Assembly: GCA_012862575.1 (NCBI GenBank)
Contig: BLSF01000059.1
Span: forward strand, 62,001 to 126,000
Source of the DNA: Parietichytrium sp. I65-24A
Taxonomy: Eukaryota > Sar > Bigyra > Thraustochytrida > Thraustochytriidae
DNA: 64,000 bases
Direction of reading: 5' to 3'
Shown: positions 1 through 64,000 of the stretch, in pieces
Layout: every line of letters begins with the position of its first letter
How positions within the stretch are numbered: position 1 is the first letter of the stretch
The notes under the pieces: generated by a model
The model's input: only the letters and a program-made list of their open reading frames with translations
Database searches by the model: none
Told to the model about the DNA's origin: nothing
Program-made: the position numbers and the translations under genes

Positions 1-1942
1 TGTTACAAGCTTCAAGCTTGGAATAGAGTGAATCCTTGAGCTCCTCGGCCCGGACTGTCGCCCCACTTTTCTTCGAAGTCAAGCTACTGAGCAGCTTGTT
101 GGAAACTGCCCGGACCCCACTAGATAACCTTCGTGACATGGATAATCTCCCGCCCGGAGATTGTGAGCGTAACTTTGTTGAAGCGTTGCGATTCCCAGGA
201 GACGGTGAAAATTTTAGCGAGCTGAACGAGCCTAAGCTCGCCTGAGAATCCAGCCCGCTCTTTGGAATCAGCGGCGACCCTGGGGACTTTGGAGCTGCAT
301 AGCGGAGGTCCTTCTCTTTGAATACGGCTGCGGTGAATTCGCGCTTGAATACATGCAGTTTCTTGCTTAAAGACTTGGATGTCTCCTGTGATACCAAGTG
401 AGCCAAATTATCGCCAGAAGACTCTAAGGACTCCAGTGTCTCCCGAATAGTAGCGGCGAGAACGATGAGATGGCTGGCAAGCTCACGGTACTCGTTAAGG
501 ATTCCAGAAAGGATTCGGATTCCTTTGCAGTTGATGAGGAATCGAATAAACGTGTTGAGGAATTTGATACAAAGCGTAAGGGTTTCCATGTCTCCGTTCT
601 CAGCAGCAAGCTCGCCAACTTTTCGAGTGTAGAATGAAGCCAAGCCGGCAAGGTGGGGCGAATTTAGTGTGCACGCGGTCTCGAATAGTATTTGGTACGA
701 CCGCAAGATTTTCCACTCCACCCACGTCTTCTGGGACTCCATCAACTCTAGCGAGGTGAGTGAAAGCGACGAAAAGTCTGGCCGTGCTTTAATAGGAGGA
801 GAGAGTATATACCACGAGGGTGGGATCCCATGAGCGGCTTTGGCCGCTGCATATGAGCACGAAATAGTGTAAAGGGAAAGCATCGCATTGTTCGCGTGCT
901 CTTTGTCCTTTTGCTTCAGAGTTGAAAGCCCGATGTCGGCCAGCAGTTCGATTGCGTTTATCCATTCCACTTGCCGATGCGCGACTTTATCAAAATACAA
1001 ACTGTCCGCTTTGCTAGATTGGCCACCTGCGCCGTCTTCCAGCTCGTCGGCTTGCCGAAATTTACCCGCACCTACCTCCTTTTTTCCCCCCTCGTTAATT
1101 GGGTGCAAGATGGATCGTGCTACGGATTTCGACGAGGAGGAAGTGCCATCGTCTGGATGGATCTTGGACTTTGCAGACGCTGACTTTTGCTTCTCGCGCG
1201 CGGCGCTCTCTTTCACGAGGCCAGATATCTGGTCCAGACCGACCTCTCTCACCTGCTTGATCAGTGCATCGGGACTCAGAAAATTTACCAAGAAGTTGAA
1301 ATATGGAAATGTGATGGATAGTGCCAGGAAGCGAAGCGAAACCGCAAGAAAGAGAGGTACCCTAGGAACGTAGTTTCTCGTCATCATGATGTCCACAAGA
1401 CCACCAAATAAAGCTGCCACACACATGAAAGCCAAGATCGCGAACACGCCGCGATTCCGGAAGAAGAGGGATATCGTGTGCGGCAAAAAGTTGGCTGCAA
1501 ACATCTGCAACACCACAAAGGAAGAGGTCACTAGAAGACCCAGCAATATGACAATGTCTCGGGTCGTCATGTCCAAAGTGAGTCGCAATTGCTCCACATC
1601 TTCTTCGGAGAAGATCCAGATGTCTAACACACCGTCACTTCTGAACTGCAGCGCCAGTGGAATAAGGAGAACAAGGGCAATTATCGGGAGGCCAACGATG
1701 GGAATGACAACGAACCGCACATAATCATTCCTCACTCGCAAACGCTGCCCGAGAGACAGCAATCTCCCTTTAAATCCCCCGGACTTTTCATCTACACCAA
1801 AATAAGACGACACTGAGTTTCGTCTGGACATCACACTCGACTGCGACACCGAGTTCACACTCCTCCGCCTTTTATGCTGCGCCTGTGTCGCTGTTTCATA
1901 TTGATCATCCGCGAGACTCAGCCGCCGCCCTTCGCGCTCCAT
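1..1942 (-). CDS. DUF2254-like multi-pass membrane protein, 3' end outside the window
   Basis: Reading the minus strand from the ATG at 1942-1940 gives an unbroken frame of about 647 codons to the window edge, with an in-frame TAA a few codons upstream that fixes the start region. A basic, Ser-rich N-terminus is followed by four hydrophobic segments: about residues 72-95, 112-135 (ending in an NFLPH motif), 150-170 and 175-200. A long soluble, mostly helical part follows, and then a Ser/Lys-rich region (SPGGRLSMSRRLSSG). The order of hydrophobic pairs and the block VVLQMFAANFLP followed by FFRNRGVFAIL look like the bacterial family DUF2254, whose function is unknown. The family call rests on remembered patterns, not a search. 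The tail beyond position 1 is missing, so total length is unknown. Confidence 0.75.
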   Translation of the reverse strand, partial: MEREGRRLSLADDQYETATQAQHKRRRSVNSVSQSSVMSRRNSVSSYFGVDEKSGGFKGRLLSLGQRLRVRNDYVRFVVIPIVGLPIIALVLLIPLALQFRSDGVLDIWIFSEEDVEQLRLTLDMTTRDIVILLGLLVTSSFVVLQMFAANFLPHTISLFFRNRGVFAILAFMCVAALFGGLVDIMMTRNYVPRVPLFLAVSLRFLALSITFPYFNFLVNFLSPDALIKQVREVGLDQISGLVKESAAREKQKSASAKSKIHPDDGTSSSSKSVARSILHPINEGGKKEVGAGKFRQADELEDGAGGQSSKADSLYFDKVAHRQVEWINAIELLADIGLSTLKQKDKEHANNAMLSLYTISCSYAAAKAAHGIPPSWYILSPPIKARPDFSSLSLTSLELMESQKTWVEWKILRSYQILFETACTLNSPHLAGLASFYTRKVGELAAENGDMETLTLCIKFLNTFIRFLINCKGIRILSGILNEYRELASHLIVLAATIRETLESLESSGDNLAHLVSQETSKSLSKKLHVFKREFTAAVFKEKDLRYAAPKSPGSPLIPKSGLDSQASLGSFSSLKFSPSPGNRNASTKLRSQSPGGRLSMSRRLSSGVRAVSNKLLSSLTSKKSGATVRAEELKDSLYSKLEACN

Positions 1943-2396
1943 GCCTCGAGTTTACGCAGCCTGCACGCGCACCATTGAACGCCGTCCAAGTGTGTTCCGG
2001 CCCAGGGCAGCCTCCCACAGGCCGCTCGACGCCTTCTCTTCTACGCTCCCACGCCGGTGTTCCAATACGCGGCTCCTTTCTGCGCCAATGTATCCCGATA
2101 TCTTCCCGCGCCTTCCTAAGCTGTATTTCGAACGCCCCAAAGCAAGCAAGGGCAACAGCAACAACAAAAGCAAGAGAGCAAGAGAGCAAGAGAGCAAGAG
2201 TAAGGGCAAACCCAACCAGTAGGGCCCGACACAGCTGAGCAATTCCGCCGCCACGCAACTATCTACACACTCGCAGAGCGCGTACCCCTCGCGGACACGG
2301 CGCGCGTATGTATATATATGTACGCTTCCACTGCCCCTCCTCCTTCGCACGCAGGCTCGCTGGCTAGCTTCGAGTCTAGCTCGCGCGACTAGAACC

Positions 2397-2479
2397 CTCT
2401 CCCTCCCTCTCTAACTCTCTCTCTTTTCTTTCTTTCTTTCTTTCTTTCTCTCTCTCTCTCTTTCTCTCTTTCTCTGTGG
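2397..2479. repeat. CT/CTTT microsatellite
   Basis: Almost pure pyrimidine on the plus strand, with four-base CTTT units followed by CT dinucleotides, about 460 bp upstream of the DUF2254-like start codon. Confidence 0.9.
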
Positions 2480-2808
2480 CGCTGTTCGTTTCGCCCGCTG
2501 TCTCTCTCTCTCTCTTTTCTCTCATTTCCCTCACAACTGGCCTCCTCACCTGTGCCAGAACGAGTAGTCCGCCGCAGTAGAACGTAGTAGTAGTAGAACA
2601 CCGAAAGAGCCTTGGCGCAGCGGGCGCTGGGAGTTGGCTACGCGGGCGTAGGACCTGGGGAGGTGTCGGGTAACGTTAAAAAGCGGGGGTGTTACGGAGC
2701 GGATAGGCGAAAGAGTAGTGGACGTGCCAGGTTTTGGGAGGGCAGTCAGTGGCTCTGGCAAATCTGACAAATGTAAAAAATGTGACAAATCTGACGATTG
2801 TGAATTCT

Positions 2809-2893
2809 GAACAGAGAGCGAGAGACAGAGAGCGAGAGACAGAGAGCGAGAGAGCGAGAGACAGAGAGACAGAGAGACAGAGAGAAAGAGAGA
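2809..2893. repeat. GAGAC/GAGCGA-type simple repeat
   Basis: About 85 bp of purine-rich units, GAGACAGA and GAGAGCGA, repeated imperfectly about ten times. It is non-coding and flanked by unrelated sequence. Confidence 0.9.
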
Positions 2894-5712
2894 TGGTGGA
2901 CAGATAGATGGATGGAGGAATGAATGAATGAATGTGGCTGTGTTCTGACGGAATCAAATCGACTGTGAAATAAATCAGCTGTTGTACCCTTTCTTCTTGT
3001 GTTCAATAAAAGAATAGTTACTCCTCTCTTCTTATTCTTTTCCTTGTCCTCGTCCTTTATATTTCTAATTTTGCTGTTTGAAGTAATAAATATACAAGTT
3101 GAATGAAAGGAAAAGAAAACAAGAAAACTTGATTGATTGATTGTACAAGCAGCGGAGAAATTTCATTTGAGATCCGAGAGGAAAGTAGGGGAAATGGCCG
3201 AGTGGGAAGGTGAAGGAAAGAGGTCGCTGGTCGAGAACGTTTTTCACTTTGAACTTGGATGGACGCATTCAGTTGGTCGGCAGTTTATTATTGACTGCAA
3301 ATAAGCTGTGACATGAGGTTTCCACGCGAATGGCAGTCGGGAACTGACCGTGAGTCTAGTCACGCAAGCCGCGCGAGCAGCGCCATGTCTCGGAAGAGCT
3401 CTTCGAGAATATCTTGCGGAACGGAATAGCTTTTGCCAATGCGAAGCTCGAGGCTCGTGGCCACGTTTTCCGAGAATGACGTAACGTTCAACGATGATGA
3501 GTCCAGGGACCATTCTTTTTTCTTTCGTAAACAGGTTGTTGACATGCGAGTTCGCAACGTCTGTACCCGTGGTACAATCCAATTGTGCGGATGCCAAGCA
3601 CGCGACGTGAGTCATTCTTGCGCGGGACTCGCGGATGCCAAGGAATCAAGTGCTCTCTCATGCCCGTCGCATCTCTTGCCGGGACGTGGGATGTGTGCGC
3701 CTAGTGAACATGCTCGTGGACGTCTTTGCGCCTGTCACACATCAGTAGCTGTGCAGGTCGGTCAGTGTCAGTGAGCAACCGTGCTCATTGCACGCAGGAC
3801 ATCGTCGGTGTTTTTCTTCTTTTCGCGGTGGATCCAGTTGGCTCCCAGCGTGCTTCTTCTTGCCGCGAACTCTCCTGAGAAAGCAAGCTGTACATTCGCA
3901 GACACAGGAACGATTCGGCACCTCCGTCGCGTTCAAAGCGTTCAGATTGTTCAGATTCAGACCATTTCATGTTCATTGAATGAACAGAATTTACAAAATA
4001 AATGCGTTGGATGTTCGTGATTGCATGATTGTTCCCGAGCTCTTCGTTTGTTCTTTTGTGCCTGAAACTCCTGAAACATCGCAAACGAAAGATCAACGCT
4101 CGAGGAGCTCCGCCAGCCGCTAGAACATATGTTCGGGCCTGGGCTGAGCGCACCGAAAGCTGCTGAGAATCAGATCAGAACTAACTTACCTTAAAATCAA
4201 AAGTACCAAGCTGCTTTTGATTGCTTTTGTTGCTTTTTAGAGATGCGAGATGCGAGATGCGATGAGTCTCAAGTGGCGCTTCAGCCTCTTCCGATCGCAA
4301 TTTTAATTAAACAGTCACTGTGATATCAGTGAGATCCTGGTCCATCCGAAAACTGCATCGGCATTCGCTGACTTCTTGGCATGCGCACGCTGTGCATCTC
4401 CTCGCCCAGACGAAGACTGTACCCCTGGTAAGTTTACTCTAATTTGTCTGATGAGACTGATGAGACAGAGCTGTTTCTCACGGTCAGTTAGGTGAGTCAG
4501 TTCAAACGTTTCCAGCCATTCGTGGAGCTGCCCCACGCCACTCGCTCTCTCTCTCTCTCTCCCCAAAAGCGTCAAAGACGAGTACGTGTGGCTTGCGTAC
4601 TGAGTACTGGGTAATGTACTGATATCTTTGTCGGAGTTCCCCGCCCGAGTCGATCGGCGATTGGTCGGATTTTCGACTGGCGCGCTGGCGCAGTTTGGCG
4701 TAATTGTGCCAGTGACTTGAACGAGGCAAAAGTGGAAACAGAAGCCTGTCTCTTCCTTCACACAGTGGGCTCAAAGCGCCTCAAGGCTTTTTTCCTCCAA
4801 AGACCCAGGCTCTCAGGCTCTCAGGCTCAGACGCGAGTCAACGAGTGAATGAATGAAAGGAAGGCAGCAGGAAAGAGCGAGTGCGTGAGTGGCCATCGAC
4901 AATTTACGCAGCAGTAAAAGATAAGCGAGGGGACGCGAAATCCTCCTCCGCACATTCCTGTAGGCCAAGACATTCGAGACAATGCTGAGACTTTGTGCGA
5001 GAAGTGTGAGAGAGCCTTTTCACCCACTACCCCACGAGCCATCTCTTAGACAACCATTCTTCTGCGCAGAGTTTGGTTTGACTTGATTGAAATGCTGTTT
5101 TTGAATCTTTTTTATTTACAACTTGTAAAAGCAATGGCAATGAGTCAATGAGCGGTTCAAAGAATGAACGAAAACAGAAGACTAAAAAGCATCCAAAATT
5201 TATCCAAAATTGATGTCTGTCTACTCGAGTACTAGTAGTACTAGTAGCGAAGATGGTGTGGTTGGCGATGATAGATAGGCTTGTGTGGCCCATCTCCAAT
5301 GCCTCACATCTGACTGACCACTCTTTCCATGACTGCAGGGTTTGTGGTGAAGACTACTAGAGCGTGGAGTTTTCTGAGCCCTCGCAACCCTTTTCCCAGC
5401 ACGTTTCATTTTAGACATTTTTAGACATTTTTAGACCATCACAACATAGCACGACCAGCACAAGCATAGTCGTAAGGCCCAAAAGTTCCAGAATTCAGAT
5501 CGATCCATGATCCACGATCCACGATAAACTCTGAGTGCACTGCACTGTACTGCTATTCTCTATGAGCTATAGATTTTGTCCAAATCCTTCATTATGAACA
5601 TCAACAATCAACAAAAGCAATACGTATTGTTAGTCCATCGAGCACGAGTTGAAGATCGTCGTCATTCAGACCCAGAACGTTGTTGCAATCGGCAACCTAC
5701 ACCCGCAGCAGA

Positions 5713-7608
5713 ATGGCAGACAACTACAGGCGCTTGGAAGCGCAAGATGCAGAGCAGCAGCAGCAGCAGCCACAAGAGCGCAAGCGCTGGGCTTGGCGCG
5801 TGGGCGGCTCCGTGATCTTGATTGGAGTCGTGTGCGCAGCTATCTTTGCCATGGTTGGCACTGGCAAGAGCAGCAAGGCAGAGACCCCCCTTCGACCATG
5901 GAAGATCCCAGCAGCATACCAGGTCAAGGTGAATTTGACCTTGCCATACTCTGGCCTCGTGGAAGAGGCCTTCGTCCAGGTTGACAGCACCAAGGGAGCC
6001 ATGCGCGTGTCTTACTATGGAGGCTCGAACGTGTACATTTTCAATGAGACTGGGCGCTCGTACACCATCATCCCAAATGTCGATAGGCAGATCTGCACTT
6101 TTGACGATGCTGAGGCCGGCAAGGAATCCCCGCTCCAGGATGTGTTCCCAAAAGACTTTGACAAGCTCTTTGGCCTCCAAGCTGACAAGAAGAATAAGGC
6201 AGTGATTGTGGAGGTCGATGGCGAGCCATGCAACGCGTACACCTACTCGGTTGACTCAAAGATTGGCGACGAGGATGGCTATTTGGGCAACTACACCTTT
6301 TACCGTTCGGCGAGAACCGGACACCCCAAGCGCCTGCACTTTACTGGCCATAATATTTTTCTCGGCGGATCGCATTTTGATGAGTACATCATCGAGTACA
6401 AGGACTTCCAAGACTTGTCTGCGATTGGCGGCGTATCCGACTTTTGGTTCAAGGCGCCAGAGGGCATGCAGTGCTTAAACAGGAAAATACCATCTGAGGC
6501 CGAGCAAGAGTCTGAGGACGAGCAGAACCAGCGCAGGATTGCAATGCTTCATCCATATGACCAGCACCTCTTGATGCCAGGCGATGATGCTGATGCCGAG
6601 AAGGACGATCTGTTCGAGAGACACCAGGCCACCTACGAGAAGGACTTCAAGAGCGACGCTGAGAGCCGCTTTCGCCGCGCCGTGTACCACTCAAACCGCA
6701 GGCACATTCTCGCTGTCAACCGTCAGGCCAAGGGGTATCTCCTTAGCGAGAATCACCTTGCCCACATGACCGACGATGAGCTCAAGGCGCTTAACGGCTA
6801 CAAGCACTCAACTGAGACTTTGTGCGGTATCGACAGCATGGATGATCTTCGTGATGAGATGCAGGGCTGGACCGCGCCAGACATGGTCGACTTCGTTAAC
6901 GACAAAAAGTGGTCGCTTCCTCCTGGCGACCAGGGCTCGTGCGGAAGCTGCTGGACTTTCGGAGCCACTGGAGCTGTTGAGGCTGCCTTTATCAAGGCTG
7001 GTGGCGAGGTTCTATCCCTTTCCAAGCAGAATTTGTTGGATTGCTCTTGGGGAGTTCCTTACGACAACAAGGGCTGCAACGGGGGTGGTGACTTCAAGGG
7101 CTACGAGTGGATCATGAACAGTGGCAACGGAAGGATCGCGTACGCTGACTCTTACAAGTACAAGAACCAAGAAGGTTTTTGCCGCTACGATGCTTCCAAG
7201 CACATTCTGGACAAGAACGTCGAGCTTGCCCCTTTTAAAGTTACCGACTGCAAGGTCGTAACTGAGCGCTTCCTTAACAACTCTTGGGTGAGCACCGAAG
7301 ACAGCGTTGAGGCATTCAAGTACATGCTGCAAAAGGAGGGCCCTCTTGCCATCAGTATTAATGCCACTCCCAAGGACTTTTACTTTTACAAGTCTGGAAT
7401 CTTTAGCAGCGACGATTGCAAGGGTGATGTTGTAAACCTCGATCACGCAGTCCTCGCAGTAGGCTACAACACTGTTGACGATTACATGGTCCTCCGCAAC
7501 TCCTGGAGTACACACTGGGGTGAAGGCGGTTATGCTCGCGTCAAGCTGAGCACCAACACGTGCGGGTTCGCCACCATCCCGACCTACGTAGTCGCCGAGG
7601 CTCTCTAA
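5713..7608 (+). CDS. Membrane-anchored papain-family cysteine protease (26/29 kDa / CfaD type)
   Basis: The protein has 631 aa. The first ATG gives MADNYRRLEA; the frame is open for a few codons upstream but has no earlier ATG. A Gln-rich cytoplasmic stub (repeated CAG codons) precedes one transmembrane segment at about residues 32-50, indicating type II topology. Residues about 65-270 match the beta-rich N-terminal domain of insect 26/29 kDa proteases and Dictyostelium CfaD (PWKIPAAYQVK, MRVSYYGG). Residues about 330-385 look like an inhibitor_I29-type prodomain, and 390-631 form the peptidase C1A domain. The catalytic set is complete: Gln in GDQGSCGSCW, Cys413, His578 (NLDHAVLAVGY) and Asn596 (RNSWSTHWGEGG). 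It is probably a lysosomal, food-vacuole or surface protease made as a zymogen. The family is certain; its location is inferred. Confidence 0.95.
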   Translation: MADNYRRLEAQDAEQQQQQPQERKRWAWRVGGSVILIGVVCAAIFAMVGTGKSSKAETPLRPWKIPAAYQVKVNLTLPYSGLVEEAFVQVDSTKGAMRVSYYGGSNVYIFNETGRSYTIIPNVDRQICTFDDAEAGKESPLQDVFPKDFDKLFGLQADKKNKAVIVEVDGEPCNAYTYSVDSKIGDEDGYLGNYTFYRSARTGHPKRLHFTGHNIFLGGSHFDEYIIEYKDFQDLSAIGGVSDFWFKAPEGMQCLNRKIPSEAEQESEDEQNQRRIAMLHPYDQHLLMPGDDADAEKDDLFERHQATYEKDFKSDAESRFRRAVYHSNRRHILAVNRQAKGYLLSENHLAHMTDDELKALNGYKHSTETLCGIDSMDDLRDEMQGWTAPDMVDFVNDKKWSLPPGDQGSCGSCWTFGATGAVEAAFIKAGGEVLSLSKQNLLDCSWGVPYDNKGCNGGGDFKGYEWIMNSGNGRIAYADSYKYKNQEGFCRYDASKHILDKNVELAPFKVTDCKVVTERFLNNSWVSTEDSVEAFKYMLQKEGPLAISINATPKDFYFYKSGIFSSDDCKGDVVNLDHAVLAVGYNTVDDYMVLRNSWSTHWGEGGYARVKLSTNTCGFATIPTYVVAEAL

Positions 7609-7674
7609 CTTGTGTGGGGTTGTCCGCCATTGACCTCCTTTGAAACCGTTCCTAAATTTTAAAGCAAACCTAAC

Positions 7675-7755
7675 AGTAAAAAGTAATTTGCACATCGCAG
7701 CAAACCGTGCTCGTGCAAGTAAAAAGTAATTTGCACATCGCAGCAAACCGTGCTC
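7675..7755. repeat. Perfect 38-bp direct repeat, two copies
   Basis: A 38-bp unit beginning AGTAAAAAGTAATTTGC occurs at 7675-7712 and again without change at 7718-7755, a period of 43 bp. It lies 67 bp past the stop codon of the protease, probably within its 3' UTR. Confidence 0.95.
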
Positions 7756-8535
7756 TCTCCGCAGATTTCCTTTTGCTGCACTAATTTAGAGCAACCGATG
7801 ATCGACATGTTTGATTGATCGATCGATTGTTCCACAACCAGAAGAACAAACAAGAGGTTCATCGCCCCTATCCCTGATCTACGGACGCCATTAACATTTA
7901 CTATTATTGCCAACGCTATCTGCCCTCTATCTAGCAAGTCTAGTAGCTACTAGAGAGAGACCTATACAACTCCAAAAACTTTCCTACTACTCTCTTCCTT
8001 AAACCAGCAAATAGAGCTGTCTTTTAGCGCATCCTAGTCGTAGCTGTAAAGGTCACCAGATACACTTCAGCGCATAGCACCCTGTTATACCACTGCGGTA
8101 GAACCTGCTATAGCAACTCGTTAGGGGTTGGGGAGGTTGGGGCCAAGAAGCAAAGCTGAAAGCAAGCAAGAGAGAAAGAGAGTAAAGAGAGTGAAAGTGA
8201 GAAAGAGAGAAAGAGAGGAAGACAGAGACAGGCACCCACTCACAGTCAGTAACAGGTAACAGATGAGACAGTGGTCGCAAGAGCAGAAAGGGAGACACAT
8301 TGCGTATTGCTTGCAATACATTTTGCTGCGCAGGGTTTGAAGGGGCAGGTTGTTATAAGCGCTGAGGATTTATTCGGGGCGGGGTAAACTTATTCGTCGA
8401 ATCGCTTTGGCTCCAACGCGCAGAGCTCTTGAGATTCTCGACTCGGTAGCTCAACAGCTCGAGCATCCCGGAAGAGTGTTTTGGACAAGCCAGGGAGAAG
8501 GGTTGTTGATTTCCGCGCAGGAAGCGAAGGAGAAA
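7756..8535. other. Spacer between protease and SDS22 genes
   Basis: Non-coding. It contains GATC-rich iterations near 7815, a GA-rich run at 8160-8225, and a perfect TCACAGTCA at 8240-8248, about 296 bp before the SDS22 start codon. No RNA gene was recognised. Confidence 0.6.
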
Positions 8536-9633
8536 ATGAGCGCCGAGGACGACTACGGGAAACGTGAGGTGGACATGAATGGGGTAACGGTGACGCAGTT
8601 TGGCACGGTGCGCGTTATGGAGCATAAACCTCCTCCAGTAGCCCCTAAGACTGGCGCGAATGACCTGGAAGACGACGAGGATGAGGAGGACGAGGAGTTG
8701 CCCCCGGCGCTTCGGTTCATTGCACCTGGTGATGTCGTGGATCTCAGTGACGCGGCCATGACCCACCTAGAGTGGATCGGCACGCAGGGTCAGAAAGTGA
8801 CTGTGATCAAGGGGGTGGAGCACTTGGTAAATTTGGAATCTTTTTGCCTGCGTTCCAATTTTGTTCGAGAAGCATCAGGATTGGCGACCTTGACGAACTT
8901 GACTTCGTTGGAATTATACGAAAACCGCCTCAACACCTTGGAGGGCGTGCAGAATCTTGTGAATCTGACCAACTTAGACCTCAGCTACAACCGCCTCAGG
9001 GAGATTGATCCAAACTGGCTGAGGCCACTTACAAAACTCACGCGACTTCACATCGCCCAGAACAAACTCTCCAAGATCCAAGGCTTGGAAACGCTGGTGA
9101 ATCTTGAGATCCTTGATCTGGGCATGAATAGGATCCGCAAAATCGAGGGGCTTGAAAACCTCGTAAATCTCGAAGAGCTATGGCTCGGTCGAAACAAGTT
9201 TGAGACGATTGAGGGTCTAAGCACACTGAAGAAGTTAAAGCGCATTTCTGTACAAAGTAACAGGCTTCGTCACATCGGCGATGGCTTGAGCGGCCTCGAG
9301 AGCCTCGAGGAGCTTTATCTGAGCCATCAGGGCATTGAGGAATTCCAAGGCTTGGATAATTTGACCAAGCTGAACACCATTGACGTGAGCAGCAATCAAA
9401 TCAAGTCGATGGACGGCCTGCCTGTTCAAGTTCTGACGGAGCTGGAGGAACTTTGGATGAGCTACAACCAGATCCCTTCATATGAAGAGGTCGAGAAACT
9501 TGCTCCCCTTGGCACTCATCTCAAAACGATATATTTGGACCACAACCCTATTGCACGCGATTTCGAGTACAGGATTCGCCTGTCCAGAACTCTGCCTTCT
9601 CTGACTCAGATAGACGCAACCATGATTCGGTAG
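8536..9633 (+). CDS. PPP1R7: Leucine-rich repeat PP1 regulator SDS22 (PPP1R7)
   Basis: The protein has 365 aa, the normal length for SDS22. The chosen start is the first ATG in frame (MSAEDDYGKREVD). The frame stays open about 43 codons further upstream but without an ATG. An acidic N-terminus (DDEDEEDEE) is followed by about eleven 22-residue repeats of the SDS22 type, LxxLxxLxLxxNxIxxIEGL, for example LVNLEILDLGMNRIRKIEGLE. The C-terminus (LDHNPIARDFEYRIRLSRTLP, SLTQIDAT) is the conserved LRR cap of this family. SDS22 binds the PP1 catalytic subunit through the concave LRR face and controls its biogenesis and mitotic activity. No introns are needed. The neighbouring RasGAP gene is tail-to-tail, 229 bp away. 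Confidence 0.95.
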   Translation: MSAEDDYGKREVDMNGVTVTQFGTVRVMEHKPPPVAPKTGANDLEDDEDEEDEELPPALRFIAPGDVVDLSDAAMTHLEWIGTQGQKVTVIKGVEHLVNLESFCLRSNFVREASGLATLTNLTSLELYENRLNTLEGVQNLVNLTNLDLSYNRLREIDPNWLRPLTKLTRLHIAQNKLSKIQGLETLVNLEILDLGMNRIRKIEGLENLVNLEELWLGRNKFETIEGLSTLKKLKRISVQSNRLRHIGDGLSGLESLEELYLSHQGIEEFQGLDNLTKLNTIDVSSNQIKSMDGLPVQVLTELEELWMSYNQIPSYEEVEKLAPLGTHLKTIYLDHNPIARDFEYRIRLSRTLPSLTQIDATMIR

Positions 9634-9862
9634 TCGTGGAGCGCATGACACTTAAGTACTTAGCTTTGCACTTGAACGAGTTTCTTCACTTTAGACTTTT
9701 ACTCTCCCTCACGAGTTCGATACATATTTGGCACAGCTTTTATGAAACGGACTTTGTCCTCAAAGCATTTATCAGACTAGCAACGCGTCACAGAGAGGAA
9801 ATTGTTCTTGTTGTGGGAGATGTGTACAGATAAAGTTTGTGATCATTAGTTTTCATAGAAAT

Positions 9863-10972
9863 TCATTTGCTCATGCTTGTCAAGCAGAGCCTGCGGATGG
9901 CAGATTCCATCCGCGCGTGGCCTTCGCTAATGAGCTGAGCATCAGCAAGATCATCGCCAGAGCTGTTTGGCGATGAACCGTTGGCCATGTGTTGAAGAAT
10001 TCGCGCTGTGTCGACAAGAAATTTTTGGTCATACTGGGCACTCTGAAAGCTCACCAGCGCCGGATTGAGAACACGCAAGAGGAAAAATCCACACGTGAGC
10101 TTGATTCGCTCTGCTTCAGGAGCCAAAGCCCAAATTTGCTCGTGCATCATGGCTAAAGACGTAGACATTGTGAAAGTCGTCTCCAGTCCGCGCAAAATCC
10201 TCTCAGCCAAGAACCTTGGTTCTTGAGCGACATTCTTGTCAGCTCTAAGCACACGGTCAAGGAATGCATCCAAGTGAGCAGTGTTGTCAGCCCGTCTAGA
10301 AATCGCAGACAAGAAAAGCACCGCACCTGAAGAATTATCGCGCAACGCGCTGCGCGCCCCCGATCCGTTCTCTCTGCAAGAGCGAAAATCTTGAGCAATT
10401 AGGTCTTCCAAGAGGATCTCCAAGACTCGCTGTTGGCGGATGTCTTCATCGACGTTGTGGAGGAGGTCATCTACGAGATACTTTGCGAGCGATTTCTTCA
10501 GGTTTGAGTTGATGCACTCTTCCTCTTGCGACACTAAAATATCCGTAGCGCAGAAAGGAGACGTGCACAATAGATCAAGAATAAGAGGCTGGCTCTCGTT
10601 CCAATCACGAGGCTGTCCAAATTCTGCGTTTTTGCCTGACCTCTTTTTGGAGGCGTTTGAGCTTCCTCTTCTGAACAAGGAAAACCGCTTTCCGGACGAT
10701 CCGGCAGAAGAAGTTTCCGACGAGAAAGAAGAATTCTTTGAGTCTGCAGACGAGGACCTTGAAAATCTGTTGACCACGCTCCTTAATATACTGCCGCTTC
10801 TGTGCTGCCGGCCTGCTTGGTCGAGGTCGGCGACCGTCGCTGCTCTCCTGAGCAGATGTTCGCGCAAGCTTCTAAGCAGGGCAGATTGCACATCGTCATT
10901 TTTTGACTCCATCTTGCTCTCCACGTGCTCCCCCACGCCCATCTCGTTCCTGATTTGTGCAATAGCTGCCAT
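9863..10972 (-). CDS. RasGAP-domain protein
   Basis: The protein has 369 aa from the first in-frame ATG (MAAIAQIRNEMG). The same frame continues open to about 11128 without an ATG, so an upstream exon or a different start is possible. Residues about 60-130 are Ser/Arg/Lys-rich and disordered. Residues about 135-369 form a RasGAP domain: SALRDNSSG supplies the likely arginine finger (compare TLFRxNS), and FFLLRVLNPALVS is the FLR-type motif (FLRxxxPAI). The domain is shorter than in p120GAP, resembling the minimal module of fungal and amoebal GAPs. Expected role: speeding GTP hydrolysis by a Ras-type GTPase at a membrane. I see no C2, PH or IQ domain. Confidence 0.85.
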   Translation of the reverse strand: MAAIAQIRNEMGVGEHVESKMESKNDDVQSALLRSLREHLLRRAATVADLDQAGRQHRSGSILRSVVNRFSRSSSADSKNSSFSSETSSAGSSGKRFSLFRRGSSNASKKRSGKNAEFGQPRDWNESQPLILDLLCTSPFCATDILVSQEEECINSNLKKSLAKYLVDDLLHNVDEDIRQQRVLEILLEDLIAQDFRSCRENGSGARSALRDNSSGAVLFLSAISRRADNTAHLDAFLDRVLRADKNVAQEPRFLAERILRGLETTFTMSTSLAMMHEQIWALAPEAERIKLTCGFFLLRVLNPALVSFQSAQYDQKFLVDTARILQHMANGSSPNSSGDDLADAQLISEGHARMESAIRRLCLTSMSK

Positions 10973-13411
10973 TATCTCCGCGCTTTCGCTTTCGGTGTCG
11001 GGCGAGCTGCGTCTGGCGAACACGACTGTGACAGGGATTTGCTCTGAGTTTCGCCTTCGGCACGCAGTCCGGCCAAGTGCGCAGAGCGGGTACACGTATG
11101 TAGGAAAATGACTGCTGGCAGACGGCAAGATGTGACTGCTTCTGAAGGGCTCCGAGAGCGACTTTGGCGCCGCGAGAACAACTCACAGTCAGTCCCGCCA
11201 CACACAGTCAAGGGCTTGCTACAATTCCTTCCGAAAAGGAAGAAATGAGAGTCTCAAACCTCACAGTTCCTTCCTGCTACTCCCACGCACATTCGCTCCA
11301 ATCTCCCGCTCTCACTGCGTACACTCACAGTCAAACCAAGTCAATCGACGTAAGTCAATCCACAACTTTGTAGACTCGACAGGACTCTTTGTTTTTTTTG
11401 TCAACTTGAACTATTGAATCTGTTCACCGCCGCGGGCTCATCTACCGTGCATGCTAGCACCGCTTAGCATTGGACAGGACGTGTCCCGAATGCACGGGGC
11501 TAGGCTTCTTAGTGGGACGGCTAGTGAAAGTGGACTCCGCCGTTGAGAGCTTTGCGCTTGTGAGGGACTCCAGAGTTGCGAGTTTGGTAGAAGCTGGCAT
11601 GTGGTAGGCTTGCGAATAGCTGGAAGGCTAGGAGAGCACGAGCATGAGAGCGAAATTTGTCCGTTCGCGCATGCCAGAACTTGAGCTTTATAAACCTATC
11701 GAAAACTCGAAAAGTTATGAGTTGAACTTAGAGTTGAACTTGATCAAGCCTTGAACTTGGAAACTTTCGCGTAGCAGCTGGACAGGAGGGCTTGGCGCAA
11801 TGGAAAGAAGGGATGAATCGGAAGAGTCGAAGCTGGGAGCAGGAAGAAGATGAGAAGAAGTTAGTGAAAGACTCGCGCAATGTCCCGGAACATGTCTCGT
11901 TTGCTTTGAATGGAGAATTGGATTGTTCCCCAGAGGCGCTCGAGGGATGGGTGGCAGGATTCGCGAGTTGCGGGCAGCTGGCACAGCTTGCCGCAGTTGT
12001 CGCCCGATGCGGAATACGCTGTGAGAGCTGCGACAGCGTTCTGAAAAGTGTGGTATCAACGGGATGGGTAGAGAGGTCGTAGTTTTATGTGTTGCACAGA
12101 TTCTGGATGATTTGAACATCCACAGCTGTCGCAGTTGTCAAAGCTGAAGGTAGGTCGAAGCGACCGCGTTCAGCGAGAACTTATTATAGGTCACAAAACG
12201 AAACGATCCCATCCCGCACATATCTTTTCGCACAAGTGCCGGAGCTCAGGGATGTGCTGCATGTCTCAGACATTCTAGCTTCATGAAGCGTCGTAAGGCT
12301 GTTGGAGAGGCTTTCAGTTTTCGCTTGCTACAGAGTATCTCGCTCTTGAGCAGCATGACGTTTTTCCATTGGCAACGCTCAGTCAGGCAGGTACGAAGGT
12401 TGTCGCGTGTATTGCTTTGCGATCAAAAAGATAAATCGACTCACTAACGGAAGCTTCAAGCTCGCCAGCCTGACTATGAGCGCCGTTTTCTCTCCTGACT
12501 GGTAGATCGGTGAATCTACGAACCGACGAAATCCTTGTTTTTCACCTTAGCCACAAAGGAATCAGTGATTGTCCATCCCCAAATTCCCTCGAGAAATCTT
12601 CCTGCAGAAGCGAGGTCTTTGGCAGCAAGTAACGTTCGCTCGGTCTGTAAAAATCTGACTGCCCTGCACTTGAAGAAGTTTCGTGGTCCTGTACTGGTAC
12701 CAAGGTGAAAATCACAGTCATGATCTTTTCTTTCTTTTCTTTGATCAAGATTGTATGTAAAGTGACCAGTTTCCAATGCTCCTTCCACAAATTTTCGAAA
12801 CATTTAGGAAAAGGAACAATTCCTGAGCATATTTGCCTACCTCAAAAGATACACTTCGTTCTGTCCCCATCATGTTTGCCTCAGGGACGAAACCGACGAA
12901 ACGCAAAATACCGTGCAGTTCCGAGACCGAGGCGCTCTCAAGTAATAAACATAGTTTGATTGACGAACGACTGAACTGATCGATCTCACAGTCAATTCAC
13001 TCACATTCGCTTCGTTGCGACTATTCCTGCAGTTACAATGAATGGATATTCGTCGGTTTTACCGCTCCACCGATCCCAACGGCGGTTCAAAAAATGACGC
13101 TACAATCGCGCTTTCCAATTGATTGCCTTTTTGAAGCCATCATCTCTCTCCTCAATCAATCATCCATCGTCCATTTTCAACTCTCTTACCGGAAGCCGAC
13201 TTCAACCTAAGCTATTCTAAACTACAATTCATATTTACAAATATTTTTGTGTAATTAAAATTATGTAGCAGAACAATAGCCCAGCAAGCCCAGCGAACGC
13301 CCGTCGTAGTTTGATCTACTAAGGAGCCCTATCTTGCGGACCCACCTGCGATTCACAAGGGATCCACGCGTACACCCGTCCGCGCAAGTGGCATACGCAG
13401 CCGCGCACCCC

Positions 13412-13445
13412 GCCCGAGTGCCCGAGTGCCCGAGTGCCCGAGTGC
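13412..13445. repeat. 8-bp tandem repeat GCCCGAGT, about 4 units
   Basis: Perfect head-to-tail units of GCCCGAGT, about 450 bp upstream of the UPF0652 start. Confidence 0.9.
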
Positions 13446-13700
13446 CCTTGAGCCCAAGAAACTAGCCATCTATTCTCCGACAGACAGTTGACAGTTGATC
13501 GCCAGCCAACGCAAAGTCTAAATTGCCGATCTCCGGAGTTGTTTTTGTTTTGTTTTGTTTCGTTTTGCTTTTGCTTTTTGCCGTTCCGAGGGTGTACGCG
13601 GACCCTGCCAAGCATCCGCGGTCCGTTTCCTGTATTAAGATCCGGTGCCGTTATTCGTGGACCAAGCGCGCCGAGAGACCTGGAAGCGTTCAATCAAACG

Positions 13701-13733
13701 TGGTTGGTTGATTGGTTGATTGGTTGATTGTTT
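13701..13733. repeat. TTGGTTGA-type tandem repeat
   Basis: Head-to-tail units of TTGGTTGA or ATTGGTTG, about 32 bp, in the 5' region of the UPF0652 gene. Confidence 0.85.
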
Positions 13734-13896
13734 GTGTTATCTCTTGAGGCAACTGTCGCAAAGTTTGGATTATCTGTAGAATCTGGAGTTCATTTGCGTT
13801 TTGGGAGCAGGGGACACAGGAGGAAAGGAAAAGAAAAGAAAAGAAAGAAAGATTTAGAGAGGCCGAACAGAAAAGAGCGAGAGATAGTCAGGCGGA

Positions 13897-15775
13897 ATGT
13901 CGAGCGAAATGGAAGTCGAATCGGAAAGCCTCAAGCGAGTGGCGGATGGGTCGACGGAGGGCGTATCGGAAGGGCTAGAGACCAAGCTACTGCGTCAGAA
14001 AACGAGGAGGACCGACGAGGATGTTAACAGCGACGACGAGAAGGCTTATGAAGAGTCCGCACGCAAGATCGCAGAGAAGGTGCAAAGGCAGCAGGAGGGA
14101 AAGGAATCTGCGCTGCTGCCAGAGTCACACAAGGACGAGATGTACCGCACTGTAGATGATATTCAAAAGCTTTTGGAGGAACAACGGCAGGCCATGAACC
14201 AGTCGGCGTCAGGAAAGCTGTTTAGCTCGATGTCTGGCGGAGGGGGTCGAACGCTGGACAACGAGGAGATCGGAGAGTGGTACGAAGAGCGTGCAAAGTA
14301 CATCCCGCTGCGCTTAGAGTACAAAGAGCGGACTCACCTTCGGCGTGTAATGGCCGTCATGAAGAGCTGCGAGTACACGAATATTGTGGATGGGCAAGAG
14401 CACAAGTCGAAAACACGCCGCATTATGTGCCAGGGCCAGAGCATCCGCGCAGTGCTGATGGGTGTCGCGACCACGTTCAACTACGAGCTCTCGCAGAAGC
14501 TCATCGAAGACATGAACTTTGCAAAGTACAAAAGTACATTTTGCAAAATCTTCGAAGTCGCAAGGAGATATAAGGTGATGAACCCTGAAAAGATGAGGGG
14601 TTTGTACGGTAAGATGGTCTTCCTTCTTCAAGATGCCATGTGCCCCGAGGTTCGAGATGAGCTCGAGTTCGAGCTTGTGAGCCCTATGCAGACCGTCTAT
14701 GAAACTCTGCGAAAGGCTGGAGCCACGGAGCTCTTGCGAAATGAGTGGATCTCTACCGCAACCATGGAGATTCTGCCGGACGGAAAGTCTCGCAGCCAGA
14801 TCCAAAAAGAAATCCGCGCGAAGGAGAATGCAATTGACCTCATAGCTCACAAGTACTCCAAAAAATACAGCATCAAGGCAGACGATATCAAGCGGTGTAT
14901 GTACTCCATTGCGGACAACACCTCTTACCTCAACTCCAACTGCAAACCTATTGATTTTATGATCCAGCTTCTACGCACCCACTTTGGCCAGCCAGAAGCC
15001 TCCACAGGTAAGTGGTCTCTGGCAATCTACGGAGGCGAAGACGGCTCGCGCCTCACCCACTCCCATGAAAGGCAGTACCATTATGTCCTGCAGTCTCTCA
15101 CGTTGTGGCGAGAGATTGTCCACGACATGTTTAGACTGTGGTATCTTGCCGAGCAGGATCTGTTGGACTCGGAGAGTTCCTACAAACTCATCAACACTGG
15201 CCAAGGCTTCAATAGATTGCAAGCGGCGTCAAGGACCTCAAAAGCCATGCACGGCATTCTCTACGCCGTTCAGCAGAAGCTTGGCCACACCGTGGAGGGA
15301 TGGGTGGGTTCCAGCGTGATCCACCTTGGCGACACGAACGTCCCCAACGCGCTCATGTTTATTGACAAATACAATCAGGTTCCGCGCATCTTGAACCCTA
15401 TTGTGCAGTGCATCAAGTACATGACAAACACGCTTGTGAAGGACTCGGCGTTGCTTGATCTTGTGGTTGGCAAATTTGGTAGTTTGGAGAATGCAATCCG
15501 GCGAATCCTGCACGACTTTTTCAGACGTGCCTTTGATGGCAGCGGGGCTGATAACTTCTTCGAAGCTGGCGTAAGTTGTACAACGTTCTTTTCCCGTTTC
15601 TCGATGTGTTTGCGTCATTTATTGACTCTTGTTTGCATGAAACCACGTGAAATAGTCTTGCATTGACGGAAGGCTCACCTCGGCTTGGAACTGGTGCCAG
15701 GAGCTCCCTGAGAAAGACTATTACTTTCTGTTCAAGTTGAGTGGTTTTCTCTCCTTTGATGGGGATTTTCGATAG
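13897..15775 (+). CDS. UPF0652 / DUF2009 conserved protein, one intron
   Basis: Exons 13897-15570 and 15656-15775 join in phase 0 and encode 597 aa. The 85-nt intron at 15571-15655 has a GTAAGT donor and a TAG acceptor. Without splicing, the conserved C-terminus is lost and the frame ends in unrelated residues. With splicing it reads SCIDGRLTSAWNWC and ends near SGFLSFDGDF, which is how plant UPF0652 proteins end. The N-terminal 120 aa are charged and variable. The core from about residue 125 (IGEWYEERAKYIPLRL) to the end is colinear with the family. The function is unknown. The family is widespread in plants and protists and usually has a single copy. The start codon is the first ATG after a purine-rich leader. 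Confidence 0.92.
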
Positions 15776-17083
15776 ACCCTGACGCAAATTTAGAATAAGA
15801 TTCACGCTCATAAAATGCTCCATGATCAGCTTACAAGTCTTTCTTTTCTCCCGTCTTGCAAAATGGGAAGGTGACGTGGTTCTGGGCGAAACTGTATACC
15901 CGGATTGTTGCCACCACCACACTCCATTTATAAAGGGAGGTGCTCATTCAAGTAGCATGTTCGCTTACAAATTGCCAAATCGGCACACCTGCTGCTAGCT
16001 CGTCTCGATCGAGCCGTTGAAACAAGCCTAGATTCTCACATTCCGTTTATAATCGACATCTGTCTCCTTGCTCTTATTGTTAACCAATCCAGTATATAAA
16101 ACTCGCAGGCTTACGTCGATATTGTTAGAGTGGAGAACTACCCCATCACCAGAACCGGTGTGCCGTGAGTTGATGACTGCGGCAGTAAAGTCGCTCCTCA
16201 TCTTTTCAGAGTTGACAGACATAGCTGCCAAAGCAGTAGTACGCACAGTTAGAACACAGTACACTCCAGAGACAGAACAACAACATTTATCATTGTCCAC
16301 CTCGGCGCCAGCGCATCTCACCAGTGCTTTAGTGCTTTTAAGTGAGTGGTGTACTTGAACTTGACCCACCATCCAACCTTCCCATCACATGATCTTGTTG
16401 CTTTCCACGGCCTTCGATGTCGATGTGACCATGTTGCGATGTGGTCGTCCATGATGGCGCACAACGGGCCTTTTCCTCTCCTTGGCGAGTGCACAATTGA
16501 ATAGTGTTAGATAGATATGGAATGCGAATTCTGAATTCGTTTGTTTGCATGGCAGGTCAAAGTGCATGCATGCCTTGGACCCTGCTTCATGCCCCGCTCT
16601 TCCATTTGCAGCTGCAGTGAGAGTGATTTTTCTTTTTCTTTTGCTTATGTTTTCTCCACCTCGGTCACCCCCTCCCTCAGCACGCTCTGGACTCTCACTC
16701 GATCATTTAGTGCAAAGTTTCTTTCTATCGTGAATCGAAAGCAATCAACGCATATAAAAGCAGCATCACCAACATCCTCTGTTGTGCACCAAGACAGGTG
16801 GGGTGTGCAAACGGTCTCATTTCTTCCTTTGCCACGTCCGAAGCGGGAAAGCCGACAGTTTCGCCATATTGGAAAGTGGAGCGAGGGAAGCTCGGCCAGC
16901 ATCTGGAGCGGAGGTCGCGGGCGAGCGAAGGAACGCGAAAGAGGGGGCATCACGTGCACGTTGTTGAACAGCTTGCACTGGGTAAATCTGAGTCCCCCGC
17001 GCTGCGTTGAAGCCAGGATATCGCGAAATTCCGGCAGCACCTCTCATCAACTTGGGCCGAGTTGAGCTCACTGGGGCGGAGAG
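15776..17083. other. Spacer before the RING protein gene
   Basis: Non-coding as far as I can see. CATATAAAAG at about 16748 is a possible TATA-type element, 330 bp upstream of the next ATG. Frames in this stretch are short and contradictory on the two strands. Confidence 0.5.
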
Positions 17084-18430
17084 ATGTCTCGAAATGAGCT
17101 GGAACTCACCGGCCTGGAATGGGTGGAGAAGTCCAAGGAGAAGGTATTCATCATGAGCGGGATGATCTTCACCATTCTACTCTGGAGCACGCTTGACCAG
17201 CCCGTGGAGGAAAGCGGCAAGATAGAGTGGTGCATGGTCTTATTTCCTCTTTGGATGAGCAACGCAGCGGGCATGTACTGCGCATATCGAAAGATGTCGC
17301 ACGTGTTTTGTTCTTACGATGGTCTTGAGTTTGGGTGGTGGACCCAAGCATCCAAGAACTCCTTTTTGCTTTCACTGGAGTGCCTGATGGAGGAGTGGGG
17401 TTCCATGCTCTTCAAGTTCACACTGTTGTTCTTCCCAGACTACATTCCGTACGTGATAAAGTTCTCGCCGTTGTGGGTGATTGTCGGAGTCAACGCGTGG
17501 CTGTACATGATGCGAAAACCACAAATTGGCGTGGTTGTAAAACCGCGCTACGTCTTTGCCATGATGGTGTGCCTCAAGTTGGACGGCTACAACAACATTC
17601 CATGGCACTTTCAGTTCGCTCCTCTCTGGTTCTTGCTAAGCGTAATCTTTTGCTGCGTGCTGATGTTCACCGTGAACGTGAGTCAGCGTCGTTTGAGCGA
17701 GTACAAGCGCAAAGCTTTCATGACTGCTGCAATAACCACGCTGATCGTCACTGCCTTCTCGGCGCTGGGTCTTCTGGAACTCGCCAAGTACCTGGAAGGC
17801 ATGTCAGAGACATTCGCAATGACTGGCGCATATGCCCTCTCCGCCCAGCTCGTAGCTCTCACTGGTTTGTTTCTCTTCGGCCACTACATCTTTCTCGATC
17901 GTCGCACTTACAGGCGTCAAAACGGACGCGAAGCGGAAGACCTTCCTCAAGACGTCGTGCTCGAGTTCATTAAAACTCCAGAAGATGTCTTCGTTCGGGA
18001 GTCTGCAAATCTGTTCCGCAAGTACGGTACGAAGACTAGCGCTGTGAGTGAGCCAAAGGTGGAAGATTTTCAAGATGCCAAGGATATGACCGAAGAGGAG
18101 TGCATAATCTGTTGCATGGAAGGCGCAGATCACATCATTCTGGAGTGTGGCCATGGTAACTTTTGTGAAGGGTGCTGCAAAGAGCTTGCGAAACGAAACT
18201 TTTGCCCGATGTGTCGGCAGAGCATAACCAGGATTGGGAAGCTCGCTCATAAGACTCTCAAGTCTGACAACGTGACGTATGTCATTCTGCACGAAGTGGC
18301 TACGTTGACAATATGCAAACCAGCTGCGCAGATAGCGGATCAAAATGACGATGCGAGGTCTGTCTCTTCTCAGGACAGCGATGATAGTGAGGTGTCGAGT
18401 GCCAATTTAGAACCGCACGAAGTGGTGTGA
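17084..18430 (+). CDS. TMEM185-like multi-pass membrane protein with C-terminal RING finger
   Basis: The protein has 448 aa, intron-free, starting MSRNELELTG. Six or so hydrophobic segments span residues about 20-270. Two of them carry the signature of the transmembrane Fragile-X-F-associated (TMEM185) family, a short LD or LDG loop followed by an (F/A)PLW block: LDQPVEESGKIEW..LFPLW and LKLDGYNNIPW..FAPLW. A C3HC4 RING begins at Cys340 (ECIICCMEG, ECGHGNFCEGC, CPMCRQ). This arrangement of a TMEM185 domain with a RING matches plant membrane E3 ligases of this type. It is expected to be a membrane-bound ubiquitin ligase with its RING facing the cytosol, substrate unknown. The acidic Ser-rich tail is disordered. 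It is tail-to-tail with the TBC gene. Confidence 0.87.
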   Translation: MSRNELELTGLEWVEKSKEKVFIMSGMIFTILLWSTLDQPVEESGKIEWCMVLFPLWMSNAAGMYCAYRKMSHVFCSYDGLEFGWWTQASKNSFLLSLECLMEEWGSMLFKFTLLFFPDYIPYVIKFSPLWVIVGVNAWLYMMRKPQIGVVVKPRYVFAMMVCLKLDGYNNIPWHFQFAPLWFLLSVIFCCVLMFTVNVSQRRLSEYKRKAFMTAAITTLIVTAFSALGLLELAKYLEGMSETFAMTGAYALSAQLVALTGLFLFGHYIFLDRRTYRRQNGREAEDLPQDVVLEFIKTPEDVFVRESANLFRKYGTKTSAVSEPKVEDFQDAKDMTEEECIICCMEGADHIILECGHGNFCEGCCKELAKRNFCPMCRQSITRIGKLAHKTLKSDNVTYVILHEVATLTICKPAAQIADQNDDARSVSSQDSDDSEVSSANLEPHEVV

Positions 18431-18841
18431 TGCAGGGGGATTTGTAATAGTCTTTTTCGCCCTTGTGATCACTCTGCCAAACGCGTGATGTGGGGGGAAC
18501 ACTTTGATAGTAAAATTTCCGTGAAAGACGCATACAGCGGACTTGGCCAGACTTGTAGTGGTCAGGGGTTTCGTAATACTGTACACAAACTCATTGTTTC
18601 TCTCAATTGTAAACAAATAGTTCTCTTTATTTTTTGTTCCTGGTTGATGATCTCAATGTGTGAGAGCATACTTTCTCACCTCTTCCCTACGATAAAGCGG
18701 AGCACGTGGCCGGAGTTAACGTCATTGCCACATTTTACGTGTGCCCAAGTACAACGGATGTAAAGACCACTTCATTGCATGTAAAATAAAATAAGACTAA
18801 ATTTTCTTCTCACGGGTAGTTCTACAAAGTAAACCTGCTGC
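18431..18841. other. Convergent 3' spacer
   Basis: A 411-bp non-coding space between two stop codons. It carries AT-rich sequence with AAATAAAATAAG near 18784, a plausible shared 3'-end-processing region. Confidence 0.5.
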
Positions 18842-20653
18842 TCACATTGACTGGGGTAGCTTTTGCAAGGTTTTTTCGGTGATTGGTATGGACAACGCAA
18901 TATCTAAAGTTTCCTGAGGATTGAGAGACGGGGGGATTCCGCGAAAGTACTCCAGGATCTGCTCGAATTTACGAGAGAGAATCTCCTTGCTGTTTTTCTT
19001 CATGATCGCAATCGCGACTTTGTGCACGATCGGCCAGCCCTCCAGCAGAAAAATGTCCCACACTCGCACAACGACATCGAAGGGGAAATTGTAGGTGAAG
19101 ACAGTAATGTACCACTGCGTGGCGTACATGGAGGGGACTATCAGCTCTTGCTCCAAATGGAGTGCCACATCCGGCAAGAACTCTTTTAAAAGAATTTCAT
19201 ACTGGGTGAGAAGCAGTTGTGAGCCAGGCATGCCAGGTTTGTACAGCTCGCACATATTCCACGGCTTGGCCAACATGAGGGTGCGAAATATCATAAATGC
19301 TTGTCTCTCGGGAACGTAGCCAAGGAGAAGGCCAACGATGAAACCCATTCCTTGGCAATAGCCGACTACGGGGTCCAAAGCCGCATAAGCCCGCAGCACG
19401 GTGGTCAAGGCGCGTTGGCCAATTCCGCCGCTTTTATGAAAAATAATATGTCGCGGGAAAGTTCTGCCAATATCCCGGCTAATACATTCGCGAATTTTGT
19501 CCATTTCAGGGTCGCTCGAGCGATTCGCTTTTGACACCAAGGTTTCAAAGGGGTCTTCATTTTGAGCCGGCCCGTCTGCAGCTGGTTTCGCGTTCACTTC
19601 AACAAGTTTTGGCCACACGCGATCGCGAAAGCAATCAGGTATTCCCTTATTTATACGCCTCAGCAAGCGCTTGTGCTTGCGATTCACTTGCACATCCCAT
19701 TTGACCAACATTCGAAGCCATTTTTGCGTGCGAAGGTTCTCTAGCCGGACTCTCTTTCTTCGCTGACTCTCTGTCTCTGTCTTTGACCAATACGTTTGTC
19801 GGTCCCGCGCGAGCGACATGGCGCTTATCCCGTTTCCTGTCGCCGTCGATGTTCCCGTGGTCGCAAATCCATACCTGTCAAGGTTGCCGTTCAATATGTC
19901 GCGGAAAACGCCTTCGTCATCGTCGTCATCGTTAGGCGTCCTTACTGCATCCCCGGTTGGTGTGGCGCCAGAGTTCGCAGAGGATGCCCCGGAATCTAAC
20001 GCCTCTTCTGAAGAAGGTGTAGCTCTATTCTTCAATGAAGGCGGCGCAGATATATCCTTGCCTGGCTTGGAGGGCAAAACAGTTGTGTCATTTATATCCT
20101 GGTGTTTCGCTTCGCTTCTCCCTGCGACCTTGGCAAGTGATAGTGAATCTTGTGATGGTGCCTTGGTGACGGATTTGCTCTTGTTTGCCGCAATAAATAA
20201 TTTTCCACCGGCGTATGAATTACCAACTTGAGAGTCTGGATTCGATTGAGGATTGCAAATCTCAGTTGCACCATCCGTTGTGATGTTACTCGTTGAGATT
20301 GTCACCCGTTCTAGCTGCGTTTTAAGTTTCAATGACGAGCCCGATTTGGACGTCCTACGACACCTGTCGGCTGAGATGGCATCGTCTGATTCTTTTCCGT
20401 CCTCTTCTTGTTTTTCACTCGAGCTCGGCCGCGAGCCGACACCGTCTCCATCCGAGTCCGTACTGGTAAGTGTCGCCGCAGATGAAGCCGTCTTCATGAT
20501 CAAAACATCATCACCGGGATCCACGCCTTCGCCTCCATTGCACACTATCTTGCTTGGCGACGAGCTGTCAGTGTCAGAGGACCGTTGTGGATTCGACTGT
20601 TCTGGGGATTGTGAAACGTGGACAATAAGAGTGCTGCTCCCGCTTCCGCTCAT
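18842..20653 (-). CDS. TBC-domain Rab GTPase-activating protein
   Basis: The protein has 603 aa from the ATG at 20653. Residues 1-290 are Ser/Thr/Asp-rich and look disordered. Around residue 300 a basic stretch (WSKTETESQRRKRVRLENLR) leads into the TBC domain at about 330-570, starting RINKGIPDCFRDRVWPKLV. Both catalytic fingers are present: the arginine of the IxxDxxR motif (ISRDIGRTFPRH) and the glutamine of YCQGM. The rest (NFPFDVVVRVWDIFLLEGW) is typical of the TBC1D10/EVI5 group. Role: GAP for an unknown Rab in membrane traffic. Several runs of charged low complexity in the N-terminal half are the only oddity. No intron is needed. Confidence 0.93.
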   Translation of the reverse strand: MSGSGSSTLIVHVSQSPEQSNPQRSSDTDSSSPSKIVCNGGEGVDPGDDVLIMKTASSAATLTSTDSDGDGVGSRPSSSEKQEEDGKESDDAISADRCRRTSKSGSSLKLKTQLERVTISTSNITTDGATEICNPQSNPDSQVGNSYAGGKLFIAANKSKSVTKAPSQDSLSLAKVAGRSEAKHQDINDTTVLPSKPGKDISAPPSLKNRATPSSEEALDSGASSANSGATPTGDAVRTPNDDDDDEGVFRDILNGNLDRYGFATTGTSTATGNGISAMSLARDRQTYWSKTETESQRRKRVRLENLRTQKWLRMLVKWDVQVNRKHKRLLRRINKGIPDCFRDRVWPKLVEVNAKPAADGPAQNEDPFETLVSKANRSSDPEMDKIRECISRDIGRTFPRHIIFHKSGGIGQRALTTVLRAYAALDPVVGYCQGMGFIVGLLLGYVPERQAFMIFRTLMLAKPWNMCELYKPGMPGSQLLLTQYEILLKEFLPDVALHLEQELIVPSMYATQWYITVFTYNFPFDVVVRVWDIFLLEGWPIVHKVAIAIMKKNSKEILSRKFEQILEYFRGIPPSLNPQETLDIALSIPITEKTLQKLPQSM

Positions 20654-21003
20654 CTTTGAGTATCACCAGCTTCCGGAGCCCAACTCCGAAATTGGCCAAT
20701 GTTCGGTCCTCGAACGCCGGTCGGACCACGTCCTGCCAACGTTCGAGACTGTGGCCGAGGCTGTCAATTCCTTTTCACCCACGGCTCGTCCTTCCTCTTC
20801 CTCCTTCCTTGCCCAGTCTCTCCCTTCTGAGCCTTGGTACACAGAGCGCTGTGGCGCAACGAGCGTTCCTCAACTTCCGGTGGCTCTCCACAAGTAATGC
20901 CTCAACTGCCCAAAGTCAAACAACTTGCCCAACTCTCCAATCAACCAATCAACCGCGTACTGAAAATTATCAAGCTCAACCACGCAAGGGTCTTGAGCCC
21001 AGC

Positions 21004-21066
21004 GCCAAAGTCCAAAGTCCAAATGCCAATTGTCAAATGTCAAATGCCAATTGTCAAATGCCAAGC
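21004..21066. repeat. Imperfect tandem repeat of CCAAATGTCAAATG-type units
   Basis: Units of CCAAAGT, CCAAATG and TCAAATG alternate with CCAATTG for about 63 bp. The sequence is AT-rich and non-coding. Confidence 0.8.
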
Positions 21067-22043
21067 GCGATGGCTGGGAAGGAGAGAGAATACAACTTTT
21101 GCACAGTCTATCTAACAAATACGAAGCCAACAGTCACAAACCGCTTTCCCTATCTTGTCGAAAATCAATTCCCCGAGCGCGGTCTTCCCTTTCTCCTTTC
21201 TCCTTTTCCAATCTTTGAAAGGCACTCTCGAGCAGTCCTTCTCCTTCCTAGCTCTCAGTTTTCCCTCCTTTTTCCTTCTCTCCCTCTCGCACACACGCAC
21301 ACAAAGGTGAGGGATCAAGTAAACTGCCAGTTCCCTCTCTCTCTCTCTCTCTCTCTTTTTATCCAGTCCGCGCGCACTCCCACTCGGCCAAACCTTATCT
21401 TCCCACTCCTCACTGCTGTCCCTCTTCGGCGAAACCCGGTTTAGCCGGATAGTACGCCACGTGTACGCGGACAATTTAAGCGGACAAACGCTACTTGCGA
21501 CGATGGTATTAGGGATTTGGATAGCCGCTACCTAGTCTGCGGATGCAGCGCACGGCCAAGTGTGCACTCACAGCCGGATCAGTTAGCGTTTACTCTATGT
21601 GGGAAGGTGTAGTTTGCGGGGGGGGTGGGTTAGTCGATTTGATAATAGAGTATATAGTCTTTACGCTAATAATTGGATTTCTGGCCATCCCTCTTAAACG
21701 ATCGTGTAGTCCAAAGCGGTAAGGTCCATTGCAATCTACGATGGTGCTACTAAAATATAAGTCGGTCCTAACAACCCAATAGGTGAGAGGCGTATAACCC
21801 CAAGTAAATTGAGCATTACACTTTCTCGGTAGCGGTGGGTAGGAAGAGAGCGGAGCGTTATTTTTTTGTTAGACGTGGAAGCTAATTTACTACTAGGGTC
21901 AACAGGACTAGCGGCGATAATAATCTGTTGTATGATAGTTTTTGGCAGCAATTTCTACCAAACCTGGAACCCGTGGTGAGTCCATTGTTGAAGTCTTTGG
22001 CACTGGAAGCGTGTGTTGAGCCACGGAATGGTCCGTGGGCCAG

Positions 22044-22153
22044 CGGGAGCCCATGTAAAACATAGACTGTAAATGGGAACTCATGCAAAATATAAACTCT
22101 AAACGGGAAAACCCATGTAAAATGTAAATGGGAACCCATGTAAAATGTAAACT
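22044..22153. repeat. About four imperfect 28-32 bp tandem units
   Basis: Each unit reads roughly GGGAACCCATGTAAAATGTA followed by a short variable tail. The third and fourth units are most alike. They lie in non-coding DNA left of the 5S cluster. Confidence 0.75.
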
Positions 22154-22653
22154 GGACACGGAAACCATGGCGGCGTCGTCTCGAAGGGGAGATGCGCTGA
22201 CGCGCGAGCATCTTCAGCGGTGTGAAATGCGTACCTGATGAAGTTTGAAAGGGTATAGTAAGAGCTCGATTGGCCTGGGTCTCGAATCGTGATTGTGGAA
22301 ATGTACCTCGGAGAACTGGTGGACACGAACGCAGAACTTGGCCTTTGGAGCACGCTTGGCGCCTTTCCTGCGAGTCACAGGCTTTGAAAGCTGGGCCCAG
22401 CCAGACTGTGCGGGCTCGCGGACCATGCGACTCACTAAAGTAGAAATCGAATACACGCCGCGCAGGGCAGGAGCTTTGAATACGACGTAGAGCTACGCGG
22501 TTTCTTTCTCCTCACCCCGGTATCGTTTGAGACACGCTCGCAGATCACCGCTCGAACCATTGCAGGCTGCAGCTTTTATTCGCGCACTCCAACGATTGAA
22601 ATCGCATGTGCCTCTCGAGGAGCCGAGAACCATTCGCGCTCATCCCATTCTTC

Positions 22654-22716
22654 GACACACACACACACACACACGTACACAGACACACACAAACAGAAAG
22701 ACAGGCAGACAGACAG
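22654..22716. repeat. CA / CAGA microsatellite
   Basis: A CA dinucleotide run passes into CAGACAGA units, about 60 bp. Confidence 0.9.
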
Positions 22717-22903
22717 ACGGACAATTCCGTTGCTTGCAATTATTTCCACCAACAGGCACCCTGTAGGTCAAGCAGCGGCCACGGAGAGCTGGCCACCTCC
22801 TGACAGTCTGAGCGCCCGTGAATGAAATATCTTCATGTCAAACTCCCTAAATTTTACGTTCACATTTCAATTGAGAATGTTCATGACAACCGGTAACCCA
22901 GTT

Positions 22904-23097
22904 CAACTTCAAGTGCGTCTGCTCTGTCCAGAAACTCTGTTCCACTCCGGAAGCTCCAAAACAACAGCGCGAAACATACCTCCTTCCGAGCAATCACGCT
23001 CTCGCTGCGCGATTGCAACGACGAAAACAGCATTTTCTCATATTTTCTCATCTCACGGTCAGCGGTGTCAGCGGTTCACTATCAATCTTAATACAAT
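22904..23097 (+). repeat. Dispersed repeat, copy A (about 195 bp, with hairpin)
   Basis: Nearly identical to 32235-32460 apart from an insertion of roughly 40 bp in that second copy. It begins at CAACTTC and ends near ATCAATCTTAATACA. It contains an inverted repeat (22990-22999 against 23007-23016, about 9 of 10 paired, 7-nt loop) that is fully conserved between copies. The flanks of the two copies are unrelated, so this is a dispersed element or RNA gene family, not a segmental duplication. Its nature is unknown. Confidence 0.85.
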
Positions 23098-23101
23098 AGA
23101 C

Positions 23102-23210
23102 TCGTATTACGTTATTACTGTTTATAGTAGTACATCTTCAAAGCAACTGGGTATATATGCTCACTTGGGATACGCAAAACGACTAACGACTAAGTCCGGT
23201 CATACAATTC
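23102..23210 (+). pseudogene. Truncated 5S rRNA copy: 5' flank plus first bases only
   Basis: The sequence from TATTACGTTATTACTG to AAGTCCGGTCATACAATTC follows the 5' flank of the neighbouring 5S copies (TACGTAATTACTG, TATATGCTCAC, GACTAAGTCCGGTC) but stops about 15 bases into the RNA. The flank of the next copy then follows, 160 bp further on. It looks like a deletion product of a tandem array. Confidence 0.75.
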
Positions 23211-23344
23211 ACTTACTTGCCTTTTCAAGAGCCACGGTCGCAACTTGTATTTCTGGGGGGTTCTTACTACGTAATTACTGTTTACACTAGTATTTTTTAA
23301 AAATAGCTAACTACATATGCTCACCTGGAAACTAGGAACGACTA

Positions 23345-23459
23345 TGTCCGGTCAAAGAATTGGGGCTCACCGGAACTCATCCGAACTCCGAAGTTAAGCC
23401 CAATCTGGCCAGGTCAGTACTACCGTAGGGGACTAGGTGGGAAGCCCTGGTGCCGAACA
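23345..23459 (+). rRNA. 5S rRNA, copy 1
   Basis: About 115 nt. The conserved core is present: CACCGGAACTCATCCGAAC, TCCGAAGTTAAGC (internal control box A region), AGTACTACCG and GGTGGGAAGCCCTGG (box C and 3' region). The ends TGTCCGGTC and TGCCGAACA can pair as helix I with one internal mismatch. A T-run directly after the 3' end serves as Pol III terminator. The exact 5' end could be 1-3 nt different. Confidence 0.93.
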
Positions 23460-23495
23460 TTTTTTGCAATTTTTTTCTGTTCGTTTTTTTTTCTT

Positions 23496-23792
23496 NNNNN
23501 NNNNNNNNNNNNNNNNNNNNNNNNNNNNNNNNNNNNNNNNNNNNNNNNNNNNNNNNNNNNNNNNNNNNNNNNNNNNNNNNNNNNNNNNNNNNNNNNNNNN
23601 NNNNNNNNNNNNNNNNNNNNNNNNNNNNNNNNNNNNNNNNNNNNNNNNNNNNNNNNNNNNNNNNNNNNNNNNNNNNNNNNNNNNNNNNNNNNNNNNNNNN
23701 NNNNNNNNNNNNNNNNNNNNNNNNNNNNNNNNNNNNNNNNNNNNNNNNNNNNNNNNNNNNNNNNNNNNNNNNNNNNNNNNNNNNNNNNNNNN
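23496..23792. other. Assembly gap (297 N)
   Basis: Unknown sequence between two inverted 5S copies. The left edge sits in the T-rich 3' flank of copy 1 and the right edge in the matching flank of copy 2, so the gap is probably a collapsed or unresolved part of the inverted repeat. Confidence 0.99.
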
Positions 23793-23799
23793 CAAAAAA

Positions 23800-23914
23800 T
23801 GTTCGGCACCAGGGCTTCCCACCTAGTCCCCTACGGTAGTACTGACCTGGCCAGATTGGGCTTAACTTCGGAGTTCGGATGAGTTCCGGTGAGCCCCAAT
23901 TGTTTGACCGGACA
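23800..23914 (-). rRNA. 5S rRNA, copy 2
   Basis: Reverse orientation to copy 1 and identical over nearly all of the RNA (one difference near the 5' end, AAAC for AAAG). Its 5' flank to about 24043 mirrors that of copy 1, so the pair forms a large inverted repeat around the gap. Confidence 0.93.
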
Positions 23915-24249
23915 TAGTCGTTCCTAGTTTCCAGGTGAGCATATGTAGTTAGCTGTTTTCAAAAACTACTAGTGTAAACAGTATTTACGGAATAAGAACC
24001 CCTCAGAAATACAAGTTGCGACCGTGGCTCTTGAAAAGGCAAGTCAGTGTGCAGAATTCACAAGACAGGCGCAGGGCGCAGGTGCGCAACTCTCAAGCAC
24101 GAAGAAGGCCGCCGAAGGCAGGCTCGCTCATTGCTCATTGGCTGCGGAGGCAGGCGCAACTCTCAAGCGCACGAGGAAGACCGCCAGAAGCGTGCGCACT
24201 TCGGCTTGTGTCTAAGAAAAAAAAAAAACGAACGGAAAAATGCAAAAAA

Positions 24250-24364
24250 TGTTCGGCACCAGGGCTTCCCACCTAGTCCCCTACGGTAGTACTGACCTGG
24301 CCAGATTGGGCTTAACTTCGGAGTTCGGATGAGTTCCGGTGAGCCCCAATTGTTTGACCGGACA
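24250..24364 (-). rRNA. 5S rRNA, copy 3
   Basis: Same orientation as copy 2, 450 bp away, with the same RNA sequence as copy 2. On the minus strand, the T-run and the TTCCGTTCGTTTTTT tail match the 3' flank of copy 1. The 5' flank to about 24475 is more diverged but keeps the TACGTAAATAATG, ACTAGTAGTTTTTGAAAA and GCTCA blocks. It is head-to-head with the TFIIE-alpha gene. Confidence 0.93.
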
Positions 24365-24475
24365 TAGTCGTTCCTACTCTACAGTTGAGCTTATATAGTT
24401 ATGTGTTTTCAAAAACTACTAGTATAAACATTATTTACGTAGTAAGAGTCCCTCAGAAATACAAGTTGCGACCGT
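24365..24475 (-). promoter_or_regulatory. Conserved 5S upstream region (copy 3)
   Basis: Blocks shared by all four 5S 5' flanks in the window: CTTACTACGTAAxTAxTGTTTA, ACTAGTAxTTTTTxAAAA, TATxxGCTCA and AACGACTA just before the RNA. Their preservation between copies whose other flanks differ suggests either promoter elements or the edge of the repeat unit. The function is inferred. Confidence 0.5.
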
Positions 24476-24598
24476 GACGGAGGTACTGGCAGTGGGTACG
24501 CGAGTACTTACAGTTAGTTTGCGTACCCACAGAAGCAAGAAGCAAACCCTAATAGGTAGATTAGGAGCTGGAAAGGGGCCGGGTGCAGGGTCGGGAGA

Positions 24599-26142
24599 AT
24601 GGCGGAGCAGTACGCAAAAGAGCTCGTCCGCGCGGTGGCGAGAGCGTTTTACGACGATGTAAGTGGAAGATAGATATACGCGGATGATGGATAAGAAATG
24701 CGGTAGTTGAGGTCGATGAGCGAGCTGACGAGAGGGGTTGGTGCCATGGCGCGGCCGATAGGAATGCATTGTGGTGCTCGACGCTCTGTGCAGGGAAAAG
24801 TTTCTGCTAGATACGGACCAGTCCGGGAAAGGCCCGTTAGACGAAAAGTTTGGCGTGCGATCGAGAGATATTAGGCAGGTGCTTCAGCTTCTGCATGTAA
24901 GTTTCTGGGAGCTGTCGAAAAAGCAGCGGAGGCTTTGGGCCGCTTGCGGCGATACCTGTGGTAGGCATCATGGTTGTACTCATGGATACCGTGGATGTAC
25001 TTTTGTCTCAGGATCACTGCCTTGTGGAGAAGGAGTCAGGCAAATACAGGGACCCCCATGCAGAGAAAGGGGCGAGGGCGAAAAGTGTCATTTATTACTA
25101 CATCAATTACCTCCATGTCGTAAAGCTCGTTCGACTTCGGGTCCATCAAATGGTAAAGGTCATCACAGAAAACGAGGAGGAGAAGGCCACGATGCAGTCG
25201 CAGTACTCGTGCCCCTACTGCAAGAGCGACTTTCCCGTACTCGCGGTTTTGCAGTGTATGGACGAAGAGACGGGCATGTTTTTTTGCCCCAAGTGCCAAA
25301 CAGACGACGACGAAAAGGTCTTTCTGACAGATGCCCCAAAGTCAAGCTCCACGCAAGCGCAGTCACCGACAGACAACGCAAAGAGACTAAGAGAAAAGAG
25401 AGACGAGCAGCTCTCCGAGATGCGCTCTTTTCGAGACGGGATAATGGAGATTTTGCACAAAATTGACACTTGCCCGGTCGCGCCGCCAGAAAACAAACCG
25501 CAGACACACTACGACGACGAAATGTTTGCGCTGTACGAACAAATTTATTCCGGAGGAGACGGCAAGCCAGCTGTAAACGAAAAGAATGAGACCACATTTG
25601 TCGACGCGTCTGGCCAGAACGTCCTCGTTCGCATCATCGGGTTGGAGGAGTCAGAAGAGCCGGAGCTGGAGCTGGCCAAAGTGGAAGAAGTTGGGGAGCT
25701 GCCAGCCTGGCTGGTGAGAGATGTACAAGGGGACGTAACCACAAACGCGATTCAAGACAGACAGGAGCGTGCCATGAAACGGCAAACGATCGCTGGTGGT
25801 TCCGGGGCGGATAACCCCCACTTGAGCAAAGGCGGCGCCTCAGAGCTTTTGCGAGCCCGCGAGCAACGCTTAAATGCTGGCCAAGGAGAAACGGATCAAA
25901 GCGTCCTTTTGCTACAGCGCACCTACGCTCAGCCGCAGGAGGAAGTGATACGCCAGAAGGACAGAGACCGTCTGGAGTATGAATGCAAAACCTTTGTAAA
26001 GGTTGCAGGACAGGAAAAATCCCTCTATAACGTGACCGAGTTTGATACAAACGAGATGAGCCCAGAGGAATACGAGGCTTACGTTGTAGCGAAGCGGCGT
26101 GCGCTTGCGCTGGAAATGGAGGTAGATGAATCGTTTATGTAA
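24599..26142 (+). CDS. GTF2E1: General transcription factor TFIIE subunit alpha, two introns
   Basis: Exons 24599-24658, 24762-24896 and 25012-26142 (all phase 0) encode 441 aa. Introns are 103 nt (GTAAGT to TAG) and 115 nt (GTAAGT to CTCAG). The first exons read MAEQYAKELVRAVARAFYDD and ECIVVLDALCREKFLLDTD, the winged-helix start of TFIIE-alpha, ending DIRQVLQLLH. Exon 3 continues with YYYINYLHVVKLVRLRVHQM and the zinc ribbon CPYCKSDFPV..FFCPKCQ (about residues 125-155). The C-terminal half is acidic and ends PEEYEAYVVAKRRALALEME. It recruits and regulates TFIIH at Pol II promoters. The second acceptor was chosen by polypyrimidine tract and frame; the residues just after it are the least certain. 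The stop codon is only 32 bp from that of GCP6. Confidence 0.93.
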
Positions 26143-26174
26143 CAGTGTTGGGGGGCGCGAGGTTATATATAATC

Positions 26175-29100
26175 TTAGTTTACCGGCCTTTCGCCAAAAT
26201 ACTCATTAAAATCTACATGGAGCAGGAGGCTAGACGGACCGGAGAATGGGGAGATGGATAGCTTGGCATAGGATTGCACAGTTCTGACGAGAAAACTCTG
26301 AGTGGATTCAAAGTCCTTCCAAGCCGACTCGAGCTCGCTTGACGGTTGGGTTGCCTTTGCCTTGAGCTCCTTGGCGCTCTTTTCGAAGAATACAACAATT
26401 CGATTCAAGGCACGTTCGAAACATTTGTGGATGAGCGCTGAAGGGCGCGACGAGTCCAGAAAGCAGTGCACCCCAGATCGCTGCACGAAATCGCGCAAAC
26501 ATGTAGCAAAGTGCAATGGCGTTCCATGCGAGTTCTGGCTGCCAGGGCTCGCATCTGCTCCTAATAGTGAGTTGGACATTGTTGTCCACTCGTTGTGAAG
26601 CAGCTGCGTGAGCAAGTAGTTTTCAAACGTAAGCACTAGGTGTCGGATCTGATGCCAGCGAAGTGTTAACCAGGACGCAAGGGTTCGCGCGTTACGATTT
26701 ACCTTTAGCATCACCCACATCTTGTTGGTGAGTGCCACTGAAAACTTTATAGACAATAAAAACCGGTGCACTTTCTCTAGTTCGGCAACCGTCGCATCAC
26801 TCATGATGACGCGCAATGGCCAGCCAAAGGAAAGTTGGACCTTTAAAAATTCAAACCTCTCATAGTTTGTGAAGATGCTTTGCCCCTTGTAGGCTTTGCT
26901 TTTTGGGTCAAACGCTGCTGACAGGCCATATTTGAAGAACTCGGAGCTCTCTTTGGAGCCAGAGATTCCCATGCTAAGCACCTGAGTCTCAATCAAGCTT
27001 TGGATCGCTTTCCCACGAGCAACTGTGAGATCTTGCCTCTCCGAAAACGCGGAACAGAACCAATCAACAACTGAAGAAAACACTTCACCTTGGCTCATGA
27101 ATACGAACTGCTTGACCAATTGGAGATGGTCTGCAAGATTTGAGTGATCACGAATAACAATCGCCAAAGCGCTCTCCACTATAGCACACTGATTCAATAG
27201 CATTTCAGCCACGCCAAGCTCAAAGACCACATCCAGTGGCGCAACACTGCCTTGATCGTCGCAAGCCTGATTAGAGAGTTGGGTTTCGGCTGAGGAGTCG
27301 AACTCTTTCGAATTCATTCCTGGCCAACTTGGCTCTTTGGTACACTCGTTTATGAGGCTGCGACAGCGTTTGATCGCGGAGTCATCTGACTCCGCCTTCC
27401 CAGGGACAAACGTTCTACGAACCTGCTTGCTTTTGATTGGTTGGGGCCGGTCTTCATCCGGTGCCCGCTGCCGAGCCCACAACTCACCAATCGACGACTT
27501 TCCTCCCGGAACTTGCGAGACCTTGATCGATGAGCGCTCCTTACTTTTCAGCACCTCATTTCCCCAGCTTGCGTCCAGCGAGCTTGTACCACCAGGAGCT
27601 TGGGCAACTCGAACACTAGCCGCGGGGCTCTCCGAAAGCGAGTCTTCGTGCAAATGCTTCGCTACTATACTAGTACCACCGGGAGCTTGTGCCACTCGGA
27701 CTGAGGGCTTTTCAGGACATGTGACGGAATCTACATCAAGACATTTGCCGGCTTCGCTGTCTCCGTCGGGAGTGCATACATTTGTCGGTGAGGTTGTCGA
27801 TTCAACGATCGACTTATCACGCAAATGCTCTCCAGCGGTGCTGGACCCTCCTGGCGCCTGAGCCACTCGAATCGACGGCTTTCCAGCCACAGCATTTGAG
27901 TTCTTGTTTATATCCTCGCCGAGCAAACTCGAACCGCCAGGAGCATGAACAATGCGAAGTGATGGTTTTCCGACCCTTACTTCTGAACTCTCGTCCAGAT
28001 ACTCCCCGAGCGTACTTGAACCACCTGGTGCCTGTGCAACCCGGATCGATGGTTTCTCAATCTTTGTGTCTGGATCCCCGACCAAGGAGTCGCCTAATGT
28101 GCCTATCTGCTCCGCGCCAGGGGAACCGTTCGATTCATCTCTGGCAGAGTATATTTCAGAAAGCGAAGTTGCACCGTCATGAGCATTCAAGACTCGAATT
28201 GACGACCTCGCGCCTTCAACAGTCGTGTTTTCATTCAAATATTCGCCAATCGTACTAGAGCCTCCAGGTGCATGTGAAACGCGAATCGATGGTAATGGGG
28301 TCCAGCTTTCGTTGCTAGCGTCATTCGGGTGAGGGGAAACTTTGGACGTCGAGGCCGACTTACCCTCAGGTGCTAGAGTTTTTGGCCCTGCTTCGGTATC
28401 GAGCTCCTCAGGGGGGCGGTTTGCTTGCAGAGCATTCGTCAGCGAGCTGTTTTGTGAAGATGTGTCCGCATTTGTGTCTGCGGAGAGACTGGCCTCTCCG
28501 CCGGGCACAGCCAAAACTTTAATGGCAGGCTTTGGTCTCTCGACACCGGAATCTTCGCTCAAAATGTCTTGAACCGTGGATTTCCCTCCGGGATGTTGCA
28601 AAACAGCGACAGACGTCCTCTCCGCTGGAGGCATATCTCCACGTAATTCGTCCAATGCCTTTTGCAGTTCCCGTATGCTTGCGAGCTCTTGTTCGGACAA
28701 AGACCTGTCTGGCGCGGCATCCCTCTGCTGCCTCATGAATTCTTCAATGTCTTGAGTAAGCTTCTCTTCGGCGCGCTTGCGCTCACGTGTCGAAGCAGGG
28801 GAAGTAATCGATTGTCGGGCATCCATTGAGGATTTCTCTTCTGCTCGTTGCTTTACGATCGCTGCGGCCTTTTCCTTTCGGGCCTCCTCAGCGGCCACAC
28901 GAAGTTGATCGTACTCTCGCTTGTTCCTTTCAAAAACCTGCGCACGCTGCTGCTCCATTTCTGCCAACAATCGGGCCCGAAGAAGCTCCCCCTTTTCTTG
29001 CCCCAACCGTGCTTTTTCTTGTGCCAATCGAACACTTTGCTGCTTTTGCTCTTTGCGAACGGCAAACATTTGCGCCGTGTAAGATTGAATGCAACTCATC

Positions 29101-31184
29101 TTGGTGGCGTGGTCTTCAAGGATGAGCTTACGTACGTTGTTGACCTGTTTAATCTGCCTCAGAGCTTTTGGGAGACATGCATCGAACAAGTTTGGTGGGT
29201 GCTCCGTTACAGTGTTGAAAATAACGCTATCCTTGTCGACATCTTCCAGCACTCGCAGCATGCAGCCGCATATTGCAAACCGCTTCGCCAGATCCTCTGA
29301 TGTCATGCTGCGGATACTGGATTTGAAGAACCATGGCAGCGTAAACTGCGGAGTACGGTTGTCGCTTTCCAAAACTGGATCGCTAAGCATTGCGCGTAGC
29401 GTTTCTGTCCAAGAGTTGTTCTTCCATGACCCCATCCGGAAAAATTCACTCGCGGCAAAGCTTTGCGCATTCTGTGCCGTGAATAACCAGTTCCATAGTA
29501 ACCGCACGAGAAAACCAACACTTGCCTCCAGCAGTTGTCGTGGATGTGAAAGTGTAGCCAGACCCGCTTGTTTTGCACCTTGGTACAACGACTTGATGAG
29601 TCCAAAAGAGGTTTTGGCGGGCGAACGGAGGGCAAGGGCTGCGCATGTGGAAAAAAGCTTCCGTTTTAGCTTGAGCACCTCAGTGTGCAAAAGAAAAAAG
29701 CTTGGAGACGCTACCATCTCTTGACCAATGGCCATGACATTTTGCTGATACGACAGGATGAACTCGTTAAGAAACTCGCGAATGAGCTGTCCAATCTCAA
29801 GAGATGCAATTGACGAATCTGGGCCAGCTGCAAATGACAGTTCCAGATACGAGTTTGCGCAAACTTGTACATCGTCCAAGAGGCCTGAGAGTGCACGAGT
29901 GCTCAGATATAAAGGCCGATAACTCGCCACAAAAGACATTCTACCGTCTGCACCACGGCGAAAGAGTAATGTCTCGACACCTATGAGCGCAAGGAGGCAA
30001 TCCTTGAAAATTTGAGACCACGAAAGTGCCATAGAGGGATCAAAGTACTCGTGCTCGACCATTCGCGCCTCAAAGCGCTCCTCGCCTCTCTCCGAGCTGA
30101 GAAGCGCATGACTCGCAAACTGGATCGCCTTTTGCGCCTCGTCTGTGGGCTGTACCAAGACATAGCTATTTGGGATCTCTTCCTCCCATCCATAGATGGG
30201 CTTCTCTTCACTGAAAGAAGGTATCTTCTGCTTGGCGATTTGAACCCAGATGTCGGAGCTCGAGTCGCTGATCAAATCCACAATATACGCCTTTGAATCC
30301 GACGCGTCTTCTTTGATACGCATTTGTGTTTCGTGGTTTGTCTGATTCGAACCCTTGCGATGGCTATGAGTGGACGCAGTATCTATCAGCATCCCCATGG
30401 GGTCGGGCGCGAACGAGTCATAAGCTCGAGATACATCGGGCAAAGAAAGCTTTGAGTTCGCTCCCATCGACTGATTCCTTGGGTGCAAGACTGCTCCAAA
30501 CAGCGTGGCACTTTTTCCGGGTGCTCCGAACATAGAAGCAGCATCCCCAGCTTCCGGGTTTGCCGTCAACCTCTGCTTCAGCAACTTGGCAGCATTCAGC
30601 ATCGAATTCTCTTCTGCACCGAGCCAATCTCGTCTCCTGTTTTCCACATCCAGCATTTCAACGGGCCGGTTTCTCCCACTATGTATGTCAAAATGTGTCA
30701 CTACCGCTTCCCCGGCCAGCACTTCCCTCGCATCAAGTGGCACGTTCGCGCGGTACACAACTTGTTCTTGCGCCGCCTGGTTCCGCGTGCCATCTTGCAT
30801 CTTGCGCAGAACCCACCGGTTCTCCGCGATCGCAGCCCTCCCCGCGCGCCCGGTTCCGCCCGAGAACCCGGGGACCCGCGCCAACGCCAGCAGCAGCTGC
30901 AGAACCCCCGGGTTCCCGGTTCTCGCGCGGTCGGCCGTGATTCGCAGAGCATCTGCTTCGCGATGCCGTCCTTCCGCTCGCAGCAGCGCCTCTGCCACCG
31001 CCAGCACACCGGGTCCTGTACGAGAATCGCGAGGACGCCCGCTCCGCGCACCTGCCCCTGGTCCCCCTGGTCCGGTGGGATTGCGCACGAGGAGTACGGA
31101 GGCAAAGTAAAGGTCGATCAGCCGCGCGCTGACGTCATCCGGGAGCCCCGCGCACAGCTCGCGCACCCCTGCGCGGACATCCAT
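26175..31184 (-). CDS. TUBGCP6: Gamma-tubulin complex protein 6-like, with PGGxS repeats
   Basis: The protein has 1669 aa in one exon, starting MDVRAGVREL. The GRIP1 part lies at about residues 340-690 (WGWEEEIP-like YGWEEEIPNS, SWSQIFKDCLLALIGV, LLRLLWNWLF). A charged coiled coil spans about 690-840. An array of about eleven 30-residue units at about 855-1235 has the consensus S(I/V)RVAQAPGG(S/T)S(S/T)xGEYL. The GRIP2 part at about 1330-1640 (FELGVAEMLLNQCAIVESAL, LSFGWPLRVIMSDATV, WMLKVNRNARTLASWLTLRW, HLVLTFENYLL) binds gamma-tubulin in this family. Long length and a repeat-bearing insert between the two halves are typical of GCP6, part of the gamma-tubulin ring complex. The repeats resemble the PGGxS motif of SPIRAL1/Jupiter/HN1 microtubule proteins rather than the human GCP6 repeats. 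Confidence 0.92.
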   Translation of the reverse strand: MDVRAGVRELCAGLPDDVSARLIDLYFASVLLVRNPTGPGGPGAGARSGRPRDSRTGPGVLAVAEALLRAEGRHREADALRITADRARTGNPGVLQLLLALARVPGFSGGTGRAGRAAIAENRWVLRKMQDGTRNQAAQEQVVYRANVPLDAREVLAGEAVVTHFDIHSGRNRPVEMLDVENRRRDWLGAEENSMLNAAKLLKQRLTANPEAGDAASMFGAPGKSATLFGAVLHPRNQSMGANSKLSLPDVSRAYDSFAPDPMGMLIDTASTHSHRKGSNQTNHETQMRIKEDASDSKAYIVDLISDSSSDIWVQIAKQKIPSFSEEKPIYGWEEEIPNSYVLVQPTDEAQKAIQFASHALLSSERGEERFEARMVEHEYFDPSMALSWSQIFKDCLLALIGVETLLFRRGADGRMSFVASYRPLYLSTRALSGLLDDVQVCANSYLELSFAAGPDSSIASLEIGQLIREFLNEFILSYQQNVMAIGQEMVASPSFFLLHTEVLKLKRKLFSTCAALALRSPAKTSFGLIKSLYQGAKQAGLATLSHPRQLLEASVGFLVRLLWNWLFTAQNAQSFAASEFFRMGSWKNNSWTETLRAMLSDPVLESDNRTPQFTLPWFFKSSIRSMTSEDLAKRFAICGCMLRVLEDVDKDSVIFNTVTEHPPNLFDACLPKALRQIKQVNNVRKLILEDHATKMSCIQSYTAQMFAVRKEQKQQSVRLAQEKARLGQEKGELLRARLLAEMEQQRAQVFERNKREYDQLRVAAEEARKEKAAAIVKQRAEEKSSMDARQSITSPASTRERKRAEEKLTQDIEEFMRQQRDAAPDRSLSEQELASIRELQKALDELRGDMPPAERTSVAVLQHPGGKSTVQDILSEDSGVERPKPAIKVLAVPGGEASLSADTNADTSSQNSSLTNALQANRPPEELDTEAGPKTLAPEGKSASTSKVSPHPNDASNESWTPLPSIRVSHAPGGSSTIGEYLNENTTVEGARSSIRVLNAHDGATSLSEIYSARDESNGSPGAEQIGTLGDSLVGDPDTKIEKPSIRVAQAPGGSSTLGEYLDESSEVRVGKPSLRIVHAPGGSSLLGEDINKNSNAVAGKPSIRVAQAPGGSSTAGEHLRDKSIVESTTSPTNVCTPDGDSEAGKCLDVDSVTCPEKPSVRVAQAPGGTSIVAKHLHEDSLSESPAASVRVAQAPGGTSSLDASWGNEVLKSKERSSIKVSQVPGGKSSIGELWARQRAPDEDRPQPIKSKQVRRTFVPGKAESDDSAIKRCRSLINECTKEPSWPGMNSKEFDSSAETQLSNQACDDQGSVAPLDVVFELGVAEMLLNQCAIVESALAIVIRDHSNLADHLQLVKQFVFMSQGEVFSSVVDWFCSAFSERQDLTVARGKAIQSLIETQVLSMGISGSKESSEFFKYGLSAAFDPKSKAYKGQSIFTNYERFEFLKVQLSFGWPLRVIMSDATVAELEKVHRFLLSIKFSVALTNKMWVMLKVNRNARTLASWLTLRWHQIRHLVLTFENYLLTQLLHNEWTTMSNSLLGADASPGSQNSHGTPLHFATCLRDFVQRSGVHCFLDSSRPSALIHKCFERALNRIVVFFEKSAKELKAKATQPSSELESAWKDFESTQSFLVRTVQSYAKLSISPFSGPSSLLLHVDFNEYFGERPVN
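27480..28640 (-). repeat. Coding tandem array of PGGxS-type units in GCP6
   Basis: Eleven degenerate units of 27-35 residues, nine with an intact PGG. Examples are VLQHPGGKSTVQDIL, VSHAPGGSSTIGEYL, VAQAPGGTSSL and VSQVPGGKSSIGELW. Two units are decayed (LNAHDGATSLSEIY and the one with CTPDGDSEAG). Spacer residues between the units are acidic and variable. Confidence 0.9.
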
Positions 31185-33057
31185 GTGTGTGTGTGAGAGA
31201 GAGAGAGGTGTCCGCGCTCGCTCTCTTAAACCGTACCACGCGGAATTCCTCGCTCTTACCAGCGCCCGCGCACGTCACGCGGAGCGACGTCTAGGCGCGG
31301 GTTTCGTGCGCGGCGCAGAGGCACCTACTATTTTCGCGCTAATACCTCTCCCGCGGTTCGCTACGCTATATTTATATCATATGTATGTGTGTATGTGTGT
31401 GTGTGGTTCGCCTTTTGGTGTACTCACAGTAAATCTCCATTTTTTCCCCTCTGCGACCAAATGTATCTCGGCACTGCTACTGCTGGCGGTAGCTGGGCGC
31501 TAGTAGACGGGACAGAGATGTCAGAATTGGATGGATTTTGGCAGAGTCATGACGAGTCATATCAAGTCGAAATGGTTTGCTCACCAATGAAAGGTGGCCC
31601 AAATTGTAGGTCGCAGATGGTCGCAGTGTCGGCAACGGCGCTCTGTAAACTGGGACTTGAAGTGGGTGTGTGGATGTAGGTGTGGGTGGGGATGATGTAC
31701 AAAGAAAGGTTTTTACAGTTAGTCGAAGAGTGAAGTACACAGGATTGACTCGGATATCGGAGCCCTCTTTGCTGCGTCGAGCGACAAGTGAAGGCTGGTC
31801 TGGTCGTGTGCCGCTTGCGGGATCGATGCGGCAGTGGCTTTGGTGGTTTGCGTTCGCGATATTGGGTTGAAGACTGGAAGATATGGCCGGTTCTCTGCAA
31901 TGCGTTCTGTGAGAAGCGTTTTGTCGACCGGTTTAAGCAGAGAGCCACTCTCACTTTTGTTCGCCAGGGCAGCATTGTTCTCGTTATTGATTGGCTCCAA
32001 AAGGTCGGCACCAGCGGCTGAATTCAGCTGTGCAATCCTGCGCATTGATCTCTGAGCAGTGTTCATCGAAGAAGGATCACAAGTTGGCTTGGCCGCACTG
32101 AGCGGCCGGCCAGACTTGATCTCCGTAAGCCTTCGCTTGTGCGCGGCGCGTACTCGCTCCCGCTATTTCAGTTCAGTTTCAGTTTCAGTTTCCAAAATTC
32201 ATGCACAGAGTGGGAAGATATAGGATCAACAGATCAACTTCGTATGCGTCAGCTCCGTCCAGAAACTCTGTTCGACTCCGGAAGCTCCAAAACAAAGCGC
32301 AAAACATACCTCTTTCCGAGCAATCACGCTCTCGCTGCGCGATTGCAACGACGAAAACAGCATTTTCTCAATCTCCCGGGGCCTGAGGGCTCAGCTAGGT
32401 AGCTCTCCAACCGCCAAAGTCACGGTCAGCGGTTCATTATCAATCTCAATACAGTCGTCTGTCTCCCACTTGAGGCTTGCTCGTACACCACGCGTTCCAG
32501 CGAGCAGTCCTGACTGTGAGTACCTCACTCCGCACCCTCAAATTCGCGATGTACATACGATTCCCAATCCCAACCACCTCTTACACAGCGCAAACCCTAA
32601 CACTCCACAAGTCCCATTCCTCCCAACTCCATCATTCAAACCTTTGCGTCCCTCCCCCGCCCTAACCTACTGGGTTAGGGTACCGTTTGAAAACTTCTAG
32701 CGTACATAGCGACTCCTACCGCATAAGACCTTGGGACAGTCCTAAGCCCTCTATGTTGCTGCTACCGTTACTAGCTAGCTAGTAACGGAGATAGCTATAA
32801 ATAGATAGGTGGATAGATAAGCTACAAATTTATAGAATGGATTGTTTCAAAGGCAAGTTTGAAGTGTGCGCGGACAGCGTATTTGGGACTTTGGGACTCG
32901 AAAGGGAGGGCGCGCTGAGTTAGAAAGGCATAGCGTGAAGGAAGCGGACTGGGTGGGAGTAGGGTTGGGGTTAGGGTTTGGGGCAGGTGTGAAAGTGAGA
33001 GCGGCGGGGGTGAAGCGCTCGTGTGCGCGCGTTGTAGGAGAGTGAATATTATATTAT
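31185..33057. other. Divergent spacer between GCP6 and DP
   Basis: Contains a GT/GA run right after the GCP6 start, dispersed repeat copy B, TGACTGTGA at 32511 and TCACGGTCA at 32420. A minus-strand open frame of 148 codons (32162-31719) begins just after a possible TAG acceptor and reads EIKSGRPLSAAKPT, then SMRRIAQLNSAAGADLLEPI. It could be a terminal exon, but I recognise no domain and found no partner exon. Confidence 0.45.
32235..32460 (+). repeat. Dispersed repeat, copy B (about 226 bp, with hairpin)
   Basis: Second copy of the element at 22904-23097. The first 125 bp are almost unchanged, including the hairpin arms 32320-32329 and 32337-32346. A GC-rich insertion of about 40 bp (CCCGGGGCCTGAGGG...) follows, then the shared end CGGTCAGCGGTTCATTATC. 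Confidence 0.85.
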
Positions 33058-34241
33058 ATGGAGATGGAAGGCGAGACGGTGCACGCGGACTTTGTGCAGC
33101 TGTTCAGAGTGAGTTTTTGTTTTGTTTTGATTTGTTTTGCTTAAGATTGTAGTTGCAGTTGTATTTGTATTTGTAGTTGGGACTCCCGCGAGAAGCTGAC
33201 AGTTTGTGGGATGTTTACGCGGCGCTTTTGGGTGGATGTAGGAGTCTGGCCTTGATTCGATCGCAGAGAAGATGGGCGTGATGAAGAACGGCGAGATTGT
33301 GGAAATGGTCAACGGAGGTACGTGTGGATTGAATATTTTGGGCTCGAAGGGAATTTGAGGTGCTGACGTTAGACATGCACTTTACAGATGCTCCTATGAA
33401 GCGCGCATTCGTTACCAGCGAGCTCGGGCGCGATGGAAGTGTTAAAAAGATAAGGCTTGAACGGAGCGCCTCAGAGGATCTTTCGTTCCCGCCAAATGAA
33501 GCTGAATATGAGAAACAGAGAGGCGGCGAAACAGAGGAGTTTGCACAACTGAAGAAGCAAGTGACTCACTTGGTGCTGAAGACGCTCAAGGAGAAGAAAC
33601 AGATCCACTCTGCGGACCTTCTCTCGGAGGTATTAGATCAGGAATTTGGTGGTCTCCAGCTAAGCTCCCCAGAGCGCGAGAAGCTGGAGAACCTTGCTCG
33701 CGACAGGGTGTCAGAAACACTTAGCATTCTTACCGCGACAGACTTTGTAGACAACAGCAACGGAGACATGCTCACCTGGAAGTGTCAACCATGCACCGCC
33801 GAGGAAGAGCTCGATCAACTGCGAAGTGAACGTGCATTGGCGGTGGAGCGAATCAAGGCCAAACAAGAGCGACTTGAAGACCTTATTCTGCAAAGCATCA
33901 CTTTGCAAAACTTGTTGGACCGAAACCAGAATCCGGAAATATCCAAGACCCCAAACGACCAGAGGATTCCACTTCCCTTCGTTGTGATCAGCACAGATAA
34001 AGAGACTGTGATTGAATGCGAGATGGCTGAGGACCAGTCCGATGTCTTTTTCAATTTCAACAAACCATTCGAGATCCATGACGATACTGAGATTCTACGC
34101 GGCCTGAACCTTCACAAAACCGACAAAGCCACCTTGGAGAAGCTCTTCCCGAAAGAGTTGCTACCATTTGTTCCAAAAATAGTCCTCGAGAAAACCGAAC
34201 CTGCAACTGTAAATTCCTCTGGAGAGTCCAAAGACCAATAA
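33058..34241 (+). CDS. TFDP: E2F dimerisation partner (DP) transcription factor, two introns
   Basis: Exons 33058-33108, 33242-33317 and 33388-34241 encode 326 aa. Introns are 133 nt (GTGAGT) and 70 nt (GTACGT, acceptor TTTACAG). The second intron is phase 1 and rebuilds a GAT codon. Residues about 90-160 take the place of the DP winged helix. About 165-300 is the DP dimerisation/marked-box region and is unmistakable: RIKAKQERLEDLILQ, NLLDRNQ, IPLPFVVISTDKETVIECEM, FNFNKPFEIHDDTEIL. The DNA-contact motif RRVYD of DP proteins is replaced by DRVSE (see findings). It is expected to pair with an E2F and regulate cell-cycle genes in the nucleus. The start exon rests on one ATG and good splice sites, so the first 40 residues are less certain. 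Confidence 0.88.
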
Positions 34242-34347
34242 TGACTGCCTCCCAAACAAAATTCTTTCTTCTTTCTATTTTTTTTTTTTTGTTTTTTTTT
34301 CGCTATGATGACAAGATGGACAATTTCTGCACAGAAAGTTAACTTTT

Positions 34348-35313
34348 TTACGAGTGCTTTATTATCAGAATGATGGTAAAGATGATGATTAGAATAACAA
34401 GGAATGCGATACATTTAAGTGGCCGAGTGCTCTTCGAGTACTTTTCGGCAACCTGCAGCTCTTTGACACCCTTCTCGGTGCTCATCACAACATTCTCCAT
34501 GTTGTAATCAATACGATCCAGAATGGTTCCTTGATCGATCACCAGGACGGCCTGCAAGCAACAAACAACAATTAAACACACGCAATCGTAAGCGAAGGTT
34601 TGCTGCACCCTACCCAGCCCACAGGGCATGATATACAAACAATAACTTACAAGCTCTTTGAAGATTGCTGCCAACTCGTTAATACTTGTTGCGATCTTCT
34701 GAATCTCCTGGTCCCGCTCCTCTACATTGGTCTCAGCAAGCTCCAGGAGCACAGCCTGTTCATCCGTAAAACCACCAATCTCAAGCTTCCCTTGCTCTGG
34801 GTCTGGGCCCAAAAGGCCGTCGAGGTCGCCCCCTGCTTTCTGTGACTTCAATCGATTCAAGTACTCCTTTTGCGATTTTCGAAAAGACATCGACAGCTGT
34901 TGCAATTGAGAAGCAAGCTGGCGCTGGATATTCTTCCTCACCAACGCATCCGAAGCGGCGTCCCCGACATTCGCATTGGCGATTCTCTGCATGAGCTTTT
35001 TCTCTGCTTCCCTAAACTTGTCCGTAATCTGCTTGGTCAAAATATCAATCTCACGATCCTGAGCACCTTCTGTCTCATCAAACCTAACCAAGAGCCGGTT
35101 CTTGTGAGCTTGATGCAGCTTGTCAATCTTTTGCTCAATCTGCTTGATCACCACATTGATCTCTTCAACGCTCTCCACCCAGTGTGGCGGGAGCGTGTTG
35201 AGCAACTCGTGTGTGTTCCCACCTTTCGCCCCACCGAAACCCCTGGGTCTTCGACGTTCATTGAACCCATCCCTCAGCTGCTTAAACTTTCGCGTCAAAT
35301 TCCTCGTCGCCAT
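34348..35313 (-). CDS. STX16: Qa-SNARE syntaxin 16 / Tlg2, one in-frame intron
   Basis: Exons 35313-34651 and 34551-34348 encode 288 aa. The 99-nt intron at 34650-34552 (GTAAGT donor, GCTTGCAG acceptor) has no stop and is a multiple of three, so an unspliced reading stays open. Splicing restores the SNARE core AAIFKELAVLVIDQGTILDRIDYN, which is the diagnostic syntaxin-16 motif with its zero-layer glutamine in DQG. The N-terminus MATRNLTRKFKQLRDGF and the helical Habc domain (about 45-165) precede the SNARE motif (about 190-252). A single C-terminal transmembrane anchor (about 264-285) ends IIKHS. It mediates fusion of endosome-derived vesicles with the trans-Golgi network. It is convergent with DP, 106 bp apart. 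Confidence 0.95.
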   Translation of the reverse strand: MATRNLTRKFKQLRDGFNERRRPRGFGGAKGGNTHELLNTLPPHWVESVEEINVVIKQIEQKIDKLHQAHKNRLLVRFDETEGAQDREIDILTKQITDKFREAEKKLMQRIANANVGDAASDALVRKNIQRQLASQLQQLSMSFRKSQKEYLNRLKSQKAGGDLDGLLGPDPEQGKLEIGGFTDEQAVLLELAETNVEERDQEIQKIATSINELAAIFKELVSYCLYIMPCGLGRVQQTFAYDCVCLIVVCCLQAVLVIDQGTILDRIDYNMENVVMSTEKGVKELQVAEKYSKSTRPLKCIAFLVILIIIFTIILIIKHS

Positions 35314-36128
35314 CTTGTTCTCTCACCAAACAGTTCTCCAAACTTGCTTTTGCTCTCCCAAGGCTTCACCGAAGATATATATATGTTTTATATATATGTC
35401 GCAACTTTCTTCCTCAACTTGTAGTATCAGAACAATGCCACGCACAAACAGATCGATCGTCCCACGATCGCGCGTCCCACACCTGTGTTTGGTCACTATA
35501 TAATACGCGCACTTGTAACCGATGAGGCGGTGTGTCCGCGAGTATGCCACTGTCCCTTTCCAGCTGTCCCCTCACAACTCTCCAAATCTACGAGAAACTA
35601 GCAATAACTCTAGCCAGATTACGAGGATCGAACTTTCCAGTCGCGGTGTTCTATTTTGTTCTGAAGAACCCCGCCGAGGACTACTGCACAGCTACGCATG
35701 ATTGGTAACCGTGTCTCAGCTCGAATGAAGGGAACAGTTTGGTAATAATAATACCTCAAGCTCCGTCTCAAATCATAGCGCATTGCATTACACGGCGAAA
35801 GAACATCTCGGAGCGTAGCAAGCCGTAGTAGATCTATATGCTTAGAGAGAGCGGGTGAGGGTGGACGTCTACAGAGCCAAGCTCGTCTACAGGCCGCGCG
35901 CAGATAAAACAAGATCGCGTGAAGTGTATCTTTCTATGATTATCAATCGGAAATGAAATTTGCCTATTTTGTCGTTTCGATTGTTTCGATTTTTGCAGTG
36001 AATGAATGACGGTGAGTGACTGGCAGGTTGTGAGGGTACGCGAGCGTTACATTTTGAAGTGGCGCAGTCGCAGTCTTAGTACGCGTACGTGCGCAGGGCT
36101 GCAGAGGAAAGGAACAAGCAGATCCGAA
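35314..36128. other. Divergent promoter region of syntaxin 16 and AP-2 sigma
   Basis: Non-coding. ATATATATGTTTTATATATATG at 35375-35397 lies about 70 bp upstream of the syntaxin ATG and is a possible TATA-type element. No RNA gene recognised. Confidence 0.5.
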
Positions 36129-36745
36129 ATGGTGAGTTGCTGGGAGACGGCGCTGAAAGGCAAGCAACGTTGGGAGAAACGCGAGAAAGAGCTGACTTTT
36201 GACGTTTGGTTGTCGAGCTGCGGTAGATTCGGTTTCTACTGGTGCAAAATGCGCAAGGGAGAAGCAGGTTGTCGAAATGGTACATGCCGTGTGAGGATCG
36301 GGAGAAGCACTTTATCGAGGCGGAGGTCTTCAGGCATGTCTCGACGAGAGATCGAGGTTTCACAAACTTTGTCGAGGTGAGTCGAACGTACACTTTGTGT
36401 GAAAATGGATACAAGAGGAGGGCAAAGAGCTGACGGGTGTGGAGCGGGCAGTTTAATGTGGGGAAAAAGACCTACAAGCTGATATATCGCCAATACGCGG
36501 CGCTGTACTTCATCATGTGTGTGGACTTGCAAGAAAACGAGCTTGCTTATTACGAGGCAATTCATCTTTTCGTCGAGATCCTTGACAGTTACTTTGGAAG
36601 TGTTTGCGAGCTTGATCTTGTCTTTTGTTTCAACAAAGTGTACATGCTCCTCGACGAGTTCATCATCGGCGGAGAGATCCACGAGCTTTGGGCGGAGAGA
36701 ATAGTGTCAAAGATGCAAGAAGAGGAAAAATATCTTGAGAATTAG
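36129..36745 (+). CDS. AP2S1: AP-2 clathrin adaptor sigma subunit, two introns
   Basis: Coding exons 36129-36131 (only the ATG), 36227-36376 and 36452-36745 encode 148 aa. Introns are 95 and 75 nt, both GTGAGT donors with AGCTGAC branch-like sites and AG acceptors. The product starts [20 protein letters not shown], continues [40 protein letters not shown] and [20 protein letters not shown], and ends with a GGEI motif and a short helix. This is the full longin fold of small adaptor chains. FTNFVEF favours AP-2 over AP-1, where FIEW is usual; AP-1 cannot be fully excluded. Sigma helps bind dileucine cargo signals at the plasma membrane. The exon after the start codon was chosen because it restores the universally conserved N-terminus. 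Confidence 0.93.
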
Positions 36746-36870
36746 CTTGCCCTGCACACTGCGGAGAGAATAGATAGATAGATTTGCCTTTTGTAAGTAT
36801 ACGGGATAAATAGTTTTGCGGGAAAAATTAGAGCCAGCCTTTTTTTAAATAAAGGTTTGAACGGGCCTTC

Positions 36871-38073
36871 TTACACTCCTTGCTCAGTTGTCTCTGCTTC
36901 GTCTTGCAGACTAGATCTGGTGTTTGGCAGGGTAAGGTGATGGCTCTGGCAGAGCCTCTCCCAGCGATGCGTCTGAACCAGATTCCTGGTCGTGCGGCGC
37001 ATGAAGATGACTATTGCAAACAGCAAAAGGAGCATGAAAGTCGCCTCAATGTCACTCACCACAGTCACCGAGGAAAGCTTCCCGATCGGTGCAAACTCTC
37101 TCCAGCCTTCGGGATGGAGGGCGTGCAGCCAATAGTGTACAAATCCGCAAAGAATAATCGCTACAATGCACACCATGCAACGCGTAGAGAGGCTCTGGAT
37201 TGCAACGATTGCGCTACGCTCCCTGCTCAAAGTGTTTCGAGCTTGCCGACTAAGATGCGACGCAGCAGAGTCGGCTCGAGGTTTGGGAGGAGTCCTAGTG
37301 TGAGCACTCTCAAGAGCCATTGCACGTTGCAGAAGCGCCAACATCCTGTTTCTACCAAATCCAAAACTAAAGAGAATCAGGATCAAGAACGGAAGCGTTA
37401 CCATCGAAGAGAACTCAAAGGCCCCAAAGACCGCGATGACCCCCATGCAAATAGAAAAGGATGCTACAAAGAGTATGATCCAGAACTTCCATGCTTGAAA
37501 CGCATTGAAATCATTCATAGACTCCACCCTCTGCGACAAGGATATCCACGCAAGCGAGAGGGACCCGGTGCAAATAATTACGGAAAAGTAAGTCAGAAAT
37601 ATAAACGGCCTTTGTGTGACCTCGAACTTTCCAAACTTGGCTTCCAAGGTTCCAAAGCGCTGTCGCTTTATCCCATGGTCAAAAGAGACGTTCGCATCCT
37701 CTGGGCTGAAGAGCGAACCGAGGTAGAGCCCACGCCAGCAAACTAAAAACCCAAGAGCAAGCGGCGTACAGATTGAAGTAACCATGGTCAAGTTCAAGCT
37801 CGCCTTCCACTCAGAGATGCTCACCATTCTGATGGCATCTGCGAGAGCGAATACGAACGAGATACAGCCCATCGCGCACTCCAAGCACAAGGCGACCGCC
37901 AGGTACCACCACGTTCCGCCGCGATCGAGGCAATCGTTTTCTTCATTCAGGAAGCCGTAGTACGTGTTGCACGCACAGAAAGAGTCGTTGAAGGCCGACC
38001 AAGACACGTTGCGATAGCAGAGCTGGGCTACAGGGCAGTCAAAGTCCCTTCCGCAGCCAAAGTCGTGCACCAT
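36871..38073 (-). CDS. Orphan seven-transmembrane protein with short Cys-rich ectodomain
   Basis: The protein has 400 aa. The N-terminal 55 residues hold six cysteines (positions 7, 13, 19, 33, 35, 48) in a spacing resembling a small disulfide or EGF-like unit (CGRDFDCPVAQLC, CACNTYYGF). Seven hydrophobic segments follow at about 56-82, 94-120, 155-177, 195-220, 224-244, 305-325 and 350-367. A basic Ser/Arg-rich loop lies between segments five and six (PPKPRADSAASHLSRQARN), and an acidic tail ends the protein. The topology is GPCR-like, but I recognise no family motif. There is no signal peptide after the first ATG. A CAG directly upstream could be an acceptor for an earlier exon. It is convergent with AP-2 sigma. 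Confidence 0.75.
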   Translation of the reverse strand: MVHDFGCGRDFDCPVAQLCYRNVSWSAFNDSFCACNTYYGFLNEENDCLDRGGTWWYLAVALCLECAMGCISFVFALADAIRMVSISEWKASLNLTMVTSICTPLALGFLVCWRGLYLGSLFSPEDANVSFDHGIKRQRFGTLEAKFGKFEVTQRPFIFLTYFSVIICTGSLSLAWISLSQRVESMNDFNAFQAWKFWIILFVASFSICMGVIAVFGAFEFSSMVTLPFLILILFSFGFGRNRMLALLQRAMALESAHTRTPPKPRADSAASHLSRQARNTLSRERSAIVAIQSLSTRCMVCIVAIILCGFVHYWLHALHPEGWREFAPIGKLSSVTVVSDIEATFMLLLLFAIVIFMRRTTRNLVQTHRWERLCQSHHLTLPNTRSSLQDEAETTEQGV

Positions 38074-39315
38074 CCCTGCTGCACAGCTTCGTCGTTCTTT
38101 TCTGTCCCGTCAATCTCGTCTGTCGCCCTTGTTGGCCTTTCCTTCGTTTCACTCACTCTCACCCCATCACGCATACATATAAAAGGAGATTCTACCCACC
38201 TCCCCAGTCCCAACACACAAATCCACCATTCCAGTTGGTACTCGTACTCAGTACCTGTACCTCCCGCTGACCCGAAAGCCAATCTGCTTCTAAGTCACAG
38301 CAGCATTCATCACTCACAGCTCGTGGTTCGTGTTGTATTTTTTTAGAGCACTGAGAAGAGTCTGAAAAGATGCTTAACTCGCGCAAGAATGGCCATCGCA
38401 TTCTTGATCCTGTGCCAATCAGCGAGAGAGCTCACAGTCAAGACTCCGCCACACCAACTGCGAGCGAGACGCAGAGAGAGACTTCTCGTTTCATTTCCTC
38501 TCTTCCTCTTTCACTTGCTGACTTGCTTAAAAACCTTACTTGACAGTGAATTTGGTCTGACGAAAACTTTTGCACTTCGCGAAGTGTGGCCATCGTGGCC
38601 GTCAATAGGAAGCTTCCAAGGCAAACACTAACATTAGCAATTCTTCTATCACCGATCCAATCTTATGGTTGGATCGAGAAGATCGCCTGGTCCAAAAACT
38701 ACTCCCAGAGATTATACTATATGAGTCTATCAAGCTGGACGAGTCTCAAGAGCCAGTTTTACCATCGCGAGGGCTATTACTACGAATTGAAAGCTCTTCG
38801 CATGGCTCGTTTTCATTCTAAAGCGCCTACTTTTCTCTCTTCGATTGAGTTTTTAAAACGTATAACTCAAAAAATCGCTAATCTCGCAAAGCGAACAAAT
38901 GATCGCTCCTCATTCGAAGCAGAGGCTGTGCCTCCTACACCGACGCATAATTAACTCTACACATACCCTAACATCGCCACCATCTCAACTACACGAACAA
39001 GCGAACATTCTTTATTCTAGAAAATCAAGACTCGTTCCCGCGCAAAGGACTGACTGGGAAGAAAAGCAAAGCGTCCTCGCGTAACCTCGCGTACCAGAAT
39101 CTTGCGCGGACGTACGTACGCGGAGCGTACTTTTGCGTCCGCATTAACCGGTTCCTCAATTCCTGTATTCCCGTATTCCCGTACTCCCGTATTCCCGTAT
39201 CTGCCTGCAGCGGTGGAAGTTGGCGCCCATAAACTCGCCCATTTTGACGAGCAAGTGCAAGGGATAAAAGGGCAAAAAGGGCGAAAAGAGCAAGAATTTG
39301 AAGCGACAGAGGAGA
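38074..39315. other. Divergent spacer between 7TM and Prp38B genes
   Basis: Non-coding. It contains TCACAGTCA at 38432-38440, about 360 bp upstream of the 7TM start codon, and an imperfect CCCGTATT tandem repeat at 39162-39200, about 115 bp before the Prp38B start codon. Confidence 0.5.
39162..39200. repeat. CCCGTATT tandem repeat
   Basis: Four to five units of CCCGTATT with one CCCGTACT variant, close upstream of the Prp38B gene. Confidence 0.85.
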
Positions 39316-40884
39316 ATGTCACGCGCAGCAGAGCAGCACAGGGCCAGGCGCGAGATAAAGGCGGGGATTCAGGCGGCGGTTTCGCGGGCAGGAGGTGGAG
39401 GAGGTGCAGGGTCATCGGTGTTGTCGTCGGAGGAAGGAGGATATAGTAAGAATGTGGTGCCCATGAAGGTAGACGGCAAGTTCAATATGAGTGCGATCCT
39501 TGCCTCGAATGTGGTGTCGAGCATGTATTACAGGTCTTTGTCGTCGATTAACACGTTCCAACAGGTTGTGGATGAGATATTTAGCCACGTTAGTCACCTT
39601 GAGCCGTGGACCAATGCGGGAGGAAAAACGCCGTCGTCTGCTTTCTGCCTGCTGTACAAGCTGTGCGTGATGCGCGTCACGAGCAAGCAGCTCCAGTGCT
39701 TGTTGAATCACAAGGACTCTGTGTACATTCGGGCGATTGGGCTTTTGTTTCTTAGGTATACATGCCCTCCGCATTTGCTCTGGGACTGGGTCAGCGAGTA
39801 CTTGCTCGACACAGAAACTATCGTGGTGGAGCGAAAAAACGGGAAAGAGATCACGATCGGCGAGTTTGTGGGCAATCTCATCGAAAGAAACAAATTTTGC
39901 GGCGAGTACCTGCCCCGACTGCCTCGCGACATAGAAACTGATCTCAAAGTCCAGGTGCTGAAAGCCCAGGCAGAGCGAGAACGCCTGCAGGATAATCTGC
40001 AGCGCAAGGAGGTTTTCGTCCCAGGAACGAAGGTGAGCGCAAAATTCTCTGCGGACGGGAAGTGGTACGACGCTGTGATCGAAGAGCCGGCGGATTCGAA
40101 AGGTTTTGTTCTTGTGAGGTACACCGAGTATCAGAATGAGGAATCGGTTTCACTAGGTGCCGTCAAGCTTGCTGGAGAAGGGGATCGTCGCTCGACCCAG
40201 CGAGCGCGCTCTAGAGAGCGCAGCCGTTCGCGCAGTAGGGGCAGGTACGATGGAGACAGTCGTGACCGGTATTCGCGCCGAGATCGAAGCGACTCCAGGG
40301 ACAGATACAGCCGCCGCGAGAGGGGAGACTCTAGGGACCGGTCCTCGCGCAGAGAGAGAGGTGATTCGATGGACCGATACCGTCGCAGAGATAGGGATGA
40401 TTTCCGAAGAAGAGATGATTCTCGGGACAGGTACTCGCGCATTGATAGAGCGAGGGATGACTCGCGAGACAGTTACTCCCGACGGCCACGGTACACAGAG
40501 AGGGAGGACTCTCGGGACAGGTACTCTCGTCGCGATAGAGAAGGCAGATATTCCCGGCGTTCTCGTTCTCGCTCGCGCTCCCGAGATCGACGCGCTTCGC
40601 ACCGGCGCTTTGACGAGCTGAACGAGGAGGATTTGAGGCAGAAGGTGCTTGCAAACGGCCAGGAGCGTGCTCAGCAGTTTGAAAGATCACGCTTAACCCG
40701 CGCCGAAGAGCCTCGCCGGCGAGTTGATAGGCCATCCGCGAGCGCACCGTCTTCTGTTGGTACTACTGAAAAGACTGGCGATGCAGAGAGCGGCGTGGCA
40801 CAAGAACCAAAGAGATCCATCGATCCGGAAGTTGCTGCACGCCGAAAGGCCGAATTGGACCGCATCAGACAGCGATACGCATAA
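39316..40884 (+). CDS. PRPF38B: Pre-mRNA splicing factor Prp38B with Tudor and RS domains
   Basis: The protein has 522 aa from the first ATG (MSRAAEQHRARREIKAG). The PRP38 domain spans about residues 45-215, with NMSAILASNVVSSMYY, VVDEIFSHVSHLEPW, SSAFCLLYKL and SPYIRA-like DSVYIRAIGLLFLRYTCPP. This pattern follows the Prp38B branch rather than Prp38A. Residues about 232-285 form an SMN-type Tudor domain (GTKVSAKFSADGKWYDAVIE, VRYTEYQNEESVSL) with aromatic cage candidates Trp, Tyr, Tyr and Tyr plus the conserved Asn. From about 290 to 440 an RS domain of RDRYSRR units follows, then a basic helix and an Ala/Arg tail. It is expected to act in the tri-snRNP/B-complex stage of the spliceosome. 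The Tudor module could bind methylarginine, for example on Sm proteins; that link is inferred. Confidence 0.93.
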   Translation: MSRAAEQHRARREIKAGIQAAVSRAGGGGGAGSSVLSSEEGGYSKNVVPMKVDGKFNMSAILASNVVSSMYYRSLSSINTFQQVVDEIFSHVSHLEPWTNAGGKTPSSAFCLLYKLCVMRVTSKQLQCLLNHKDSVYIRAIGLLFLRYTCPPHLLWDWVSEYLLDTETIVVERKNGKEITIGEFVGNLIERNKFCGEYLPRLPRDIETDLKVQVLKAQAERERLQDNLQRKEVFVPGTKVSAKFSADGKWYDAVIEEPADSKGFVLVRYTEYQNEESVSLGAVKLAGEGDRRSTQRARSRERSRSRSRGRYDGDSRDRYSRRDRSDSRDRYSRRERGDSRDRSSRRERGDSMDRYRRRDRDDFRRRDDSRDRYSRIDRARDDSRDSYSRRPRYTEREDSRDRYSRRDREGRYSRRSRSRSRSRDRRASHRRFDELNEEDLRQKVLANGQERAQQFERSRLTRAEEPRRRVDRPSASAPSSVGTTEKTGDAESGVAQEPKRSIDPEVAARRKAELDRIRQRYA

Positions 40885-40997
40885 TTTCGGCGGAAGACAG
40901 GTTTGAAGCATTAAAAGAATATCAAAATCAACAAAAGTTATATTGTATTGGTCACTTTAATGGGCAACCTTTTCGAATCGAAAAGGCAAATGTTACA

Positions 40998-42203
40998 TTA
41001 TACGTCAATATCACGGTTCACATTATGTGAAACCGGTCTCATAGTGAACCGAAACCTGCTCGCAAACGACTGCGCATTGAACATGAACGTTGGCAGCCGC
41101 GAGCTTGTAGTCGATTGAATGTGTTGTGTGGCGGGATAGGCTTGCGCTGATCCCAGAACTGCCGGGCCAGGAGATTCAGGATATGGCTTCCCGTGATCCC
41201 AGCTAACGACGCTATGAACAGCTTCTGAATTTCCTTCCGCTTCCATCTTTGTGCGCCTCCGAACCGCGACCATTCCGACAAAAAATGCAATCACAAGTCC
41301 CGAAATAACGGCGGCTCGCGGAGCGATTGACGACGCATCTTCATCATCGCCGTTACTCTCATCGGACGAGTCTGAGTCATTGTCCGATCCCAAGTTGCTT
41401 TCAGACCCAGGTTCGGTTGTCGGGTTAGATGTGGTTGGCGGGCGGCCCGGCTCACTGGACGATGGTGCTAGGGTGAGCGTAGGGGCAACGGTTCCCGATT
41501 CTGAGGTTGGCTGCACCGTTTGAAGTTTGGTTGGTTGTAAAGTTGGGGTTTTCGTTGGAGTGGGCGTTGGTTTGTCTGTTGGAGCCTTGGTCGGCAATTT
41601 TGTCGGACTCTTTGTTACGGGCTGGGTTGGCGCTGCGGTTGGCTTCAAGGTCGGCGGCAAACTGTATTCAGTGTACCACCCAGCGAGTTTCAGATAGCCA
41701 GCAGTCTGCTTGCCCTGAGCTGTGTTCTTCCCCGTGTACACTGTCGAAGTCTTGTCAATGTTGGAGGAGAAGCTGTGCGCACCCAAGAAAACGCCATCCA
41801 TAAATAACTTGCAAGAGTAGCTTTGGCAAGCGAGAACAACATTGTGCGATGTCGAAGTGGTCAGCGTGTAGCTTGTTGTGTACGAATTCCCGCTGGAAAG
41901 AGCTACTTCGATTTGACTGTTCGTAAAGGCAACCTCAAACCCTCCGTTGTCAACCAATGAGAACGGGACCGTGGATGGGATGAATGTCGCCTTGAAGGTG
42001 AAGGTCCCAGACTCCACCACGGAGGCGAAGTTGGGCATGTAGCAATACGCGTCAAGCACCATATGGTCCGCGCTGTTGATGCTGGTTTTGCTGTACCCAT
42101 AGCATCCAAGCTTGCCAGGATACATCTCCACCTCTCCGCCTCGCACATTCGCGGTGCATGCGAGTACTACAGCAACCGCGAGTCTTGTGAGGTTCGTCAT
42201 CAT
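40998..42203 (-). CDS. Type I surface protein with Pro-Thr stalk
   Basis: The protein has 401 aa. It has a signal peptide (MMTNLTRLAVAVVLACTANV), an ectodomain of about 160 residues that looks beta-rich with several cysteines (laminin-G or lectin-like spacing, not certain), then a stalk at about 182-265 made of PTKxPT units (KSPTKLPTKAPTDKPTPTPT). An acidic Ser/Asp linker, a transmembrane helix at about 296-316 (VISGLVIAFFVGMVAV), a basic stop-transfer RRRTK and an 80-residue cytoplasmic tail follow. Pro-Thr stalks of this type are common in stramenopile and haptophyte cell-surface proteins. It is probably a heavily O-glycosylated adhesion or recognition protein; the ligand is unknown. It is convergent with Prp38B, 113 bp apart. 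Confidence 0.85.
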   Translation of the reverse strand: MMTNLTRLAVAVVLACTANVRGGEVEMYPGKLGCYGYSKTSINSADHMVLDAYCYMPNFASVVESGTFTFKATFIPSTVPFSLVDNGGFEVAFTNSQIEVALSSGNSYTTSYTLTTSTSHNVVLACQSYSCKLFMDGVFLGAHSFSSNIDKTSTVYTGKNTAQGKQTAGYLKLAGWYTEYSLPPTLKPTAAPTQPVTKSPTKLPTKAPTDKPTPTPTKTPTLQPTKLQTVQPTSESGTVAPTLTLAPSSSEPGRPPTTSNPTTEPGSESNLGSDNDSDSSDESNGDDEDASSIAPRAAVISGLVIAFFVGMVAVRRRTKMEAEGNSEAVHSVVSWDHGKPYPESPGPAVLGSAQAYPATQHIQSTTSSRLPTFMFNAQSFASRFRFTMRPVSHNVNRDIDV

Positions 42204-44789
42204 GTTTGCTGCGCTGAATCTGATTTGGTGAGATTCGGGTCTGGCAGTTTAGTGTGCCTTTTGTCTCCGCACTTTTTTCAAGAGGAGACTGGATCCGAAT
42301 TCGACTCTATACGGTCTATGCCAGGTGGAAGATTCTAGTCTAGTGACGGTGCTTCATGCTGAGGCAACAACCTATGTACTTCACTAGCTGTGAGTTTGGT
42401 GCACTTCACTTGAATAGCTCGCCGGACACTCCCAGACCATCAAGCCTCTTGAAACATGTTCTCGGCCACATGTGAAGCCAAAGCCAATGAGCTTTGTTTG
42501 CTCCGACGGGGCAAGGTCACTCGCGGCTTAACAGCTTGCCAAATGTAGCTAGGAATTATGCAAGGACGGGAAGTTGAACTAACTCTACACTCTAAACCAA
42601 CCCGGTTGGGATTGGGTTTCGCCGGCTACAATCTCAGGCCGTCCTTAGGAGCGCATGGGACTGTGCTTCTCTCAGGCAACACAAAAACACGAGCCGGTGC
42701 TCCACACAAGGCAGTTACTTTTACCGCTGCTCTGAAGGCGCGAGTTCTAGTATCAAGATCGCTCCTACTACCCTGCTTCTCTTGCTGCTCCAGCGGAAGC
42801 AAACGACAGTGAGCAATGGTAACCCCTGTTATAGTGGGGTGCTTCTCTTGGGAATGGATACGAATGGACTGCCAGGGTGCTGCTGAGGTAAGCTTCCGGC
42901 CCAGCCACATTGGTGCTCACGACGCAGAATAGCAAAGGCACATTGCTACAGCCACTTCCGCATCGGTGCTCATCGCGAAGCGACGTAAAGCCCACAATGC
43001 AATGGACCGAGTAAGCCGCATCATGATCGACGTTCCACCAACAGCCAGCCCGCCCCCAATCGCACAGCTCCAAACCTCTTCGGAAGTTTTACAAACTCAC
43101 AATCTCACAATCTCACAGTCAAACGTAACACAAACGCACTGCCCTTTTAGTCCTTTTAGTTGGCGGAAGCCTCGCGGTGCACACGCAGAGCAATCAAAGT
43201 CGATCAAGAAAAGGGCGGTGCACACATTTGCTGTGCTGCCGCCTATGCTGCGGCTATCTCTGTGGCGTAGTCGCATGTAGTCGCCGTGGAGGGGTAACTG
43301 TGAAAGGAAAATCTCGGCACGTAAGTTTTGAGGGCTTTGCAAAAGATGAGCTGGCTGGAAGTTGGAAGTGTGGCGTCGCAGAGAGAGAGAGAGAGAGAGA
43401 GAGATTGGGAGGCACACGCCCACACGCACATATTGGCGACTGGTTTCCATCCGGCTCTGAGTGTTAGCGATATAGCTCGCGTGGATGTGGCGAGCGAAGC
43501 ACCCTACGTTTTCCTCCAGCTGAAGAGGTTGTGGAGAGGTTGGATGGGCTTTCCATGCACAGCGTAGGAGAGCTGAGGAGTCTACTCGCCATGAATTTGC
43601 CTGGCGGTGAGACGCTGGCGGACAGCTTGGAGGGGCTTTGTCCATCCGTGGCGCGAGAGTCTCCGACCGTTTGCAAGCCAACGATGAGCACCACAGAGAA
43701 TCAAAATCAAGTTTCCTCCACGAGCTATCTTATGATGCTTCCCCGTCAACCAGAGACCCCGGCGGGAATGAGAATTCACAGTCTGCGGCTTTAGCTAAAT
43801 TATACACGATTGCCACAACCTGCTATATAAAGTGTGTGCGTTTCTTTGCTTGCCTGCCTTTCCGGCTTTTCGGGGTGGGCGAGCTCGTCTTGGCCCTCTG
43901 CGAAGCGCAGTGGAGATTATGCATCGCTGATTACCAGCCTGCGAGCTTCTGGACAAATTGCACCGATTCTATTCTCTCATCGTGTATCTGCATTTCCTTT
44001 GGCCCAATCAATCCCTGCTGTTTGCTGTTGTGCATTTGCCACAGTTGGAACAGTTGGGCACAGTTGGCACAGAAATGCTTTATCAGGAAGCTCTCTCCTC
44101 GCGGCAACTCAGATGCCTCCCGTAAAAGAAATTTCTCTCTCGCGATGCCTCCCTCCCTCCACTCCCTCCCTCACCTCCACTCCCACCGTTTAGACTATTC
44201 AACTCTTACCCTTGGCTCGCTCGCTTGCTCGTTCACCCACGTTGAGATTCAGGTAGCAGTTCGAGTAGGCGACGCACTGGCGAACACAAGTCGCTTCATC
44301 AAGACCTACGAGAAGCGGGTGAACAACGAGCCTGCTCCTTCCACGGAACAGAAAGGAAGCGATTTCCGCGGGGGAGAACCCGGACACGAGTGGTGCCTAT
44401 CATGCCTATCATGATGCCTATCATGCCTATCAGCGAGTGGTTGGCTGGCTGGTGATGAAGATGGACAAGTCAGAAACACACAGAAAGAGAGAGAGAGACA
44501 GAGAGACAGAAAGTGAGAGACAGAAAGAAGACATTCTCGCAGAGCAAGAGTGCGTCAAACGTCAAAGGTCAAACGTCCAACGTCGAAGCGAATTGAATTG
44601 AATTGAATACGTCGTTCGCGACCATCATTGTTGTTGTTGTTGTTGCGTGGCGTCTGCTCGTTTGTTGTCTGCTCGTTTGTTGTTTGTCGTTTGTCGTTCG
44701 TTGTTTGTTGTTTGGTGGTTTGGTTTGGTGGGCTTTGTTGTTGTTTTTCGGTGTGAAAGGTCGCATCGCGGTGTATTGGCGCTGGAGCG
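42204..44789. other. Long divergent spacer
   Basis: No gene supported. Features seen: TCACAGTCA at 43113, a GA dinucleotide run at 43380-43404, GA-rich tracts at 44480-44530 and a GTT/GTTTGTCGTT run at 44627-44735 just before Utp6. A plus-strand frame around 43555-43794 (MHSVGELRSLLAMNLPGG, 79 aa) has protein-like composition but no known domain. Confidence 0.45.
43380..43404. repeat. GA microsatellite
   Basis: Twelve or so uninterrupted GA units in non-coding DNA. Confidence 0.9.
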
Positions 44790-46739
44790 ATGGCAGACAA
44801 GGTGCAGAATGAGCTCGAAGGCACGATCGATGAGCTGGAGGACTTGCTGGACAGAAATATTTTCAATGTAGACGAGGTCAAGGCGATAGTGGCCAAGCGC
44901 AGGGACTTTGAGTATTTGTTGCAGCGCAGGGCTCCTCGGAAGGAGGATTTCTTGCGATACATTGAGTATGAGATGCAGATTGACAGGCTTCGCGAGAAGC
45001 GCAAGACCCGCAAGGGGATCAAGCTGGGCGGCATTGCGGATAAGCAGAAACGGGTGCATGTGCTGTTCACGAGAACTCTCCGCAAGTTTGGCGGAGATCT
45101 TGACCTGTGGAACACAGGCATTCGATATGCAATAGATAATAAAGCCTATCGCGTCGCCGAAAAGCGCCTCGGAGATGTTGTGGGCCTTCACCCGCGCCAC
45201 GTTCCCTTCTGGATACAAGCGGCACAATTCCACGCAGAGATCAACAATGATATCAGCACGGCGAGATCACTTTTGCAGACAGCGATTCGCGTTAACAAGA
45301 CCTCCCCTGAGCTTTGGGGGGAATGGCTCCGGCTGGAAGCGCTTTATATGTTTCAAATCCGCAAGCGCAGGGTTGTGCTCGGCATTGACGACGAGGAGGG
45401 CAAGCCTATAGAGGGCAAGGACGGGGAGGTGGAAACGCAGGAGCAAGATTTAGCGAAGAAGGACGTTCTTTTTGAGGGCAAAATTCTGAGAATTGTATAC
45501 AAAAATGCTTTGAAAGCCTTGCCAGATTCCGTGGAGCTTCGGAAATGCATGTGCGAGGCCATGGTGCCCTTCTTTCACACTCTCATTGACGAGCCAACGC
45601 GCAAACTTGCCAGTGATATCTGGACCGACGCGACTGTCGGGGACAACGCGCCAAAGTCGGCCCCAGAAAAGTGCTGGGAGGAGAGAGCCTTGTTCGAATT
45701 GGAGCACAGCTCTTCGGACCTGACCAGTTATCAAGCAGACCAAGCTGCCGTTCAACTTTTTGAGCAAGCTGTTGCAATGAAGCCCACCTCTGAAATGGCA
45801 GAGTCCTACGCAAAGTTTCTCTCCGGTAGATTAGAGGCTGTGAAGCAGGCAGATGATGGAGAGGAGAGCGAGGACGAGGAAAACGAGGGTAGGAAGACAC
45901 CGCAGCGCAAGAGGCAGCGGACAGCCTCCGGATCCAGTGCCACGCAGAGCAGGGAAGAATACCTGCGAGAAAAACTTGTCAGTATCCTGAATCGCGCAGA
46001 AAGCGGATCGTTTCCAGTCAGTGAGTCCGTACTTGTCACCATCTGCCGGGAGGTGCAGGATTTCAAGTTGGCGGAGAGATGTTTTGCACTGAAGGAGGAG
46101 TCACCAGTTCTCGGCACGATTCTTTTGGAGCTGGCGTCTCAGGAGCTGATCGGAGATGTGCTTGTGAAGTTGGCTAGAGAAACGCTTGCCACGGTGCAAA
46201 AGCATTTCTCTGAAAAGACCATGGGTTCTATTGAGGAAGAAAAGGAGGATCTGAAGGAGTTAGCCCTGGCGTTCCTCGAGGTGTGCATCACAAGTTCTGC
46301 GCTAAAGTTCTCCCAAATACTGGATTTATTCTTGGACAACATCAAGTATATGTACTCCAATTGCAAATCTGAGTGCGAGCCATTAATCGACGCTTTGTTG
46401 AGCTGGGTTGCTGCCGCGGAGGACTTGGACCTCATTGTCAAAGCCTTTGAGAAACTGGACAAATTCAATGTCCCCCCCGTCCTCCCTCTGTCTGCATACA
46501 TGACCATGGTGAGCATCTGCACCGGCTTAATTTCCTCGAATTCAAAAAGCGTAAACGTCGCCCGCCGGTTTTTGGACGAAGCCACTCGGTTTCATAGCTC
46601 TGATGAGTCTCTTTGGTTCACGTACATTCAGTTCGAGAAAAAGTACGGCTCGCTTGCTTCCGAGAAGACGATTCTTGTACGCGGAATGCAGAGCGTCCCC
46701 AACAAAGAGAAGCTCTTGCAGATGCTCAATGCCGCTTAG
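44790..46739 (+). CDS. UTP6: U3 snoRNP / SSU processome protein Utp6
   Basis: The protein has 649 aa, starting MADKVQNELEGTIDELEDLL. The N-terminal block RDFEYLLQRRAPRKEDFLRYIEYE, the IKLGG-type loop, and successive HAT repeats (RVHVLFTRTLRKFGGDLDLW, FWIQAAQFHAEINNDISTARS, LWGEWLRLEALYM) identify Utp6. Further HAT-type helices run to the end (LWFTYIQFEKKYGS, ETILVRGMQSVP). An acidic stretch at about 350-370 (DDGEESEDEENEG) is a low-complexity insert. Utp6 is part of the UTP-B complex of the small-subunit processome and acts in the nucleolus on early 18S rRNA cleavage. No intron is needed, and the length is close to the family norm (about 600 aa). Confidence 0.94.
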   Translation: MADKVQNELEGTIDELEDLLDRNIFNVDEVKAIVAKRRDFEYLLQRRAPRKEDFLRYIEYEMQIDRLREKRKTRKGIKLGGIADKQKRVHVLFTRTLRKFGGDLDLWNTGIRYAIDNKAYRVAEKRLGDVVGLHPRHVPFWIQAAQFHAEINNDISTARSLLQTAIRVNKTSPELWGEWLRLEALYMFQIRKRRVVLGIDDEEGKPIEGKDGEVETQEQDLAKKDVLFEGKILRIVYKNALKALPDSVELRKCMCEAMVPFFHTLIDEPTRKLASDIWTDATVGDNAPKSAPEKCWEERALFELEHSSSDLTSYQADQAAVQLFEQAVAMKPTSEMAESYAKFLSGRLEAVKQADDGEESEDEENEGRKTPQRKRQRTASGSSATQSREEYLREKLVSILNRAESGSFPVSESVLVTICREVQDFKLAERCFALKEESPVLGTILLELASQELIGDVLVKLARETLATVQKHFSEKTMGSIEEEKEDLKELALAFLEVCITSSALKFSQILDLFLDNIKYMYSNCKSECEPLIDALLSWVAAAEDLDLIVKAFEKLDKFNVPPVLPLSAYMTMVSICTGLISSNSKSVNVARRFLDEATRFHSSDESLWFTYIQFEKKYGSLASEKTILVRGMQSVPNKEKLLQMLNAA

Positions 46740-47958
46740 ACTGACTTTTACCTTCCCTCTCCTTTGTATGCGTGCTGGTTGCGACAGCTTGACTCGGCGA
46801 ACTCTATTTGTTTCTCTCTCTCTCTTTGTGCACATGGATATCTGCTTCTTTCACGAATAATATCTTAACTTTTTTTTATCTTGAATGAAACCCTGAATGA
46901 CTTACTTTTCATGCACATCAGTCACATACAAACAGCCCTCCCTGGGGGGGGGGCGAGGTGCAGCTCCAGCATCCCGAAGGAAGGAAACTTCCAGCTAGAG
47001 CTGTTAGCTTGCAGAGGAAAGGTGTTTCCGATTATCTTGATCGCGAAGACCCTATTTTTTGCGAAGAAGCGCTCGAGAATGTCGAATCTCAAATCTCTTT
47101 CGACAGCACATTGCATCTCCAACCAAACCCGCCAATGCATAACTTGACTTGCCTTTCCGTTTGCCTCATTCTCCCCCACCTCTTTCCCAATCGCTCACTG
47201 CCAACAACTCCATTCCTTGCACACTGAAAACGAACAATTTACATTCCTTCCATTTCGACGATTTCTATGATCTCCAAAACATAACTAACATAACCTTTCG
47301 TTCTGAACATCCAAACACATTCGTAGTATTTCGTAGTCCGCACCGTAGCCACTCCTCGAGTAGTACGATGATGCCTCAGATTCCTCAGATCACAATGAAT
47401 CAGTGATGTTTTTCGCTGGTCCCATCTCGGGCAATCCTGCGAGCATAGTCCAACCTACCTCTTCAATAACAAAAAATGCCCGACAACGAAGACACAGTCA
47501 CAGAAACTGCGGCCCCATCGAACGCGGGTCAGGCGTCTCGTTGCGGATTGTGTCGTTTGGAACAAAGTCGGGCGTAAGCGCGCACGTGTCGGGAACAGCG
47601 CAGCGCAACGTGTGTGTGTGTGTGTGTTGCCACTCTGCGCGAGACGGCGTTGGGCACCAGCGCTGGAAGAGTGGTAGACCAAAAGGAAGGCTCGCGAGGT
47701 TTTGACACAGTGCTTATCGACATACGATATTCGATATCCGATATCCGACATTCGACATTCGACATTCGACATTCGGGACGCGGGCTGAACGAGAGGCTCA
47801 GGAAAGCGGTGTCCGTCGGTGGGTGGGTGTATCATAGAAGGAGTGATTGCATGCAGACGTGGACGGATCGGAGACAAGGCTGGCTTTCTGTGGCGAGGAT
47901 TAGGCTTCGAATGCACGCGTAGTAGTTTAGGGGCAGTGGGGATCGAAATAGAGGGCAG
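46740..47958. other. Spacer between Utp6 and the SLC13-type gene
   Basis: Non-coding. It includes a GT run near 47610 and the CGACATT tandem repeat at 47719-47776. Frames are short. Confidence 0.5.
47719..47776. repeat. CGACATT / CGATATC tandem repeat
   Basis: Seven- and eight-base units CGATATC followed by four perfect CGACATT units, about 180 bp before the transporter start codon. Confidence 0.85.
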
Positions 47959-50898
47959 ATGTGGGGCTGGGAAGGATGGTTCACGCTGGCAGTGCTGGTG
48001 GTGATGTTCACAGTGCTGTTGTTCAACTGGGTGCCTGGAGACTTTGCCATGCTTGGGGCGTTGGCGACGGTGATGGCAGCGCAGATTGTGACCACGTCGC
48101 AAGGGCTTGAAGGGTTCGCGAGCTCCTCGGTGCTGACAGTCGCTATCTTGTACGTTGTTGCTGCAGCGATCAACTCGACTGGGGCGCTGGATTTCTACCT
48201 GGGAAAGGTGCTGGGACACCCAAAGTCCCTGGCGGTTGCGCAAATTCGGCTCTTGTTCCCAGTGGGATTCGTGTCCGCGTTCTTGAACAATACGCCGGTG
48301 GTAGCCATTATGATTCCGATCGTGCAGCGATGGTCAAGGAAGATTAAACAACCGGTCAGTCAGCTCTTTATGCCCCTGAGTTTCGCCTCTATTCTGGGAG
48401 GAACCTGTACGCTGATTGGGACGTCCACCAACTTGGTGGTCGCAGACAGATATGCTCAGACTTACCCAGATCGCGACCCGCTAGGCTTGTTCGACCTTGC
48501 CACCGTCGGGATCCCGACGCTCTTGTCTGGCTTCTCGTACATTTTGATTTTCTCTTCGATACTGTTGCCGGGCTTTGAAGAACTAGAAAGGAGGTCTAAG
48601 AAAGCCCTCGGACTATCGGATTCGGCGGAATTGAGCAAAGGACTAAACAATGTTGGTATCGGTGAAGACTTTACTGTTGGTTGCGTTGTGACCGAGTATT
48701 CTGCGGATATTGGCAAGGCAGTGGACGAAGCCAGTTTGCGCGGCGTGGACGGCTTGTATCTCGCAAGTGTCCAGAGAACAGGGCGCGTTTTCAACGCTGT
48801 GGGGCCAGAGTTTATCATTAATGAAGGGGATATCCTTTTCTTCACCGGCCTAGTGGACAAGTTTGATGAGTTTTGTCTCCGCCACGGATTCCAAATCATT
48901 ACCAACGATAACGAAGACAGGCATCTGTCTTTCTCTTCTCCCGACAGGGAGACGTTGGCAAAGGACGCTGCTGAAGACGGTTTTAGAATGCGAAGCGGCA
49001 TACACAGCGCGTATGACGAGGAGGAATTGCATTCGGCTGCTGCACATGATACGATCGACCCCGACTCGGGAATGGTGAAAAAGCTGAACCGTGCACACAC
49101 CTTTGAACAACGAATTATTAAGGTAGTCGTCCGCAGTAACGGCGGATTGGAAGGTAAGACCGCGAAAGAAGCGAGGTTTCGCAAGAGGTACAACGCGGCA
49201 ATTTTGTCACTTTCACGAGCTGGTAAGAAGGCCAGTATACATGGGAATCTTGGCCGTGTGGAATTAAAAGTCGGTGATGTACTGCTCATCGTTACGGGAA
49301 ATGGATTTGACTGGAATCAGGAGGATACTGCTCGAGATTTGAAACCGCTAGTGTCCGATGAGGATATTTTGAACGACGAGCTGCTGGGCCACTTTAATAT
49401 GAGCGCAAAGCCCGACGTAGATATCGAGCGCGAGTTTCTTATTCCCATGCGGGTGAGCCCAAGCTCGAAACTTTTAGGTGTGCGAACGCTTGTCGGGTTG
49501 ACGGTGGAGGCTGCTGGGCTGCGTGGTCTTCCGGGGGTTTTCTTGGTGGCCATCGAGCACACTGAAGGAAAGGTCGAGCATGTCGTTGGGCCGGACGCCA
49601 CGCTCTGTGCTAACGATGTATTGTGGTTTGTTGGTGAACGCGAGTCTGTCGGAACGTTGCGCCGCATTCCGGGGCTCGAGAGTCCAGATGCTCAAGCGGA
49701 GAAGCTGAATGTCAGGACTGTCAATCGTCGGCTCGTTGAGTGCGTACTGAGCATGCGGTCCCGCATGGTCGGAAAGACCGTTCGCGAGTGCAAGTTTCGC
49801 ACACTCTACGAGGCCGCAATCATAGCTGTGCATCGTCAAGGTCATCGAGTGCTCTCCAAGATTGGGGATATTGAGCTCAAGTCTGGCGACGTCCTGATCC
49901 TTGACACGGGTCCAAACTTTGTGTCGCGTTACAAGGATGACAAGAATTTTTTGCTTGTAACTGAAATTGATGATTCGGCTCCGCCTCGATTCGACAAATT
50001 TTACCTCGCCTTGTTTGCGGCTGTAGCGATGATCGTTACCTTCTTGTGTGCCAGTGACTATATCACCCTGTTCGAGCCTGCGGTGTTCGCAGCTGGCTTT
50101 ATGATAGCAGCAGGTTGTATCACCCCAGAACGGGCTCGCTCTTCGGTGTCTTGGGATGTCATTGTGACAATCGCTTGCGCATTTGGACTGAGTAACGCGC
50201 TGGAGAACTCTGGCGTTGCGTCTGTTGTGGGTGAGGGGCTTGTCAGTCTGGCGGACATAACGAACACGGGATTTGTTGGGGTGCTGGCGGCTGTTTATTT
50301 GGCCGGATTTCTGCTGTCCATTGTTATTGCAAATAACGCGACTGCACTTCTGCTCTTCCCCATAGCAATCACTTCTGCAAACAATGCTTGTCCCGCAGAC
50401 GCAGATCCAAACACTTGTTTGATCCAGAGTTTGTACATTCTCATGCTCTCTGCTTCGTCATCTTTCGCTAGCCCTTATGGGTACCAGACAAATACCATGG
50501 TCCTTGGTTGCGGAAACTACGTCTTTAAAGACTTTCTTCGGTTCGGCTTTCCGATGCAATTTTGGCAGATGGCGTTTAGTGTCACATTTGTGTATTTTAT
50601 CGAATCGTGGTACATCTGCTGGCTCGTCAGTATTGCAGGTTTTGTCGGATTTCTGGTTTTGAAACTATTGCTGGAGCGGCGCTTAAGAAGCTCAAAGGCA
50701 TCGGAAGGCCAAGACACTGCTGCGGTGGATGAGCCTCCCCACTTTTCACCGATGCATACTGAAGATCGCATTTTCCCCAAGTCGACCAACGGTGAGGGGA
50801 GCAATGCTCTAGGAGCGAGCCCCTTGGTGGAATCTCATGACGGGCAACCGCAGGTTAGAAATCGAGGCAAGCAGTCCCAAGAGCTTGAAATGGTATAG
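47959..50898 (+). CDS. SLC13/DASS (SAC1-type) transporter with four RCK_C domains
   Basis: The protein has 979 aa in one exon. The N-terminal membrane half (about 1-215) carries LNNTPVVAIMIPIV, the SNT-type signature of divalent anion:Na+ symporters, and GGTCTLIGTSTNLVV. Four RCK_C/TrkA_C domains follow at about 230-315, 375-455, 480-565 and 580-660, each ending in a GD(I/V)L-type strand (NEGDILFF, KVGDVLLI, CANDVLWF, KSGDVLIL). The C-terminal membrane half (about 665-905) repeats the fold with NNATALLLFPIAIT and SSSFASPYGYQTNTMV. This build is that of algal SAC1/SLT sulfate transporters and related bacterial YfbS-like proteins. Likely substrate: sulfate or another oxyanion. Regulation through ligand binding by the RCK_C domains is inferred. 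The tail is acidic and disordered. Confidence 0.93.
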   Translation: MWGWEGWFTLAVLVVMFTVLLFNWVPGDFAMLGALATVMAAQIVTTSQGLEGFASSSVLTVAILYVVAAAINSTGALDFYLGKVLGHPKSLAVAQIRLLFPVGFVSAFLNNTPVVAIMIPIVQRWSRKIKQPVSQLFMPLSFASILGGTCTLIGTSTNLVVADRYAQTYPDRDPLGLFDLATVGIPTLLSGFSYILIFSSILLPGFEELERRSKKALGLSDSAELSKGLNNVGIGEDFTVGCVVTEYSADIGKAVDEASLRGVDGLYLASVQRTGRVFNAVGPEFIINEGDILFFTGLVDKFDEFCLRHGFQIITNDNEDRHLSFSSPDRETLAKDAAEDGFRMRSGIHSAYDEEELHSAAAHDTIDPDSGMVKKLNRAHTFEQRIIKVVVRSNGGLEGKTAKEARFRKRYNAAILSLSRAGKKASIHGNLGRVELKVGDVLLIVTGNGFDWNQEDTARDLKPLVSDEDILNDELLGHFNMSAKPDVDIEREFLIPMRVSPSSKLLGVRTLVGLTVEAAGLRGLPGVFLVAIEHTEGKVEHVVGPDATLCANDVLWFVGERESVGTLRRIPGLESPDAQAEKLNVRTVNRRLVECVLSMRSRMVGKTVRECKFRTLYEAAIIAVHRQGHRVLSKIGDIELKSGDVLILDTGPNFVSRYKDDKNFLLVTEIDDSAPPRFDKFYLALFAAVAMIVTFLCASDYITLFEPAVFAAGFMIAAGCITPERARSSVSWDVIVTIACAFGLSNALENSGVASVVGEGLVSLADITNTGFVGVLAAVYLAGFLLSIVIANNATALLLFPIAITSANNACPADADPNTCLIQSLYILMLSASSSFASPYGYQTNTMVLGCGNYVFKDFLRFGFPMQFWQMAFSVTFVYFIESWYICWLVSIAGFVGFLVLKLLLERRLRSSKASEGQDTAAVDEPPHFSPMHTEDRIFPKSTNGEGSNALGASPLVESHDGQPQVRNRGKQSQELEMV

Positions 50899-51138
50899 AG
50901 TGAATTTTAGAATTATTCGTAAGAAGCCAAGTGCGACATCTTGCGTCGGCCTGTGGTTGTCTTTCAACAAAAGAGGACAGACAGTCTATAGCTTTTCGTG
51001 CAATGGACTTTTGCCTTTCATTTTAAACTAGAACTGGTAACTTTTTAAATTCCAAAAAGGGAAGTCATAAGAGAACAAGGCTTTTCATTTACAGTTTGCC
51101 TAAATTGCTGAACTGGCCTTTCTCAAATGAAGAGGATG

Positions 51139-51170
51139 CCCCCCCCCCCCCAAAAAAAAAAAAAAAAAAA
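51139..51170. repeat. C13/A19 homopolymer junction
   Basis: Thirteen C then nineteen A on the plus strand, directly next to the 5S-like fragment. Length may be affected by sequencing error. Confidence 0.9.
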
Positions 51171-51236
51171 CTTCGTCACCCTGGCTAGACAGGGCTTTTA
51201 ACTTCGGAGCTTGAATAGCTCGGATGAGTTCCGGTG
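51171..51236 (-). pseudogene. 5S-like fragment followed by a T-run
   Basis: On the minus strand the sequence CACCGGAACTCATCCGA, then an 8-nt insert, then AGCTCCGAAGTTAA and CTGTCTAGCCAGGGT follows the 5S rRNA of this genome through box A. It then leaves the 5S sequence and enters a run of 19 T. The upstream 60 nt are unrelated to the 5S 5' flank but contain a short hairpin (AAGCCTTTTAGGCT). It could be a retroposed 5S remnant or a distinct Pol III RNA. The T-run would be its terminator. Confidence 0.55.
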
Positions 51237-51620
51237 TACTAATTTTCCCGGGTGAACGGGCTTAGCACCTAGCCTGTCCCTTGAGCCTAAAAGGCTTCGG
51301 TGGAGAGAAAGTGAACGAAGTAGGTGGAGAAAGAAAAGCAAGACAACAAAACATGTTTGTATCACACAGTAAACAGGTGTCATTTGATTCGGCGACACCG
51401 ATTGACATTGAGATACGAAAACCTCGGGTAACGATCCAAAAAGTTGTGGACACACTGTTCTTCCTGAAGTCCTTCGCGGCCCAAACGACAAGACAGGCGC
51501 ACACAGTCAAATGCATTGGTAATACAATAAAGAGGGGCTGCTTCCAAAGTAGGAATAAATAGTAACATGCGCTTCTGCACAAGCATAAACGCTTCAGGCA
51601 CAACGCAATGCGCTGGAGTG

Positions 51621-52523
51621 CTAGTGCCTCGTCTTCTTAAGTTGCAAAGAAATGCGATCAAATCGAGAGAGCAGCTTGCCCAGGTAAGTCGTATCGAAGA
51701 AAACCTTACAGGCGGGGCAGCGCTGTTTAGTGAGGACCGCCGCTTTCAGCTGCCGGAAAAAGATGAAGTACCCGTTTCTCACAAAGTTCGACATGAGCTT
51801 GGTAGTCGGAAAATCATCCAGCAACAAATGTCGCTCTTTCTCGCCTTGCTCGATTTGAAAGGACTTTCTGCTGTTCAAATGCTCCAGTCTCCGCTCCAAA
51901 GACGACCTGCACTCCTTCTTTACAGAATCGCTTTTGAAGTTGCATTGGCACACCCCGCACGAAGTGGTACTGTGTTCTAACTGGTCGGTGACAGCCTTAA
52001 TACTCGCTTCCGTAATCATGAGCTTTTTCATCCATTCCTCGCCCACGCTTCTCTGCTCATCCACGCGGGGGAACTCTTCCATCCTTGGTCTCTTCACGTT
52101 TGGTGCGATTGACTTTTGGGAGTTTACCATGAAGGTCTCGCTAAACCTGTCGTGGGGGTCCGAAGAAAAGGTATTGCTGGAAGCAAAAGTTCCACTAAAA
52201 TTGTCATTCACAGCACGCTGAGAACTCGAGTGCTGAGTATGACCCCTGTTTCTGCTTGCGCCATCTCTGTCTTTCGGACGGGAATAGCTTGCTGTAGAGT
52301 CTGAGGAAGAGTAGCCCGACGAGGACGAGCCACTCGAGGAAGTGTAGTTTGACGTTGGCGATGGGGGCACATCAACATCGTCTTCATGGGGCGAGATCCG
52401 CTTCTTCGATGCTATGACTCTCCCAGAAGAAGATGAAGCCGGCGAGGGCTCGTCAGCATCGTCCGAATCCCCTTCGCTACTTTTGTTGGAAACGAGCTGT
52501 ACGTAGCAGCATGCGTCGGCCAT
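51621..52523 (-). CDS. Orphan protein with Ser-rich N-terminus and Cys-pair C-terminal domain
   Basis: The protein has 300 aa, starting MADACCYVQLVSNKS. Residues 1-150 are Ser/Asp-rich and disordered, with basic patches (KKR, VKRPR) that could act as nuclear signals. Residues about 165-300 look folded. A first cysteine set (CGVCQCNF) and a second (RCPACKVFF), about 85 residues apart with a long charged helix between them, suggest a degenerate zinc-binding module of the RING or zinc-ribbon kind. I do not recognise the family. An experimentally defined role cannot be guessed from this. The frame is intact and ends properly. It is convergent with the transporter gene. Confidence 0.7.
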   Translation of the reverse strand: MADACCYVQLVSNKSSEGDSDDADEPSPASSSSGRVIASKKRISPHEDDVDVPPSPTSNYTSSSGSSSSGYSSSDSTASYSRPKDRDGASRNRGHTQHSSSQRAVNDNFSGTFASSNTFSSDPHDRFSETFMVNSQKSIAPNVKRPRMEEFPRVDEQRSVGEEWMKKLMITEASIKAVTDQLEHSTTSCGVCQCNFKSDSVKKECRSSLERRLEHLNSRKSFQIEQGEKERHLLLDDFPTTKLMSNFVRNGYFIFFRQLKAAVLTKQRCPACKVFFDTTYLGKLLSRFDRISLQLKKTRH

Positions 52524-53319
52524 TCTGCTTCACACACTTGCGTGAGGGGTGGGTAGGTAAACAGTCGAACAAGTACGAGAAGCTATGCTGGTAGCGAGGT
52601 CGAGATGTTTTTGGTCAGATGACCAGCAGCTGCGTAACACAGCTGCTGGACAGGAGTGGCCAGAACAGTAAGGCTTTAAAGACCAACTGCCTTGGAACTT
52701 AGAAATCGTGCAATGTGCAGTCACGAGCTTTTACCTTCGTGATGATCGACGAATTTCAAAACCCAATCACAAATCGCGCCTCGCCACTCACCGAGTCCTC
52801 AAGCGCCTTGGCGGACTCGATTCGCAAGCTTGCACTGCACAAACAATGTATATATTCTAAGCACGCGCAACACAACACACGCCGCACGCCAACACTTCTT
52901 CCACGAAAACGCCTCTCGGGAGCTTACTCTGTCTGTCCACTATTCACGGTGCTCCAGCTCGCACGGTGAGCGCCTCCAGAATGAACCGTTTCGCTTTCCG
53001 GCAATATGCGTCGACCTCTCTGCCTCCTCCGCCGGCACCAAACGTTTTAACTCTTCGCAGCTCCTGTCTCCGTCTTACACGCCGATATGAACAAGATCAG
53101 CGCACCGATCCCCCAAAATCTGCTCCGTAACGCTCCGCACGCACGTTTGTCAACTTTCAAAACTTTTTTAAAACTTCAAAACCTCAACAACCTCGAGCCG
53201 CCTCGAGCACAAGAATCCACAGCTCAGACTTTTGAGCTATCGCCACTCGCCCGTGCTCACGCAACGCAAGTTCCACTTTCTTCTTGCTTTGTCTATTGTC
53301 TATTGTCAATTGTGTATAA

Positions 53320-53344
53320 TTTATGGTTTATGGTTTATGGTTTG
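53320..53344. repeat. TTTATGG tandem repeat
   Basis: Three to four perfect 7-bp units in AT-rich non-coding DNA. Confidence 0.85.
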
Positions 53345-55725
53345 CAATAATGAGGTTTATGCTTCACTGACGTTGACGCTGACGGCCTACTGGTTACCTA
53401 CGGCCCCCGAGTAGGAGTCGAAGGACTCGGGTCATTGCCAGTGCTCACAGTAAGAACGGTGACTAGTACGTTTCGAAATTAATTTATTTGAGGAAGCGGG
53501 GTTGGACCGATTGTGAAAGTTTACGGCGCGACTTCCGCGTTTGGGAGTTCAGAATTCAGAATTCAGAGAACAGGAAGCAGATTTTAGTGAGGAATGCAAT
53601 TATCAGTCAGCGACGGTCACTTTAAAGATGAGTTCATTGTGGATAAGAGAAAGGTGTTTTAGCTGTCCATTGGAAATGCATGACGACACCGGTTCCAAAC
53701 AACTTTTTCTTTTCTTCCTCTCCTTCCACAGTACGCTACTCTTATCACACCGAGTAGTTTATCTTAGTCAGTTCTGACCCCCGGTTACTAGTGCTATTGT
53801 GATAGCAATTGCTACTCGGGCGGAGGTTGGGACACTATGGCCCGGCATTATTGACTCTTATATTAAGGACATTAGAAAGCCGATTATACCAGTGGTAGGG
53901 CCTGGAAGTACGTGTTTGATTACATACTAGCTAATATGATAGTTGGGTCATTAGGTTTTCTTGTATGGTCCCACTCGCAACTGTGTTGATTTGAAACGTA
54001 GAATTCGGACGACACTGATGATCGGAGAGCGCTCCCAGAGAGAGAACCAAGCTTGTCACATCCGAAAGAACAAATTCCACTCTCATTCTTGTTCCGAGGC
54101 ACTGACTGATCTTTCTTTCCTCACATCTCATTCCTTCCACTCCTCACATCTCGTCACACTCCGCCCCGAGTGCATGGACTACATGCAACACCACTACACA
54201 CCAAGTAATCTGGTACGCAGAACTGGTAGGACCTAACGAAAGAAGCTGTGCACAGTGTGGGCGGCCTTTGTCAAACCCGAACTGACAGTGAGGAGCGTGA
54301 GGAAAGAAAGACAGAAAGACTAAAAGACTAAAAAGACATACTTAGGCGATGTAGGATGGCAACGAGCTGGACGCGCGTTGCTGTCAATTGTCCACTGGGA
54401 ACGTTTCACCTGGCAGCGGCGGAAATAAAAATGGGTATGGCTACAGCGTCTTTGGCTCGTTGCAGAACATTACCTGAAGAGCTCGTGTTTCCCAACACTT
54501 CTCCATCGCGAGGAATTATTGTGGAGAATAGCATCGTACGTCACGCAACTACATTAAATTGTACAACAGTGCCTGCTCCGATTCTACACTCCGGTTACAC
54601 CCCGGTGTGGGAGCTAATCTTGTAGTTTTGTAATATTTTATTTTAACTTTCAAGCAACAATATAATAATGTAGGGAAATTTTTATTAATACACGAATCGC
54701 AACAAGGACCGAGACGTAGCTGGTGGAGGCACAATCTCCAGCGATTGCTACATGAATCGTTAATTCGCAATGTAGGGCCAGAATAGTAGACTCAGAGTCT
54801 TCGGACCTAACTTCGGGGTTCCACAGATTTTCCGAGTAAGCAAAATGCAGTCCAAAATCATTTTTTATTTTAACAGAAAGCGCTTTCCTTTCAATAAGAG
54901 AAAGCGCTTTCACTTTCGTTCTTCGCAGACCATGATGACCTACGAAAGTAAAGATATGCGGAGGCTGCTGGGAGTCATCTATACGAAACGATGAGACCCT
55001 CGGAGATGAAGGAGTCAGCTTTCCCTGGCGATAAGAACCAGAACCAGATGACCGAGTCTGACGCTGAGGGCACAGTTGAGCCGGATGCGGAAGATAATGA
55101 GCAGCTTTACCCCCTGCCATAGTGGGGTGGAAGACAATAAAAAGTCGCGGGAGTTGATGGATGTTCATTGATCAAGAGAAGTAAGAGAAGTGGAGAAAAA
55201 TTTACCGAAAAGTTCTTTGATCGCGAACGATTCTGTCATTCACGTGTCTTCGTTTCTTCTCTTCCGCATTCAAACGGACAGCTCGACGAATTAAGCGCCC
55301 TTACATCTCCCCGATGCAATTTTTGTATACCCCTGGCCATAGAATACGTTAAAATCATTTCCCGTTGCAGACTTCCGCGTGCTAAAATCGTCACTGAGGT
55401 TGACGCCTCTCACACTGCACAAAGAGACCTCTGTTTTGACGAACATACAATCAAAGTGATGGAAACACTCACTGCAGATCATCAGCCAACCCACTGTCAA
55501 TCCACAGACGATGCGCAATCTCTCATCTCTCATCTATCTTCCCAGCTCGATCAAACAAACAAAGCACACAAGAGTATATATCAGTAAACAAACAAAAAGT
55601 AGTTTAGTTGACTGAAAAAGTGAAAGCGCAAATGCAAGCAAGCAAGCAATGTCAAAATACAATTACAATAAAATTCACAGTAAGTAGTCTCGACGTTGGG
55701 GATCCGATGCGTTAGTTATAGCACT

Positions 55726-55762
55726 CACTGAGTCAATGAGTCAATGAGTCAATGAGTCAGAG
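55726..55762. repeat. GAGTCAAT tandem repeat
   Basis: Four 8-bp units GAGTCAAT, followed by the related GAGTCAGA. Confidence 0.85.
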
Positions 55763-56527
55763 TCCACTGCGAGTCAGAGTGCAACCAAATAAACCAAATA
55801 CTGAAGAGCAGCGCCGCTGTACTCTCACATGTCAGTACTGCTCTCCTAGTCTCAGCACAGTGCAGAGAGCAGAGTGCAGAGAGCAGAGAAGCAGCGGTCC
55901 AAAGCGCGGACGGAGATCGAGGGCAAGTGCAGGGTCGGGAGCATCTCTTGCTACGCAGTTCCATGCTTTGGCAGCTGCAATCGTTCGTTGGGTGATTGAC
56001 GCGGTCTTGTGTTGTGTGTTTCAGTGGTTTCAGTGGTTTCAGTGCGAAAGAAGCTATTTGGCGTTTGCAGTGCCTTTGAAGTTGCAGTACAAGTTGCAGT
56101 TGCGTTAATTGTTTGGAAGCGGAAGAGACCTGGAGAGAAAGACTGTGCAGGAACGAAAAGAGGCGAAGGGCGTTGAATTGTGATTTTGGCCTGGCAAAGA
56201 TCGTGCCAAGTGTGTCACGGCGCCGTGCAAATCCTGAAACGGAGACACCACCACCAAGGTACTCCAACTCCTTCGCGCCAATACAAGCTGCTTTTGTCGC
56301 TGTGGAGTGGAGTGGAGCGGGCGAGCCAAGAAACATCGACTCGGAGGAGGTCTGCTGCGATTGGTTGCAGTGGAGGGGCCAGAAAGGGGCGCAATTTGGT
56401 GAATGGTTTGAGTTGGTGGTGTGAATCGATCGGCGGTTGTATCGGCCGGAGCTCCCACAAATTGACGGCTACCCTCTGGTTGGTGCACGGATGGAAGCCT
56501 GAAAGCCCATTTCAATAGCAGGCGAAA

Positions 56528-58912
56528 ATGGAGGGCGACGAAGCTGAGCTTCCGCAGGAGCTCAGCGTATTGATGATGCAAGCTGATATTGTGGATGAAG
56601 GTGAAGCCGCAAACCTGAAAACGGCAGTGACAAATGAGGAGGAGCTCGAAAAGCTGTCACTAGATGAGAACATGCCCGCGATGCAGCGGCTCGAAATTCT
56701 CGCAGCAAGTGAAAATCCCGTTCAAAAAGGTGCAATTCTCTTCCTGCTTCCAAAGTTTCTCGAGTTAGAGGCAACGGACAAAGAGCAAGATGATATCATC
56801 GATATGATGTTGGGCATGTTGGGACAAAAGGTTGCCTCTAGTTTGGAGGCCAACGTGGATGAAAGGGAAGAATCGATTCGACACTTTCTCAATCTCGCGG
56901 CTCCTCTCCGCACCTTTCATGCCCGCGAAAAGTCGATGGAGTATTTATTAGGGATTGCTGGCCATCAGTCCAGGAACACCTCATTTGGCGTCGCTCGCGA
57001 GGGCGATCGTGATCTGCTTCAGATCATGCTTTCAGCCGCGGAAGAGGTTGTCATGCAACCGTCTTGCACGCCGGAAATAAGGAGTCAGCTTTGCGAACGG
57101 CTGTACGAGCGCTGCATAGAAGGGATGCAGTGCGTACAATCTGGGGAGAAGCGAGTGCTGGGGGTGTACTTGCTAGGGTCTCTAGTTCGTTGTGGCTTCT
57201 TTGAAAGCATAAGTCAGAGTGACAAACGCCGAGAAATCATTGGGAGCAAAGTCGTTGTACTGTGCCAGGATATCGACGTTGAGGTCAGAGCGTCGGTCTG
57301 TCGGCAATTGGGATTGCTCGGCTCAGTGATAGGGACCCAGCATTTTGTGGAAAACCTATTGCAAGAGTACTTGGAGCTTATTAAGGATGAAGAGATTGAG
57401 GTCCGCATTGCCGCGATAAAAGCCCTTGAGAATCTTGCAACCTACTTGCCGGAAGAGATTTTGATCGAGACCCTTACGCCGATGTTTGTGGCGCTGCTCA
57501 AACTTGAAGACACAAGAGCCAAGCTGAAAGGCGGCTCTCGCAAAATGTCGGTCGCAGACATGGATGGCGCCGACTATAGATTCGTATGCTCCATTGCGCA
57601 GGTGTTTGGTCCACTGGTGTACTCCTTGAAACCCCGCGCAAAGGAACTGCTCGGGGACGACTCCAGCTCGCTTAGGATCTTACTTGAGCAATATGCCTTC
57701 ATGTCCGCGTCCAACAATCCAGAAGTCCGCCGACTCTGCGCTTTCAACTGGCCTGCCGTGCTGCATACTGTTGGTGGGGCGAATTTTGCAAAGTTTTTAC
57801 ACCCAATCATGGAAAGGCTCTGTCGGGACGAGTCGTCCAAGGTTCGGCAAATCATGGCTGCTAGTTTACACGAGGTTGGCGCAATTTTAGGTAAACCGAG
57901 GTTTGCAAAATACGTAGCTCCAGAACTCTTCCCAGCATTCTTGGTGGATCGATCTGCCGATGTCCGAAAAGCTATCTTGCCTCAGCTTGCAAACATTATT
58001 AGTTTTTTCGCAGTCGCAGATGAAAAGCTCCGCACGGAAACATTCAAAATGGTTCGCAAGCCTCTGCTTGAGTTCCTCCTTCCGCCTGCTTTAGTTGACA
58101 ACACCATCTCTGAAGGGGATTGGAGGCATCGTCAGAGCTGTTTGGCGCTGATTCCTGACATTCACAACTATTTCGACGCTGCTGAGATGGACAGCCACTG
58201 TATAACGTTATTATTCAAGACGATGCATGACGGAGTGGAGCCGTTGCGCACCGAGGCTACAAATGTCTTGAGCTGGATGATGAACTCGAATGCTGTTACA
58301 AAGAGTAAAGTGCATATAATACATGACATAAAGGCAGAATTTTGCCGTTCGCGAAGCTGGTCAATGCGTAAACTATTCGTGCACTTTTGCGTGAGGGTCT
58401 CCGAATCATTTGAGCCCAGTTTCGCCACAAAGTACAGGCTGTCGGACGCCCTCTTGGACCTTCTGGAGGACAAGGTTGCCAACGTGAGGCTGGAGGTGTG
58501 CTTGCAGATACCAAAGTTGGTCCGCTCTGGGCTCTTTCGGGCAAAGGATGCGCTTGAAGTTCTTCAAAACACCCTTAAGATTGACATCGATAAAGATGTG
58601 CGCGAGTTGTCTCAAGCTGCATTGCAAGAGATTTCAAACCTTGGCCCATTAGAGGATACCCAGAAAGATGGCCCACGGGGTGTAAAGACGCCACAGGGGT
58701 CATCGGGGCAGTCTCCTTCAGGACCAAATTTGGCGTCCCCGGACGGCACCCAGAAGCCGAACGTCAAGGCATCTTCGCCGATCAACTTTGGAAAGGCCAA
58801 AGGCACAGTGTCAAACGCCAAAGCATCCGGTCGAGCAAGGCCTCCGACGAGTGCTAGTAGCACCGTGCCCATGAGCCCTCGCGCTCGGAATCATCTGAAG
58901 ATGCCCGAATAA
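56528..58912 (+). CDS. PPP4R1: HEAT-repeat phosphatase regulatory subunit, PPP4R1-like
   Basis: The protein has 794 aa in one exon, starting MEGDEAELPQELSVLM. After an acidic leader, HEAT repeats fill residues about 60-700, with typical helix pairs such as IEVRIAAIKALENLATYLPEE, SSKVRQIMAASLHEVGAIL, SADVRKAILPQLANIISFF and EPLRTEATNVLSWMM. The blocks NPEVRRLCAFNWPAVLHTVG and DWRHRQSCLALIPDI are closer to PP4 regulatory subunit 1 than to the PP2A A subunit, which is shorter (about 590 aa) and has 15 regular repeats. The tail from about 705 is Ser/Pro/Gly-rich and disordered. It probably acts as scaffold for a PP4 or PP2A-type phosphatase. The exact phosphatase partner cannot be told from sequence alone. 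Confidence 0.85.
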   Translation: MEGDEAELPQELSVLMMQADIVDEGEAANLKTAVTNEEELEKLSLDENMPAMQRLEILAASENPVQKGAILFLLPKFLELEATDKEQDDIIDMMLGMLGQKVASSLEANVDEREESIRHFLNLAAPLRTFHAREKSMEYLLGIAGHQSRNTSFGVAREGDRDLLQIMLSAAEEVVMQPSCTPEIRSQLCERLYERCIEGMQCVQSGEKRVLGVYLLGSLVRCGFFESISQSDKRREIIGSKVVVLCQDIDVEVRASVCRQLGLLGSVIGTQHFVENLLQEYLELIKDEEIEVRIAAIKALENLATYLPEEILIETLTPMFVALLKLEDTRAKLKGGSRKMSVADMDGADYRFVCSIAQVFGPLVYSLKPRAKELLGDDSSSLRILLEQYAFMSASNNPEVRRLCAFNWPAVLHTVGGANFAKFLHPIMERLCRDESSKVRQIMAASLHEVGAILGKPRFAKYVAPELFPAFLVDRSADVRKAILPQLANIISFFAVADEKLRTETFKMVRKPLLEFLLPPALVDNTISEGDWRHRQSCLALIPDIHNYFDAAEMDSHCITLLFKTMHDGVEPLRTEATNVLSWMMNSNAVTKSKVHIIHDIKAEFCRSRSWSMRKLFVHFCVRVSESFEPSFATKYRLSDALLDLLEDKVANVRLEVCLQIPKLVRSGLFRAKDALEVLQNTLKIDIDKDVRELSQAALQEISNLGPLEDTQKDGPRGVKTPQGSSGQSPSGPNLASPDGTQKPNVKASSPINFGKAKGTVSNAKASGRARPPTSASSTVPMSPRARNHLKMPE

Positions 58913-59314
58913 ACTTTTCGGCTCATGTACAATATGTTGCTCTTGCTCTACTATATCATACGTCAATTTGCAAAAACATTTTATATTGTGTGTGTATGTG
59001 CAATACCCCATCCTTCTGCTCCATCATTCCTCTTTTTTTTTTTTCCTAACTGGATTGGGGCGTGAGTTGCGCACTCGCGCAAAGAGTATATTCTCTAACA
59101 TTTTGCCGTCATTACTTACTTGACGAGATAGAGTGACCCGAACGACACGTGACGACCATCACATCTCCCAACTATCTAGCATCCACGCAACGGTTCTGCA
59201 AGAATTTTGTTCCGTCCGTCAATGACCATCCGAGAGGCCAGGTGAAGTCTGAGAGAAGCGAGTCTCCTGTGAGCTAGCCTGCATGAAAACAGAGGATAGA
59301 ATGCTTCACATGAG
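58913..59314. other. Convergent 3' spacer
   Basis: A 402-bp space between two stop codons, AT-rich, with GT and T runs (58985-59043). Nothing else seen. Confidence 0.5.
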
Positions 59315-60421
59315 CTAAGAATCTGCATCGTCCCACAGGCATGAGGCTAGATCTGAGACCCTATACTCCGGATAAGGCTCAAGAAAGAACGCCCTGTCGC
59401 TGAGATGACTCAATGCGCTTTCGCGCTTTTCGGGGCTGTAAGACAACATCCTCTCGGCCATGGCAATGAACGCAGCCGAGAAACCCGTCTCACGGAAATA
59501 GTCTGGTATTGGGTCGAGGTGCGCAAACTCGACCTTGCCTGCGTCGGGCGGCGCGCCCATGTCGTCGCGCACGACTTCCTCTGGGATCGAACCAAGCACC
59601 TGCATGATTCTGTACAGTTGGTCGATGTCATTCTCCCCCGGAAATACCGGGGCGCCCTCCATCATCTCCGCACAGATGGCTCCCATCGCCCAAATGTCGA
59701 TGCTTTCGTTGTACGTCCTTGACCCCAGCAGCACTTCTGGCGCCCTGTACCACCTTGTCATAACCTGGTGGCTAAACTGCCTCGTCGTCTTCGCGCTCTC
59801 GCCCGGTGCCCGCGCAAAGCTCCTTGCCAGCCCAAAGTCCGAAAGCATTATCCTGCCGTTCAAGCAAACGAGCACGTTGCCTGGCTTGACATCCCTATGC
59901 ATGACGCCTCTCGCATGGCAATGTTGGAGCCCATTCAGCACCTCGCGCACCACGTACTTGGCCAGCCTTTCCGGGACGCGCCCGCTGGCCAGAACTCTGC
60001 CCAGGTCCCCATCTGCGCGAGTCATTATCAAGCACACGTGCGAGTCGCGAATGAACACGTCGTGCACGTCCACCACGTTCCTGTGACCGCTCACCGCCCG
60101 GCACAGCGCCTGCACCTCCCGAAACGCCCCCAGCGAAACGCCCTTGCCCAACTCCGCTTCGTCCTCTCCTGCATGTCCACTGGCCCCATCTTGCAATTGC
60201 TCTTGCTCTTGCAGTTGTTCTTGCTCTTGTTCTTGTTCTTGCAGTTGCTCTTGTTCTTGTTGTTGGTTTCGCGCAAGCAAGGCATGGTAGTTGGTGGCGG
60301 AGAGCGGTATGAGCTTGGCCGCGACTGGCGTGTTGCAAGTCACAGCCCGCGCCAAGACGACGCGGCCGAACGACCCGCCGCCCACTTCGCGCCCGAATTC
60401 GTACCGAGACGCCGCGCGCAT
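59315..60421 (-). CDS. CDK20: CDK20 (CCRK)-type protein kinase with Gln-Glu insert
   Basis: The protein has 368 aa. The kinase parts are complete: glycine loop GGGSFGRVV, the VAAK lysine, helix C in GAFREVQAL, HRDVKPGNVL, DFGLA, and the activation segment QFSHQVMTRWYRAPEVLLGSRTYNES with DIWAMGAI. FPGENDIDQL is the feature that points to CDK20 within the CDK family. Between the beta-3 strand and helix C an insert of about 45 residues is largely Gln-Glu-Leu repeats (QEQEQLQEQEQ), encoded by CTTGCTC-type tandem DNA. The start at 60421 leaves only six residues before the kinase domain, as expected. Members of this kinase group control cilium length and cell-cycle progression, which hints at a flagellated stage. 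The substrate here is unknown. Confidence 0.9.
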   Translation of the reverse strand: MRAASRYEFGREVGGGSFGRVVLARAVTCNTPVAAKLIPLSATNYHALLARNQQQEQEQLQEQEQEQEQLQEQEQLQDGASGHAGEDEAELGKGVSLGAFREVQALCRAVSGHRNVVDVHDVFIRDSHVCLIMTRADGDLGRVLASGRVPERLAKYVVREVLNGLQHCHARGVMHRDVKPGNVLVCLNGRIMLSDFGLARSFARAPGESAKTTRQFSHQVMTRWYRAPEVLLGSRTYNESIDIWAMGAICAEMMEGAPVFPGENDIDQLYRIMQVLGSIPEEVVRDDMGAPPDAGKVEFAHLDPIPDYFRETGFSAAFIAMAERMLSYSPEKRESALSHLSDRAFFLEPYPEYRVSDLASCLWDDADS

Positions 60422-61016
60422 GCTCGCTCCACCTTTCGCGTTTCACCTTTAGCGTTCGGCCCGCGACCGTGCAACGCAAAGTGCGAGGCTGAGATAAAGA
60501 CTTGAGTCGGGAGGCACGGAAGGCATGTGGATATATGGATATGTGGATACGTGGATATGTGGCGCAGACGCGCGGAGCGACGCCCCGGTGCGGGTTTCGG
60601 CGGCCAAGTGGGGAATAAAGTGTTTGCGAGCGCGATAGAAGGTCGGCGAGGTGGACGCTGAGGAAGGTTGATTGATGCGGTTCGCTGGTTGTGTGTAGGA
60701 TGCGTGAGACTGTGCTTTGTACTGGAAAGGATGCAGGTTGTTCTTGGCGTGAACTATGTGTCTTTTGTCAACAGAGGTGGGAAAAAAATGGACATATCGT
60801 TGATTGTTGATACAGTCGCACTTGAATGTGTCAATTGTTTGTTCATTCATTCATGCATTCACTCTCACAAGTCAATCGGAAAGTTAGCCGCACACGGTGT
60901 CGCCGTGAGGCGAGGTTACATCGTTTGAGTACAGCGGACAGAGATCTGCATTTGGGCAGAAGAAAGTGATGGGTTGCGCGGTCCCGCAAAGAGGAGAGTT
61001 GCTGGTGCCCGGCAAC
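60422..61016. other. Spacer upstream of CDK20
   Basis: Non-coding, with TATGGATATGTGGATACG-like iterations around 60530-60560. It includes the CDK20 promoter and the 3' end of the orphan gene. No RNA gene recognised. Confidence 0.5.
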
Positions 61017-63266
61017 TCAACGTCCGTCAGAGTTGAAGCGGCTGTCAGAGTGAAAGTCGGAGTCATCGTCTACATCTCCGTTCGCGGTGCTATCGTCTCC
61101 CTCGTCGTCGCTGAAAAGGTGCGCAGAAGACAAAATCTTGGACACTTCGCTTCGCGACTCGGAGAGGTCACCGTCACTCACTGCTGCGTCCAACTTGGCT
61201 TTGCTGGACCTTTTTGAACGCCTCGATTTCTGCGTGGAAGAAGCAGACGTGGAATCCAGTGACGCTAGACTATCCCCAGAACCAAGGTGTAGCCAGTCGT
61301 TCTCGGCGAGATCGACAAGATTCGACGACTTAAACTTGCCATTGTATGCCTTTCGCGCCGATGGCGCAAAGTCATCGCACAGTTGCTTAAGGGTTTCGAC
61401 CTTGTCGTTCAGTTGGTCCGCGGTAAGGTCATATTCCCACGCATCTCGAGCGACCTCCCATAGCTGCATGTAAGTTTGCGTGAAAGCTTTTCGAGAGACG
61501 CTGAGCTGGTCATGCCGAAGGGTGTAAAAGTTGGCCACCCACGCAGGCTGGAAAGCTGCTTTCTTCCTCAATAGGCGCTTTCTTTCCATGGCCCTCTCGT
61601 GCGATCGCACAACCTTGTGGTAAAAGGAGACCAGCTTCTTGCTGGCTACCTGCACGGCATGGACTTTGTTGATGGTCGTCTTCATCACGCCGATGCACTG
61701 CTCACGAAGCATGTCGTAAAGAACAAAGTCCCCGCCCTGTCCGGCTAAACTCCAAAGTTCAAAGCTGATGTAAATAGACGGCACCATGTCTTGAAGCGAC
61801 GCCAGGTAGGTAAGCAGGCCTTTCATAAGCTCCGAGATCACCAACTCGTCTTTGAACGACTTTTGCAGAATCTTTACCAACGCCTTCTTTGCCAGGGGCG
61901 GTTTCTGGTGAGGATCTGCTTTGGCCAGTTCCTCCTTCACGCGGATTGCCATGGTTTGATATACTTCTGGCAAAAGACCTTTGGACTCCTTGTCGTCGTC
62001 AAAGAGAAAGACCGGATCTCCATTTTCCGCCTTTGAGGGCACCACGAAGAGATTGTGTGCGCGCCAGTTTGCAATATCGAGAAGGGTGCTCTGCACGTCT
62101 TCACTCTCGTAGTTGGAAAGAAGTGATGCCTTCACAAGGGGGATGTTGCAAAGTGCTGACAATAACACGTTCGCGATGTTCTCGTAGTTTACGAACGTCT
62201 GGTTCTGCCAGCTTCCGAGCAAGTCCGTAGGCTGCAGCGCGCGGGTCTTTGGGTCACTAAGTTTGGCAGACAGTGAAAAGAGCCCGGAGATGACCTTCAT
62301 CTCGTTGAGCAAGACGTCCTTCAGCAAGTTGCCAAGACGTGCAAGCTTTTCGCGTGACGCGCGACGGCAGAATCCCCTGTAAGCATAGTCGCGCGCGCGA
62401 GTCAAGTCTTCCTTGCTTGTGAGCATGAGCCGAAACATCTTGTCGTGCGAATCCGCGCGCATTCCGCTTTGCAGAGGTAAAGTCGCTGCCCCCCACACTT
62501 CTTTCCTCTGCAGCAGCTCCAAATACCTGATCCTCCGCTCGATTTGCTGGTAGGTGCTCTGCTCGAAGATGTTTGCAGTTCTTAGCCAGTTGGTCGCCCA
62601 CAGCTTGAGCTCGTGCAAGGTCAATGTGAGTGGGGTGATGTGCCCGCGTTTCTTTCTCAGCAGCTTGCCCAGAGGAACAGATCCGTGACGAACTCTAAGC
62701 TCGCTGGACTGCGCGATGCAAATGTGCGAAACCATGGATTCTGCGATGGCTCCAAGGAAACGGTCTCCGCCCGGAGTGCGGAAGTTGTCCTTCCAGTAAT
62801 TGAAATCATTTGTAGCCAGAAACCCTTGGTAGTCCTTGAACGGCACGTTCTTCGGCTCGCGGCCCTCGCCGCGCTTGGACCTCAGAACGCTATCGTGCGG
62901 AAGAAAGTATTCTACATCTCGCTGCGGAGCACCGGAGGCAATGACAGGGGTTTCGCCGTCTTCGTCCAGCACGGGTTTCGACTTGGTTTCTGGGACCTCC
63001 TCCGGTCGATCAGCCGCAGCTAGCCTCGCCTTTTCAATCTCTGGCTGGTAGGTAGACCGCTTGCTCTTGCTCTCCATGGCGAAGAGGCCCATGAAGCTCT
63101 CGCTCTGCGACAAGTTTGCGAGGTCATTCGCATTGTCCTCTTCTTCCTCCTCGAACGCATCCACCAGCGCGGCCTTGTAGCTCTCCAGCACATGCTTCAT
63201 CTGCTTCGCCTCGCTGTTCTTCCACCGACTCGGCGGAGCGCCCAACATCGTCGACGCGTCCGGCAT
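61017..63266 (-). CDS. Orphan 749-aa protein
   Basis: The start is the first in-frame ATG (MPDASTMLGAPPSRW). The frame remains open another 53 codons upstream without an ATG, so an upstream exon is possible. The N-terminal 130 residues are acidic and helical (AFEEEEEDNAND). The middle (about 150-640) looks like a folded, mostly helical domain, with blocks such as FKDYQGFLATNDFNYWKDNF, LHELKLWATNWLRTANIFEQ, RIRYLELLQRKEVWG, LFVVPSKAENGDPVFLF and ISFELWSLAGQGGDFVLYDM. The C-terminus has a Ser/Lys/Arg patch (KSRRSKRSSKAK) and an Asp/Ser-rich acidic tail (DDEGDDSTANGDVDDDSDF). No transmembrane helix or known catalytic motif is visible. I do not recognise the family. Confidence 0.8.
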   Translation of the reverse strand: MPDASTMLGAPPSRWKNSEAKQMKHVLESYKAALVDAFEEEEEDNANDLANLSQSESFMGLFAMESKSKRSTYQPEIEKARLAAADRPEEVPETKSKPVLDEDGETPVIASGAPQRDVEYFLPHDSVLRSKRGEGREPKNVPFKDYQGFLATNDFNYWKDNFRTPGGDRFLGAIAESMVSHICIAQSSELRVRHGSVPLGKLLRKKRGHITPLTLTLHELKLWATNWLRTANIFEQSTYQQIERRIRYLELLQRKEVWGAATLPLQSGMRADSHDKMFRLMLTSKEDLTRARDYAYRGFCRRASREKLARLGNLLKDVLLNEMKVISGLFSLSAKLSDPKTRALQPTDLLGSWQNQTFVNYENIANVLLSALCNIPLVKASLLSNYESEDVQSTLLDIANWRAHNLFVVPSKAENGDPVFLFDDDKESKGLLPEVYQTMAIRVKEELAKADPHQKPPLAKKALVKILQKSFKDELVISELMKGLLTYLASLQDMVPSIYISFELWSLAGQGGDFVLYDMLREQCIGVMKTTINKVHAVQVASKKLVSFYHKVVRSHERAMERKRLLRKKAAFQPAWVANFYTLRHDQLSVSRKAFTQTYMQLWEVARDAWEYDLTADQLNDKVETLKQLCDDFAPSARKAYNGKFKSSNLVDLAENDWLHLGSGDSLASLDSTSASSTQKSRRSKRSSKAKLDAAVSDGDLSESRSEVSKILSSAHLFSDDEGDDSTANGDVDDDSDFHSDSRFNSDGR

Positions 63267-64000
63267 CCCAACCAGGCACTCAAAGTTCTTCGCCAGCTTT
63301 CCACAACCTAAACTTGCTGCAGATCCCACCCGCTCACACCCGGTCCCAGTGCTCTCCTCACTTGTACAAAGCACACAGACTGCGTTTCGCACCGCGTTCA
63401 CAATCCACACACGCTGCGCTGCCAAAGACCCCGATGCTAGTCTGCTTCTCTCGCTCTCGCCCTTGCTCTTTTACTCTTGCTCTTGCTCTTGCTCTTGGTT
63501 GTCTCGACAGGACTCTAAGCACGGTGTGTGTGTAGTGTAGGCTCCCAGCTATGCCCGAGCCTTCGCATGCCACCGCTACTTGCTTGCTTGCTTACTTGCT
63601 TGCTTGCTTGCCAGGATCAGAGATGTTCAGAGTTTCGGACTGTGAGTTGGGCGAAAGATTTGGGCGCTCTCGGTTGTCTCGGCCAAGGTCAAGGTCTCCT
63701 CAAGCGTTGAGGTTATTTCTTTCTTCGTGCCCGCTTTGCTTTGCTTTGCTTTGCTTCACTGTCGATCTTGGCAAGGTATTGAGTACGAGTTGATTGATCG
63801 AGAGTTTTTGGAAAAAGTACTAAGCTCGTTCGTTATTTATGAACTCGCACACCTTGCGTACCTTGCGTGCTGGTTAGACAACGCAAAAACAAAAACAAAA
63901 ACAAATAAAACAGTCCGATCTGATCTGATCTGACTGTGAATTCTTATCTGGTCTGTGGCTGTGATGTGCGAATGAGAAGCATCTATCTCCACTTGACCGT
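63267..64000. other. 5' region of the orphan gene
   Basis: Non-coding as far as seen. It contains CTCTTG tandem units at 63458-63500, CTTGCTTG units at 63581-63612, TTTGC units near 63735 and TGACTGTGA at 63931-63939. Confidence 0.5.

Follow-up and report, generated by a model that had tools for sequence, protein, structure and literature searches.

A GCP6 of Parietichytrium sp. I65-24A with a central array of SPIRAL1-like PGGxS motifs: a candidate multivalent tubulin-binding arm

Vertebrate GCP6 carries nine central repeats of 27 amino acids. A passage of a 2018 review gives the function of these repeats as unknown and suggests that they bind tether or ring components (PMC6281477). In the vertebrate ring, the N-terminus of GCP6 takes part in the lumenal bridge, as described in parts of two reports (PMC12932783, PMC8789826). 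SPIRAL1 is a known microtubule protein, according to a passage of a further paper (PMC5288973). The consensus reported in part of a study on legume SPR1-like proteins is GG(G/H)(Q/-)SSL(G/D/N/S/H)YLFG, and the C-terminal copy has PGGG (PMC9959322). In passages of a review, binding to a luminal pocket is predicted for the PPGGK/S motif of the JPT proteins, JPT2 is described as a lumen protein sensitive to taxanes, and tau and MAP2 are said to bind the outer lattice via P-G-G-G repeats (PMC13406575). The tail of CRMP2 binds the microtubule lattice. Deletion of the whole tail abolishes binding and a construct ending at residue 525, without the distal half of the tail, localises weakly, in passages of the report that are not specific to the PPGG motif (PMC5587665). 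Among the matches listed from the open-licence literature, in which subscription journals are mostly not covered, no report brought GCP6 together with SPIRAL1 or PGGG. In this study, we focused on a GCP6 gene in which these two subjects appear to meet.

The window analyzed here is a stretch of 64,000 nucleotides from contig BLSF01000059.1 of Parietichytrium sp. I65-24A, and the whole genome (42.5 Mb, 172 contigs) was searched along with it. The gene consists of a single open frame whose start codon, the first ATG of the frame, is an assumption (Table 1). The GRIP2 domain is firmly assigned and was also located by the scan of the genome (C59:88196-89137). A search of the PDB with the protein at E up to 0.1 returned three sequences, two of which are labelled GCP6. 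The third, 6tf9_SP1, is labelled 'gamma tubulin ring protein' and has the 27-aa repeat of GCP6. By label or by repeat, all three matches are thus GCP6, and the protein is closer to GCP6 than to GCP2-5. These results bear out the identification made in the sequence-only reading, which had also placed the repeats between the GRIP1 and GRIP2 halves. The GRIP2 side of that placement is secure. GRIP1 is only weakly seen: the GCP_N_terminal match scored 17.8 bits against a Pfam cut-off of 29.4 bits. The N-terminal half matched only V-ATPase subunit G in the PDB (E 2.7-2.8), and no match below E 0.2 was found against four GCP paralogues of the same genome. The AlphaFold2 model of residues 380-855 was mostly helical and of low confidence (mean pLDDT 50) and was set aside. 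Foldseek returned 520 matches to this model at E up to 10, none of them at 0.001, and no GCP was among the best 50 of the 520. Good scores within the long predicted helix were confined to about residues 710-779. The first ~130 residues (window 30795-31184), where the start is uncertain, appeared by eye to be G+C-rich and rich in Arg and Gly.

Table 1. Coordinates of the GCP6 gene, its domains and the units of its repeat array within the window.
Feature	Position	Strand	Remarks
GCP6 gene	26175..31184	-	single open frame, 1669 aa; Pfam GCP_C_terminal and PDB matches
GRIP1 (GCP_N_terminal), weak match, residues 394-582	29439..30005	-	Pfam E 0.0025, sub-threshold
Long predicted helix, residues 666-784, upstream of array	28833..29189	-	AlphaFold2, low confidence
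Repeat array, residues 856-1244	27453..28619	-	acidic spacers and basic cores
Unit 1, RTSVAVLQHPGGKSTV	28536..28619	-	3/5 flank positions
Unit 2, KPAIKVLAVPGGEASL	28449..28532	-	3/5 flank positions
Unit 3, LPSIRVSHAPGGSSTI	28212..28295	-	4/5 flank positions
Unit 4, RSSIRVLNAHDGATSL	28125..28208	-	without PGG (HDG), flanks kept, 5/5
Unit 5, KPSIRVAQAPGGSSTL	27972..28055	-	5/5 flank positions
Unit 6, KPSLRIVHAPGGSSLL	27885..27968	-	5/5 flank positions
Unit 7, KPSIRVAQAPGGSSTA	27798..27881	-	5/5 flank positions
Unit 8, TSPTNVCTPDGDSEAG	27711..27794	-	decayed register, 2/5 flank positions
Unit 9, KPSVRVAQAPGGTSIV	27627..27710	-	5/5 flank positions
Unit 10, AASVRVAQAPGGTSSL	27540..27623	-	4/5 flank positions
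Unit 11, RSSIKVSQVPGGKSSI	27453..27536	-	4/5 flank positions
GRIP2 (GCP_C_terminal), residues 1350-1663	26196..27137	-	Pfam E 1.4e-21

The array consists of 11 registers, nine with PGG, one with HDG and one decayed (TPDGDSEAG). Unit starts span residues 856 to 1217 and are 28-29 residues apart except for two gaps of 79 (889 to 968) and 51 residues (997 to 1048), inside which two further possible remnants of units were noticed by eye (APEGKSAS and SPGAEQIGTLGDS). The periodicity is not due to chance, since the best self-diagonal score was 288 and the maximum of 100 shuffles was 50. At the DNA level, Tandem Repeats Finder listed no repeat at the array. The eleven units proposed from the letters alone were therefore recovered as registers, but the core that had been given for them, RVxxAPGG(S/T)S, is exact in just five of the 11 (968, 1048, 1106, 1163 and 1192). 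In the ten units other than the decayed one, the cores are basic (+1 to +3) and the spacers acidic (-1 to -3); residues 856-1250 have a net charge of -14 over 395 residues. Ser and Thr account for 61 and 24 of 405 residues, respectively. The AlphaFold2 model of the array with GRIP2 (mean pLDDT 37) was set aside, and no weight was given to the short strands that it places on SIRV in several units (fragment positions 191-195, 220-225 and 249-254). The array is probably disordered. The galactokinase signature PF10509 matched the array below its cut-off of 23.1 bits (21.2 bits, E 2.2e-4), and this match was taken as chance. In one scan of viral contigs, no relative was confirmed.

This GCP6 resembles its vertebrate counterpart in GRIP2 and in the long central repeat insert ahead of it. 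The repeats themselves differ, as had been anticipated in the sequence-only reading. The vertebrate units are 27 residues long, are of the type GHVSDASIRVGENVSDVAPTQPRWNTH and have no PGG, and SIRV was the only 4-mer common to the array and an 81-aa stretch of vertebrate repeats in a comparison based on 4-mers alone. The array was accordingly rejected as a set of vertebrate-type 27-aa repeats. A two-unit query of the vertebrate repeat found five GCP6 chains, of which two showed ten matching stretches spaced 27 aa and three showed three or four.

SPIRAL1-type repeats are present in the same genome. The query was a sequence taken to be that of Arabidopsis SPR1, which agrees with the legume and willow consensus, as given in parts of two papers, except for the last residue of the C-terminal copy (PMC9959322, PMC6892981). 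Two genes matched it with E-values of at most 1.3e-5, and weaker matches fell at two other places (E 0.17 and 0.5). The first gene (L007:715-1668, plus strand, contig C49) encodes a protein of 317 aa with five SPIRAL1-type repeats of the type RVSANRFATGSNQNAGNVLTDRPTTRLHAPPGGHSSIFG; the other four are 82-95% identical to the first, and the spacing is 46-47 aa across the first four. Legume SPR1-like proteins, in contrast, carry a single conserved motif at either end. The second gene (L008:1495-2850, minus strand, contig C104) encodes a 3-dehydroquinate synthase (Pfam DHQ_synthase E 3.1e-41, DHQS_C E 4.9e-42), the last 40 residues of which form one complete SPIRAL1-type repeat, KVSSNAFATGSNQNAGNVLTDRPTTRVRAPPGGASSIVFG. 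This tail suggests that a shikimate-pathway enzyme may be tethered to microtubules, akin to the CRMPs with their PPGG tails.

The GCP6 units were compared with these repeats by means of a profile of ten GCP6 units, a profile of six SPIRAL1-type repeats of the genome and a joint profile of both. In hhalign, the two families aligned over 16 columns with a probability of 78.5 (P 1.7e-5), and none of 300 column shuffles with PGG fixed reached the real score. When PGGxS was fixed, the margin was smaller: the score was reached by six of 500 shuffles of all other SPIRAL1 columns, by one of 500 when the 16-column SPIRAL1 core alone was shuffled, and by one of 500 when the GCP6 columns were shuffled. 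Once PGGxS is granted, the likeness of the two profiles therefore appears moderate, that is, good but not overwhelming. A matrix made from the GCP6 units was also scanned over 2,709 open reading frames of the genome of at least 60 aa (324,263 residues, 46 sources), a set in which overlapping loci were counted as they are and to which the SPIRAL1 loci had come via SPR1-type queries. After GCP6 itself, the highest scores in this set were those of the dehydroquinate synthase tail (21.1) and of SPIRAL1-type repeats (17.6, 14.5 and 13.7), and the best window outside both families scored 11.3. A fifth SPIRAL1-type context scored 10.3, under four unrelated windows, and a sixth (HSNN) did not exceed 10.

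The residues around PGG were evaluated at five flank positions, [RK]x[ST]x[RK][VIL]xx[AP]PGG, with residue classes taken from seven non-GCP6 sequences. The nine GCP6 units with PGG fit three (two units), four (three units) or five (four units) of these positions and the HDG and decayed units fit five and two, respectively, while 75 other PGG contexts fit zero to three; these scores are to be read with the fact that the positions were chosen with both families already in view and that two of the seven class-setting sequences (JPT1 and Arabidopsis SPR1) are presumed rather than database sequences. The 75 contexts came from the six frames of the window and from the fetched loci, and the PGG at residue 39 of GCP6 was omitted.

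Plain sequence searches of the genome did not join the two families. The array and a three-unit query found GCP6 only, and queries with SPR1 and with SPIRAL1 repeats did not return GCP6. What this GCP6 has in common with SPIRAL1, as represented by the five-repeat protein of the same genome, is the core [RK]x[ST]x[RK][VIL]xx[AP]PGGxS. The ten aligned GCP6 units have neither the upstream half of the SPIRAL1 repeat (SANxFATGSNQNAGNVLTD; NxGNxxTDRP) nor its terminal FG. They also differ in being 29 aa apart, against 46-47 aa in the five-repeat protein, and in being embedded in a nucleator subunit of 1669 aa. Because of the shuffles with fixed PGGxS, the null results of the plain searches and the missing rest of the repeat, we regard the short motif as probably shared by the two and do not assign GCP6 to the SPIRAL1 family.

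The PGGxS likeness originally suggested from the letters extended to SPIRAL1, Jupiter and HN1 proteins alike. It stood in part for SPIRAL1, where the flanks in common with the genome's own repeats reach beyond PGG. Membership of the Jupiter/HN1 family was rejected, as the GCP6 protein had no Pfam JUPITER (PF17054) match at E up to 1, and neither the array nor the ten units matched JUPITER at E up to 10. A JUPITER family search of the genome gave no match, yet its controls likewise matched nowhere. The segment RVLRPPGGGS, which we take to be part of JPT1, fits all five flank classes, which JPT1 itself helped to set. The JPT1 sequence used is recognized by Pfam JUPITER at E 4.1e-8 and had three weak matches in the genome (E 0.012, 0.74 and 1.9). 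Against 177,635 PDB sequences, the SPIRAL1-type profile had four matches at E 1.1-1.8, all of them tails of CRMP2 (8dnm_A, 7u5k_A and 9c4e_A) or CRMP5 (4b90_A), with the segments RTTQRIVAPPGGRANI and RASARILAPPGGRSSG. The joint profile matched CRMP5 (E 0.47) and also an unrelated ubiquitin-fusion peptide (E 1), and the GCP6 profile had no match in the PDB at E up to 10. The motif lies at chain positions 553-568 of CRMP2 in the PDB match and is hence absent from the construct that ends at residue 525. Unlike the array, CRMP2 and CRMP5 have a single copy of the motif, at the end of a dihydropyrimidinase-type protein. These tail matches hint at one microtubule motif in plants, animals and this organism. 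As an array of units of about 30 residues with PGG, the GCP6 insert is also reminiscent of tau and MAP2. The tau repeats measure 31-32 aa, tau is basic and its PGGG stands in another context than in the GCP6 array. The array differs from tau-type lattice binders in being net acidic.

We favor, with a probability of roughly 0.55, the interpretation that the probably disordered arm of this GCP6 is a multivalent tubulin- or microtubule-binding module of the gamma-tubulin ring complex. The arm would comprise about 390 residues ahead of GRIP2 with nine to eleven copies of the motif, each of which most likely binds alpha/beta-tubulin weakly. As a multivalent tether, the array might gather tubulin at the ring or hold the young microtubule there, and template and lattice grip would be combined in one subunit. 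A unit of 29 residues could extend to about 9-10 nm, enough for the 8-nm step of the tubulin dimer. From this length and from the analogies with the CRMP2 tail, JPT2 and SPIRAL1 we infer the weak multivalent binding of tubulin or lattice; the side on which the arm would bind (lumen or outer wall) and its effect on nucleation are equally matters of inference. By analogy, the array could even enter the lumen of the growing microtubule with PGGxS in the taxane pocket, which would make GCP6 a built-in taxane-like stabilizer of the first tubulin layers. This is unlikely. It is based, among others, on the GCP6 N-terminus joining the vertebrate lumenal bridge in the account given in part of one report (PMC12932783), whereas the PGGG repeats of tau are placed on the outer lattice in a passage of another (PMC13406575).

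Other explanations of the array have to be considered. A less likely possibility is that the array is a scaffold, used for docking or regulated by phosphorylation, whose partner is not tubulin but, for example, an anchoring factor, a kinase or a ring subunit, and that its likeness to PGGxS proteins reflects convergence on a Pro-Gly turn. The suggestion that vertebrate GCP6 repeats bind tether or ring components, made in a passage of the review (PMC6281477), the richness of the array in Ser and Thr and the moderate likeness beyond PGGxS (six, one and one of 500 shuffles) would all fit such a scaffold. However, the flank positions fit classes set from other families, the nearest matches among the scanned reading frames are SPIRAL1-type repeats, and the vertebrate repeats share just SIRV with the array.

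It is rather improbable that the array is a neutral disordered spacer that arose by tandem duplication and has no specific partner. PGG has been lost in two of 11 registers, the two gaps may contain decayed remnants and the region was modelled with very low confidence, as would be expected of such a spacer. Yet the divergence between the ten units, computed without the decayed one, is uneven: pS is 0.73 in the cores and 0.77 in the spacers, while pN is 0.36 and 0.61, so that core pN is about 60% of spacer pN. Since synonymous change is near saturation and pN is lower in the core, the copies are old and the core has been held; the HDG unit, too, keeps all five flank positions. An arm that delivers the ring to a mother microtubule by binding to the latter, as a built-in stand-in for augmin-type recruitment, is conceivable because a multivalent lattice binder fused to a nucleator could act in this way, but we regard it as very unlikely. 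The genome has a HAUS6_N match above the cut-off (E 1.2e-14), and augmin is therefore probably not missing; for HAUS3 no clear match was found in the genome (best E 0.49). The tubulin-binding arm remains our preferred interpretation. If it is correct, nucleation and lattice grip would reside in one subunit instead of being provided by separate recruiters, and if relatives or other lineages achieve the same with different repeats at this place, tubulin gathering would be a general role of the insert. A recognizable tubulin-binding signature in the repeats of a GCP6 would also allow a direct test of what GCP6 repeats do.

The scan of the genome revealed at least four other GCP genes. In two of them (L001 and L002), both GCP domains are strong in Pfam. 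A third, L004, has GCP4 as by far its best PDB match (E about 1e-41 against 1e-14 for the rest). For the fourth (L003, contig C30), the first PDB matches were two chains with no label beyond gamma-tubulin complex component, followed by GCP5. A MOZART1 match was also found. Given the GCP4-like, GCP5-like, MOZART1 and HAUS6_N matches, a full ring complex is plausible in this organism. The GCP5-like protein has one PGGxS-like context, VPPGTLIPHPGGDSTL, inside its GRIP2 region, which scored negatively against the matrix of GCP6 units. Elsewhere in the window, at 23307-23958, both strands carry the translated stretch LTTYAHLETRNDYVRS...KPWCRTFF, each copy reading inward to a run of N, which suggests an inverted repeat around this run, as in a mobile element.
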